A stretch of 49,034 bases of DNA, from the NCBI GenBank assembly GCA_016196035.1, contig JACPYM010000045.1, positions 1 to 49,034 on the forward strand. The letters are read 5' to 3'. This document shows positions 1-49,034 of the stretch, piece after piece. Each line of letters begins with the position of its first letter. Positions within the stretch are counted from its first letter, which is position 1. A program made the translations under genes and the position numbers. This DNA is from Acidobacteriota bacterium. GTDB lineage: Bacteria > Acidobacteriota > Blastocatellia > RBC074. Under the pieces are notes generated by a model. The model saw nothing but the letters and a program-made list of their open reading frames with translations. It had not been told where the DNA came from and searched no databases.

Positions 1-331
1 CACCCCCGCACACGCGGGGACGCTGCGTTGCAATCACGGCTCCATCGCCTCTGTTTACGGTTCACCCCCGCACACGCGGGGACGCTGTATAACAGCCGGT
101 CAGTCGCGCAATCTGCGTGCGGTTCACCCCCGCACACGCGGGGACGCTCTTGAAAGAAAAAGGCTGAGCGCTTGCCCAGCCGGTTCACCCCCGCACACGC
201 GGGGACGCTTTTTACCTATGTTTTAGGTACTGATTCACAGACGGTTCACCCCCGCACACGCGGGGACGCTCGTCACGCCAGTTCCCGCCTGTAATCTCAA
301 GGCGGTTCACCCCCGCACACGCGGGGACGCT
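1..331 (-). CRISPR. Type I-E CRISPR array, leader-proximal end (6 repeats, first one cut by window edge)
   Basis: There are five complete 29-bp repeats at 58-86, 120-148, 181-209, 242-270 and 303-331, plus a partial repeat at 1-24. All are identical where visible. Spacers are 33, 33, 32, 32 and 32 bp. Read on the minus strand, the repeat contains CCCCGC-GTGT-GCGGGG, the Cas6e-type hairpin, followed by GTGAACCG, which would form the 8-nt crRNA 5' handle; this matches the known I-E repeat layout. The cas genes lie on the same strand just upstream, so transcription should enter from 332 and the spacer at 271-302 should be the most recently acquired. The array continues past the left edge. Spacer targets cannot be determined here. 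Confidence 0.98.
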
Positions 332-418
332 ACTAAAAAATACAAGGGTTACAGGCGAAATGGGCATTTATGTCTTCAGTCGATTGCTTCCAACCCGATG
401 GCTTTCTGTTCCTGATTG
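332..418 (-). promoter_or_regulatory. CRISPR leader
   Basis: This is the 87-bp stretch between the cas2 stop codon (419-421) and the first repeat (303-331). No gene is evident in it. Its repeat-proximal end is A/T-rich (ctaaaaaatacaagg on the plus strand), as leaders often are. The role in array transcription and spacer integration is inferred from position. I did not find a convincing sigma-70 promoter in it. Confidence 0.7.
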
Positions 419-733
419 TTACAGTTGAGGTGCCTCCGGCTGACCTTCCGGTTTGTCTACTGCCGGAATTCGCATCAATAACAGGCCGTCGAGATTCTCA
501 ATCTGTCGCGCGGTCTTCCCATGCAAGCGAATCGCGTAGCCCTGTTCATTGGCAGTATTGTGCAAAAGCATGCCGGCGCCGCCTTTCATTTTGCTGCACA
601 CTTGCAACCATAAGGCGTCCCGCACCGCACCGGAGACATTGCCAACAAAAACGCCTGTTTTCAGTTCCAGCAGCCAGCGCGTCAATTCACCGCGCACGCT
701 CGCCGGGACTTTTTCCAGAATGATCACGACCAT
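419..733 (-). CDS. cas2: CRISPR-associated endoribonuclease Cas2, type I-E
   Basis: A 104-residue protein; Cas2e is usually about 95-110 residues. The start MVVIILEKVP and the following RGELTRWLLELKTGVFVG are typical of the Cas2e (CasE-type ferredoxin fold) subfamily. Cas2 dimers form the scaffold of the Cas1-Cas2 integrase that inserts new spacers beside the leader. AGGAGG lies just upstream of the ATG, and only 3 bp separate it from the cas1 stop codon, so cas1 and cas2 are co-translated. It is the last cas gene before the leader. The C-terminal tail (KPEGQPEAPQL) is polar and probably disordered. Confidence 0.96.
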   Translation of the reverse strand: MVVIILEKVPASVRGELTRWLLELKTGVFVGNVSGAVRDALWLQVCSKMKGGAGMLLHNTANEQGYAIRLHGKTARQIENLDGLLLMRIPAVDKPEGQPEAPQL

Positions 734-736
734 GGC

Positions 737-1699
737 TTACCTCCTTTCCGGCTCTTCACCGGCGTCCTCCGCCCAATTGACGCCGCCCCGCAGCGTGCCT
801 GATTGCGGATCCCACAACCCGCCGGGCGGATCGTCTGTGCCGTCGTAATCCTCTAACTCATCTGCTGGCGGTGTCGCTGCCGCCAGCACCTGATCCAAAT
901 CCGGCACGATCTTCTGCAACAGTTTCTCGCGATAAAAAGTATCGCGGCACGCCCGCCGCACACGGCTTTCCAGTTCATAAGGACCCTCGGACACGGCGCG
1001 AAAGGCCAACGGGATCGTCGTCTCGGCTTTATAAAGATCGGCAACGTCATATACGAACGACAACATTTTGCCCGTATGGATAAAGCCGAGCGCGGGCGAA
1101 TACCCCGCCGAAACAATCGCCGCATGGCAGACGCCGTACAAACAACTGTTGGCCGCCGACAACGCGCGGTTGATCGGGTCGGCTTCGCTCCAATCGTCGC
1201 GCCGGTACGAACGTCCGTGCCACGCCACGCCCGTCTCACGGCTCATCCGGGCGTAGGCTTCGCGCACCCTGATGCCTTCGTGCCCGCGAATCTGTTGCAG
1301 CGTCAAGCCCGGTTCCAGCGGATCGGGGAAGCGCATTTCATAGAGCCGCCGCACCACCTGCAAGCGCGCGGGCGGATGCGTCGAGGCCCACGCTTGCCGC
1401 AACAGATTGCGCGCCGACCGCGTTTCACCCAACCCCTGCGCATAAAACCGCACGCCCGCTTCGCCCAGCCACAAGACCAGACACCCGTTGTCGGCCAGCG
1501 TCTTGACCGCCGCGTGCGTAATGCTCGTCCCCGGCCCCAACAGCAACGAAGTCAATCCCGCACACGGCACCGGCACCTTGCCCGCCTTATCGTGCAACGC
1601 GATGGCTTTGTCCTCCTGGTCAATCTTTTTGTGCTCGACATACAGATAGCTGAAGCTGTCCCGTACCTTGGGCAGCGCGTGCAAATCTTTCATGGCCAT
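737..1699 (-). CDS. cas1: CRISPR integrase Cas1, type I-E
   Basis: A 320-residue protein. The open frame continues upstream to 1933, but I place the start at 1699 because AGGAGG sits at 1708-1713 and MAMKDLH begins the recognisable Cas1 homology. The metal-binding triad is intact: E141 in GHEGIRVR, H208 in FIHTGK and D221 in VYDVAD, with the same numbering as E. coli Cas1. With Cas2 it forms the spacer-integration complex. It lies 115 bp downstream of cas6e, the only real gap inside the cas operon, so the adaptation pair may have its own expression control. The C-terminal 35 residues are acidic, Pro/Gly-rich and probably disordered. Confidence 0.97.
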   Translation of the reverse strand: MAMKDLHALPKVRDSFSYLYVEHKKIDQEDKAIALHDKAGKVPVPCAGLTSLLLGPGTSITHAAVKTLADNGCLVLWLGEAGVRFYAQGLGETRSARNLLRQAWASTHPPARLQVVRRLYEMRFPDPLEPGLTLQQIRGHEGIRVREAYARMSRETGVAWHGRSYRRDDWSEADPINRALSAANSCLYGVCHAAIVSAGYSPALGFIHTGKMLSFVYDVADLYKAETTIPLAFRAVSEGPYELESRVRRACRDTFYREKLLQKIVPDLDQVLAAATPPADELEDYDGTDDPPGGLWDPQSGTLRGGVNWAEDAGEEPERR

Positions 1700-1729
1700 T
1701 TCATTTACCTCCTGACTGGCAGTGTGTAT

Positions 1730-1749
1730 AGCAACCTTTCCAGGTTGCT
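1730..1749. repeat. Hairpin in the cas6e-cas1 gap
   Basis: Perfect 8-bp arms AGCAACCT and AGGTTGCT are separated by ttcc. There is no T-tract, so this is not a classical intrinsic terminator. It may slow or process the transcript between the interference and adaptation genes. It also fits the dispersed GCAAC...GTTGC palindrome family seen at 13268-13284, 37847-37863, 48689-48707 and 48773-48791. Confidence 0.6.
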
Positions 1750-1814
1750 GATGTTTGCATGGGCAACCATGCGGTTCACCGGCAAAACAGCGAACTGGCA
1801 AGCTCGCTGTACTT

Positions 1815-2534
1815 TCAGACCGCCGCGCGGGCAATCGAAAGCAACCCAAACCCGTAGGCTTTGCCGCGCCCGATGCCTTGCCGCAGCGTTTGTAGAAACT
1901 GCGCGGCGTCCGTGACGGCCAATTCGCCCTCAAAAACGACTGCCGCCAACGTCAACCGTTTGTGCTCACCCGCTACATCCACGCGCCAACCCAAGGTCTT
2001 GCCCGCCGGTTGCACCTGCGTATTCGGCACTTCGGGCGCGACGCGCAACGCGAGCAAGCGAAAGCCGCCGTCCTGCGCCTTGCGCCGCAACCATTCCAAC
2101 TGCTCTGGCTCACCGCGCAGGTCTACCCGCTGGCTGTTCTTTTTGATCTTGCCCGCGGCGTCAAAGGCCGTCACCGCCCGCGTCGGATTGGCCCGTAACC
2201 GGAAGCGCAACCGCTGCCCCGGCTGCAAAGCCTGATAAACCTCGGCAATGGGCTTCGGCTCGCCAGCTTCTGCAAGCAGATAATCAGCAGGCAACACCGA
2301 CCAATCCGGCTTGTGTTGCGCTTGCACCAGCACCGTCACCGCGCCGGTTCGCGGATTCGTTTCGACGCGGTAGAGCACGCCGAATTCCGCCCGCGCCCCG
2401 GTGTCACTGGCCGCTTGTGCTGGAAACGCTTTCAGCAAGGTGCGATGCAAGTCCTGGCAATTGGCCAGATCGCGGCGCACGTGGCCGCAGAGCGGGTTGA
2501 ACATAAGTCGTGACAAAAAAAGGTTCGAGGTCAT
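1815..2534 (-). CDS. cas6e: CRISPR pre-crRNA endoribonuclease Cas6e
   Basis: A 239-residue protein (E. coli Cas6e is about 199). It cuts pre-crRNA at the base of the repeat hairpin and stays bound as a Cascade subunit. The N-terminal CQDLHRTLLKAF contains the His expected for catalysis, and the C-terminal GIGRGKAYGFGLLS is the Gly-rich loop and closing strand of the family. Its ATG overlaps the cas5e stop codon by 4 bp (ATGA). The matching substrate hairpin is visible in the adjacent array. Confidence 0.95.
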   Translation of the reverse strand: MTSNLFLSRLMFNPLCGHVRRDLANCQDLHRTLLKAFPAQAASDTGARAEFGVLYRVETNPRTGAVTVLVQAQHKPDWSVLPADYLLAEAGEPKPIAEVYQALQPGQRLRFRLRANPTRAVTAFDAAGKIKKNSQRVDLRGEPEQLEWLRRKAQDGGFRLLALRVAPEVPNTQVQPAGKTLGWRVDVAGEHKRLTLAAVVFEGELAVTDAAQFLQTLRQGIGRGKAYGFGLLSIARAAV

Positions 2535-3313
2535 GACCCAAGACTCCTTTCTAAAAACTTGCTGACCACGTATCTGGTTGTGAATTGGCGTTGCTCAAAC
2601 GAGGTTGGCACATCTTTTCTAGCAATCGCTTCGGCTGATTGCACCGGGTCATCAGGATTGGCATCCAGCACCAATCGAAGCGGCGAAGCATCTTTCACCA
2701 AGCGAGGGTGCAGGGAGAGGGCTTTCTCCAATGGCAGCAACGACCATTGCTCAAGGTCAGGGTCTCGAAACCAAACTGGCTCTGAGGGCACAAAGGATTT
2801 GCGTCCGAGATAGATTGGCCAACGCGGTTTCTTCAACCGATTCTGAATTCTCCCCAACCAGAATTCATCTTCCGCATCCATCGCTTGCAGCCCTACGAGG
2901 AATGCTGCATCGGCAAGATAGAAGCGAGTAGACAGTTCGGTTTTGAGGTCGCCTTTTCTTGGTGGTTCATCGAATCTGCGTGGTTCGGCGGCAGCTTTCA
3001 AGACGCCATAAAGCTGCCAACTGCCTTTTGTAGTTTCTTCGGGCAGATGCGCGCCGCCTGCCGTGTGGTAATCCGCTTGCAGCACGCCTGGCCGATCTAC
3101 CCGCACGCCCAGGCGCAATCCTGCCAAACGGCTCAGCGGCGGATAATCGGGATGTTCGGCCTCTTCGTCCTTTTTTGGCTTGCCGAGCGCCGCGCAGAGC
3201 AAGCCGACGACGCCGGACTTGGATGGTTCCAAACCGGTTTCACGCATCACGAAGCGGCTGTCTATGCCCCACGATTGCATCGGGCCGACAAGCCGCAACA
3301 GCAAGGTCTTCAT
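2531..3313 (-). CDS. cas5e: Cascade subunit Cas5e
   Basis: A 260-residue protein (E. coli Cas5e is about 224). The N-terminus MKTLLLRLVGPMQSWG and the segment PSKSGVVGLLCAALG are the hallmark of Cas5e/CasD, which caps the 5' handle of the crRNA in Cascade. The start overlaps the cas7e stop codon in an ATGA, and its own end overlaps the cas6e start in the same way. Confidence 0.96.
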   Translation of the reverse strand: MKTLLLRLVGPMQSWGIDSRFVMRETGLEPSKSGVVGLLCAALGKPKKDEEAEHPDYPPLSRLAGLRLGVRVDRPGVLQADYHTAGGAHLPEETTKGSWQLYGVLKAAAEPRRFDEPPRKGDLKTELSTRFYLADAAFLVGLQAMDAEDEFWLGRIQNRLKKPRWPIYLGRKSFVPSEPVWFRDPDLEQWSLLPLEKALSLHPRLVKDASPLRLVLDANPDDPVQSAEAIARKDVPTSFEQRQFTTRYVVSKFLERSLGS

Positions 3314-4722
3314 ACGGCCCCCTCTTCCTGTGGTTCTGGTTCATCGGGGAAAACTTCGTCCACGACTTGTTGAATCAATTGCGGTACCGAGTAAACGATG
3401 GCTTCCCGCTGATTGCCGCCATCGTCAGTAGCTTCGACCTCTCGCCAAGCGAGTTTGTCTTTCAGGTGTTCGAGGTCGGCGAGTTGGCTGTAAGTCGCCA
3501 GATGTTCTTTGGCATCAGTGGAAACGAGAACCCGTTGCGCACCGTTGAATTCGCCATACATCTCTTCCAGCCCATAAAGTCTGTTCAGCAACCGCCGGAT
3601 GGAACTGCCAACGACGCCGTGCTCGTCACGTTCCGTGCGACTGATCGGTCGCTCAAACGCATTGGCGAGCGAGCACAAATCACCATCTCGCAGTACAACC
3701 AACACCAGCGAGGGCGGTGTGGGCGAGGCAAAGCTGTTTTGCTTGCCAGATGGAACCGCGCAAACGAAGGCACGCAGAAAAGCAGCCAAAGTGCGTTTGG
3801 CAAGCCCGGTGTTCTTGTCAAGATTCTTCTCCCACAACTGCGCCTTGCTGATATTCGCGTAGCGGTAATAACAAGCCGAGTTGAATTCAACCTCGCCTAT
3901 TTGACCGGCGCCTTGTTCGCCGAATTTCGCTAGGTCTTCAACAGCCGTGAAGTAATCGAATTCTGCTTCGCTAACTTCGTGGGTAGAAATCGCGTGAGCA
4001 ACCTGGCTGGCGGCGATGCGGTTTTTTTCCGGCAAATCGGCCAGCATTCTGCCGAACATGGCAATGTCCGCCGCGTGTTTGAGATCAAGCGCGTTTTGAA
4101 ACTCTTTTTGCAAAGCATCTACTTTGCTCTTTAGTTCCTTTGGTAGCCTGATCTCTTTGTCTTCCTCCTCCTCCTCGGCCTTCGCGTCTTCCGCCGTGCC
4201 AATTTCTTCCGCTGATAGCTTCGCCTCCGCAGTTTCCGGCACAGTGGCATTTCCCTCCGCTGGCTTTGGCTTGCTCTTTGGTTTCGCCTTTTTCTCGGCT
4301 GCCACATGCGCCTCTGCGTAGGCTTTGAGCGTCTCCATGTGGTCAATGCAGAGTTGAATGATCTTGTCTTCTTCACTCTGACTCAGGAAGAGCAAATAAG
4401 CCGTTAGATTATCTTTGCTCACTTTGACTTTGAGGCTCCGCACCGCCAGATGCGCAATGTAAGGACACAATTCCGCCGTGAAGCCAGCCGTCTCAAGCCT
4501 TGTCGTAAGCTGCGCTTTGAATTTCCGCGAGCGTTGACTGAGTTCATCTTGCGTCAGCAAGCCACGGTCTCTCACGTAGTTTCTGGCAGCGCGCTTGAGC
4601 GCCTGACTGGACACGCGCGCGCGTTCGTAATCGCCGAATCGGCAGGATTTGGGCGAGCCGGTATCATCCCGATTGAGATTCGAGGGCGCGAAGTTTTGCA
4701 GGATATGCAGTTCGATGTTCAT
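3310..4722 (-). CDS. cas7e: Cascade backbone subunit Cas7e (CasC/Cse4) with charged insertion
   Basis: A 470-residue protein, about 100 longer than E. coli Cas7e (about 363). The N-terminus (MNIELHILQNFAPSNLNRDD, RARVSSQALKRA) and the block DIAMFGRMLADLP at about 219-231 are diagnostic. Six copies normally polymerise along the crRNA. Residues about 138-192 (nucleotides 4147-4311) are a low-complexity insertion, Lys/Pro-rich and then strongly Glu-rich (AEEEEEDKE), placed just before the DIAMFGRM block. The rest of the fold looks complete. Both ends overlap neighbouring genes by 4 bp. The ATG is preceded by a weak GGAGAA-like ribosome binding site inside cse2. Confidence 0.96.
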   Translation of the reverse strand: MNIELHILQNFAPSNLNRDDTGSPKSCRFGDYERARVSSQALKRAARNYVRDRGLLTQDELSQRSRKFKAQLTTRLETAGFTAELCPYIAHLAVRSLKVKVSKDNLTAYLLFLSQSEEDKIIQLCIDHMETLKAYAEAHVAAEKKAKPKSKPKPAEGNATVPETAEAKLSAEEIGTAEDAKAEEEEEDKEIRLPKELKSKVDALQKEFQNALDLKHAADIAMFGRMLADLPEKNRIAASQVAHAISTHEVSEAEFDYFTAVEDLAKFGEQGAGQIGEVEFNSACYYRYANISKAQLWEKNLDKNTGLAKRTLAAFLRAFVCAVPSGKQNSFASPTPPSLVLVVLRDGDLCSLANAFERPISRTERDEHGVVGSSIRRLLNRLYGLEEMYGEFNGAQRVLVSTDAKEHLATYSQLADLEHLKDKLAWREVEATDDGGNQREAIVYSVPQLIQQVVDEVFPDEPEPQEEGAV

Positions 4723-5510
4723 TGGTTCTCCTCCTTGTCTTGGGTTGATGTTGTGGCGGCGGGCGCTTCGTCAGCCGCCGATTGCTTTGCGTCAAAAAGC
4801 GTGACGCGCCAAAAGGAATTGGCCCAGCGGCGCTGGACGGATGGAATGGGATTGCTGCTCGAACGGCGGGAAGAATCTTCGTCCCACCATTTCAAGTCTT
4901 CGAGCAACTGCACCCAGTCAACCGGAATTTTTTCTGCTTTGAGAAGCGCAACGGCATGGCGCAACCGCTCCGGTAAATCAGCACGACGGCTCATCAGTAA
5001 AGCGGTGATGCGTTTTTCCAAGCTCTTTGAGCGTTCTTGTGCTTCTCCGGCATTGCTTTCTTTTCGCTGCCCTTCGTCGAGTAGGCGTAGCGACGCGCCG
5101 AAATTTCGCGCCGCTTTGCCGAGGTCGGCAGCATGGTGCCAACTGCGGCCTTGGTGGTAGTACGCAAAGAGCGAAGCAACATGAAAGTAACAACTTACAT
5201 GCCACTCGTATTGCGCGTGTTGAGCTTTGTCGTAAGCCCTTCTGGGAAACTGCTCGTCAAGGTTCTGTGTCCAGCGCACGACATACTCGTAAGCCCGCAT
5301 TGCGTGATCCGGGTCTTTGCCAAGCGTGCGTCGCAAGCGCGCCAGCGCCGCGCGCCCCTCCGACGATTGATTCTCTTTCCGGCGTTCCTCGCTTTCATCG
5401 TCGGTTGGCCCGATAAATCCAGCCAGACATTCCAGGTACTCAACAAACGTGCGGACATTGCGCTTTTCATCCGAGTCAGGTTGATACCTAGCTTCGCAGT
5501 TCACTCTCAT
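4719..5510 (-). CDS. cse2: Cascade small subunit Cse2 (Cas11e/CasB)
   Basis: A 263-residue protein, clearly longer than E. coli Cse2 (about 160). The core GRAALARLRRTLGKDP and the helical segment DLPERLRHAVALLKAEKIPVDW match the Cse2 family, which stabilises the R-loop in Cascade. The extra length includes an acidic stretch near residues 35-50 and a polar Ala/Thr/Gln tail. Position between cas8e and cas7e is canonical for type I-E, and both junctions are ATGA overlaps. Confidence 0.93.
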   Translation of the reverse strand: MRVNCEARYQPDSDEKRNVRTFVEYLECLAGFIGPTDDESEERRKENQSSEGRAALARLRRTLGKDPDHAMRAYEYVVRWTQNLDEQFPRRAYDKAQHAQYEWHVSCYFHVASLFAYYHQGRSWHHAADLGKAARNFGASLRLLDEGQRKESNAGEAQERSKSLEKRITALLMSRRADLPERLRHAVALLKAEKIPVDWVQLLEDLKWWDEDSSRRSSSNPIPSVQRRWANSFWRVTLFDAKQSAADEAPAATTSTQDKEENQ

Positions 5511-7360
5511 GCATTGCTCCTTTCAGTGTTGGTTTGGTCATCAAGTTTGACGGCTTTGCCCTTGAGGTAGGTCTTTTGGCGTGTGTTGAATTCCGCGTTG
5601 AACCAGTTTTCAGCCAGCGCGGTGGCGCGCAAAGTTCGCGCCGTTTTCCCACGGTCGCCGACGATTTCCCAAAATGATTGGCGCACGGCCTTGCTCACTG
5701 CTTCAGCCCAACTCACACGCTTGGGCCGCCACTTGCTGGCTTTGACGGGCGTTGGCGCCTCGTCTTGCAGTAGCGTAGCGGTCAGGAGTTGTTGAAGCGG
5801 TGCGCCGCTTGGCGCGGATGCTAAGGCTTGCAGCAAACGCCGGAATTCATTTTCGAGGCGCGGCCAGTAATGCAGTTCTGCGCCGCTGGCTTGCACCTTT
5901 GCGTCAATCGGATGCGGCTTCTTGGGCGCGGCTTTGTAGCCGTTTTTCTTCTCGTATTCGATTTGTTTTTTCTTTACCTCGGCGCGCTCCTCTTTCTTCA
6001 ACAGTGGTTGAAAGTATTTCGGGTTAGCGCGGTCGTTGGCGGGTATCAGGGTGAGCGCCAGAAAACGTCGCACGGCGGCGGCGAGCAGCTTGGCCGAATC
6101 CTCCGAAAAGACCAGCGCACGATCCAGTTCCAGACAAAGCTCTTCCTCGTTCAGATAGCGCAGCGGTAGCGGTAGTCTCTCGTGTCGCCATAAATGCAGC
6201 TTTGCCTGATCGGCACAAATGCCGAAGAAATCAATCGGAAACATTTTGGCGTCTTCGATAGCACCTTCTGCTTCCAGGTTATTCAGCCAGTCAAACATCA
6301 ACGGTTTGCTTTGTTTGTCCTTGATGTTGTGGAAGAGCGTAAACGAATCACGCCAAAGCGCGCGATTGAGTGAAAAGCTCAACGGGGAGTACCCTTTCTT
6401 GGCGTTCGCAGAGCGTGCGGCGACAAAAGCACTCATCGTTTCCTTCTCAACCAGTTCATAGGTTTTGGGAAACTGATAGCCGACCATAATCACCGCTTTT
6501 CTGATTACGGTGTCTCCTTGCAGATCGCGTTCTGGGACAAGTTTGATCCGGCGGCTTTGCCAGGTTAGTAGATCAAGATAGCCGACAGGTTCCCGCACGG
6601 CTGATGCGAGGGCGTCTTCTCTTTCCCAGGCAGGCAGGTCGTTGCCGCCTTGCCGATAAGCAGTGAAGAACGGTTGATCGCGCCAGCACAAATTGAGCAT
6701 CAGGGTCTCAAACAAGTTCCGGCCTTTAACAATTCCCGTGGCGGCCAACAGCAACGGGGCTGGGCCTGCCATTTCCTTGTCTATCTCTGCCGTTTTGGTG
6801 CCGCCCGTATCAAAAGCCTGGAGCGCAAGCAACCAGCGCGCAGCCTGCGCTTCAGTCAAAGTTGATGGTTGGGAAGCGGCAACGTGTTCGAATAGCAAAG
6901 CACTGCCTGGGTCCTGAAGAACCAGTTTCCCCCAAAAGTCCTGGTCGAGATTTTCCCGGACGGCAATCGTGTTGCTGCTTTGATAGAACGGGTAGTCCGG
7001 GCCAAACAGGTCAAACCGCTTTGCAATCTCGACCGGCTCTTTGCGATTCAGATAAGCACGGATGCTTTCTTGAAACAGGCCTTCGTCATTCCGGTATCGC
7101 AGCCAGTCTCTCTGGTACGAAAGCGGGCCGAGGCTGCGATGCACGATTGCAAGTAAGAGGCGATAAAGGGCAATTGTGACAGGCGGCGAGTCGCCAATAA
7201 TTTCCCGAATCTGGCTGGCCTGCGCAAACAATTTGGCAAGGCCGAAAAACTTCAGCCTTGCGCCGTGACCTTGCGCCATGCGGCAGGGAATCCAGTTCTG
7301 GCGCGAGTCGTCTTCGCCGTTGATCAAGTTGAAACTGAACTTAACCTTACTTTCACTCAT
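5507..7360 (-). CDS. cas8e: Cascade large subunit Cas8e (Cse1/CasA)
   Basis: A 617-residue protein (E. coli Cse1 is about 502). The N-terminal part with NWIPC, FDLFGPDYPFYQ and the later GRNLFETLMLNLCWRDQPFFTA and WEREDA are typical of Cse1. This subunit recognises the PAM and recruits Cas3. A Lys-rich segment with EYEKKNGYKAAPKKP near residues 460-475 probably accounts for part of the extra length. The start overlaps the cas3 stop codon by 4 bp. Confidence 0.95.
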   Translation of the reverse strand: MSESKVKFSFNLINGEDDSRQNWIPCRMAQGHGARLKFFGLAKLFAQASQIREIIGDSPPVTIALYRLLLAIVHRSLGPLSYQRDWLRYRNDEGLFQESIRAYLNRKEPVEIAKRFDLFGPDYPFYQSSNTIAVRENLDQDFWGKLVLQDPGSALLFEHVAASQPSTLTEAQAARWLLALQAFDTGGTKTAEIDKEMAGPAPLLLAATGIVKGRNLFETLMLNLCWRDQPFFTAYRQGGNDLPAWEREDALASAVREPVGYLDLLTWQSRRIKLVPERDLQGDTVIRKAVIMVGYQFPKTYELVEKETMSAFVAARSANAKKGYSPLSFSLNRALWRDSFTLFHNIKDKQSKPLMFDWLNNLEAEGAIEDAKMFPIDFFGICADQAKLHLWRHERLPLPLRYLNEEELCLELDRALVFSEDSAKLLAAAVRRFLALTLIPANDRANPKYFQPLLKKEERAEVKKKQIEYEKKNGYKAAPKKPHPIDAKVQASGAELHYWPRLENEFRRLLQALASAPSGAPLQQLLTATLLQDEAPTPVKASKWRPKRVSWAEAVSKAVRQSFWEIVGDRGKTARTLRATALAENWFNAEFNTRQKTYLKGKAVKLDDQTNTERSNA

Positions 7361-10293
7361 TGCTTGCCTCCTCGTTTCTCAATCAATATGCCGAGCCGTT
7401 TATCCAGCTTGAGCACGTAGTCAAGACCTTCAATTTCCCGACCCAGAACAATCTTGCGGTAATGGCGCAACAGCGGTGATTTTTTCCACCCAGACGGAAG
7501 CGGCAAAGCTCGTAGTTGTTGTACCAAGCCTTTGCGAGAGATTGTGACCGAGCGGTGCAAAAGCTTTTCCGTTTCATCAGGATCAGGGATCGCTTTTTCA
7601 TCGAAGGAGTCGCCTTCGTTAAAACAGATGACGCCAATGGAATCACCGAGTCTGGTCAGCGCACGGTGTGTGGCGTGAATGTTTTCGAGGTCTTCTTCCA
7701 GGTCTCTACTGAAGAACTCGCCCAGGTGCTCAGTATTTTGCGGCTCGCGCAATAGTTTTTCTTCGGCAAAGCTCTCATGCTCCTTTTGGAGGTTGTCGTG
7801 CTTTTCCTTGAGTGTTCGCCAGAAACTGCACTGTTGCGGCGTAAAATGCGCAGGGCAATCTGCCGAACTGCCAGCGTCATCTTTGGGGTAGGTAGCGTCA
7901 ATCAGCGGCTCGATTTCATCGGGGATTTTGACAAGGCGTTGACTGGTGGCAAGTTGCCATTGCTGGTCATTAAGCGCCAGCCACGAGCGCAACAGAATCC
8001 AGCCAGGTTGATAAACTGCTTCCGTCCCGCTGTCGAAATGTATTTCGTTTTCACCGATTTCCGGCTGGCAAAGCCACAGCGTCGGTTGCTCGATTTCATA
8101 ACGCGGATTGCCATCGTGCCGCCAGATTCTGCCTGACCTTTGCAGCCACAAGTCGGTCGGCGCGAAGTCACTAACCATCAGGTCGAAATCCAGATCAAGA
8201 CTTTGTTCGATAACCTGCGTAGCAACCAGAACAAATCTTCCTTTCGGACGTTCGGCTTCGCGTTCATCGCCATCGCCAAAAACCACCTTCTTTTTAGCTT
8301 TGCCGAAACGCCAGAGTGCCAGTTTTTCTTGCCGCTCACGGTCTTCAAACAGAAATCGCGCATGAAACAAGTCAAGCTCCGTTTCAGGATCGAAGAACGC
8401 GCTCAAAGCCCGATGCATTTGTTGTGCCCGCCCTACTGTGTTGCAGATGACTGCCGCGCATCCTCCATTCTCCAACTTGTCCCGCAACTTCCTGCCCAAA
8501 TTGCCAATCAGACTGCAACTGTCGGCTTGTTCCTCAAGTCTGCCGTCAACCCACTCAATCATAAGGTTGCGTTTCTTTTCCTCTTTTTGTAACAGCGTCT
8601 TAGCTTGAGGTTTGTCGCCAGTTGTCCACGTAAGGCGAGGGTAATCACTCTCAGGAAGCTCGTCATTACGTTCGCGCTCGCCAGAGAGCCCGCGCGCGTA
8701 TGCGTTGATCAACGCCCGGCGTTTGTCTGACGGCAAAGTGGCGGAAAGCAAAATCACAGGCGATTTGAGCGCGCCAAGCCATTCCAGCAACCTCTCAATC
8801 AGTTTGGTCATGTACGTGTCGTAAGCGTGAACTTCGTCAATGATGATCGTCTTGTGAGCAAGGCCAAATAACCGCACAAAAGCATGCGATGTCCGCAAAG
8901 CAGCCATTAAGGTTTGATCCACCGTACCGATCCCAAATGGAGGCAGTAGGCCTTTCTTACGATAAGTGAACCAATCAGCCGCCACCAGATTGCCTGGGCA
9001 TTGGCTGCGCCCCTCCACGCCATCACAACTTATGTCGTGAATCTCTGTCGCTCTGGCCTTGTTGTTGCGGATATCCTTGAAATCGGAAACAAGTGAGGCA
9101 TGTCCGTGTAACAGATAGACCGGCACATCAATACCTGGAAATCGGGTTGTAAGATATTCGCAGACACGTCCGAACATCTGATTGCTGGTCGCCATTGTTG
9201 GCAGCGCGAAATAGATGCCACGTTGTCCAAGCTCGACGTTCCAGCGGTCAGCAAGTGCGATTGCCGCTTCCGTTTTGCCTGCGCCCATTTGTTCCTCAAC
9301 GATGACAAGACCAGGAGTTTTCAAGGTTTTGGCTAACTCTAGGATCGCTTGCTGAGCAGGCAATGGTTCGCCGTACTGCTCTAGCGTCGGGAAAAGCTCA
9401 AAAAAGTCTTTTGCTTCTCGTTGTTCCGGCCAGCCGAGCCACCCCAGTTCGCGCAATGCTTTGCGTGCTTTCTTTTTGGCATGTCTCAGATAGTTCGCGG
9501 CATTGAACCGTGAGAGGTCGGCAGTAACAGCATTCTTCACCTTCAAGTGAAAATAGCTTGTGTTTGAGCCGATCCAATCAGCCACTGAAACCAGGCCGGC
9601 AATCAGCATAACTGTAGCGTTATCAAACTTCTGTGAAGGAAGTGATTTCAGACAATCCAGATTGAAATCAAGCAACTCCGCCAGATACCTTGCCAAATCG
9701 TGACGGGCCTTTTGCCAGTCTGAATTGCCAACGTAGATGCCATTCTTTTTCAGACTTTTCCGCAGCTTATTCAGGTCTTCATTGGAAGCAAAGATGCCGT
9801 GATGACCTCCGATAAGTTCTCCAATTTGATTGGCTAAGGTTTTGTCTGCCTGAAATTCGCAGAGCAAAGATGGCAAGGTCACGGCGGTAACATAGCCATG
9901 CGGCGCTTGATTCGCTTGTGGAGGTTGCTCTCCCTGATATTGGAATGGCGGCGCGATGAATAGTTTGAGCAAGCGTCGGGTCTCCTTGTTGTCTCCACGC
10001 CACGCAAATGGTGGCGAAGCTTTGCCGAGATCGTGTAAGCCTGCGATCCAAGCGACATGTTTCCCGGCGAGTGCGATTCCCATGTCATCAATTGGCAACC
10101 CCAATGCTTTTGTAACTCGCTTTTTTGCGGCGTGGGAAAGAACTTCATCCCACATCCGTAGGGTCACAACTGCCACGTCAATCAAATGGCAGAGCAACGG
10201 ATGATAAGCGAGCGGAAATCTAGCTTTATCTTTGCCTTTGGGAGTCTTGGCCCAGAAACGGATGAGCGTTTCAAGCGGAATCTCAGTTGTCAC
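7357..10293 (-). CDS. cas3: CRISPR helicase-nuclease Cas3 (HD + DExD/H)
   Basis: A 978-residue protein with the full type I arrangement. The HD nuclease domain comes first (H36, then H87-D88 in GLHDLGK). The SF2 helicase follows: Walker A MGAGKT at about 336-341, DEVH box at about 486-489, SATLP, and motif VI region QRSGRIWRH. It degrades the target strand after Cascade binding. The start codon is GTG at 10293, supported by AGGAGG 5 bp upstream. Only 8 bp separate it from the stop codon of the WYL regulator, so it is probably in the same transcript. No frameshift or lost catalytic residue is seen. Confidence 0.97.
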   Translation of the reverse strand: MTTEIPLETLIRFWAKTPKGKDKARFPLAYHPLLCHLIDVAVVTLRMWDEVLSHAAKKRVTKALGLPIDDMGIALAGKHVAWIAGLHDLGKASPPFAWRGDNKETRRLLKLFIAPPFQYQGEQPPQANQAPHGYVTAVTLPSLLCEFQADKTLANQIGELIGGHHGIFASNEDLNKLRKSLKKNGIYVGNSDWQKARHDLARYLAELLDFNLDCLKSLPSQKFDNATVMLIAGLVSVADWIGSNTSYFHLKVKNAVTADLSRFNAANYLRHAKKKARKALRELGWLGWPEQREAKDFFELFPTLEQYGEPLPAQQAILELAKTLKTPGLVIVEEQMGAGKTEAAIALADRWNVELGQRGIYFALPTMATSNQMFGRVCEYLTTRFPGIDVPVYLLHGHASLVSDFKDIRNNKARATEIHDISCDGVEGRSQCPGNLVAADWFTYRKKGLLPPFGIGTVDQTLMAALRTSHAFVRLFGLAHKTIIIDEVHAYDTYMTKLIERLLEWLGALKSPVILLSATLPSDKRRALINAYARGLSGERERNDELPESDYPRLTWTTGDKPQAKTLLQKEEKKRNLMIEWVDGRLEEQADSCSLIGNLGRKLRDKLENGGCAAVICNTVGRAQQMHRALSAFFDPETELDLFHARFLFEDRERQEKLALWRFGKAKKKVVFGDGDEREAERPKGRFVLVATQVIEQSLDLDFDLMVSDFAPTDLWLQRSGRIWRHDGNPRYEIEQPTLWLCQPEIGENEIHFDSGTEAVYQPGWILLRSWLALNDQQWQLATSQRLVKIPDEIEPLIDATYPKDDAGSSADCPAHFTPQQCSFWRTLKEKHDNLQKEHESFAEEKLLREPQNTEHLGEFFSRDLEEDLENIHATHRALTRLGDSIGVICFNEGDSFDEKAIPDPDETEKLLHRSVTISRKGLVQQLRALPLPSGWKKSPLLRHYRKIVLGREIEGLDYVLKLDKRLGILIEKRGGKQ

Positions 10294-10301
10294 TTTTCCT
10301 C

Positions 10302-11324
10302 CTATTGGTCTGGTTGTGAGTTGTTGTAGATCGTCTGCATTGCAGTAACCTCTTCCCGAATCGCCTGTCGCAATTCTTCCGGCTGCACCACCTCAACATG
10401 CGCCCCATACTGCATCACGAACCGCTTCACGCCATCCAGCGCCGTCACCTGCATCGTCAGCTTCAAGCGGCCATCCAGCAATTCTTCGCGTTCTTCGGTC
10501 GGGTGGAACTTGCCGCGTTCGCGTATCCAGCGGGCTTGGTATTCGTCAAAGATGAGTTCGACGGTGAGGGGCTGGCTGCCGCGAATCATGCCGAAGCCGG
10601 AGTTGAGGTAGCTTTCCAACGCGAACCCGGCGGGCCAGTCGAAGTCTTCTTCCAAGACGGTCAATTCGCGAATGCGTCCGGCGTGAAAGTCGAGCACTTT
10701 ACCGCGCAGGTGATCCCAGCCGATCAGATACCAGTCGCCCAGGTGATTGCGCAGGTGCAACGGGTCTACGCGGCGGCGGGTCAGAGCGCCGCGCGAGGCG
10801 GTGAAGTAGGCCATCTCGAGACGGCGGCGTTCGCGGCAGGCGCGGCCCAGGCGGGCGAAGGTGTCGGGGTTGAGTTCGCTGGTGGCGGCGGCTTCAAACG
10901 AATGCGCTTCGGCCAGCGCGGCCAAATCAATTGAGACAGTTTCGGTCAGGGCGCTGATGACTTTGGCGAAGGCTTGCTCGACCTGCTGGGCGATGGCGGT
11001 GCCGCGATATTGGCGCGAGAGTTTTTCGGCCAGCAGGATGGCGATCAAATCGCCTTCCATCAATTCGACGGCGGGCAGCGCGTAGGCGGGTTCGGTGTAA
11101 ATCCAGCCACGCAGTTCGTGCGAATAACCGAGCGGCAGCTTCAACCGGTCGCGCATGAAATCGAGCGTGCGCTGGGCAGTCTTGGTGGTGATTTCAAAAT
11201 GAGCGGCGATGGTGGTGGCATTCGGATGACGGCCCGCGCGGATTTGGTGGTCAATCCAGAACGCGCGTTCCAGGTGGCGCAGATGCTCGCGCTGAGGCGA
11301 AGTCGTTTTTGATGGCGTTTTCAT
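10302..11324 (-). CDS. WYL-domain transcriptional regulator of the cas operon
   Basis: A 340-residue protein. Residues about 14-62 form a winged helix-turn-helix of DeoR/HTH_11 type (IAAHFEITTKTAQRTLDFM). A WYL ligand-binding domain follows, with the signature DWYLIGWD at 197-204 and RVDPLHL before it, and then a C-terminal WCX-like region to the end. WYL proteins are known regulators near phage-defence and CRISPR genes. It lies directly upstream of cas3 on the same strand with an 8-bp gap, so it is probably the first full gene of the cas transcript and may regulate it. No Shine-Dalgarno is visible before its ATG. Instead the ATG overlaps the stop codon of the short HTH frame upstream, which suggests translational coupling. 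Confidence 0.93.
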   Translation of the reverse strand: MKTPSKTTSPQREHLRHLERAFWIDHQIRAGRHPNATTIAAHFEITTKTAQRTLDFMRDRLKLPLGYSHELRGWIYTEPAYALPAVELMEGDLIAILLAEKLSRQYRGTAIAQQVEQAFAKVISALTETVSIDLAALAEAHSFEAAATSELNPDTFARLGRACRERRRLEMAYFTASRGALTRRRVDPLHLRNHLGDWYLIGWDHLRGKVLDFHAGRIRELTVLEEDFDWPAGFALESYLNSGFGMIRGSQPLTVELIFDEYQARWIRERGKFHPTEEREELLDGRLKLTMQVTALDGVKRFVMQYGAHVEVVQPEELRQAIREEVTAMQTIYNNSQPDQ

Positions 11325-11623
11325 AACTGATGATTTAGCAGAGCGGGTTGGACATTTAACGACCTAGGCCAATGAAATTTGCGGGCGTGCGCGCAGAGAC
11401 AGACTTGCGGCACGTTTCTGCGCCAGCAATGGAGCGGGGTTATGGGCGTATTCACCAATTCGCGCAGTTTGTGTTGGACGGTGCGCGGCGTGCGTTCGCT
11501 GACGCGGGCGAGGTCGTCTTTGATTGAATAGCGCCCGCGTTGAATTTCCGCTGTCAGCTTTTGCAGGCGGAAATAAGCTTGCAGGCGCAAACGTGGCGTT
11601 GGGTGTTTCGTCTTGCTGGTCAT
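11321..11623 (-). CDS. Short HTH-only reading frame, possibly a truncated WYL-type regulator
   Basis: About 100 codons from an ATG at 11623; the frame stays open up to 11779. Residues about 32-57 (YSIKDDLARVSERTPRTVQHKLRELVN) read as a helix-turn-helix like that at the N-terminus of WYL regulators. After residue 59 the sequence (Cys/Arg-rich, HCWRRN) resembles nothing, and no WYL domain follows. I therefore think it is either a remnant of a duplicated regulator or a leader peptide. Its TGA overlaps the ATG of the intact regulator by 4 bp, so translation here could deliver ribosomes to that gene. No good ribosome binding site is seen before 11623. Confidence 0.4.
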   Translation of the reverse strand: MTSKTKHPTPRLRLQAYFRLQKLTAEIQRGRYSIKDDLARVSERTPRTVQHKLRELVNTPITPLHCWRRNVPQVCLCAHARKFHWPRSLNVQPALLNHQL

Positions 11624-11650
11624 AACGGGATGCAGTGTATGCAGGCCAAA

Positions 11651-11667
11651 GAGACAACGTATGTCTC
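11651..11667. promoter_or_regulatory. Operator-like palindrome 2 of cas operon
   Basis: GAGACAACGTATGTCTC has 6-bp arms GAGACA/TGTCTC around ACGTA. It lies in the presumed 5' leader between the promoter and the short HTH frame. On the minus strand it shares the 8-mer GTTGTCTC with the palindrome at 11768-11778. A regulator-binding role is inference. Confidence 0.35.
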
Positions 11668-11767
11668 GGCAAAAAAAACGTTGCAATGACCGGTGGCTAA
11701 TCGAGCGTGCGGGTTGTTGTGTCTTTGGGGCTGGCCTCCCGCTGGCCGGGATCGAGTGCTGATTGAA

Positions 11768-11778
11768 TGTCTGAGACA
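11768..11778. promoter_or_regulatory. Operator-like palindrome 1 of cas operon
   Basis: TGTCTGAGACA has perfect 5-bp arms around one base and sits 28 bp downstream of the -10 element of the predicted cas promoter. A repressor bound here could block early transcription. The short arms mean chance is possible. Confidence 0.4.
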
Positions 11779-11805
11779 ACCGGGTACCGCTGGGTTGCGG
11801 AGTGG

Positions 11806-11833
11806 ATTATAGGCGGCGTGCGGAAATTGTCGA
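11806..11833 (-). promoter_or_regulatory. Predicted sigma-70 promoter of the WYL-cas operon
   Basis: On the minus strand, TCGACA (11828-11833; 5/6 match to TTGACA) is followed by a 16-bp spacer and a perfect TATAAT (11806-11811). Transcription would start near 11799 and run into the HTH frame, the WYL regulator and all the cas genes. No comparable promoter was seen between the WYL gene and cas3. Confidence 0.6.
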
Positions 11834-11869
11834 GTTGTTTGGGTAGTAATTCCGAGCGCTATTGAAGAG

Positions 11870-12300
11870 ACGGCCGCAGCAAATGCGGCAAGCCCCTCAA
11901 GTTGACGCGGCCAGTAACCCGCCCGTCTGTTTTTGCGGCGTGGCAGAAATAACCCTGGGTACGCACCGCTTCCAACGTGCTCTCGGCTGGCAACCTAGAT
12001 CGGTTTTCATTTGCGTGTACGGTAGGCGCGCCGCGCCGGGACGGTACCGCGCGCGTCAGCAAGCGGCGCTTCGGCGGTGCGTCAGTCCGCCGTGCTTGAC
12101 GCACCGCTTGCTGACGCGCGCGGTACTGTCCCGCTGCGCGGCTTTTTGCCATACACCGAAGTGAAAACCGATCTAGTGCTTCCCAAGCTGACTCTTGCCA
12201 AGAGCACGCTGGAAGCGGTGCGTATCCAGAGCACGCAAAACTTTGACGGGCACCAGACCGGAGGCTTTGACTTGACGGGCTGTGGCGGCATCGTTGACGA
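11870..12300. repeat. Large imperfect palindromic element (diverged inverted copies)
   Basis: This segment folds on itself over about 430 bp. Perfect arm pairs include 11995-12009 with 12162-12176 (15 bp, ctagatcggttttca) and 12044-12066 with 12104-12126 (23 bp). A central hairpin pairs 12074-12084 with 12097-12107. The outer segments 11960-11989 and 12196-12225 also pair with few mismatches, and weaker similarity continues to about 11875 and 12295. Open frames here are mirror images with Arg/Ala-rich translations and are not genes. It separates the cas promoter from the next gene. It could be two inverted copies of a dispersed repeat or a large MITE. Confidence 0.7.
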
Positions 12301-12365
12301 TTGCCGACGCAGAAGCACCAATCATCAACGAAATGCAAAACCAATTAAACAAGGGAGTGGAGTAT

Positions 12366-13184
12366 ATGAAAATAACTCAATTGCTAATCTCGCTGTGTGC
12401 CGCTGGGCTATGTGTCGCCGGGTTTGTCGCCAGCCCCGTCAGCGCCCAAAACATCACGGCGGTCGAACGTCCTGAGGGCATCAAAAAACAAATGGCCGCG
12501 CGGGGCGAACAGGATCAAGCCGCGCCGACGCTCAAGATCGTGGCGCCCACGGCGGGTGAAAAGCTCACGGGCAACACCGTGACGCTGAAGCTGGATTTAA
12601 GCGGCGACCTCAAGGGCTACCATCCGCACAAAGACCCGGCGACGGGCACGGGCAATCACATTCACGTGATTTTGGACAACAACGCCTACGAAGCCTATTA
12701 CGACATTGCCACGCCGTTCGAAATCAAAAATCTGACGCCGGGCCAGCACACGATTCGCGTGTTCGCCTCGCGGCCCTGGCACGAAAGCTACAAGAACGCG
12801 GGGGCCTTTCAGATGGTGAGCTTCACGGTGCCGAGCGCACAGCCCGGGCCACCGCCACCGCCCGCGCCGAAGCTTTCGCCCAAACAGCCCTTGCTGACGT
12901 ACAGCCGTCCGAAGGGCGAATACAAAGACGCGGCGGCGGACGTGATTATGCTGGATTTCTGGCTGGCCAACGCGAAGTTGAAAGGCGACGGCGGCAAATA
13001 CCGCGTGCGGTATACGGTGGATAATGGCGCGCCGCAGTTTGCCGATAAGTGGGAACCGGTTTGGCTGAAAGGCTGGATGGCGGGCAAACACACCATCCAG
13101 CTGGAATTGGTGAATACGGCGGGCAAAGTGGTGGAAAATGGCGGCTATAACGTGACGACGCGCGAGATCACGGTCGTGAAATGA
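12366..13184 (+). CDS. Exported beta-rich protein of unknown function
   Basis: A 272-residue protein from the ATG at 12366, which is preceded by AAGGGAGTGGAG. Residues 1-28 are a signal peptide ending near SPVSAQ. Two sandwich-like halves follow, each with an alternating beta pattern: about 55-150 (KIVAPTAGEKL ... GNHIHVILDN ... LTPGQHTIRVFASRPWHES) and about 175-272 (DFWLANAKL ... YRVRYTVDNG ... WMAGKHTIQLELVN). A Pro-rich linker PGPPPPPAPK joins them. The GNHIHVILDN motif recalls DUF4399-like His-rich secreted domains, but I do not assign a family. It stands alone, so the neighbours give no functional clue. Confidence 0.85.
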   Translation: MKITQLLISLCAAGLCVAGFVASPVSAQNITAVERPEGIKKQMAARGEQDQAAPTLKIVAPTAGEKLTGNTVTLKLDLSGDLKGYHPHKDPATGTGNHIHVILDNNAYEAYYDIATPFEIKNLTPGQHTIRVFASRPWHESYKNAGAFQMVSFTVPSAQPGPPPPPAPKLSPKQPLLTYSRPKGEYKDAAADVIMLDFWLANAKLKGDGGKYRVRYTVDNGAPQFADKWEPVWLKGWMAGKHTIQLELVNTAGKVVENGGYNVTTREITVVK

Positions 13185-13625
13185 GTTGGTAACATAAGCA
13201 ACCTGATGCCAGAACACTTTTGCCAAATGTCCACTTCGAGAATGAAGTGCGTTTCAGGCTGCGTAGCGCAACTCGGCGGGTTGCGCTACGCATGCCAAGC
13301 GATTCACGCATACCGAGTAGGCATTGATGAAAGTGGCTAGACATCAGGTACGCAAAAAGTAGGAACACGGAAGGTTGCGAGCGTATGCGCGGGAGGGCGG
13401 GGAAGCCAGCGGCTTTTCTGTACTTTGCACGAGGCGCGCGCCTTCCGCGTTTGAATTTTTAATCCGCAGTTTTTCCGCAACTGCCCCGTCATGGTATACG
13501 TCTCTCTGAGAGACTATCTGGCAGAAAAGCCTATCCAGGCTGGAACCGCTCAGTTCGTAAGACAGGTTCTGAAGCAAGCCGCCCAAACAACAAGCTGGGA
13601 GTGGTGAAGAGAAGGTAATCGGTTT
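13185..13625. other. Intergenic region with palindromes, no gene
   Basis: This 441-bp stretch has no convincing gene. It contains a 13-bp perfect hairpin (13260-13272 with 13280-13292), built on GCAAC-TCGGCGG-GTTGC, that could end transcription of the upstream gene although it has no T-tract. It also holds a 12-bp palindrome AGGCGCGCGCCT at 13432-13443 and GTCTCTC-T-GAGAGAC at 13500-13514. A GAGAAGG ribosome binding site lies before the RND gene. Confidence 0.6.
13260..13292. repeat. Perfect 13-bp hairpin, GCAAC/GTTGC family
   Basis: Arms TGCGTAGCGCAAC and GTTGCGCTACGCA flank TCGGCGG. The core is almost identical to the one at 37847-37863 (loop TCGGCAG), which points to a dispersed repeat and not a gene-specific terminator. 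Confidence 0.65.
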
Positions 13626-16600
13626 ATGCAAAAGCTGGCTGAAATTTGTATCAAGCGCCCGGTGTTTGCCGCAATGATCATTATGTCCCTGGTCGTCGTC
13701 GGCTCGGACAGTTATTTCAAACTCGGCGTGGATCGCTTCCCCAAAATTGACGTGCCGACGATCTATGTCCGCACCTCGTTGCCGGGCGCGGCGCCCGAAG
13801 AGATGGAGACGAGCGTTGCCCAGGTGCTGGAAGAGGCCGTCAACCGCGTCGAGGGGATCGAAACGCTGAAATCCGTTTCGCGGCAAGGCGCGTGTTTTGT
13901 CATTCTCACCTTCGATCTCAACCGCGATATTGATACGGCGGCGCAGGACGTGCGCGACCGCATTCAGGGCGTGCTGCGCGAACTCCCGCCGGGCACTGAT
14001 CCGCCTTCGGTCAACAAATCCGATAACGATTCTTTCCCGATCATGCAAATTGCCCTGTCAGGCAACCGGGCACAGCGCGAACTGGCGGAAATCGCCGACA
14101 AGCGCATCAAGATTGACCTGGAACGCGCCAACGGCGTGGGCGAAGTGTTTATCAACGGCGGGCCGAATCGTGCCATCAATGTTTGGGTGGATTCCGACCG
14201 GCTGGCGGCCTATCGCATTCCGATCACGCAGGTGCGCAGCGCCCTGGTGCGCCAGAACGCCGATGTGCCGGGCGGCAACGTGGATCAGGGGCGGCGCGAA
14301 CTGACCTTGCGGACGATGGGGCGCATTACCGATCCGCGCGATTTTAGCGAAATCGTGGTGGCCACGATCAATAGCGTGCCCGTGCGCATCCGCGACATCG
14401 GCAACGTGACCGATGGCACCAAAGAGCGCCGTTCCCTGGCGCGCTTGAATGGCACGCCGGCCGTGACGCTGGGCATTATCCGGCAATCGGGCGCGAATAC
14501 CGTGGCGGTGATCGGAGAGATCAAGGCGAAACTCGCCAAGTTGCAGCAGCAGATGCCCGCTGACATCAAACTCGAAGTCATCCAGGATCAATCGCGCTAC
14601 ATCAATGCCGCCCTGCACGAGATCAAAGTGCACTTGATGCTGGGCAGCTTGCTGGCTTGTCTGGTCGTACTGGTTTTCATGCGTTCATGGCGTTCGACGA
14701 TCATTGCGGGCATTGCCATTCCAGCTTCGGTAATTTCGACGTTTGGGATGATGCGGGCGCTGGATTTCACGCTCAACAGCGTGACGATGCTGGCGCTGGT
14801 GCTGATGGTCGGCGTCGTAATTGACGATGCCATTGTGGTGCTCGAAAACATCTTCCGCTTTATCGAAGAGAAAAAGATGCATCCGATGGAGGCGGCGCGC
14901 GAGGCCACCAAAGAGATCGGTCTGGCGGTGATGGCGACCACCCTCTCGCTTGTCGTGATCTTCCTGCCCGTCTCGTTTATGTCTTCGATTTCGGGCCGCT
15001 TCCTTTATCAGTTTGGCTTGACGGCGGCGGTTGCGATCATGGTCAGCCTGCTGGTTTCGTTCACGCTGACGCCGATGATGAGCGCGCGCTTGCTGCATTT
15101 GGAAGATGCGGTGGCGGGCGGGGAACACAGCCCGGCCTCGCGGCGCGGCTTTTATGCCTGGCTTGATCACTTTTATACCTGGATGCTGCATTTGGTTATG
15201 CGCCATCGGTTGACCGTGTGTCTGCTGGCGGTTGCCGTGGTGGCGACTTCGGTGCCCCTCTATCGTGAGGTCAAGCAGGAATTCATTCCCACCAACGTTG
15301 ATGAAGCCGAATTTTCCATCGGCCTGAATGCGCCCGAAGGCACCAGCCTCACCGCGATGAACGAGGCGATGCAGGCGGTCGAGGGCGAATTGAAAGTCAT
15401 GCCTGAGATTCGTTTGATGCTGGCGTCGGTCGGTGGCGGCATGGGTGGTTTTTCCAATTCAATCAATAACGGCGACATCTATGTGCGCATGGCGCCGCAC
15501 GAAGAACGCACGATCAATTTTACGAAATTCTGGGACTGCCTCAAACGCGGCAAACCGCAGGATGTGTTTAAGGGCAACTATTCAGCGCGCGATTTGATGC
15601 AACAGATTCGCGGCAAGCTGCGCAAGTACACGCACCTGCGGCCCTCGGTGCGCAATCCGCAATCCATCAACCTGGGCACGGGCCGGTCAGATTTGAGCTT
15701 CAACTTACGCGGCCCCGAAGTGTCGGTGCTTTACGAGGCCGCTAACAAGATGCGCGAATGGGGCTTTACCAACGGGCTGCTTGATCCGGATGTCTCGCTC
15801 AAAATTGATAAGCCGGAATTGCGCGTCAAGATTGACCGCATACGGGCTGCCGACCTGGGCGTGGATACTACCGAAATCGCCACGGCCTTGCGGTTGATGG
15901 TCGGCGGCGATGATCGCGTCTCGCGCTTTCACGATGAATCGGCCAACCAGGATTACGATGTGGAATTGCGGCTTGCGCAAGGGGATCGCAATGACGCCGA
16001 CACGATCTCGCGGTTGTTCGTGACTTCTGCCAAAGCGGGCTTAGTCTCGTTGGACAACATGGTCACGCTGGAACGCGCGACATCCTCTTCGCGCATTGAC
16101 CGGCTGGATCGCCAGCGCGTCGTCAGCGTGGATGCGGCCATCGCGCCGGGCTACGGCTTGCAGGATCGCATGGACGCCATGCGGCAGGAGTTTGCGCGGT
16201 TGGGGTTGCCGCCGGAATACACCTATGCCATTGGCGGACGCGGACGTGAGTTGGAGCGCACCTTCAGTGAATTCATCCTCGCCTTTCTACTTTCGGTCGC
16301 GTTCATGTACATGATTCTCGCCTCGCAATTCGAGAGCGTGATCCATCCGGTGACGATTCTGATCAGCCTGCCGTTGTCGGTGCCGTTTGCGTTGTTTTCG
16401 CTGTGGTGGATGGGCGACACGCTCAATCTTTATTCGGCGCTGGGCATTCTGGTGCTGTTTGGCGTGGTCAAGAAAAACGCCATTTTACAGATTGACCACA
16501 TGAATGGCTTGCGCGCCAAAGGCATGCCGAGTTACGAGGCGATCATTCAGGCCAATCGGGATCGGTTGCGCCCGATTTTGATGACCACGCTCGCGCTGGT

Positions 16601-16850
16601 CGCCGGCATGTTGCCACTGGCATTGGGCAGTGGGCCGGGCGCGGAAGAGCGCCGCTCCATCGCCATCGTCGTCATCGGCGGGCAGAGTTTATCGCTGTTG
16701 CTGACGCTGTTGATGACGCCGGTGGCCTATTCGCTCTTTGACGATCTCGGCGCCTGGTTGCGGCGCCTGCGAACCCGGCGCAAGCGAGCCGAAGTGCCGA
16801 CCGAAGCGCCGGTCGAAGTCGGCGCACTGCGGTCAGAATCGGGCGATTGA
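13626..16850 (+). CDS. RND-family efflux pump inner-membrane subunit (HAE1 type)
   Basis: A 1074-residue protein, the usual AcrB/MexB-family length. TM1 is at residues about 8-30. The first porter domain contains PGAAPEEMETSVAQVLEEAVN. A block of TM helices from about 335 to 490 carries GVVIDDAIVVLENI, with the paired Asp of the proton relay, and FLPVSFMSSISGRFLYQFG. The second TM block at about 880-1040 carries GILVLFGVVKKNAILQIDH. It exports hydrophobic compounds from membrane or periplasm by proton exchange. The membrane-fusion and TolC-like partners that normally lie in the same operon are absent here, so they must be encoded elsewhere. Several residues typical of drug pumps are conserved, but the substrate cannot be named. 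Confidence 0.95.
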   Translation: MQKLAEICIKRPVFAAMIIMSLVVVGSDSYFKLGVDRFPKIDVPTIYVRTSLPGAAPEEMETSVAQVLEEAVNRVEGIETLKSVSRQGACFVILTFDLNRDIDTAAQDVRDRIQGVLRELPPGTDPPSVNKSDNDSFPIMQIALSGNRAQRELAEIADKRIKIDLERANGVGEVFINGGPNRAINVWVDSDRLAAYRIPITQVRSALVRQNADVPGGNVDQGRRELTLRTMGRITDPRDFSEIVVATINSVPVRIRDIGNVTDGTKERRSLARLNGTPAVTLGIIRQSGANTVAVIGEIKAKLAKLQQQMPADIKLEVIQDQSRYINAALHEIKVHLMLGSLLACLVVLVFMRSWRSTIIAGIAIPASVISTFGMMRALDFTLNSVTMLALVLMVGVVIDDAIVVLENIFRFIEEKKMHPMEAAREATKEIGLAVMATTLSLVVIFLPVSFMSSISGRFLYQFGLTAAVAIMVSLLVSFTLTPMMSARLLHLEDAVAGGEHSPASRRGFYAWLDHFYTWMLHLVMRHRLTVCLLAVAVVATSVPLYREVKQEFIPTNVDEAEFSIGLNAPEGTSLTAMNEAMQAVEGELKVMPEIRLMLASVGGGMGGFSNSINNGDIYVRMAPHEERTINFTKFWDCLKRGKPQDVFKGNYSARDLMQQIRGKLRKYTHLRPSVRNPQSINLGTGRSDLSFNLRGPEVSVLYEAANKMREWGFTNGLLDPDVSLKIDKPELRVKIDRIRAADLGVDTTEIATALRLMVGGDDRVSRFHDESANQDYDVELRLAQGDRNDADTISRLFVTSAKAGLVSLDNMVTLERATSSSRIDRLDRQRVVSVDAAIAPGYGLQDRMDAMRQEFARLGLPPEYTYAIGGRGRELERTFSEFILAFLLSVAFMYMILASQFESVIHPVTILISLPLSVPFALFSLWWMGDTLNLYSALGILVLFGVVKKNAILQIDHMNGLRAKGMPSYEAIIQANRDRLRPILMTTLALVAGMLPLALGSGPGAEERRSIAIVVIGGQSLSLLLTLLMTPVAYSLFDDLGAWLRRLRTRRKRAEVPTEAPVEVGALRSESGD

Positions 16851-16870
16851 GGCCGGCTTGTGTGGCGAAC

Positions 16871-16918
16871 AAAAGCAAAAGGCGCGCTCCCATGTTGGCA
16901 AGCGCGCCTTTTGCTTTT
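16871..16918. terminator. Bidirectional intrinsic terminator
   Basis: A perfect 18-bp stem (16871-16888 with 16901-16918) and a 12-nt loop are framed by an A-tract on the left and a run of T on the right. It lies between the converging RND and Uma2 genes and should serve both. Confidence 0.9.
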
Positions 16919-16931
16919 TTTGCTGCGATGC

Positions 16932-17537
16932 TTACGACGCAAAAATTTGGGCGGGCGTGATCTGCAAAAATTCCAAGACGTCCGCTGGCAATATCTCCTC
17001 GCCGTGAAAAACCGTTGAGGCTTGGTACTCTCCGTTTTGCGGTTGACGGAAAACGCACACGCTTTGATCCCGACGATCAATCACCCAATAGTTAGGGATT
17101 TTCAGCGCGGCATAAATGCTGAGCTTGGTAACAAGATCGCGCTTGATGTGGTCACTATTTGAAGTGGAGAGCACCTCGATTACCAAGAGGGCAGGTGGCC
17201 GCCGGCCGCTATCCAAAAAATCTGTAAAAGCAATTGAAGCATCGGGGCAAACGTTGCTTGAACCTTGAGGACGCCGGAGTTCCTCCGGCACCTCAAAGTA
17301 GCAGAATGAGCCGTTGGCTTCGCAGCCCAAAGCTGCCATTTGATCGTGATAGCGGTAGAGGAGACGCATCAGTCTAAGCGTCAGCTTCTGAGGTAATTTG
17401 TCTGGCGGTGGCACGATTTCAATCCTCCCATCTATCAGTTCCAGCCAAAGGTCGGGCAAGGCATCGGCCACGGCGACAAAGTTATCGAGGGTAAATTGGG
17501 TTTGTTTGAGTTGCGTTGCTTGTGGTGCGGATGACAT
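16932..17537 (-). CDS. Uma2-family (DUF820) putative restriction-fold endonuclease
   Basis: A 201-residue protein. I start at the ATG at 17537, since AAAGGAG lies 10 bp upstream; a GTG at 17546 is too close to that site. The fold is PD-(D/E)XK: ELIDGRIEIVPPPD near the N-terminus, CPDASIAFTDF, VIEVLSTSNSD and a following Lys, then IPNYWVIDRRDQSVCVFR. These residues are those expected for metal binding. Uma2 proteins are very abundant in cyanobacteria and some Acidobacteriota, and their role is not established. It converges on the RND gene. A second Uma2-type gene lies at 28974. Confidence 0.88.
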   Translation of the reverse strand: MSSAPQATQLKQTQFTLDNFVAVADALPDLWLELIDGRIEIVPPPDKLPQKLTLRLMRLLYRYHDQMAALGCEANGSFCYFEVPEELRRPQGSSNVCPDASIAFTDFLDSGRRPPALLVIEVLSTSNSDHIKRDLVTKLSIYAALKIPNYWVIDRRDQSVCVFRQPQNGEYQASTVFHGEEILPADVLEFLQITPAQIFAS

Positions 17538-17583
17538 CGTGGTCACTCTCCTTTCGCTGACCGATTATAGCTAGGGCGCGCAA

Positions 17584-18177
17584 TCATGTCTCGCGCAAAT
17601 CCAGCCATTGGACCAAACCGGCCAGCGGTTCGTGCTGGCTTAAACGATTCAACAAATCATTCGCGTCAGTTGAAACCTGCATCAACTGTTGATATTTCGG
17701 CAAGACAAAACCTTCGTTGACGGCGCGTTCGACCAGCGCCAAAAAGGGCGCGAAGTAATCTTCCACATTGAGTACGCCAATCGGTTTTTGATGAATGCCC
17801 AGTTGCGCCCAGGTGATCGTCTCGAATAATTCATCAAAGGTGCCGAAGCCGCCGGGCAGGGCGATGAACCCATCGGCGAGTTCGACCATCAGCGATTTGC
17901 GTTCGTGCATGGTATGCACAATGCGCAAATCGGTGGACAGTTCATTCAAGCGTTCTCGCAAGGCCAGCGACTGCGGAATGATGCCGATGACTTCGCCGCC
18001 CGCCAGCCGTGCCGCTTCGGCACAGGCACCCATCAGTCCAATGCCGCCGCCGCCATACACCAAGCCAATGCCGCGCGCCGCCAGCAATTTGCCCAGCGCT
18101 TGGGCTTGCTCGACATAACGCGGATTCACACCGTTGCTCGATCCACAGTAGACACAAATACGCCGCAATTCTTTCAT
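17584..18177 (-). CDS. LOG-family protein (TIGR00730; cytokinin riboside monophosphate phosphoribohydrolase-like)
   Basis: A 197-residue protein from the ATG at 18177, with AAGGAGCGAGG upstream; a TTG lies one codon earlier. A Rossmann-like fold starts with ICVYCGSSNGVNPRY and LVYGGGGIGLMG. The signature PGGFGTFDELFE, which forms the active site of LOG enzymes, is intact. The family hydrolyses nucleoside 5'-monophosphates to base and ribose phosphate; the physiological substrate in bacteria is often AMP or is unknown. Adjacent genes are unrelated. Confidence 0.92.
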   Translation of the reverse strand: MKELRRICVYCGSSNGVNPRYVEQAQALGKLLAARGIGLVYGGGGIGLMGACAEAARLAGGEVIGIIPQSLALRERLNELSTDLRIVHTMHERKSLMVELADGFIALPGGFGTFDELFETITWAQLGIHQKPIGVLNVEDYFAPFLALVERAVNEGFVLPKYQQLMQVSTDANDLLNRLSQHEPLAGLVQWLDLRET

Positions 18178-18275
18178 CAATTCCTCGCTCCTTCGGTTTC
18201 GTCGGCGGACTGGCTGCGTTAAACTCGGCAGCCGTTACACGAAACATACTTTCCAACAACAACGAGGTTTTGTCT

Positions 18276-19742
18276 ATGCATTCGAATTGTCTCGGTCGCA
18301 GTGTCGTTTTACTGGGCTTGCTTTGTCTGGCCGCGTTGACGCCGCAGCGGGCGCGGGCCGTGGATGAACGCGATGAATTACTACGCAAAATGGATGCGCA
18401 AGCACAGCATTACGGCGACCTCGCGCGCCAGATTTGGGAGTTCGCCGAAGTCGGCTACAAAGAGATACAAAGCAGCGACTTGCTCAAAGCCGAATTGCGC
18501 GCCGCCGGTTTTCAAATTCAAGAGAACGTCGCCGACATCCCGACGGCTTTTGTCGCGACTTATGGCAGCGGCAAACCGGTGATCGGTATTTTGGGCGAAT
18601 ACGACGCGCTGCCGGGGTTGTCGCAAGTGGACGAGGCGGAAAAGAAAGCGCGTAATGCCGGCGCTCCTGGGCACGGTTGCGGGCACAACTTGTTCGGCGT
18701 GGCGTCGGCCTTTGCGGCGATCACCGTCAAGCAGCAACTGCTGGAAAAGAAGCAGAGTGGCACGATTCGTTTTTACGGCACGCCCGCCGAAGAGGGTGGA
18801 GCGGGCAAAGTGTTTATGTCGCGCGCCGGGGTTTTCAATGATTGCGACCTGGTGCTGGCCTGGCATCCGGGCGACCGCAATGGCACCGGGATGCAAAGTT
18901 CGCTGGCGAATATCAACGCCAAATTCCGCTTTTACGGGCAGGCCGCGCACGCCGCCGCCGCGCCCGATAAAGGCCGCTCGGCGCTGGATGCGGTACTGTT
19001 GATGGCGCACGCGGTGGATATGATGCGCGAGCACGTGCCGCAAACGACGCGCATTCACTACATCATTACCGGCGGCGGCTCAGCGCCGAACATCGTGCCG
19101 GACTTCGCCGAAATCTATGTTTACGCCCGCCATCCGAACATGCCGATTCTCGACGGCATCTGGGCACGCATCATCAAGTGCGCCGAAGCGGGCGCGCTGG
19201 CGACCGAAACGCAGATGAAATTTGAAATCGTCGGCAGCGTTTACAACCTGCTGCCCAACGAACCGCTGACGAAATTGCTGGATCAAAATCTGCGCGTGGC
19301 GGGCGGTTACAAATACGATGCGGCAGAGCAGACCTTTGCCGAAAAGCTGCGCCAGACTTTTTCGCTCGACGGCGCGTTGCCGCTGGGCAGCCAGGAAGCC
19401 GTGCAGCCCTTGCGCAACGACGATGATGCTGGCGGCGGCGGTTCGACCGATGTGGGCGATGTCAGTTGGATTGTGCCGACCGCGCAATTCACCACGGCGA
19501 CATACGTGCCCGGCACGCCCGGTCACAGTTGGCAATCCACGGCCTGCACGGGCATGAGCATTGGGCGCAAAGGCATGCTCGCGGCGGCCAAGACGCTGAC
19601 GCTGAGTGCGCTGGAACTCTATCGCAATCCGGCTTTGATCGAAGCGGCCAAGGCGGATTTCAAGCAGCGGCGGGCGGGCTTTGAATACCGCTCGCGCATT
19701 CCGGCGAATCAGAAAGCGCCGTTGAATTACCGGGATAAATAA
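18276..19742 (+). CDS. Exported M20-family amidohydrolase/peptidase
   Basis: A 488-residue protein. The start at 18276 gives a signal peptide (SVVLLGLLCLAALTPQRARA); the upstream open frame overlaps the divergent LOG gene and is not used. Metal-site motifs of the M20D/AbgB group are present: GEYDALPG, APGHGCGHNLFG, TPAEEGGAGK, and the late PGHSW. The dimerisation insert begins near LANINAKFRFYGQAAHAAAAPDKGRSALDA. It probably hydrolyses N-acyl amino acids or dipeptides in the periplasm. The start lies 98 bp from the divergent LOG gene. A weak AACGAGG serves as ribosome binding site. Confidence 0.93.
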   Translation: MHSNCLGRSVVLLGLLCLAALTPQRARAVDERDELLRKMDAQAQHYGDLARQIWEFAEVGYKEIQSSDLLKAELRAAGFQIQENVADIPTAFVATYGSGKPVIGILGEYDALPGLSQVDEAEKKARNAGAPGHGCGHNLFGVASAFAAITVKQQLLEKKQSGTIRFYGTPAEEGGAGKVFMSRAGVFNDCDLVLAWHPGDRNGTGMQSSLANINAKFRFYGQAAHAAAAPDKGRSALDAVLLMAHAVDMMREHVPQTTRIHYIITGGGSAPNIVPDFAEIYVYARHPNMPILDGIWARIIKCAEAGALATETQMKFEIVGSVYNLLPNEPLTKLLDQNLRVAGGYKYDAAEQTFAEKLRQTFSLDGALPLGSQEAVQPLRNDDDAGGGGSTDVGDVSWIVPTAQFTTATYVPGTPGHSWQSTACTGMSIGRKGMLAAAKTLTLSALELYRNPALIEAAKADFKQRRAGFEYRSRIPANQKAPLNYRDK

Positions 19743-19769
19743 ACGGGCGGTGTCCTTTTCGGAGCTAAG

Positions 19770-19798
19770 CTGAAACCGTCACCGTGTGACGGTTTCAG
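19770..19798. terminator. Hairpin between convergent genes
   Basis: A perfect 13-bp stem (CTGAAACCGTCAC at 19770-19782 with 19786-19798) has a 3-nt loop. It follows the M20 gene and overlaps the stop codon of the opposing nucleotidyltransferase gene. It lacks a long T-tract, so the terminator role is inferred from location. Confidence 0.6.
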
Positions 19799-20445
19799 CG
19801 CCGTTTGTTGCGTGTGCGCTTGCCAAGCGGGTTTGGCTGTTTTCCTTCGTCGGCTTCATCCCGCAACCGCAGCGTGTCGGCTTCCAAAAACACGCGCTCC
19901 AATTCGCGGATGGGGAAGTAAGCGGCCTCGCCCATCGCCGTTTGCAGATGCCGTTTGACCAACGCCCGGTCAACCAGATCGGGCTGGCGCAACAGCCAGA
20001 GCAGATCGAGTTGATCTTTGGCCCGGCCCGCCATGTACTTGATGATGACCAGCCATTCGGGCGACAGAATCGGATGCCCCACGCCGCTGTCCACAGCGTC
20101 CGCCAGAGCCTGCTCGTAATACTGCCGTAAGAAATCGTTGCGCACGATCCAGTCCACGATGATGGCGCGTCCTTTGACCTTCACCAGATAGCTGTCGCCG
20201 CCGAAGCTCAATGTGTGCTCCGCCGTCAGGTCGAGCACCGCGCTGGCGAGCACATCAACGTCGGTGGTGGCGCGGCTGAAACCGTACAGGTGCATCGCAA
20301 GGCCGCCGCACAACGCGTAATGCACCCGCGCCTTGCGCGCCCGCCGGGCGAGTTGCGCCAGCGCCGCCAAGCCGTCTTCGGTGCGAATCATCGGCTTTTC
20401 AGCGACGTTGCGTTGAATTAGTTGCCGCACGCTTTCATTGGTCAT
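19795..20445 (-). CDS. Nucleotidyltransferase-fold protein (AbiEii/DUF6036-like)
   Basis: A 216-residue protein. CGGLAMHLYGFSRATTDVDVLAS at about residues 46-68 is the GG...T-D-x-D signature of the pol-beta nucleotidyltransferase fold, as in AbiEii toxins. DWIVRN may supply the third carboxylate. KYMAGRAKDQLDLLWLL is the KxxAgrxKDxxDl helix common in these proteins. The C-terminal tail is basic (GKRTRNKRR). AbiEii toxins normally pair with an AbiEi antitoxin, and no antitoxin gene adjoins this one. It is downstream of, and separated by 18 bp from, der on the same strand, so it may be read from the der transcript. Confidence 0.8.
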   Translation of the reverse strand: MTNESVRQLIQRNVAEKPMIRTEDGLAALAQLARRARKARVHYALCGGLAMHLYGFSRATTDVDVLASAVLDLTAEHTLSFGGDSYLVKVKGRAIIVDWIVRNDFLRQYYEQALADAVDSGVGHPILSPEWLVIIKYMAGRAKDQLDLLWLLRQPDLVDRALVKRHLQTAMGEAAYFPIRELERVFLEADTLRLRDEADEGKQPNPLGKRTRNKRR

Positions 20446-20463
20446 AGGGCACTGGTCATAAGT

Positions 20464-21876
20464 TCAGCGTTTGCGGTTCCGATTCAACACGCGAATCGGC
20501 GTCGCAAAGAAATCGAAGGTCTCGCGCAAGCGGTTGATCAAATACCGCTCATACGAAAAATGCAGCTTCGTTTTGGCGCTGCTGGTGAAGAGCACAAACG
20601 TCGGCGGGCGTATATTTGACTGCGTGATGTATTTGATTTTGATGTAGCTGCCCGAGGGGGTTGTCGCCTTGGGTTGATCCAGATGCTGGATGAAAAATTC
20701 GTTCAACTGCGCGGTCGGAATGCGCAGGTTGCGCGCGCGATTGGCTTTGACGATGAGTTCCGGCAGCTTCACCAGCCGCTGGCCCGACAGCGCGGAGATG
20801 AAAATGATCGGCGCGTATTCGAGGAACTTCATCGTGTCGCGGATCTTCGCTTCGTAGGTCTGGATGGTGTAGGTGTCTTTCTCGATGGCGTCCCACTTGT
20901 TGACGACCAGAATGATTGAGCGGCCCGCCTCGTGCGCGTACCCGGCGATATTGGCATCGGTCGCCGTGACGCCTTCAACGGCGTCAATCAGCATCAGCAC
21001 CACGTCGGCGCGTTCGATGTGCTTGCGCGCCATCACCATCGAAAGTTTTTCGGCCATCCCCTCGGTTTTGCCTTTGCGCCGTATGCCCGCCGTGTCAATC
21101 AGCCGCAAGCGAATCATCTCGCCGTTTTCGTCATTGACCTCGAACACGCTGTCCACGGCGTCGCGCGTGGTGCCGGGGATGGCCGAAACGATGACGCGCT
21201 CTTTGCCCAGCAGTTTGTTGACGAGCGAAGATTTGCCGACGTTGGGCCGCCCGATGATGGCGACGTTGATTTCGGTGCGCTTGGGCGTTTGCGCCATCAC
21301 GGTCGGCAATTTTTCAATCACGGCATCGAGCAGATCGCCCACGCCGACGCTGTGTTCCGCCGAAACAGGGAAGACTTCGTCAAAGCCGAATTGGAAAAAC
21401 TCGCCCGCTTCATCGGTCACTTTATTCGATTCGGCTTTGTTCGCCGCGACAAAGACCGGCTTGTGCAAGGTGCGCAAGAGGCGGGCGATTTCTTCGTCGA
21501 GCGGCGTGATGCCTTCGCGTGCATCCACGACGAAGATCAGCAGGCTCGCTTCGGCAATGGCTTCCTGCGCCTGTTTGAAGATGTTGGCGGGGATCAAGGC
21601 TTCGTCGTCGGGCACGATGCCGCCCGTGTCAATCACGCGGAACATGCGATCCTGCCATTCGGCCTCGCCGTAAATACGGTCGCGTGTGATGCCCGGTATG
21701 TCGCCCACGATGGAACGCCGCGCGCCCACCAGCCGGTTAAAGAGCGTGGATTTGCCGACGTTGGGTCGCCCAATGATGGCCACGACCGGCAGGCCCGCGA
21801 CATAAGCCTCGCTATCTGTGTTGGCTTCGCCAGCGCTTTCCGGCTCAGTACCTTCAGTTGAATTATTTGCTGTCAT
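20464..21876 (-). CDS. der: Ribosome biogenesis GTPase Der (EngA)
   Basis: A 470-residue protein. I choose the ATG at 21876, with AAGGAT upstream; an in-frame ATG at 21903 lacks such a site. Two tandem GTPase domains each have their own G1 (GRPNVGKST near 36, and GRPNVGKSS in the second), G3 (DTGG, DTAG) and G4 (NKAE, NKWD). A KH-like C-terminal domain follows. Der acts in assembly of the 50S subunit. The first G4 NKAE is slightly unusual, since NKxD is the norm. The N-terminal 25 residues are an acidic polar extension. Confidence 0.97.
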   Translation of the reverse strand: MTANNSTEGTEPESAGEANTDSEAYVAGLPVVAIIGRPNVGKSTLFNRLVGARRSIVGDIPGITRDRIYGEAEWQDRMFRVIDTGGIVPDDEALIPANIFKQAQEAIAEASLLIFVVDAREGITPLDEEIARLLRTLHKPVFVAANKAESNKVTDEAGEFFQFGFDEVFPVSAEHSVGVGDLLDAVIEKLPTVMAQTPKRTEINVAIIGRPNVGKSSLVNKLLGKERVIVSAIPGTTRDAVDSVFEVNDENGEMIRLRLIDTAGIRRKGKTEGMAEKLSMVMARKHIERADVVLMLIDAVEGVTATDANIAGYAHEAGRSIILVVNKWDAIEKDTYTIQTYEAKIRDTMKFLEYAPIIFISALSGQRLVKLPELIVKANRARNLRIPTAQLNEFFIQHLDQPKATTPSGSYIKIKYITQSNIRPPTFVLFTSSAKTKLHFSYERYLINRLRETFDFFATPIRVLNRNRKR

Positions 21877-22035
21877 GGTGAATCCTTGCGTTACCCCAAA
21901 CAAAGTAGTGAAACCGGCATACGGTTCTAAAAGTCTATGAGACTAGCGAAAGACCGCCGGGATGACAACCGGGCGGCCTGAGCGGTTACCGATCCAATGA
22001 TTTCAACCAGAGAGTTCAAAGAGGAGTCACGAAAG

Positions 22036-23193
22036 ATGCGAAAGTTACTATTTGCCGTTGCGCTCGTTATCGCCATCGCTGGCGCGGCCTTTGGCCAGGA
22101 CGCCAAAGCCGAACAGATCATGAAACAAGCCCGCGCCGCCATCGGCGACGAATCCAAATGGAAAACCTTGCAAAGTTTGTCGGCCTCGGGCACCTCGCGC
22201 AACAGTTTTGGCAATCAGCAAGTCGAGAGCGAATTGCAACTCGAGTTGTTGTTGCCGGACAAAATCATGCGCACCACCAACAGTCAGCGCGGTACCAACA
22301 TCGCCACCTTGAACGGCGATACCTATTGGACTGGTTTTGAGGCTGCCGTAGGCATGGGCGGTGGCGGCGGCTTTGGCGGCGGTGATGGCGGCGGCGGACG
22401 CGGCCCTGGCGGTTTTGGCGGCGGCGGCTTTGGTGGCCCCGGTGGCCCCGCTGGCCCCGCTGGTGGCCCCGGCGGAATGACTGCGGACAGCCCGATGGCA
22501 AAATACTTCCAGATGAGCCAGCGCCGCGACATGCTGCTGGTCATGCTGGGCTTCCTGATGACGGCTCCGGCTTCAGCGCAGTTGCAATACTCCTACGCAG
22601 GCGAAGCGCCCGGCCCCGAAGGCAGCAAGCTCGATGCGATCAACGCTAAGAATGCGAACGGCCTGAACGTGGTGCTTTACCTCAATCAGCAAACGCATCA
22701 ACTGGTCGGCCTCAAATTCAAAACCAAACAGCTAGGCCGTGGCGGACGCGGTGGCCCCGGTGGCCCCGGTCAAGGCGGTCAAGGTGGTCAAGGCGGAGGC
22801 CAACGCCAACCCGGCGCGCAAGGCGGTCAACCCGGTCAAGGTGGTCAGGGCGGGCAAGCCGGGCAAGCCGGGCAAACCGGGCAAGCCGGGCAAGGAGGAG
22901 GCCAACGCCAACCCGGCGCGCAAGGCGGTCAGCCCGGCCAAGGCGCCCAAATGACCCCCGAAGAGCGCGAGCGCCGCATGAAGGAAGCGGCGGATGCCTT
23001 TGAGAAAGCGCCCGAAGTGGATGCAAGCTGGGCCTTCTCCGAATACAAGAGCGTCGGCGGCTTCAACCTTCCGCATGTCGTGACCAAGAGCCAGGGCGGC
23101 GCGCCAAACGAGGAATGGACGATCAGCAAATACAAGATCAACCCCAAAATGTCGGCGGATAAGTTTGTGAAGAAAGAAAAGGCGGCGCAATAA
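22036..23193 (+). CDS. Exported protein with Gly/Gln collagen-like repeats
   Basis: A 385-residue protein from the ATG at 22036 (GAGGAG upstream). Residues 1-20 are a signal peptide cut near AFGQ. The N-terminal part (AKAEQIMKQARAAIGDE ... LSASGTSRNSFGNQQVESELQLELLLPDKIMRT) reads like an outer-membrane lipoprotein-sorting (LolA/DUF-type) fold. A first Gly-rich run lies near residues 110-150, and a second, longer Gly/Gln run near 235-310 contains GGQGGQ and GQAGQA units. A conserved C-terminus (WAFSEYKSVGGFNLPHVVTK ... EWTISKYKINPKMS) completes the fold. It may be a periplasmic lipid-binding protein interrupted by low-complexity loops. Function is unknown. Confidence 0.85.
   Translation: MRKLLFAVALVIAIAGAAFGQDAKAEQIMKQARAAIGDESKWKTLQSLSASGTSRNSFGNQQVESELQLELLLPDKIMRTTNSQRGTNIATLNGDTYWTGFEAAVGMGGGGGFGGGDGGGGRGPGGFGGGGFGGPGGPAGPAGGPGGMTADSPMAKYFQMSQRRDMLLVMLGFLMTAPASAQLQYSYAGEAPGPEGSKLDAINAKNANGLNVVLYLNQQTHQLVGLKFKTKQLGRGGRGGPGGPGQGGQGGQGGGQRQPGAQGGQPGQGGQGGQAGQAGQTGQAGQGGGQRQPGAQGGQPGQGAQMTPEERERRMKEAADAFEKAPEVDASWAFSEYKSVGGFNLPHVVTKSQGGAPNEEWTISKYKINPKMSADKFVKKEKAAQ
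22795..22931 (+). repeat. Tandem duplication inside the Gly/Gln repeat
   Basis: A 35-bp unit at 22795-22829 is repeated exactly at 22897-22931 (period 102 bp). Between them are near-identical 9-bp units (gggcaagcc) encoding GQA. The structure implies recent slippage or unequal crossing-over. Confidence 0.85.
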
Positions 23194-23216
23194 GCCTTTG
23201 TTGTTTTGGATAAAAA

Positions 23217-23268
23217 GGCCGCAGGCTGTGGCGTCGTGCGTCATAGCCTGCGGCCATTGGTTTTTTTG
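23217..23268 (+). terminator. Intrinsic terminator of the Gly-rich protein gene
   Basis: The 11-bp stem GGCCGCAGGCT (23217-23227) pairs with AGCCTGCGGCC (23245-23255), extended by G-T pairs, and is followed by a run of seven T. It is 24 bp after the stop codon. Confidence 0.85.
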
Positions 23269-23482
23269 GCGGCTGTGGACGCCCGCGTAGTTCAAGCCAG
23301 ACGCCGGGGTGCAATTGTCCGTTGCGGTGTAATTAACCGTGACCGCGACCATCTGATGATTCGGCGGCCACCGCACGGGTTGATCCACCCAAGTTCAGAC
23401 GAATTTTTACTTCCCGCACTTCATTCTCACAACCAGTCCCACTTTCAATCGCACTCTAGCTTGAGCGGAAGTGACCCAAAGT

Positions 23483-23511
23483 TTGACAAAGACATGGTGC
23501 GCCGCTACAGT
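23483..23511 (+). promoter_or_regulatory. Predicted sigma-70 promoter of alaS
   Basis: TTGACA at 23483-23488, a 17-bp spacer, then TACAGT at 23506-23511 (4/6 match to TATAAT). It lies 42 bp before the alaS ATG. Confidence 0.5.
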
Positions 23512-23553
23512 TTCGCGCTTACTGAAAACCCCTGATTTTACTCGATAAAAACT

Positions 23554-26361
<2,808 letters not shown>

Positions 26362-26373
26362 AAAGGAGTTTTT

Positions 26374-26631
26374 ATGTCAATGACTATTTCTGTGAGTGAA
26401 CGCGTCGCGCATGAATTGCAGGGACTCAGCGACGCCAAGCTGCAACAGGTGGCGGACTTTGCGGCCTTTCTCAAACGACAAGAGCGCATCAATGAACTGG
26501 CGGAGTTGGAAGCGATAGACGACGAAACGCTCGCTAAACTTTATGCCGAGGCTGCAACAGAAGACCACGAATTGGCAGAGGCCGGATTGGCAGATTGCGT
26601 GCGCGGGTTGGAGAAAGAAGACCAGTTATGA
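26374..26631 (+). CDS. Antitoxin-like protein of a MazEF-type pair
   Basis: An 85-residue acidic, helical protein with AAAAGGAG just before its ATG. The first part (TISVSERVAHELQGLSDAKLQQVADFAAFLKRQ) resembles small antitoxins of the DUF2281/MazE-like kind; the C-terminal half is Glu/Ala-rich. Its TGA overlaps the ATG of the toxin gene by 4 bp. It begins 12 bp after alaS. The antitoxin role rests on that pairing, and the DNA-binding fold is not certain. Confidence 0.8.
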   Translation: MSMTISVSERVAHELQGLSDAKLQQVADFAAFLKRQERINELAELEAIDDETLAKLYAEAATEDHELAEAGLADCVRGLEKEDQL

Positions 26632-26981
26632 ACGTCAAGCGTGGTGAAATCTGGTTGGCTGATTTAGACCCGATCCAAGGCTCGGAACAAGCCGGGATAC
26701 GCCCCGTTTTGATCTTGCAAAACAATCACATCAATCGGTTCACTACGACTATTCTGGCGATTCCACTGACCACAAATGTGCAACGCGCAGCATTGCCTAC
26801 GGCAGTATTGATTGCCCAAGGCGAGGGCAACTTGATGAAAGATTCTGTGGCGCTTTGTCATCAAATGCGCGCGCTCGATGTCACGCGGTTGCGTCGCCGC
26901 TTTGGTCTCGTATCCGATGCGGTCATCGTAAAAATAGAAACCCGATTACTGTACGCACTTGGCATCAAGCTCACCCCGTAG
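26628..26981 (+). CDS. mazF: MazF/PemK-family endoribonuclease toxin
   Basis: A 117-residue protein from the ATG at 26628. KRGEIWLADLDPIQGSEQAGIRPVLIL is the classical MazF N-terminus, including the GxE/RPVL core. AIPLTTN and DSVALCHQMRALDVTRL follow the family pattern, with the usual strand and catalytic Thr region. MazF toxins cleave mRNA at short motifs. The start overlaps the antitoxin stop codon (ATGA). The upstream in-frame ATG at 26595 lies within the antitoxin gene and is not needed. Confidence 0.93.
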   Translation: MNVKRGEIWLADLDPIQGSEQAGIRPVLILQNNHINRFTTTILAIPLTTNVQRAALPTAVLIAQGEGNLMKDSVALCHQMRALDVTRLRRRFGLVSDAVIVKIETRLLYALGIKLTP

Positions 26982-27034
26982 TTTGGGCGGTTAACCAACC
27001 TGACAATTTAAGACTGACAATTGAAGGACGAAGA

Positions 27035-27778
27035 ATGGCTGAAAAACTCAACCTCATCGAGCATCTCTCTTCCAAAGAAAAGAAACAGGGCTACGTCACC
27101 CAGATGTTCGAGACGATCTCGCCGAAGTACGATTTCATCACCCGCTTTCTGTCCTTCGGCATGGATGGCAACTGGAAGCGCGATCTGATTGAGATGCTGC
27201 AACTCAAAGGGCACGAGCGGGTGCTTGATTTGGCTTGCGGCACGGGCGACATTACCTTTGCCGAAGCGGCGCGCTTGCCACAAGGCGACGCCGTCGGCCT
27301 CGACATCACTAGCGGCATGATCAAAATCGCCAACGAGAAGCGCACGCAAATGGGCGTGAAAAACGTGCGTTTCGATCTGGCCGACATCATGAAAATGCCG
27401 TATCAGAATGCCGAGTTCGATCACGTCACGGCGGGCTATGCGTTGCGCAACGTGCCGGACATCCCTGGCGCATTACTCGAAATCAAGCGCGTGCTCAAAC
27501 CGGGCGGGCGTTTCTTCTCGCTCGATTTTGGCCACCCGCCGGTCAAGCTTTACGACTGGGCCTATATCAATTATCTGATCGTCGTTGGCTCGCTCACAGG
27601 TATTGCGCTGCACGGCGACGCGGATGTGTATCGCTACATCCCCGAATCGCTCAAACGCTATCCGGGGCAGCGTGGCGTGGTGACGCAAATGCAAGACGCG
27701 GGCTTTGTGGATTGCGGCTACAAGCAATTCATGGGCGGCATTATGGCGATCAATTGGGGCACGAAGCCGAGCGCGTAA
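27035..27778 (+). CDS. ubiE: Ubiquinone/menaquinone biosynthesis C-methyltransferase
   Basis: A 247-residue SAM methyltransferase from the ATG at 27035, with GAAGGACGAAG before it. The upstream open frame overlaps mazF and is not used. Motif I is VLDLACGTGDITF. The family signatures YDFITRFLSFGMDGNWKRDLI and NVRFDLADIMKMPYQNAEFDHVTAGYALRNVPD are clear, as is the closing YPGQRGVVTQMQDAGF. It methylates the quinone ring; menG would be the name if the organism makes only menaquinone. No other quinone gene is nearby. Confidence 0.95.
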   Translation: MAEKLNLIEHLSSKEKKQGYVTQMFETISPKYDFITRFLSFGMDGNWKRDLIEMLQLKGHERVLDLACGTGDITFAEAARLPQGDAVGLDITSGMIKIANEKRTQMGVKNVRFDLADIMKMPYQNAEFDHVTAGYALRNVPDIPGALLEIKRVLKPGGRFFSLDFGHPPVKLYDWAYINYLIVVGSLTGIALHGDADVYRYIPESLKRYPGQRGVVTQMQDAGFVDCGYKQFMGGIMAINWGTKPSA

Positions 27779-27790
27779 CACCGAACATTT

Positions 27791-28897
27791 ATGAATAATC
27801 TGGTTGCTTCCAATCTGACGCATCATCCGGGCCGCACCTTTGCCAGTGTCGTTGGCGTGTCGGTCGGCGTGGTGCTGGTCGTGCTGACCGTGGGCTTGGT
27901 GCGCGGCACCTTGCGCGAAGTTGGGCGGCGCGGTGCCAACACCGGCGTCGAACTCTGGTTGCGCGGAGCCGGGCAGGGACTCTCGCTGACTTCGGCGGAT
28001 ATGAATATCCCGCTGGCCGAGGTCGAGAAAGTGCGTGCCGTGCTGGGTGTCGCTTATGCCATGCCGGTGGGCCAAAGTCTGGAAATGGGTGGCAGTACGG
28101 GGCTGGGGATTCGCACCCTCGAAGGCATCAATTTTGATGAATTTGCCGCAGCCACTCAATTGCACATCATTGCCGGGCAGTCTTTGCCCGCGCGCGGCAA
28201 TGTCGCCGTCATTGATTTCAAAGAGGCTGAGAGCAAGAAACTGAAAGTCGGCGATAAGATCACCGCTTTGCAGGGCCGTGAACTGACCATCGTTGGGATT
28301 TACGAACCGGAAATGGGCGCGCGTGTCAAAGTGCCGCTCGCTACCATGCAGGAGGCCTTAACGACCGGCGACAAATGTTCGATGATCTATATCAAATGCG
28401 CCAACCCCGCTGAACAGGAAGCTGTCGCCCAACGCTTGGACGCCTTATTCCCCGATTATCGCGTAATCTTCACGCGCGAATTGCCGCAGTTGTTTGCCAC
28501 CGGGTTCAGCGGCTTCAATGTGTTTTTGAATGTCGTTGCGGGACTCGCGACGGTCATCAGCCTGCTGGTCATTCTCTTGACGATGTATTCGACCGTGACC
28601 GAACGCACGCGCCAGATCGGCATTCTGAAAGCGCTGGGCATGTCCAAAACGGACATCGCCGCTGTGTTTGAAACGGAGGCCTTGTTGATTAGCGCGTTGG
28701 GTGTCCTGCTAGGGCTAGCCATAGCCCTTACCGCGCGTTACTTTCTGGTCAACCAATTGAACTGGAAGATCGAATTGGAAACGGGCTACATCATCTATGC
28801 TTGTTTGGGTGGGTTGTTGAGCGGTGCGCTGGGCGCACTTTATCCAGCGTTGCGTGCCGCGCGGCAAGACCCGGTGGATGCGTTGAGTTACGAATGA
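27791..28897 (+). CDS. FtsX/MacB-type ABC transporter permease
   Basis: A 368-residue protein beginning 12 bp after ubiE. TM1 is at residues about 15-40 (TFASVVGVSVGVVLVVLTVGLV). A large extracytoplasmic MacB_PCD-like domain spans about 45-245. Three C-terminal TM helices follow, with VTERTRQIGILKALGMSKTDI, the cytoplasmic coupling loop of the FtsX family, and the terminal ALYPALRAARQDPVDALSYE. No ATP-binding partner is encoded next to it. It may work with a LolD/MacB-like ATPase from elsewhere in the genome. Confidence 0.92.
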   Translation: MNNLVASNLTHHPGRTFASVVGVSVGVVLVVLTVGLVRGTLREVGRRGANTGVELWLRGAGQGLSLTSADMNIPLAEVEKVRAVLGVAYAMPVGQSLEMGGSTGLGIRTLEGINFDEFAAATQLHIIAGQSLPARGNVAVIDFKEAESKKLKVGDKITALQGRELTIVGIYEPEMGARVKVPLATMQEALTTGDKCSMIYIKCANPAEQEAVAQRLDALFPDYRVIFTRELPQLFATGFSGFNVFLNVVAGLATVISLLVILLTMYSTVTERTRQIGILKALGMSKTDIAAVFETEALLISALGVLLGLAIALTARYFLVNQLNWKIELETGYIIYACLGGLLSGALGALYPALRAARQDPVDALSYE

Positions 28898-28973
28898 GTG
28901 CGCTTGCCGCTGGCTTGATGCGCGGCGTAGACTGCCATTGGCACGAAAGAATCGTAGCTGGAGAAATTCGTTT

Positions 28974-29813
28974 ATGACGACTGCTATCAGTGTGAGGGAA
29001 CTTGAACATCCTTTGCCGCCGCAGGAGACACTGCCGACAATGTACGATCTGCCGTCGGAGGAGCTGGGGCAACTTGGTATGCCAGATTTATTTCACGAAT
29101 GGCAAGCGCGTCTGCTCAGTGAGACCTTTCAGCCGCCCGGTTTTGCGCGCGAAGAAATTTTCACGGCCAGCGATCTCAATCTTTATTATGACGAACAGGG
29201 TAAGAGCCGCAGCCGTTGCAAACGCCCGGATTGGTTCGCCGTGGTCGGCTTGCCCAAAGAGAAATATCCGGGCATGCGGTTCAGTTATGTTGTTTGGGAT
29301 GAGGCAGTGATTCCGCTGATCGTGGCCGAACTGCTTTCGCCAAGCACACAACGGAGTGATCTGGGGCAAGCACCTCGTGACGAGGACAACTCGCCGACGA
29401 AATGGGACGTTTACGAAAAATGGTTGCGCATTCCGTATTACGTCACTTTCAGCCGTTACACGGATGAGGTGCGCAGCTTTCGGCTGAAGAACCAACGCTA
29501 TGAGGAAGTCGCGTTGGAAAACGGCATGCTCTGGGTGGCCGAGGCGCAATTGGGACTGGGCTTGTGGCGCGGGCGCTACCTTGGCGAAGAGCGACTCTGG
29601 TTGCGTTGGCGTGACCGCGCCGGAAATTGGATTCCCACGCCAGCCGAACGTGCCGAACAGGAACGCGCGCGCGCCGAACAGGAACACACGCGCGCCGAAC
29701 AGGAACACGCGCGCGCCGAGCAGGAACGGCTAGCGAAAGAAGCCGCCCAACAACGCGCTCAACTGCTGGCCGCCAAACTGCGCGAGTTGGGCATTGATCC
29801 TGACCAACTCTGA
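28974..29813 (+). CDS. Uma2-family protein with tandem-repeat coiled tail
   Basis: A 279-residue protein from the ATG at 28974 (GGAGAAATTCG before it). The core is a Uma2-type PD-(D/E)XK fold of the kind common in cyanobacteria: RCKRPDWFAVVGLP, VIPLIVAELLSPSTQ, DVYEKWLRIPYYVTFSR. The C-terminal residues about 220-255 consist of four 7-residue units (AEQERAR, AEQEHTR, AEQEHAR, AEQERLA), then a helix ending KLRELGIDPDQL. The tail should form a charged helix or coiled coil. The family's role is not established. It is not closely similar to the other Uma2 gene at 16932. Confidence 0.87.
   Translation: MTTAISVRELEHPLPPQETLPTMYDLPSEELGQLGMPDLFHEWQARLLSETFQPPGFAREEIFTASDLNLYYDEQGKSRSRCKRPDWFAVVGLPKEKYPGMRFSYVVWDEAVIPLIVAELLSPSTQRSDLGQAPRDEDNSPTKWDVYEKWLRIPYYVTFSRYTDEVRSFRLKNQRYEEVALENGMLWVAEAQLGLGLWRGRYLGEERLWLRWRDRAGNWIPTPAERAEQERARAEQEHTRAEQEHARAEQERLAKEAAQQRAQLLAAKLRELGIDPDQL
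29652..29735 (+). repeat. Four 21-bp tandem repeats in the Uma2 tail
   Basis: Four in-frame units start at 29652, 29673, 29694 and 29715; the first reads gccgaacaggaacgcgcgcg plus one base. Differences are few, and the fourth is the most diverged. Such repeats change copy number easily. Confidence 0.9.
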
Positions 29814-29840
29814 ACACTTCAGCCACGTGACGGTAACGCG

Positions 29841-30833
29841 ATGAAAAAATACTCCCGCTGGCTGGCCTTGCTCTCAGCCCTGGGCGGACTCGCCCTTTTC
29901 CTTTACGTCATCAAGCAAACCGGCTTTGGCGAAATTCTGGCACGGGTGCGCGCGTTGGGTGCAGGGTTTCTGCTGATCCTGGCGATCTCATCAACACGGT
30001 ATCTCTCGCGCAGTTTCGCTTGGCTGTTTTGCATGACGCCTGATGAACGCAAGGTCGGCGTGTCGAATCTGCTGCGCGCGCGGCTGGCCGGTGAGGCCGT
30101 CGGCGATCTGACCTTTGGGCCGGTCGTGGCAGAGCCGCTGCGACTGGTGGCGCTGGGCGACAAGCTGGCGTTGCGGTCGGGCCTGTCTTCGCTGACGGTC
30201 GAAAACCTGGCTTACACGGTGTCGAGTTGTTTGGTCGTCGTCGCGGGCGCAACCATGCTGCTAGCCAATTTTGGATTGGATGAATCGTTGCGCGGTGCCG
30301 TAGTGCTGGCGTTGGCCCTGGTCGTGATGCTGGGGGGCGCGTCGGTGCTGGCGATTGCCCAGCGTTGGAAGCTCGGTTCGTCAGCGCTGGCGTTGGCGGC
30401 TGACTTGGTTGTGCGCAAGGCTGCGCCACGCGCCTGGGTAGAAAAACAACTTGATGAATTGCGCCTATTGGAAGATTACGCCTTCGACTTTTACGCCAAA
30501 CGCAGACGCGATTTTTTGCTGGTCGGCTTGTGCGAAGCCTTCTTTCACCTCGGCGGGATTGCCGAAATCTTCACGACGATGCGCCTGATCGGCTACGAAC
30601 TGACGCTGGTGACGGCTTTCATGCTCGAATCCATCAACCGGGCGCTGAACATCGCCTTCATCTTCGTGCCCGCATTGGTGGGTGTGGACGAAGCCGGAAC
30701 GGGCCTCGTTACCGAAGCGCTGGGCTTTGGCCGACCGGCGGGCGTGGCGTTGGCGATCATTCGCAAGATTCGCATGTTCTGCTGGATTGGCGTCGGCCTA
30801 TTGCTGCTGGCCGCAAGCCGGAGAAAGCCCTGA
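29841..30833 (+). CDS. Lysylphosphatidylglycerol synthase-like transmembrane protein (UPF0104/AglD type)
   Basis: A 330-residue polytopic membrane protein. Hydrophobic segments start at residues about 8-24 and 39-55, with more near 120-140, 150-170, 215-235, 245-275 and 300-325. The pattern matches the N-terminal integral-membrane domain of MprF-like lysyl-PG synthases, but no cytosolic aminoacyl-transferase domain follows. A role in membrane-lipid or polysaccharide precursor handling is likely but unproven. It lies 27 bp after the Uma2 gene. Confidence 0.85.
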   Translation: MKKYSRWLALLSALGGLALFLYVIKQTGFGEILARVRALGAGFLLILAISSTRYLSRSFAWLFCMTPDERKVGVSNLLRARLAGEAVGDLTFGPVVAEPLRLVALGDKLALRSGLSSLTVENLAYTVSSCLVVVAGATMLLANFGLDESLRGAVVLALALVVMLGGASVLAIAQRWKLGSSALALAADLVVRKAAPRAWVEKQLDELRLLEDYAFDFYAKRRRDFLLVGLCEAFFHLGGIAEIFTTMRLIGYELTLVTAFMLESINRALNIAFIFVPALVGVDEAGTGLVTEALGFGRPAGVALAIIRKIRMFCWIGVGLLLLAASRRKP

Positions 30834-31039
30834 GAAAATGATGCGGCGGCTGATCGTTAATGCCGCGCGTGAAACGGAGTTGCACCTGCTGATAGACCCT
30901 GAAATCCGCGCTTTTGTGACCGCGCAAAACATCGCATTGATCCACTTCGGCCAATTGAAACCCGCGTTTTGACAAGCCTCCGTGATGCCTCGTACACTGC
31001 CCATTCCTTACTAGACAATCGAATTTTACCGAGAACTAC

Positions 31040-31783
31040 ATGGCTTTAGAACATACAGATTCCAAGCGCCCTTTCATCGGCATCACCACGCGGCTGAATC
31101 TCGCCGAGAGCACGTTTTATTTGCGGCGTTACTATGCCGAAGCCATCGAAGCCACAGGCGGCGTGCCGCTTTACATCCCTTTGATTCCCAATCGCGAATA
31201 TCTGGGCGCGCTGGTCGAACGGCTGGACGGCTTGCTGCTTTCCGGCAGCAACAGCGACGTTGACCCGGCGCAATATGGCGAAGAGCCGCATCCGCGCCTG
31301 GGGCCGGTCATCCCTGAACGCGATAGCGTGGATTTGCTGCTGTTGGATTTGGCCGAAAAGCGCAAACTGCCGGTGCTGGGGATTTGCTTCGGCATGCAAT
31401 CGCTGAATGTTTCGCGCGGCGGCTCACTCTTCCAGGACATTGATTCGCAGGTGCCCAACGTGCTCAAACACGAACAGGGTATGCCGGTGGATCGCCCTTC
31501 GCATTACCTCAAGCTGGAAGGTGATTCATTGCTGGCGCACCTGGCGGGCGGCAAAACTATCCGCGTCAACAGCACGCATCATCAGGCCGTCAAAGAAGTC
31601 GGGCGTGATTTGCGCGTGATTGCGACCTCCTCCGACGAGGTCATCGAAGCCATCACCGATACGCGGCCCGACCGCTTCGTGCTGGGCGTGCAATGGCATC
31701 CCGAAATCGGCTGGGAGCGCGATCAGTTTTCGCACGCGATCTTTGCGCGCTTTGTCGAAGCGGCAGGCAAAAGCAAGCAGTAA
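31040..31783 (+). CDS. Class I glutamine amidotransferase-like hydrolase (gamma-glutamyl-GABA hydrolase/PuuD family)
   Basis: A 247-residue protein of the peptidase C26 group. The nucleophile is C116 in [12 protein letters not shown], and the His-Glu pair is H220-E222 in VQWHPE. The N-terminal [10 protein letters not shown] and [17 protein letters not shown] are typical of PuuD-like proteins. These enzymes hydrolyse gamma-glutamyl amides. The family also includes proteins of other substrate range, so the specific reaction is uncertain. The next gene (MFS transporter) starts 7 bp later, so the two are likely co-transcribed. Confidence 0.92.
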
Positions 31784-31790
31784 TCCGACT

Positions 31791-32993
31791 ATGAACCAAC
31801 GCTCCAAATTCACCATCACCCTGCTTTCCACCGCACATCTCGTGCTCGATTCTTATTCGAGTTTTATCTTTCCGTTGCTGCCGCTGCTGGCCGTCAAGCT
31901 CGCGCTGAAACCGGCGCAGATCGGCATGTTGACGCCGACGCTGATGATTACGTCATCGCTGATGCAGCCGGTTTACGGCATGCTTTCGGATCGCTATCTG
32001 AAACGTTCGATGGCGGTGTTTGGGCCGTTGATCGCGGCAGTCTTTCTCTCCTGCATCGGTTTGGCAACCAGCCTGCCGATGTTGCTGGCGATTGTGATTT
32101 GTGGCGGCATCGGCATTGGCTCGTTCCATCCGCAAGGCGCGGCCATCGTTGCGCGCGCGGCGGCGGCGGAGGGCGGCAAACATCAGGGCATGGTGATGTC
32201 GGTATTCTCTTCGACGGGCACAGTCGGCTATGCATTGGGGCCGCTGATCATTGCCTTGGTCGTGAGTCGCTTTGGCCTGGAACATAGCTGGTACACGTTG
32301 GGCTGGGGCTTGCTGATGTGGGCGCTGATGTTCAAATACTGCCCGCCGCTTGAACAGGTCACGCGCCACGCCGATGCGCCTTCGCTGCGCATGGCTTTGC
32401 GAGCGGTGTGGGTGCCGCTGACGCTGTTGTATTTCGCCGTTGTGCTGCGTTCGGCGGTCTCAGTCAGCGTGCAAACCTTCCTGCCCTTCGCCTTGAAAGA
32501 CAGCGGCCTGACGACCACGCAAGTCAGTTGGGTGCTGGCCGGATTTCTTTTCTTTGGCGGCTTGGGCGGATTCTTTGGCGGCGCGTTGGCGGATCGGTTG
32601 GGCGCACGCCGCGTGTCGCTGGTGTCAATGTTGCTGGCGACACCGTTGTTGCTGGCGGCATTTTCGGCAGCCGGCCCGGCACGGTATGGGTTGTTGCTGG
32701 CGGGCGGCACGCTATTGAATTTGCCGATTCCGATCAGCGTCGTGATGGCGCAACGCTTGGTGCCGGGCGGCGCGAGCACGGTCTCGGCCTTAGTGATGGG
32801 CTTTGCCTGGGGTGCGGGCGCTTTGCTGGCGCCGGTCACGGGTTATTTGAGTGAACATGTTGGCTTCATACAAGCGTTGACGGTGATGAGCACGCTGCCG
32901 CTGGTTTCAGCGCTTTTGCTTTGGTTTTATCCGAAAGATGCAGCGCGCGCCGTTGCGTCCCAGGCACAAGAAGCATTAGCAATGGGTGATTGA
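31791..32993 (+). CDS. MFS transporter, fosmidomycin-resistance-like
   Basis: A 400-residue protein from the ATG at 31791. About 12 TM segments fit the major facilitator fold. The first repeat holds [22 protein letters not shown] and the A-motif-like [11 protein letters not shown]; the second holds [13 protein letters not shown]. The [15 protein letters not shown] segment is common in the Fsr subgroup. The substrate is not predictable. It starts 7 bp after the amidotransferase-like gene. Confidence 0.92.
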
Positions 32994-33025
32994 ATTTAGA
33001 ATTTGAGATTTGAGATTGAGTAACT

Positions 33026-34273
33026 ATGTTTTGGAGACGAAAAAAAAGTAGCGATTTCATTTCGCTAGGATTGAACGATTACACGCCGTCAGCCGAGCCG
33101 CTCGCGGAACCTGTGGTGGAATCTGTGGCAGAAGCGGCGGCGCTTCCGCCAGTTGCGTCAATACCGGTTATTGCTGGACTCGAGGATGAAGTAGGCGAAC
33201 CGACAATACGGGTTGAACCGACGATCGTCGCGCCGGTTTTGGTGAAGCCCGTAGCTGTCGTTCCGGTTGTGCCGCATGTGGAGATTGTTCCAACCGCGCC
33301 GCTCGCCACGCCAGCGCCTAATGAGATTGAAGAGGAAGAGCGCGGCTTCTTCCAGCGCTTTCGCAAAGCCGTCAGTGCCACGCGCGAGAATCTGACCACG
33401 CGGCTGGAAGATGTCGTCAAAGGCAAGAAAGAAATTGACGCCGCGACGCTCGACGAGTTGGAAGAGGCGCTGATCGGCGCGGACATCGGCATTCAAACCA
33501 CGCTCGAAATCCTGGACGACGTGCGGCAAAAGGTCGCGCGTCACGCGCTCAGCGATGCTGACGAACTCAAGCGCGTCATCAAACAGCACTTGCTCGACAT
33601 TCTCGAACGCGCCGCCAAATCTCGCGGCGTCGCCGCCGAAACCGCCGTGCCCGATGATGTGCGTCCCTACGTGCTGATGGTCGTCGGCGTCAACGGCGTC
33701 GGCAAAACCACCACCATCGGCAAACTGGCCCAACGCATCAAGGCCGAAGGCAATGACGTGCTGATCTGCGCTGCCGACACCTTCCGCGCTGCCGCTTCGG
33801 ATCAACTGGCGATCTGGGCCGACCGCGCGGGCGTGCCGCTGATTCAACAGAAACAAGGCACCGACCCGGCGGCGGTTTTGTTCGATTCGTTGAAAGCCGC
33901 CAAGGCGCGCAATGCCGACGTGCTGATCGTGGATACCGCAGGACGGCTGCACAACAAATCGAACCTGATGGCCGAACTGGAAAAGATGAAGCGCGTGGCG
34001 GGCAAGGAAGTGAAAGGCGCACCGCACGAAACTCTGTTGGTTGTAGACGCAGTGACCGGGCAGAACGGTTTGAGCCAGGCGCGCGAATTTTTGAAAGCTG
34101 CGCAAGTGACTGGCTTGGTGCTGACCAAACTGGATGGCACAGCCAAAGGCGGCATCGCGGTGGCGATTGCGAAGGAATTAAGTCTGCCGATTCGCTATTG
34201 CGGGATTGGCGAGCAGGCGGATGATTTGGTAGTTTTTGACGCGCGCGCGTATGTGGATGGCCTGTTCGAATAG
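33026..34273 (+). CDS. ftsY: Signal recognition particle receptor FtsY
   Basis: A 415-residue protein. The N-terminal residues about 12-105 are a Pro/Val/Glu-rich acidic region, as in many FtsY proteins. The four-helix N domain then leads into the NG GTPase. G1 is GVNGVGKTT at 221-229, [11 protein letters not shown] is near 251, G3 is DTAGR at 303-307 and G4 is TKLD at 367-370. It delivers ribosome-SRP complexes to the Sec translocon. ribD starts 6 bp after its stop codon. Confidence 0.97.
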
Positions 34274-34279
34274 CAGTCA

Positions 34280-35386
34280 ATGACCGATCCCGATTTCATT
34301 CAGCTCACCTTGGACTTGGCCGCGCAAGGCTCAGGCTTGGTCAGCCCCAATCCGCTCGTCGGTTCGCTCGTCGTTAAAGATGGTGCGATTGTCGGGCGCG
34401 GCTTTCATCGTTACGCCGAATTCAAACACGCCGAAGTCTGGGCGCTCGAAGAAGCAGGCGCGCAGGCCCGAGGCGCGACGGTTTACGTCAACCTCGAACC
34501 TTGTTCGCACCAGGACGCGGACAAACGCACGCCGCCCTGTGTGCAGGCGTTGATTGATGCAGGCGTCAAACGGGTCGTTGCGGCGATGGTTGATCCCAAT
34601 CCGCGCGTGAACGGGCGCGGCTTTGCGCAGTTGCGCGCCGCTGGTATCGAAGTCGAGGTCGGCGTATTGAACGAAGCCGCGCAACGCTTGAACGAGAAGT
34701 TCATCAAATTCGTCACGACCGGGTTGCCGTTCGTGCTGATGAAAACGGCCTGCTCGTTGGATGGCCGCATCGCTACACACACGGGCGAGAGCAAGTGGAT
34801 TACAGGCGAGGCGGCGCGCGCGGCTTCGCAAGCGTTGCGGCACGAGTGCGACGCCATTCTGGTGGGGATCGGCACGGTGCTGGCCGATGATCCGGCGTTG
34901 ACCGACCGCACCGGCTTGCCGCGGCATCGTCCGCTCACCCGCGTGGTGTTGGATTCAAACCTGCGCCTGCCGCTTGAATCACAATTAGTGCAAACCGCGC
35001 GCGTCACGCCGCTCATCGTGTTTACCAGCGCGAACAAAACCGGGCAGCAGGCGCAATTGGTTGCCGCCGGCGTGCAGCTTGTTCGGGTTGCACGCGGCAT
35101 TGATGGTTTGGATTTGCCGCAAGTTCTGCGCGAATTGGGGCAGCGGCAAATCACCAGCTTGATTGTCGAAGGCGGCGCGGACGTGGCGGGTTCGTTTGTG
35201 CAACAACGCCTGCTCGATAAAGCGAGTTTCTTTCTCGCGCCGAAACTGCTCGGCGGGCGCGCCGCTTATCCGGCCATCGGCGGCGCAGGCTTTGCCCGTT
35301 TAGATGACGCCCTGCAACTGTGCGACATCACCATCCAGCAGCACGGCGCGGACCTTGAATTGACCGGCTATCCGATTGCAGATTGA
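34280..35386 (+). CDS. ribD: Bifunctional riboflavin biosynthesis deaminase/reductase RibD
   Basis: A 368-residue protein. The N-terminal CMP-deaminase-like domain has the zinc site HAEVWAL (H50, E52) and [14 protein letters not shown] (C75, C87), with a few extra residues between the two Cys compared with the usual spacing. The C-terminal NADPH reductase domain has [19 protein letters not shown] and [12 protein letters not shown]. It performs the second and third steps of riboflavin synthesis. No other rib gene is adjacent. The last codons and stop lie inside the left arm of the 25-bp inverted repeat. Confidence 0.96.
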
Positions 35387-35435
35387 GGATTGCAGATTGC
35401 GGACTGCCCCAATCTGCAATCCTCAATCTGCAATC
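35374..35435. repeat. Perfect 25-bp inverted repeat between ribD and rsmA
   Basis: 35374-35398 is the exact reverse complement of 35411-35435, with a 12-nt loop. The arms are made of gattgcagattg/caatctgcaatc units, and more such units follow to 35455. The ribD stop codon lies in the left arm. The RNA would form a very stable stem just before the rsmA start, where no ribosome binding site is visible. Confidence 0.9.
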
Positions 35436-35461
35436 TCCAATCTCAAATCTGCAATCAAACA

Positions 35462-36286
35462 ATGAAAGCAAAACGCAGCCTCGGACAAAACTTTCTCGTT
35501 GATACGGACTATCAACAACGCATCCTCAATGCCGTGCAACCACGCGCTGGCGAGACAATCATCGAAATTGGCCCTGGACATGGCGCTTTGACGGAAGGGC
35601 TGGTCAACAGCGGCGCAGCAGTGTTGGCCGTCGAATTGGATCAAGAATTGATTCCGGCCTTGCACCATCAATTCGCCGCGCACGAGAACTTTCGCATGCT
35701 GGCTGCCGATGCGTTGAAAGTCGATTTCTGCGTGGCGATTGCGCCTGCGACGTCGGCGCGCGTCGTCGCCAATCTACCCTACAACGTTTCAACGCCGATC
35801 ATTCAACACATGTTGGTGCAGCGTTATTGCCTGCGCGAATTGACCGTGATGTTGCAGCGCGAAGTCGTCGAGCGCATGACGGCTGAACCCGGTGGCAAGG
35901 AATACGGCGTGCTGTCGGTGCTGGTGCAGTTTTATTGCGAGGCCGTGCATCTCTTCGACGTACCGCCGGGGGCCTTCCGCCCGATTCCCAAAGTCTGGTC
36001 GAGTGTGGTGCGCTTGACGGTGCACGAAACCCCAGTGGTTGCGGTGCGCGATGAGGCGTTGTTTATCGAATTGGTCAAAGTGCTGTTTGCCCAGCGCCGC
36101 AAGACGATTTACAACAATTTGCGGGCGGGGCGCGCGCGCCTGGGGCTGGCAGATGAAGCCGCCATCGAGATGGTTTTAAGTGCCGCCCAGCTTGATCCAC
36201 GCCGCCGTGGCGAAACGCTCTCGCTGACAGAAATTGCCGTGTTGGCCGATCAGGTGCCGGCGCACAATCCTAGCCCTGGCTCGTAA
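35462..36286 (+). CDS. rsmA: 16S rRNA dimethyladenosine transferase RsmA (KsgA)
   Basis: A 274-residue protein from the ATG at 35462; the open frame starts earlier inside the repeat region. Motif KRSLGQNFL opens the protein, followed by the SAM site [13 protein letters not shown], then [13 protein letters not shown], the N-L-P-Y catalytic motif. It dimethylates two adjacent adenines near the 3' end of 16S rRNA. There is no clear Shine-Dalgarno before the ATG, which follows the inverted repeat by 26 bp. Confidence 0.97.
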
Positions 36287-36385
36287 AATTTCTGTTTCGG
36301 TGGCGCTGCCACCCGTACCCAGCCACGTGCATCTGTTTTATACTGCGCGCCGAGGGAAGCCCAAACCAAATCACAGGAGAACATC

Positions 36386-37537
36386 ATGAAAACTACGAGC
36401 AAACCTACGCCCGCCAATGTCGCGCTGCTCATCGCGACCAAGAAGGGCGGCTTTATTTTGCGCGGCGACGCGAAGCGCCGTGGGTGGGAGTTGAACGGGC
36501 CGCACTTTTTAGGCCACATCGTCCATCACATCATGCTTGATCCGCGCGACGGCAAGACGCTGTTGCTGGCGGCCAAAACCGGGCATCTCGGCCCGACCGT
36601 TTTTCGTTCGACCAACTTTGGCAAAACGTGGAAAGAAGCCGCCAAACCACCCGCCTTTCCCAAAGCGCCCGAAGGCGAGAAGGGCCGCGCTGTTGATCAC
36701 GTCTTTTGGCTGACGCCCGGCCACGCCAGCGAGCCGAACGTCTGGTACGCCGGGACTTCGCCGAAAGCTCTGTTTCGTTCAGAGGATGGCGGCGTTAGTT
36801 GGGAACCAGTTTCCGGCTTCAACGACAACCCGCTGTACCCGCAATGGAGCGGCGGCCCCGGTGACGGCACGCCCGATGGGCCGAAGCTGCATTCGGTGAT
36901 TGTGGATGTCGCCGATCCGAATCATCTTTACCTTGGCATGTCCGGCGGCGGTGTGTTTGAAAGTACCGACAAAGGCGCGAACTGGCAGCCGCTCAACGCG
37001 GGTTGCGAAGCCAATTTCATGCCCGATCCTTATCCCGAATACGGCCAGGACCCGCATTGTATGCGGCAGCATCCGCTCAATCCGGACGTGCTCTATCAGC
37101 AAAACCATTGCGGCATTTACCGCATTGAACGCCCCAGCAACACTTGGGTGCGCATCGGCATGAAGATGCCCAAAAAGATCGGTGACATCGGCTTCCCGAT
37201 GGTTTTGCACCCGCGCGATCCGAATACGTGTTGGGTTTTTCCGATGGATGGCACGCAGGTCTGGCCGCGCACTTCGCCCGGCGGCAAACCGGCGGCGTAT
37301 GTGACACGCAATGCGGGCAAGACCTGGCAGCGACAGGATGTTGGCTTGCCGCCAGAAAACGCCTGGTTCACCGTCTTTCGCCAAGCCATGACAGCGGATG
37401 CTTGTGACCCGGTTGGGTTGTATTTCGGCAATACCGCTGGCGAGATTTGGGCCAGCACGAACGAAGGCGAGAAATGGTCGTGCATCGCGCGCCATTTGCC
37501 GCACATTTACGCGGTCGAAGCCACCACAGTGAAGTAG
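36386..37537 (+). CDS. BNR/Asp-box repeat protein (sialidase-like propeller)
   Basis: A 383-residue protein with CAGGAGA before its ATG. At least five Asp-box-like motifs are seen: FRSTNFGKTW, FRSEDGGVSW, FESTDKGANW, VTRNAGKTW and ASTNEGEKW. They suggest a beta-propeller of the sortilin/Ycf48 or sialidase type. No signal peptide is evident. It is annotated as glycosyl hydrolase in many genomes, but catalytic residues are not clear. The next gene is a ThiS/MoaD-like protein 12 bp later, a pairing that hints at a common function. Confidence 0.88.
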   Translation: MKTTSKPTPANVALLIATKKGGFILRGDAKRRGWELNGPHFLGHIVHHIMLDPRDGKTLLLAAKTGHLGPTVFRSTNFGKTWKEAAKPPAFPKAPEGEKGRAVDHVFWLTPGHASEPNVWYAGTSPKALFRSEDGGVSWEPVSGFNDNPLYPQWSGGPGDGTPDGPKLHSVIVDVADPNHLYLGMSGGGVFESTDKGANWQPLNAGCEANFMPDPYPEYGQDPHCMRQHPLNPDVLYQQNHCGIYRIERPSNTWVRIGMKMPKKIGDIGFPMVLHPRDPNTCWVFPMDGTQVWPRTSPGGKPAAYVTRNAGKTWQRQDVGLPPENAWFTVFRQAMTADACDPVGLYFGNTAGEIWASTNEGEKWSCIARHLPHIYAVEATTVK

Positions 37538-37549
37538 TTGGGAGTGAAT

Positions 37550-37810
37550 ATGAAAGTGCACATTCCGAGTCCCTTGCTTTCGTATACGCAACAGCGCGCC
37601 GATGTCGAAGCCGCTGGCGCAACGGTCGCAGAACTGCTCGATGATCTGAATCGTCAGTTTCCCGGCCTGCGCTTTCGGATGATTGATGAGCAGGACGCGA
37701 TTCGCCAGCACATGCGCATCTTCGTCAACGGCGAGCAGATTGACGGCTTGGCGGCGCCCTTAACACCTGTAGATGAGGTGTATATCTTGCAGGCGTTGAG
37801 TGGCGGGTGA
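37550..37810 (+). CDS. MoaD/ThiS-family beta-grasp protein
   Basis: An 86-residue protein with TTGGGAGTG before the ATG at 37550. VHIPSPLLSYT, GATVAELLDDLNRQFPGLRFRMID, IRIFVNGEQI-like MRIFVNGEQID and VDEVYILQALSGG are typical of MoaD/ThiS, including the C-terminal Gly-Gly that is activated by adenylation and carries sulfur. No moaE, thiG or E1-like gene adjoins it. The only partner is the BNR protein upstream, so the sulfur acceptor is unknown. Confidence 0.9.
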   Translation: MKVHIPSPLLSYTQQRADVEAAGATVAELLDDLNRQFPGLRFRMIDEQDAIRQHMRIFVNGEQIDGLAAPLTPVDEVYILQALSGG

Positions 37811-37820
37811 GAACGTTGCT

Positions 37821-37903
37821 GCGGTACGAGGAGCGGTAGCGACTTGGCAACTCGGCAGGTTGCATATGCCGGAGCACCAAGTCGCTACCGCTCCTCGTAC
37901 CGC
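37821..37903. repeat. 27-bp perfect inverted repeat with GCAAC/GTTGC loop
   Basis: 37821-37847 pairs exactly with 37877-37903; arms begin gcggtacgaggagcggtagc. The 29-nt loop contains GCAAC-TCGGCAG-GTTGC (37847-37863). It lies 10 bp after the ThiS-like gene and might end its transcript, though there is no T-tract. It resembles a small mobile palindrome. Confidence 0.85.
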
Positions 37904-37963
37904 ATAAGCCCATAACCCTGCACCTATTTTTAGAACATTTGGTGCGTATGAACTACGCGCATA

Positions 37964-38038
37964 AACTGAATCCCGATTCCTGAATCCTGACGACTGTTTG
38001 CTAGAAAGTCGTCAGGATTCAGGAATCGGGATTCAGTT
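37964..38038. repeat. 32-bp perfect inverted repeat upstream of the smc end
   Basis: 37964-37995 is the exact reverse complement of 38007-38038, with an 11-nt loop (gtttgctagaa). Arms start aactgaatcccgattcctga. It lies between two convergent genes and could act as a bidirectional terminator, but the length and perfection suggest an inserted element. Confidence 0.9.
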
Positions 38039-38060
38039 GTTCTCTCATTGGTCGGCATCC

Positions 38061-41000
38061 CTAAGCCAGCTTGACCGAAATCAGCTTCGAGACGCCGGGG
38101 TCCTCCATCGTCACGCCATACAGCGTGCGCGCCACTTCCATCGTGCGTTTGCTGTGGGTGATGACCATGAACTGAGTGAACTGGCTCATCTCCATGATCT
38201 TGTCCGAGAAGCGCCCGATGTTCATTTCATCCAGCGGCGCGTCCACCTCATCGAGCAGGCAGAAGGGGCTGGGGCGATATTTGAAGATGCCCATGACCAA
38301 CGCGATGGCGGTCATGGCTTTTTCGCCGCCGGAAAGCAGCAGCACGTTTTGCAGCCGTTTGCCGGGCGGTTGCGCGATGATCTCAATGCCGCTTTCCAAA
38401 ATATCGCTCTCGTCAATCAAGCGCATCTCGCCCTGGCCGCCGCCGAACAATTCCACGAACATCTGCTTGAAGTTCTCGTTGATTTGCGTGAAAGCGTCGC
38501 GGAAGCGTTCGCGCGAGCGGTGCTTGATTTCAGTAATCGCCGCCAGCGTATCGGCCATCGCCTTTTCGATGTCGGCTTTTTGCGTAGTTAGGAAAACGAA
38601 GCGTTCCTCAATCTCGCCCAGTTCCTGCAAGGCCATCATGTTGACCGGGCCGAGCGCCTCAATCTTGGCGCGCAATTCGTCCAAGCGCGCTTTGGCGACG
38701 ACCAGATCAAAGTCTTCGGGAACAGTCCAGAAGGTGGGCCAGGCATCGGTTTGGCTTTCGCCTTCCTCGTCATCTCCATCGAGAGTGAGGCTAATGAGCG
38801 TTGGTGCAGCCTCAGTTTCAGCAGCGGAATCTTCTCCTTCGCCTTGTTGTCCAGCTTGTTCCAGCCGTTCAACGACTTCGCCAATCTGCTCGCCCAGTTC
38901 GTTGTAACAAAGCGTCGAGAGATGTTCGAGGTCGCTGGATAGTTTGGCGCGTTCGATCTCGCGTTGGGCGCGCTCTTCGCGGGCTTGCGTAGCGGCGTCG
39001 CGGGCGGCGCGCAATTGCAAGTCTAGGGTTTCGACCTGTTCGCGCGCGGCGTTCATGATCTGGCTGCGTTCAGTGAGTTCGGCGTTGAAGCGCGTCTGCT
39101 CGGCCAACAATTCCGTTGACTGTTCGGCGATGTTCTCAATGCTGGCGCTCAACTGGTTGGCTTGTTCGTCGGCTTCGACAGCCTCCAGGCGCGTGCGGTC
39201 GAGGCGGTTGCTCAAGTCGCTGGTTTCGTTTTCCAGGCGGCGCAAATCGTTTTGCATGCCGCGACGGCGTTCGGTCTTGGCCGCGAATTCGGCGCGGCGG
39301 CGCGAAAGTTCCTGCGTGCGTTGTTCCGCGAGGCGGCGCAATTCGGCCAATTCGTTTTGGGCGGCGGCGACGACCTCATTGGCGGCGGCGTGCGCCTGTT
39401 CGGTCTCGCTGGTTTGCGTGGCGGCTTGTTGCAGTTTGCGGTCAAAGTCGGCGAGTTCCTCTTGTGCCTGGGCGGTTTCGGTTTCGACAACGCGGATGTA
39501 AGTGGACGTGCGTTCGCGTTCACGTTCGGCCTGTTGCAACTGTTCGCGTTCGACGGCGAGGCGTTTTTCCAGTTGCCGCAACTCGGCGTCGAGTGCGTTG
39601 CGGCGTTCGGTCAGGTGGTTGATGAGTTGGTTGAGTTCGCGCAACTCGGTTTCCGCCGCGTTGACCTGCTCGGAAAGCGTGTCGAGTTGTTCATCCAACG
39701 CCACGATCTCGCGTTTGAGCGCGAGCACGCCGGTGCCTTTTTCGCTGCCGCTGCCGCCGGTGACGAGGCGGCCCGCGATGATGCGTTCGCCCGAACGCGT
39801 AAGCGAAACCAGCGCCGCACCGCTGCCGTTGTTATTCGTGGCCGCCTGCCGCGCTAGTTCTATGGCCTGGGCCGTGTCGTCCACGATTTTGGCTTGGGCC
39901 AAGCCGGGCAGCGCGAGTTTGAAGGCTTCGGCGTAATCGGGTCGCAAGCCGAGCAGGGAGTTAAGCGTGCGATGGCCGTTGGCTTCGTGACCATTGGCGG
40001 ACGGGGGCGCGCTGGATTCGGTGTGGTTGCCGACGACGAGGAAAGTCGCGCGGCCACCGCCTTCGGCTTTGAGAAATTCGATGGCGTTGATGGCGTCTTC
40101 ATAGCTGGGCACGACGACGTATTGCAGTTCGTCGCGCAAACCGGCTTCGATGACGGTTTCAAATTCGGGCGCGACCTGCACGAAGTCGGCCAGCGTGCCC
40201 AACGTGCGAAAACCTGGCTGCTGGTTTTGCATCAGCAACTGGACGGCTTCGGAAAAGTAGGTGCGGCGCTCGTCGAGTTCTTGCAGCGATTTCAAGCGCT
40301 GTTCGGCAGTCGTCAAATTGCGTTGCAGCGCATTGAGCGCGGCCTGCTTGGTTTCGCGCGTTTGGCGGTGTTGATTGAGTTGGGCGGTGACGTTGCTGAG
40401 TTCCTCCGCCGTGTTTTGTTGTTGCAGCGTCGTTTCTTCAAACTTGAGGCGCAACTCGGCGCTGCGCTCTTCGGCAGCCTGGGCTTGCGTGACGGCGCGT
40501 TCGCGTTCGGTGGCGAGGCCTTGCAAGCGGGTTTGCGCACGTTCGACCGCTTCGGTGAATTGGCGCTTGAGTTGCCGCCAGCGTTCGAGCGTAGTCGTGT
40601 TTTCGTAAAGTTGTTTGCGCGCGTCTTCGAGCTTACCTTCGGCACCAGAGTCACGGTCGGCCAGGGCGCGATGCTCAGCCTCGGCATCCAGCAATGCTTT
40701 GCTCTCGGCGTTGATTTCCTGTTCAACGGTGCTGAGTTGGGTGCGCAAGCGGGCGGCTTCCTGCGTGATGAAATCGTTGCGTTCGCTGATGGCGGCCTGA
40801 TCGCGGGCGAATTGCTGGGAGCGTTGCCCCAACGATTGCAATTGCTGCGTCAGATAAGCGTGTTGCTGCTTGGCGCGTTCGACTTCCAGATCAATGGCGG
40901 AAGCCTCCTGCCGCGTGGCGTTGAGCGCATCTTCAGCCGCGCGCGCCTGTTGCGCGGCTAGGGCTTGGGCCTCTTCCTGCGCGGCGATTTGCGCGGCGGT

Positions 41001-42047
41001 TTCGGTTTCGCGCGCGGCAATTTCAGCAAGGCGGGTTGCGAGCGCGCCGCTGCTGTTGCGCATCGTGCGGTAATCCACGACGAAAACAGCGCGCATCAGA
41101 TCGCGCGATTCCTGGCGCAGTCGTTGATAGCGGCGCGCCTTTTGGGCCTGGCGTTTCAGGCTATTTTGCTGGCGCTCGACTTCGAGCAGGATGTCGGTGA
41201 CGCGCGCGAGATTAGTGCGCGTGGCGTCCAGCTTTAACTCGGCCTGATGCTGGCGCATTTTGAATTTGGCAACACCGGCGGCTTCTTCGATCAGCGAACG
41301 ACGGTCGAGCGGTTTGGCCGACAGCACTTGGCCGATGCGACCCTGTTCGATGATGGCGTAGTGTGCGCCGCCCAAGCCTGTGCCCGAAAACAAATCTTGA
41401 ATATCGCGTAGGCGGCAGGCGCGGCCATTCATCTCGTATTCGCTCTCGCCAGTGCGGTACAGACGGCGGCCCACGGTGATGCGTTCGCCTTCGTGGTAAA
41501 GGCGCGCAGTTTCTTTGCTGGCGACTTTGCGCGGCTTGGCCTGTTTCTTTTTCTCTGCTGCGCTTTCGGCTTCGGCGGGCGTTGCTTCGGCCAGGAGCGG
41601 CGCTTCGCCTGTGGGGGCTTCAATCGAAGCCGCGCCAGATTCAAGCGTTTCATCTACCGATTGTTCAGTGGCGTGCGTGGCGATGTCAGCGGCGTGTTCG
41701 CGTTCGGCTTTGGCGCTGAGGGCTTCATTGACGTCTTCGGAAGAGGGTTTGCCGATGTCAGAGCGAATCTCGAAAGTCGCGGTGACGACCATCGTCAACA
41801 TGACTTCGGCCATGCCTGAAGGTTGGCGGTTGCGGCTGCCAGTGAAGATGACGTCTTCCATTTTGCCGCCGCGCAGTGATTTGGCGCGTTGCTCGCCAAT
41901 CACCCAACTGATTGCATCGGCCACATTCGATTTCCCACAGCCGTTGGGGCCGACGACGGCGGTGATGCCGTGTTCGTCAAAGACGACTTCGGTCGGGTCA
42001 CAAAACGACTTGAACCCTTGGATAAAAAGTTTCTCGAATCTGAGCAT
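38061..42047 (-). CDS. smc: Chromosome segregation protein SMC with head insertion
   Basis: A 1328-residue protein; bacterial SMCs are usually about 1150-1200. Walker A GPNGCGKS is at 33-40 and Q-loop IGEQRAKSLRGGKMEDVIF follows. Two long coiled-coil arms flank a hinge near residues 630-780. The C-terminal head has LLSGGEKAMTAIAL and CLLDEVDAPLD. It condenses and segregates chromosomes with ScpA/ScpB. Residues about 92-182 (nucleotides 41502-41774) are an extra low-complexity Ala/Glu stretch, then Lys-rich, inside the N-terminal head between a beta strand and VGRRLYRTGESEYEMNG. A second acidic insertion lies before the C-terminal head (GDDEEGESQTD). A promoter is visible upstream. Confidence 0.97.
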   Translation of the reverse strand: MLRFEKLFIQGFKSFCDPTEVVFDEHGITAVVGPNGCGKSNVADAISWVIGEQRAKSLRGGKMEDVIFTGSRNRQPSGMAEVMLTMVVTATFEIRSDIGKPSSEDVNEALSAKAEREHAADIATHATEQSVDETLESGAASIEAPTGEAPLLAEATPAEAESAAEKKKQAKPRKVASKETARLYHEGERITVGRRLYRTGESEYEMNGRACRLRDIQDLFSGTGLGGAHYAIIEQGRIGQVLSAKPLDRRSLIEEAAGVAKFKMRQHQAELKLDATRTNLARVTDILLEVERQQNSLKRQAQKARRYQRLRQESRDLMRAVFVVDYRTMRNSSGALATRLAEIAARETETAAQIAAQEEAQALAAQQARAAEDALNATRQEASAIDLEVERAKQQHAYLTQQLQSLGQRSQQFARDQAAISERNDFITQEAARLRTQLSTVEQEINAESKALLDAEAEHRALADRDSGAEGKLEDARKQLYENTTTLERWRQLKRQFTEAVERAQTRLQGLATERERAVTQAQAAEERSAELRLKFEETTLQQQNTAEELSNVTAQLNQHRQTRETKQAALNALQRNLTTAEQRLKSLQELDERRTYFSEAVQLLMQNQQPGFRTLGTLADFVQVAPEFETVIEAGLRDELQYVVVPSYEDAINAIEFLKAEGGGRATFLVVGNHTESSAPPSANGHEANGHRTLNSLLGLRPDYAEAFKLALPGLAQAKIVDDTAQAIELARQAATNNNGSGAALVSLTRSGERIIAGRLVTGGSGSEKGTGVLALKREIVALDEQLDTLSEQVNAAETELRELNQLINHLTERRNALDAELRQLEKRLAVEREQLQQAERERERTSTYIRVVETETAQAQEELADFDRKLQQAATQTSETEQAHAAANEVVAAAQNELAELRRLAEQRTQELSRRRAEFAAKTERRRGMQNDLRRLENETSDLSNRLDRTRLEAVEADEQANQLSASIENIAEQSTELLAEQTRFNAELTERSQIMNAAREQVETLDLQLRAARDAATQAREERAQREIERAKLSSDLEHLSTLCYNELGEQIGEVVERLEQAGQQGEGEDSAAETEAAPTLISLTLDGDDEEGESQTDAWPTFWTVPEDFDLVVAKARLDELRAKIEALGPVNMMALQELGEIEERFVFLTTQKADIEKAMADTLAAITEIKHRSRERFRDAFTQINENFKQMFVELFGGGQGEMRLIDESDILESGIEIIAQPPGKRLQNVLLLSGGEKAMTAIALVMGIFKYRPSPFCLLDEVDAPLDEMNIGRFSDKIMEMSQFTQFMVITHSKRTMEVARTLYGVTMEDPGVSKLISVKLA

Positions 42048-42122
42048 TGTGAGTTGTTAAAAAAGAAGGGGGACAAAATTGCCGAATGCACAAGTAATGG
42101 TGTCCGGCTGTTAAGGCGGCAG

Positions 42123-42151
42123 AATATAGAGTTGCTAGAGGGGATTGTCAA
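42123..42151 (-). promoter_or_regulatory. Predicted sigma-70 promoter of smc
   Basis: On the minus strand, TTGACA (42146-42151) is followed by a 17-bp spacer and TATATT (42123-42128). Spacing and hexamers are nearly ideal. The start of transcription would fall about 70 bp before the smc ATG. Confidence 0.75.
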
Positions 42152-42178
42152 ACTGAGGCTTTTGCGCCGGCAAACCCA

Positions 42179-42219
42179 GGCGATGGCGCGACCGGAGGGG
42201 CCTTGATGACGCCATCGCC
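42179..42219. terminator. Possible hairpin after the amidohydrolase-like gene
   Basis: GGCGATGGCG (42179-42188) pairs with CGCCATCGCC (42210-42219) across a 21-nt loop. No T-tract follows, so the terminator role is weak. Confidence 0.3.
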
Positions 42220-42235
42220 CATTCTCACCAGCGTT

Positions 42236-43549
42236 TTATTGCCGGTCTTTGAACTTGTCATTGAGCCGCGTGTGCTTGCTGCTCAGGTCAACGGGTTTGC
42301 CGTTGATGAACACGTGCTTGACGCGCGTGCGCAATTCCAGCGGGTCGCCATCGGTGACGATCAGGTTGGCGATTTTGCCTACTTCCAGACTGCCAACCAA
42401 TTTATCAATACCGAAGATTTGCGCTGGATAGATCGTGACGGCTTTCAGGGCTTCTTCTTTCGGCAAACCAAAGGCCGCCGCCGTGCCCGCGTGGAAAGGT
42501 AGCAGGCGCACGTCGGTCGCCGTGTCCGTGGTCGTGATGCAGAACTTCACGCCTGCCTTGTGCAACACGGCGGCGCGCGCGTAGGGCATATCGTAAGGGT
42601 CGTCTTCTTTGTCTGGCAGATCGAGCACCGCGCCGAGCACGACGGGAACGTTTTTGGCTTTCAGTTTGTCGGCGACCTGATAGGCGTCTTCGCCGCCGTG
42701 AATGATGAGTTTGAGTTTGAACTTGTCGGCCAGTTCGAGCGCGCCTTCGATTTCGCGTTTGCCGCTGGCGTTGACCAGCACAGGGACTTCGCCTTTGAGC
42801 ACCGGCAGCAAGGCTTCCAGGCCGAGGTCGGTCGGATGCGCGGGCAAGCTCTTGTCGCGGGCGCTGGCTTCGCGTGCTCTCTGATATTCCTGCGCGGCTT
42901 CGAGTTTCTTGCGCAATTCCTCGACGCGGCGTTCGCGTTGTTGCCGCGCAGCATCGTTGGTGCCCACGTTGAAGCCGCCACCGAAACCGCCACCGCGCCC
43001 GCCGAATCCGACCGTCGGATAGACGACGTGCATGGCCGCCGGAGCCGTCAGCTTCATCTCTTGCGGCGTCCAGCCATCCAGATTGATGAACGCGCACTGG
43101 CCCGAAATCAGGCCGCCTTGCGGGCAGGTGAGCACGGTCGTGACGCCATTGGTGCGTGCAACGGCAATCGCTTCGCTGTGCGGGTTGACGGCGGTCAGCG
43201 CCTTGACGTTCGGATTGAAGTCGCCCAGTTCGGTGGTGTCCACCGTGCCCGGCGCGCCCTGGCCGACCTCGACCAGACCCATCGTCGTATAGGTGTCAAT
43301 CATGCCCGGATAGACCGACAGGCCCGTGGCGTCAATCTGCTTGGCATTGGCCGGAATCGTGACGTTTGCGCTGAGTGCGGCAATCTTGCCGTCTTTGATG
43401 ATGAGGGTGCCGCGCGGAATCGTTTCACCCGTGACGGTGACGATGCGGGCGTTGCGGATGGCGATGACGCCGTTGTCAGTTTTGGTTTGCGCCGTGCCAG
43501 GAAGCATTAGCAAGGCGCTGAACACGAGTGCAAGAATGCAGCTTTTCAT
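42236..43549 (-). CDS. Exported amidohydrolase-like protein lacking the HxH motif
   Basis: A 437-residue protein from the ATG at 43549 (CAGGAACGA upstream). A signal peptide ends near GTAQT. The composite amidohydrolase fold begins [33 protein letters not shown]. Where the family normally has PGxIDxHxH, this protein has PGMIDTYTT (Y87, T89). A later IIHGG and TTTDTATD retain a His and an Asp. The C-terminal [36 protein letters not shown] is typical. A Gly-rich loop [11 protein letters not shown] lies near residue 195. It may be a pseudoenzyme or use another metal site. Confidence 0.9.
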
Positions 43550-43622
43550 GGAATCGTTCCTGTGTATGGTGATGCGCACCTATGCCCGCCAACGTATGGC
43601 AGGTGTGTGGCGAGTGACAGTG

Positions 43623-44132
43623 TTAGTGGTTGCCGTTGTGTCCGTTTGTCCGAAAGGCGATGTAACGATCAACCGTGTCAGACAAGCGATCCAGTTTAGC
43701 GTCCAGCAGCGCCAAGCTGGCTTCGAGACGGTCAAGCCGTTTATGTCCGTCGGCATTGTTCAGCGCGGCCTGTATCAGCAGTTGCGCGGTGCGATTTAGC
43801 GCGTTCTCAAGCTCCTCATTTTTCAGGTCTTGGTGAAACTGCTTTTCCGAAAGCCTTTCGAGGATCTGCTCGGCATCGAAGTGTTTGCTAGCGTGCCGCT
43901 CAAGAGTTTGGCTGACATCCGCCTCGTGATTCGAATGCCATTCAAGGGTTCGTTCCATCCGCACCAGCCGTTCTTCAGCTTCTTCCTGTCTATGCGACCA
44001 AGCCGCGTTGGTTGCTGCTTGTAGGGTCAATAACACTTTTTGCTGCTCAGCCATTCCTTCAACCGTCACGGTCAGCGCATTTAAGTGAACCGTAGCAGAT
44101 GCAAGTGTGGCTGTGATTTCTTCATGTGTCAT
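43623..44132 (-). CDS. Predicted coiled-coil protein, unknown function
   Basis: A 169-residue protein from the ATG at 44132, with AGGAGG 5 bp upstream; a more upstream frame start lacks one. It is almost wholly helical and heptad-like (EEAEERLVRMERTLEW, HKRLDRLEASLALLDAKLDRLSDTVDRYI). No signal peptide or TM segment is seen. It sits between two amidohydrolase genes on the same strand. I do not recognise a family. Confidence 0.75.
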   Translation of the reverse strand: MTHEEITATLASATVHLNALTVTVEGMAEQQKVLLTLQAATNAAWSHRQEEAEERLVRMERTLEWHSNHEADVSQTLERHASKHFDAEQILERLSEKQFHQDLKNEELENALNRTAQLLIQAALNNADGHKRLDRLEASLALLDAKLDRLSDTVDRYIAFRTNGHNGNH

Positions 44133-44172
44133 ACGACCTCCTGGCTGAATTTGCTGGACGCGCGGCGCCACG

Positions 44173-45606
44173 CTAGTTTTCCTTGCGCCCCTTCATCTTG
44201 CCGTGAATGTGTCCATCCAGCTCGTCCTCGCTCAAGGTCGGGATGAACGCGGGCGAAGTTTGCACGGGTTGCGACGGCAAATTCAGCTTCTTCTCTTTCT
44301 CGATCAGGTCTTTCTTTTCTTTGGCGAGCAACTCGCGGCGTTGCACGTCCTGCTTGCGGTCGAAATAGACTTCGCCTTCGATCATCGTTACTTCGGGGCG
44401 CGCATAGACGCTGAAGGGATGCGCGTTGAAGAGTACCAGATCGGCGTCTTTGCCCACGTCAATGCTGCCGATGCGGTTGTCCAGCCGGATTTGTTTGGCC
44501 GGGTTGAGCGTCACCAGTTGCAGGCATTGCTCTTCGGTCAGATTGCCGTAACGCAGCATCTTGCCCGCCTCTTGATAGAAACGGCGCGCGTGTTCGTTGC
44601 TGTCCGAGTGGATCGAAACCACGATGCCTTTGCCGGTCATGATCGCGGCGTTGAAAGGAATCGCATCGTAGGCTTCCATCTTGTAGCCCCACCAGTCGGG
44701 CAGGATCGAAGCCGACGCGCCGTGCTTGGCGATTTCGGGCGCGACTTTGTAACCTTCCAGCGTGTGTTGCAGCGTGTGCACCTGGATGCCGAACTCTTCG
44801 CACAACTTCATCAGCATCATGATTTCATCGGCGCGGTAGCAGTGCGAATGAATATCAATCTTGCCTCTGAGTACGTCGGCCATTGCTTCCAATTTCAGAT
44901 CACGGCGCGGCGGCAACGGGTTTTCGCCGCGCGCTTTGGCGGCCTCATAGGCATCCCACGTCTGCTTATATTCGCGGCCTTGCGTGAAGGCTTCGCGGAT
45001 GACTTCTTCGACGCCCATGCGCGTGGCGGGGTAGCGGCGCGTCGCACCGGGGAGAGCAGGCGAATTGGAACGCTTCGGGTTTTCGCCCAGCGCGAATTTC
45101 ATCGTGCGCGGGCCATCCGCCACGAACATTTCTTCGGCGGACTTGCCCCATTTCAATTTGATGATGTTGTTCTGGCCGCCGATGGCGTTGGCGCTGCCGT
45201 GCAATTGGTGGATGGTCGTCATGCCCCCGGCGAGTTGGCGATAGATGTTGATGTCGGTGTCGTTGACGACATCGCGCATCCTGACCATCGCGGTGACCGA
45301 CAGCGAGCCTTCATTGATCGAATCAAGCGCGGTGTGCGAGTGCGCATCCACAAAACCAGGCGTGACGTACATGCCGGTCGCGTCAATCTCTTTGGCGCCC
45401 GCGCCGGCTTTGACTTCGGCGGCTTTGCCGACGGCGGCGATCTTGCCATTGCGGATCAGGATCGAGCCGTTTTCAATCGTGCCGTGCGAAGCGGTCATGA
45501 TGGTCGCGTTCTTGATCAGGATTTCGCGGTCTTGGGCAAAAGCAGACATCGCGAACATTGCCAGACAGAGCGTCAAAAAGAACAGTCTTGCTTTGGTCAT
45601 CATCAT
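44173..45606 (-). CDS. Exported amidohydrolase (imidazolonepropionase-like) with intact HxH
   Basis: A 477-residue protein. Three consecutive ATG codons (45606, 45603, 45600) follow CGAGG, so the exact start is uncertain. A signal peptide ends near [15 protein letters not shown] gives the metal-binding Hx[33 protein letters not shown] and [14 protein letters not shown] supply further His and the catalytic Asp. The C-terminal [22 protein letters not shown] closes the fold. It is a zinc-type hydrolase of unknown substrate. The terminal 60 residues are a charged tail. Confidence 0.93.
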
Positions 45607-45640
45607 TTACCTCGGATTGAACATTGCCGTTGAAGGGCGC

Positions 45641-46108
45641 TCAACTGACTCTGGTGTAGTCAGCTTGGACAGCCAAATCTTCGGTACCATCGGGTGCACA
45701 ATTGTGCATGAGCATCTGCAATTCATTGTCAGAACGTTTTGCGATTGTGATGCGCCAGCCCCAATCCGGGCCGGGTGGGGCGGGGTATGAACCGCGCACT
45801 TCAATTGTTCCGTTTTCGTGAAGCGAACCTTGGCAAGTCAGCACGCCGCCGCTTTGGTGCCACGAATCCACCCAGCCCGCTGTCGTCACGCCGCTGGTTG
45901 CGGCATGCGCCAACAACAGGAAACCCTCGTGCGGCGTGCCCTCGTGGCTCCAGGTATATTTGAAGGTCAGGCATTTGCCGTTCGCTATTGCCTGGACCGA
46001 CATCTGCCCGGCGGAATTGAAATCAGAAGGCGTCAGCCAACTCAGATGAAGCAGGTTGTTGCCCGCCCATTCACCTACCAGCTTTGCTTGAAGCTCACTC
46101 AGTTGCAT
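45641..46108 (-). CDS. DUF1579-like small beta-barrel protein
   Basis: A 155-residue protein. Features are LVGEWAGNNLLHLSW, TFKYTWSHEGTPHEGFLLL, TAGWVDSWHQSGGVLTCQGS and YPAPPGPDWGWRITI, a pattern like the DUF1579/lipocalin-like domains that often carry such W-rich strands. There is no signal peptide. It lies 34 bp upstream of the amidohydrolase gene and 11 bp downstream of another small gene on the same strand, so all three are likely co-transcribed. Confidence 0.8.
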   Translation of the reverse strand: MQLSELQAKLVGEWAGNNLLHLSWLTPSDFNSAGQMSVQAIANGKCLTFKYTWSHEGTPHEGFLLLAHAATSGVTTAGWVDSWHQSGGVLTCQGSLHENGTIEVRGSYPAPPGPDWGWRITIAKRSDNELQMLMHNCAPDGTEDLAVQADYTRVS

Positions 46109-46119
46109 GACGGATATTC

Positions 46120-46569
46120 CTAGCTCTTTTGAGCCGCCTGGGCGCGTTGCCGGTCAGTCGCGTGCAAGCCCAATTTCACGTGCGTGACTTTCGTAATCGA
46201 GAGCACGACTTGATCTACGTCTTTGACCGAATACCACGGCCCGATGGCGACGTGCACCATCTGATCGTCAGCGCACCAAGCCTCGACATTTTCCAAGTCA
46301 ATCGCGTGAGCGATGTAATCAACATTCGCTTCCGGCGGCAATTCCAAGACGACCGAACAACGCTCATCAGCGGCTAACTCTGTCCCCCACGCGCAACGAA
46401 TACCGACCGTTTCCGCCAAGCCATTCGCGATGTCCTGGGCGACCGCGGCCAACGCTTGCCGCGTCGCGTGAAAGAGCTGCGTTTGCGCCCACGGCACCAT
46501 TGAACCGACCGGCTTCTCACTGCCGAAGGCGGGCACCTGCGCCAGCACCGGCGGAATGCGCCAGGCCAT
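46120..46569 (-). CDS. Conserved-looking small protein of unknown function
   Basis: A 149-residue protein from the ATG at 46569 (AGAGGGA upstream; a TTG lies one codon earlier). It looks globular, with alternating strand and helix (CSVVLELPPEANVDYIAHAIDLENVEAWCADDQMVHVAIGPW, VDQVVLSITKVTHVKLGLHA). I recognise no family. It is followed at 11 bp by the DUF1579-like gene. Confidence 0.7.
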   Translation of the reverse strand: MAWRIPPVLAQVPAFGSEKPVGSMVPWAQTQLFHATRQALAAVAQDIANGLAETVGIRCAWGTELAADERCSVVLELPPEANVDYIAHAIDLENVEAWCADDQMVHVAIGPWYSVKDVDQVVLSITKVTHVKLGLHATDRQRAQAAQKS

Positions 46570-46652
46570 CAACTTGTTCCCTCTGACTGGCGAACCGCCA
46601 TCAATGGCGAGTTCTCAGAAGGTTTCCCAACGCCCGCGAAAACGGCTCATGG

Positions 46653-48377
46653 CTAGTTCGGCTTCCTCGTTCCGGTGAAGCTGGAAGACTGGCCTTCAGC
46701 CGCAAAAGAGCCACTGATCGAATCGCCCGTGATCTTGGCCGTCGCTGCGACTTCCAACTGTTGGCCTTGCACGTTGAGCGAAAACCCGAAACTGACGTCA
46801 TTGCCGCTGACCACACCATTCTTGAGCGGCGCGGTGCCAAAGGGCGTCGTGATTTCGCCGCTCAGATTCGAGCCGGACTGATTGATTTTCAAAGTGCCTT
46901 GAATCTGGCCTTCGGGCGCATTGATCGTGAGTTCCCAACTGCCCGTCGCCAACGCCGCGCCGCCGTTCGGCGCGCCACCGGGGCCACGTCCACCACCAGG
47001 CCCGCCGCGTCCGCCAGGGCCACCAGGGCGCGCGGGTTCAACCGCTTTGATCTCGAATGGTTTGCCGTCCACAAAGACGTGTTTGATCTTCGTGTCTTTG
47101 TTAAACAGGTCGCCGCTGGCCACGACCAGATTGGCGATCTTGCCTTTCTCGATGCTGCCGAGTTGTTCGGCGACGCCAAAGATTTCAGCCGCGTTGATCG
47201 TCAGCGCTTTGAGCGCGGCTTCTTTCGGCAAGCCAGCCTCAATCGCGCGCGCCGCATTGGCCAGATAATCCGCCGGGCGCGTCAACGTGCCCGAATTGAA
47301 AGCAAAGCGCACGCCCGCATTGTGCAAAGCGGCGGCGGCCTTCGGCGCTTCGGCCCGATCTTTCAGAGTGCGCAGCGCTTCATCTTCGGGATCGTCGAGT
47401 TGCGGGCGTTGCGGGTACCCCAAACTAAGCAAGACGGTGACATTCTTGGCTTTCAGGAAATCGGCCAAGAGGTAGCTTTGCATCGCCCCGGCCAGCATGT
47501 ATTTCAGCTTGAATTCCTCAGCCAGCGCCACCGCGCGTTTGATTTCGCGTTCGCTGTTGGCGCTCAGGATGACAGGCATTTCGCCATTGATGACCGGTTG
47601 CAACGCCGCCAGCGATTTGTTGACCGCCGGACGTTGCGCGCCGCGCGGCGACTTGTTGTAACGCGCCCACTCTTCGCGGTAATGCTGGGCGTCGAGCAGC
47701 GATTGGCGCAGAAAGGCAAACGTCCCCATCAGCGAATTGGGAAAGCCGCCGCGCGCCGAGCCGAACCCGATATTGAGTGAAATCGGCGCTTTCAAAATCA
47801 ATTTGTCAGCCGGCTCCGCCCCCAGATTGATCAACGCGCTTTGGCCCTGAAAGATGCCCGTGCGCGGCGCGGTCAACGCGGTCGTGATCCCGGCGGAACG
47901 CTGTTGATCAAACGTGTCTGCCGCGACTTGCAATTGCTCGGTCACACTGACTTCCGGCAGCAGGCCCGCAGTCGAAGGCGGCGCGCTCATCTGCGCCAAA
48001 AAAGCCTGCGCCGGATCGGCAGGCGGCGCACCTCCACCACGTCTGCCGCCACCCGCATCGGGCGTCGTGGGTGCTGGAACGCCCAGGCTGGTGAAGGTGT
48101 CGAAAAGGCCCGGATAAACCGTCAGCCCCGTTCCATCAATCACCTTGGCATCGGCGGGAATCGCGGCTTCCGCGCCGACCGCTTCAATCAAGCCGTTGCG
48201 CACGACGACGTTCCCCTTGGCAATAGTCGCCCCCGTAACGGTGACGATGGTGGCGCCGCGTATGGCGTAGGCTTCACCTTCGTAAGCACGGGCTGGTTGA
48301 TGTTGGGATAGCAGAACGGCGCTAACGCCAAAAGCCACCGTGCAAAAAAGCGTGAGCAGGCGCTTGTGCTGCTTCAT
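46653..48377 (-). CDS. Exported amidohydrolase-like protein lacking HxH, with C-terminal beta domain
   Basis: A 574-residue protein with AAGGAG before the ATG. A signal peptide ends near PARAY. The amidohydrolase fold starts [31 protein letters not shown]. The metal motif is replaced by PGLFDTFTS (F95, S97), and the later His and Asp positions also look lost ([23 protein letters not shown]). The end of the fold ([21 protein letters not shown]) is followed by a Gly/Pro-rich linker near residues 455-475 ([12 protein letters not shown]) and a beta-rich domain of about 95 residues ([18 protein letters not shown] ... GTRKPN). It is probably non-catalytic or acts by another chemistry. Confidence 0.9.
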
Positions 48378-48669
48378 CGGGAATACTCCTTCGGCGGAAT
48401 GAATTGTTGGTGCAATGTCGTGCGCAACGACTGTCGAGCGAACGCTGCTAACAGTGCTAATGCTAAAGTTGCGCCACTGAATGTTGCTTTGTACTGCCTG
48501 AAGACGATCATTACGGCAACCCGGTTTCAGACTTGCCGGTGACAGTTTTGCTTGCTTGATTTATTGATGCCTGTTGATGCGCCGCACTCTAAACGATTCG
48601 CTTCCGGCAGGCAACCGCAGCGCTAAGAAAGTACTGTGCGTCGTAGTTTTGCGCGGCGGCTGTCCCGAG

Positions 48670-48810
48670 CGGCTCACGCGCGAGTAGCGCAACCCTGCCA
48701 AGGTTGCGCCGTTGCCGCAGTGACGACCCTCATTTTTCCCCTGACATCCAATCGCTCTCTTGCTGACGCCGCGCAACCTCGGCAGGGTTGCGCCACTCGC
48801 GTGTGAGCCG
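48670..48810. repeat. 40-bp inverted repeat carrying two GCAAC/GTTGC palindromes
   Basis: 48670-48709 pairs with 48771-48810 with three mismatches (arms begin cggctcacgcgcgagtagcg). Each arm contains its own palindrome, GCAAC-n9-GTTGC at 48689-48707 and 48773-48791. The 61-nt interior shows nothing else. Confidence 0.8.
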
Positions 48811-48924
48811 TCTGCTACGCTGAATCCGCTTTTACACAAAATTTTGCCGGACACCCGCTAACAGCCAGCAAAACTCCGGCTGGTGCAAACTGCATTCGCA
48901 AACGCGGCAAACCTGCTTCCTGAC

Positions 48925-49033
48925 CTAGTACTCCATCAAGCTGAAAATGAGGGATGTAGGGCGGGATTTAATCCCGCCCTACATCCCGGATGCGCTCTCA
49001 GCATCCATCACTTACAGCTTGATGGAGTACTAG
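48925..49033. mobile_element. 109-bp MITE-like palindromic element
   Basis: Perfect 19-bp terminal inverted repeats CTAGTACTCCATCAAGCTG occur at 48925-48943 and 49015-49033. Inside is an independent palindrome at 48951-48987 with 18-bp perfect arms around one base (gggatgtagggcgggatt). No coding capacity. A target duplication cannot be judged because the window ends 1 bp later. Confidence 0.7.
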
Positions 49034-49034
49034 C

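Follow-up and report, generated by a model that had tools for sequence, protein, structure and literature searches.

The window, the whole 49,034-nucleotide stretch analysed here, carries on its minus strand a WYL regulator gene at the head of a type I-E cas operon, as a sequence-only reading of this DNA had proposed. Above the Pfam cut-off, the encoded protein has a WYL domain (residues 155-223) and a WCX domain (residues 252-329), and the PADLOC model for CRISPR-associated WYL proteins matches it with an E value of 1.6e-37. The order wHTH-WYL-WCX is present, with the N-terminal wHTH recognised from alignment alone, without a Pfam match. The genes cas3, cas8e and cas11 lie 3' of it, placing this WYL-domain protein within the cas locus. 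Two WYL paralogues are found elsewhere in the genome, both distant (E 6e-20 and weaker). A structure prediction of the WYL protein alone reached a pLDDT of 41 and was set aside, and a contig scan elsewhere returned three Nocardioides loci that were distant and uninformative. The PADLOC model PDLC01766, named "Cas3c", aligns to the WYL protein across model positions 38-318 and, because of this match, apparently contains a WYL regulator part. The features of the region are as follows:

7357-10293, minus strand: cas3 of the I-E system (Cas3e match, E 8e-184), starting 8 nt past the WYL stop.
10302-11324, minus strand: WYL-WCX regulator gene of clade A, 340 aa (open reading frame, Pfam, PADLOC and tree; clade A branch support 100/100).
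11332-11337, minus strand: predicted -10 element of the WYL gene, TAAATC, with TG-C in front and its sixth place not T, 11 nt past the clade-A operator.
11349-11365, minus strand: degenerate clade-A operator AGGTCGTTAAATGTCCA, 9/12, 24 nt before the WYL ATG.
11321-11623, minus strand: open frame of 100 aa holding a gene fossil, its TGA overlapping the WYL ATG.
11417-11623, minus strand: the fossil, a clade-B WYL regulator reduced to its first 64-69 codons (wHTH), with its ATG at 11623-11621.
11634-11639, minus strand: -10 element of the fossil's promoter, TACACT, 11 nt past the operator.
11651-11667, minus strand: conserved clade-B-type operator GAGACATACGTTGTCTC, 12/12, 27 nt before the fossil ATG.
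11668-11682, minus strand: A/T-rich tract resembling an UP element, abutting the operator upstream as in relatives.
11768-11778, strand not applicable: palindrome TGTCTGAGACA, unconserved and judged to be chance.
11806-11833, minus strand: consensus-like promoter TCGACA-16-TATAAT, to which relatives give no support.

The sequence-only reading had located the control region farther upstream, at the consensus-like promoter, and had the WYL protein autoregulate the operon through two palindromes. Its description of the letters is largely accurate: the WYL gene does end 8 nt from cas3, TCGACA-16-TATAAT runs on the minus strand from 11833 to 11806, a second palindrome, GAGACA-N5-TGTCTC, occupies 11651-11667, and GTTGTCTC occurs on the minus strand at both palindromes, while the TGTCTGAGACA palindrome lies where it was placed, at 27 rather than 28 nt from the -10 element. 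However, relatives separate the two palindromes. The promoter scores 11/12 and is one of two such matches on both strands of the window; between 10200 and 12500 there is one match of at least 9/12, versus 0.8 +/- 1.0 in shuffled sequence. By symmetry alone neither palindrome stands out, as the window holds 54 perfect 5+1+5 palindromes, TGTCTGAGACA among them, and 18 perfect 6+5+6 palindromes including 11651-11667. Upstream of the WYL start, TGTCTnAGACA occurs in none of the 28 other loci of the class (500 nt each; 355, 284 and 215 nt in L005, L010 and L022), and this absence argues against the distant palindrome and the TATAAT promoter as the control region. The expected conservation among relatives is found for the 11651-11667 type, a candidate site for autoregulation by the WYL protein, and not for 11768-11778.

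Comparison within the class indicates that 11651-11667 is a conserved operator type of WYL genes heading cas operons. The 29 class loci were drawn from 35 places, omitting the frameshift-split genes of G124 and G044 (two places each), a fragment in G038, and G001:C807, and WYL start codons were picked by script. In a scan of the 28 other loci with a motif built solely from the window palindrome's 12 arm letters, sites of at least 9/12 lie no more than 60 nt from the WYL start in 19, and such positions number 22 of 1,708 near starts versus 9 of 38,024 far from them. The DNA upstream of L051, scanned for the first time in the operator test, gave a 12/12 site. The consensus is RRGACA-N5-TGTCYY. 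A TA exactly 11 nt after a site of at least 9/12 is found in 20 of the 29 class loci, the window's gene included, where chance predicts 0.0089 per 61-nt control window, or about 0.3 loci; by clade, this combination occurs in 3 of 9 loci in A (window's gene included), 8 of 10 in B and 9 of 10 in C. The window's clade-A operator shares its placement with AGGACATTACCTGTCAC in L004 (24 nt from the start, no TA at +11) and AGGACATTAGGTGTCCT in L005 (23 nt).

The phasing test used 21 of 27 rows, with L006, L021, L022, L027, L036 and L037 dropped for their distance to the start. TAnnnT stands at offsets 8-13 in 17 of the 21 rows, two of them fossils, compared with a mean of 2.5 and a maximum of 8 in 2,000 shuffles. 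Because T at offset 8 (9 rows) and G at offset 9 (13 rows) precede TAnnnT, the element is read as an extended -10. The ATG usually follows 22-27 nt past the operator, so that these mRNAs would be leaderless or nearly so; for the window, the WYL mRNA from the promoter at 11332-11365 is likewise predicted to be near-leaderless. The A/T content is 0.59 directly upstream of the operators versus 0.47 further out, in a profile excluding L007, L021, L027 and L036.

Outside this set the pattern fades. None of six phylum homologues outside the class (L038-L043) has an 11/12 site, the best being 10/12 in L041, and none reaches 7 of the 8 core positions. Among nine further phylum loci, L089, L095, L096 and L097 carry at least 7/8 core positions, and in none does a TA stand at the 14th nt past TGTC; L096 does have a TA at the 13th nt in one 7/8 site, but at least 121 nt from a start. 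At least 7/8 core positions are present in three of 24 distant class paralogues (L129, L002 and L003), with 8/8 only in L003. This last locus (G000:C29:170248-171117), a distant WYL paralogue in the window's own genome, has CTGACATCATCTGTCAT upstream; a TA stands at nt 13 past its TGTC, which is the spacing of the DriD and PafBC sites discussed below. L097 (G251:C88), a WYL relative from the phylum outside the class, has two CGGACA-N5-TGTCCG sites upstream without a phased -10.

The best-matching operator of the window does not directly precede the WYL gene, since the fossil frame stands between them. The fossil is 52% identical to the clade-B protein L018 over 63 aa (E 2e-14) and 48% identical to L037 (E 7e-10), a second similarity search again assigned it to clade B (E 3e-14), and its identity to the intact WYL protein of the window is 23%. 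Its 64-69 codons contain no stop or frameshift, and of 12 invariant clade-B columns, 2 are changed in it, compared with 0-5 in intact members; a proline invariant in 22 aligned proteins is missing from the frame. Between the end of the fossil and the WYL ATG lie 92-104 nt, and none of 29 WYL proteins matches the DNA behind the fossil at an E value under 0.1. With L037 as query, the genome (96.9% complete) gave four matches, namely, the WYL gene, the fossil and the two distant paralogues, and therefore no separate C-terminal piece of the clade-B gene. By its anatomy and by comparison with intact relatives, 11651-11667 is thus assigned to the promoter of a displaced clade-B regulator, and the intact clade-A gene has its own, weaker putative operator and -10 element. 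The old operator may still serve the present WYL protein, since searches of the genome yielded just two other, distant WYL paralogues. Farther upstream in the window, a long imperfect hairpin at 11955-12229, upstream of the divergent gene, is 71% identical to its own reverse complement over 297 columns.

Among 43 loci, foreign-clade wHTH fossils upstream of WYL genes are found twice, in the window and in L028 of genome G010, and in no other locus; L029 and L030 are frameshift-split WYL genes of their own clade. L028 mirrors the window: here the fossil is some 38 codons of a clade-A wHTH, breaks off inside the HTH and shares 65-69% identity with the window protein; an intact clade-B gene and then cas3 follow it. 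The fossil has the operator CGGACACACCATGTCCA (10/12), and AGGACATTCTTTGTCCT lies before the intact gene. The G010 cas3 is 52% identical to that of the window and is linked to L028 through a 141-bp identical contig overlap. The L028 clade-B gene has a sister in genome G006 that heads a cas6 operon, whereas the G010 copy precedes cas3. Their DNA is 82.7% identical over 998 bp, starting 58-60 nt before the ATG and stopping about 45 nt short of the gene's stop; outside this block, 19 kb of G006 and 11.9 and 7.2 kb of G010 show no match at E 1e-5. Such identity without flanks suggests that the conserved unit is promoter, operator and regulator. A clade-A C-terminus for the L028 gene was considered and dropped, as L019 has the same end and the DNA match runs near the stop.

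The WYL tree resolves three well-supported clades, A (100/100), B (100/99) and C (100/99), over which the types of downstream gene are scattered, with 13 changes versus a mean of 13.9 in shuffles, 67 of 200 of which were as low. The cas3 label, given by similarity to the window's I-E cas3, applies to 11 loci, and the cas6 label applies to 12, 8 of them by Pfam or PADLOC and the others by BLAST grouping; the remainder are Cas3g (2), pAgo (1), HSP70 (1) and unknown (2). In L007 (G021:C2), a prokaryotic Argonaute gene takes the place of the cas operon behind a clade-A WYL relative, and in L010 (G015:C173), an HSP70-like gene lies behind another. A broken clade-A WYL piece with stops is present at L052 5868-6153 (G019:C2), 59-76% identical to the window protein in two short stretches.

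These comparisons suggest that CRISPR operons swap their on/off controls as small regulator cassettes. In the window, anatomy and comparison together show a clade-A cassette downstream of the 5' remnant of a clade-B WYL gene, and the end of the fossil fits a cassette border similar to that in L028. We infer that the cassette moved in, rather than the rest of the operon, because the fossils stand in front.

The reach of the regulator may extend beyond its own operon. In the 9.59-Mb genome, the exact operator pattern occurs twice, in the window and at C42:1809-1825. A reversed control pattern likewise occurs twice, and therefore the weight rests on location and not on number. The C42 site has TAAACG at +11, and a reverse-transcriptase gene starts 46 nt downstream of it. 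In PADLOC, this gene best matches the general reverse-transcriptase model (E 2e-72) and next the Cas1_IIIb model (E 8e-42), which we take to be an RT-Cas1 fusion. Some 3 kb upstream, the same strand carries a gene of the NE0113/Csx1 CARF family, which is CRISPR associated. None of six relatives of the reverse transcriptase has an 11/12 site; the site in L110 scores 10/12 and lacks TA at +11. The reverse-transcriptase gene itself (L102, G000:C42:320-1762) matches reverse-transcriptase models in two parts, with about 135 aa between them. The window's WYL protein is likely the reader of both exact sites, including the fossil's intact operator, since it is the only close family member found in this genome.

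We favour, with confidence only just above even, an exchangeable regulatory cassette that heads several kinds of cas operon and is switched on by DriD-like activation through a ligand-bound WYL homodimer. The cassette would consist of the A/T tract, a 17-bp operator over the -35 position, the extended -10 and a near-leaderless WYL gene. A WYL homodimer would most likely bind the GACA-N5-TGTC sites, and its WYL domain, on taking up a ligand such as single-stranded nucleic acid, would recruit RNA polymerase to the cas promoter, as in DriD. The present regulator probably still reads the intact old operator, and the additional site would place the reverse-transcriptase locus, which we regard as CRISPR linked, under control in trans. 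Activation dependent on single-stranded DNA (ssDNA) is our first choice because the core and spacing of DriD, the sites of PafBC and SiwR, and four of six ssDNA-related residues agree with it. In the accessible part of a preprint, DriD of Caulobacter is a WYL activator triggered by bound ssDNA, its probe core is GACA-GTAAC-TGTC, and in five promoters with a poor -35 and G-14 its sites cover the -35 at a constant distance from the -10 (PMC12340889). DriD thus shares with the window the wHTH-WYL-WCX protein, the core and the place of the site, and differs in activating DNA-damage genes where the window regulator heads a cas operon. Its outer bases are AC/GT versus RR/YY here. When we aligned the three printed DriD promoters, G and A were nt 11 and 14 after the TGTC equivalent, compared with 12 and 15 here in the 19 of 29 loci whose sites score 10/12 or better. 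We take these to be G-14 and A-11. The TGTC element of the class therefore stands at a fixed distance from the extended -10 that is 1 bp longer than in DriD, with a -35 that is poor by eye; the DriD spacing fits at the best-scoring site in two of the three promoters (didA and driD-divergent) and in bapE only at the second-best.

Two mycobacterial WYL activators extend the comparison, again as described in the accessible parts of the sources. The PafBC site, tTGTCRgtg-8-TannnT, puts its TGTC half-site 12 nt before TAnnnT versus 13 here (PMC5656591). PafBC is a heterodimer with one half-site, whereas the site here is symmetric, and without RNA polymerase it does not bind its own promoter DNA (PMC5656591, PMC11804915). 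SiwR recognises a 19-bp imperfect palindrome between -35 and -10, and like the window protein it has a palindromic site near these elements, controlling DinB-like genes (PMC10693628). Four of six ssDNA residues of PafB (R181, R204, Y196 and R214) align with R184, R207, Y199 and R217 of the window protein, and two are replaced (R211 by H214 and R208 by L211). Ligand sensing by the WYL protein, which the sequence-only reading had also raised, is plausible from these conserved residues. Against the activator cassette, clade A combines operator and phased TA in only 3 of its 9 loci, and its operator in the window reaches no more than 9/12.

Repression is a strong rival, close behind activation because CapW, Escherichia fergusonii BrxR and Sll7009 repress and because a site over the -35 can serve both ends. 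Here the cassette and operator would be the same, and the WYL protein would be an autorepressor sitting over the -35 and blocking RNA polymerase until a ligand arising on infection releases it, a reading to which we give a substantial chance, though short of even. The accessible parts of the sources describe CapW and BrxR as adjoining defence operons with a palindrome at their own promoter, CapW and E. fergusonii BrxR as repressors of such operons, and Acinetobacter BrxR as binding a pseudo-palindrome over the -35 with half-sites 5 nt apart (PMC9122588, PMC9122601, PMC9122589). Sll7009, a WYL protein tied to a cas locus (I-D) like that of the window, also represses, and the accessible part of its source describes no operator or cassette exchange (PMC4012209). 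In addition, the operator spans the -35 of an extended -10 promoter with an A/T tract, which might be active unaided. However, the 11-nt spacing is constant across proteins 32-62% identical to that of the window, a constancy that steric blocking does not need, and the core is that of DriD, with spacing within 1 bp of DriD and PafBC. The BrxR half-sites of 10-11 bp and the CapW sites, which overlap the -10, are unlike the window operator (PMC9122588, PMC9122601, PMC9122589); the window type ends 11 nt before the -10.

Two other readings carry less weight. The upstream frame could encode a functional protein consisting of the wHTH only, whose translation is coupled to that of the WYL gene through the TGA-ATG overlap and which shares or competes for the operators. 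The uninterrupted codons, the intact promoter and operator, and a number of changed invariant columns within the range of intact members agree with this, but the lost proline, the DNA past the fossil, which matches no WYL protein of the set, the other fossil of just some 38 codons that cuts the HTH, and the lack of any further case among 43 loci make it improbable. Least probable of all is the scheme with the main promoter at 11806-11833 and the WYL protein bound at 11768-11778 and 11651-11667: its promoter is near consensus and one of its two sites is a real operator type, but the other is missing from all 28 relatives, and in 20 of 29 loci it is the operator that a phased -10 immediately follows.

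That WYL regulators occur beside CRISPR loci is long established. In the titles and abstract openings of the literature matches listed, a set with subscription papers outside it, we found no operator for WYL regulators heading I-E, cas6-headed or Cas3g-headed operons, and no exchange of WYL cassettes. As a tentative proposal, cas operons of different subtypes in this class may share exchangeable activator cassettes switched by ssDNA, with a positive loop, action in trans on several CRISPR loci, and fossils that keep live operators. If this is true, ssDNA that arises in phage replication or through Cas3 itself would close the positive loop, and a single regulator would serve several of a genome's CRISPR loci in trans. 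A common operator with a fixed place in the promoter offers a simple test of the signal and the on/off direction of these regulators, and, to judge by the fossils, exchange of regulators proceeds independently of exchange of effector genes.
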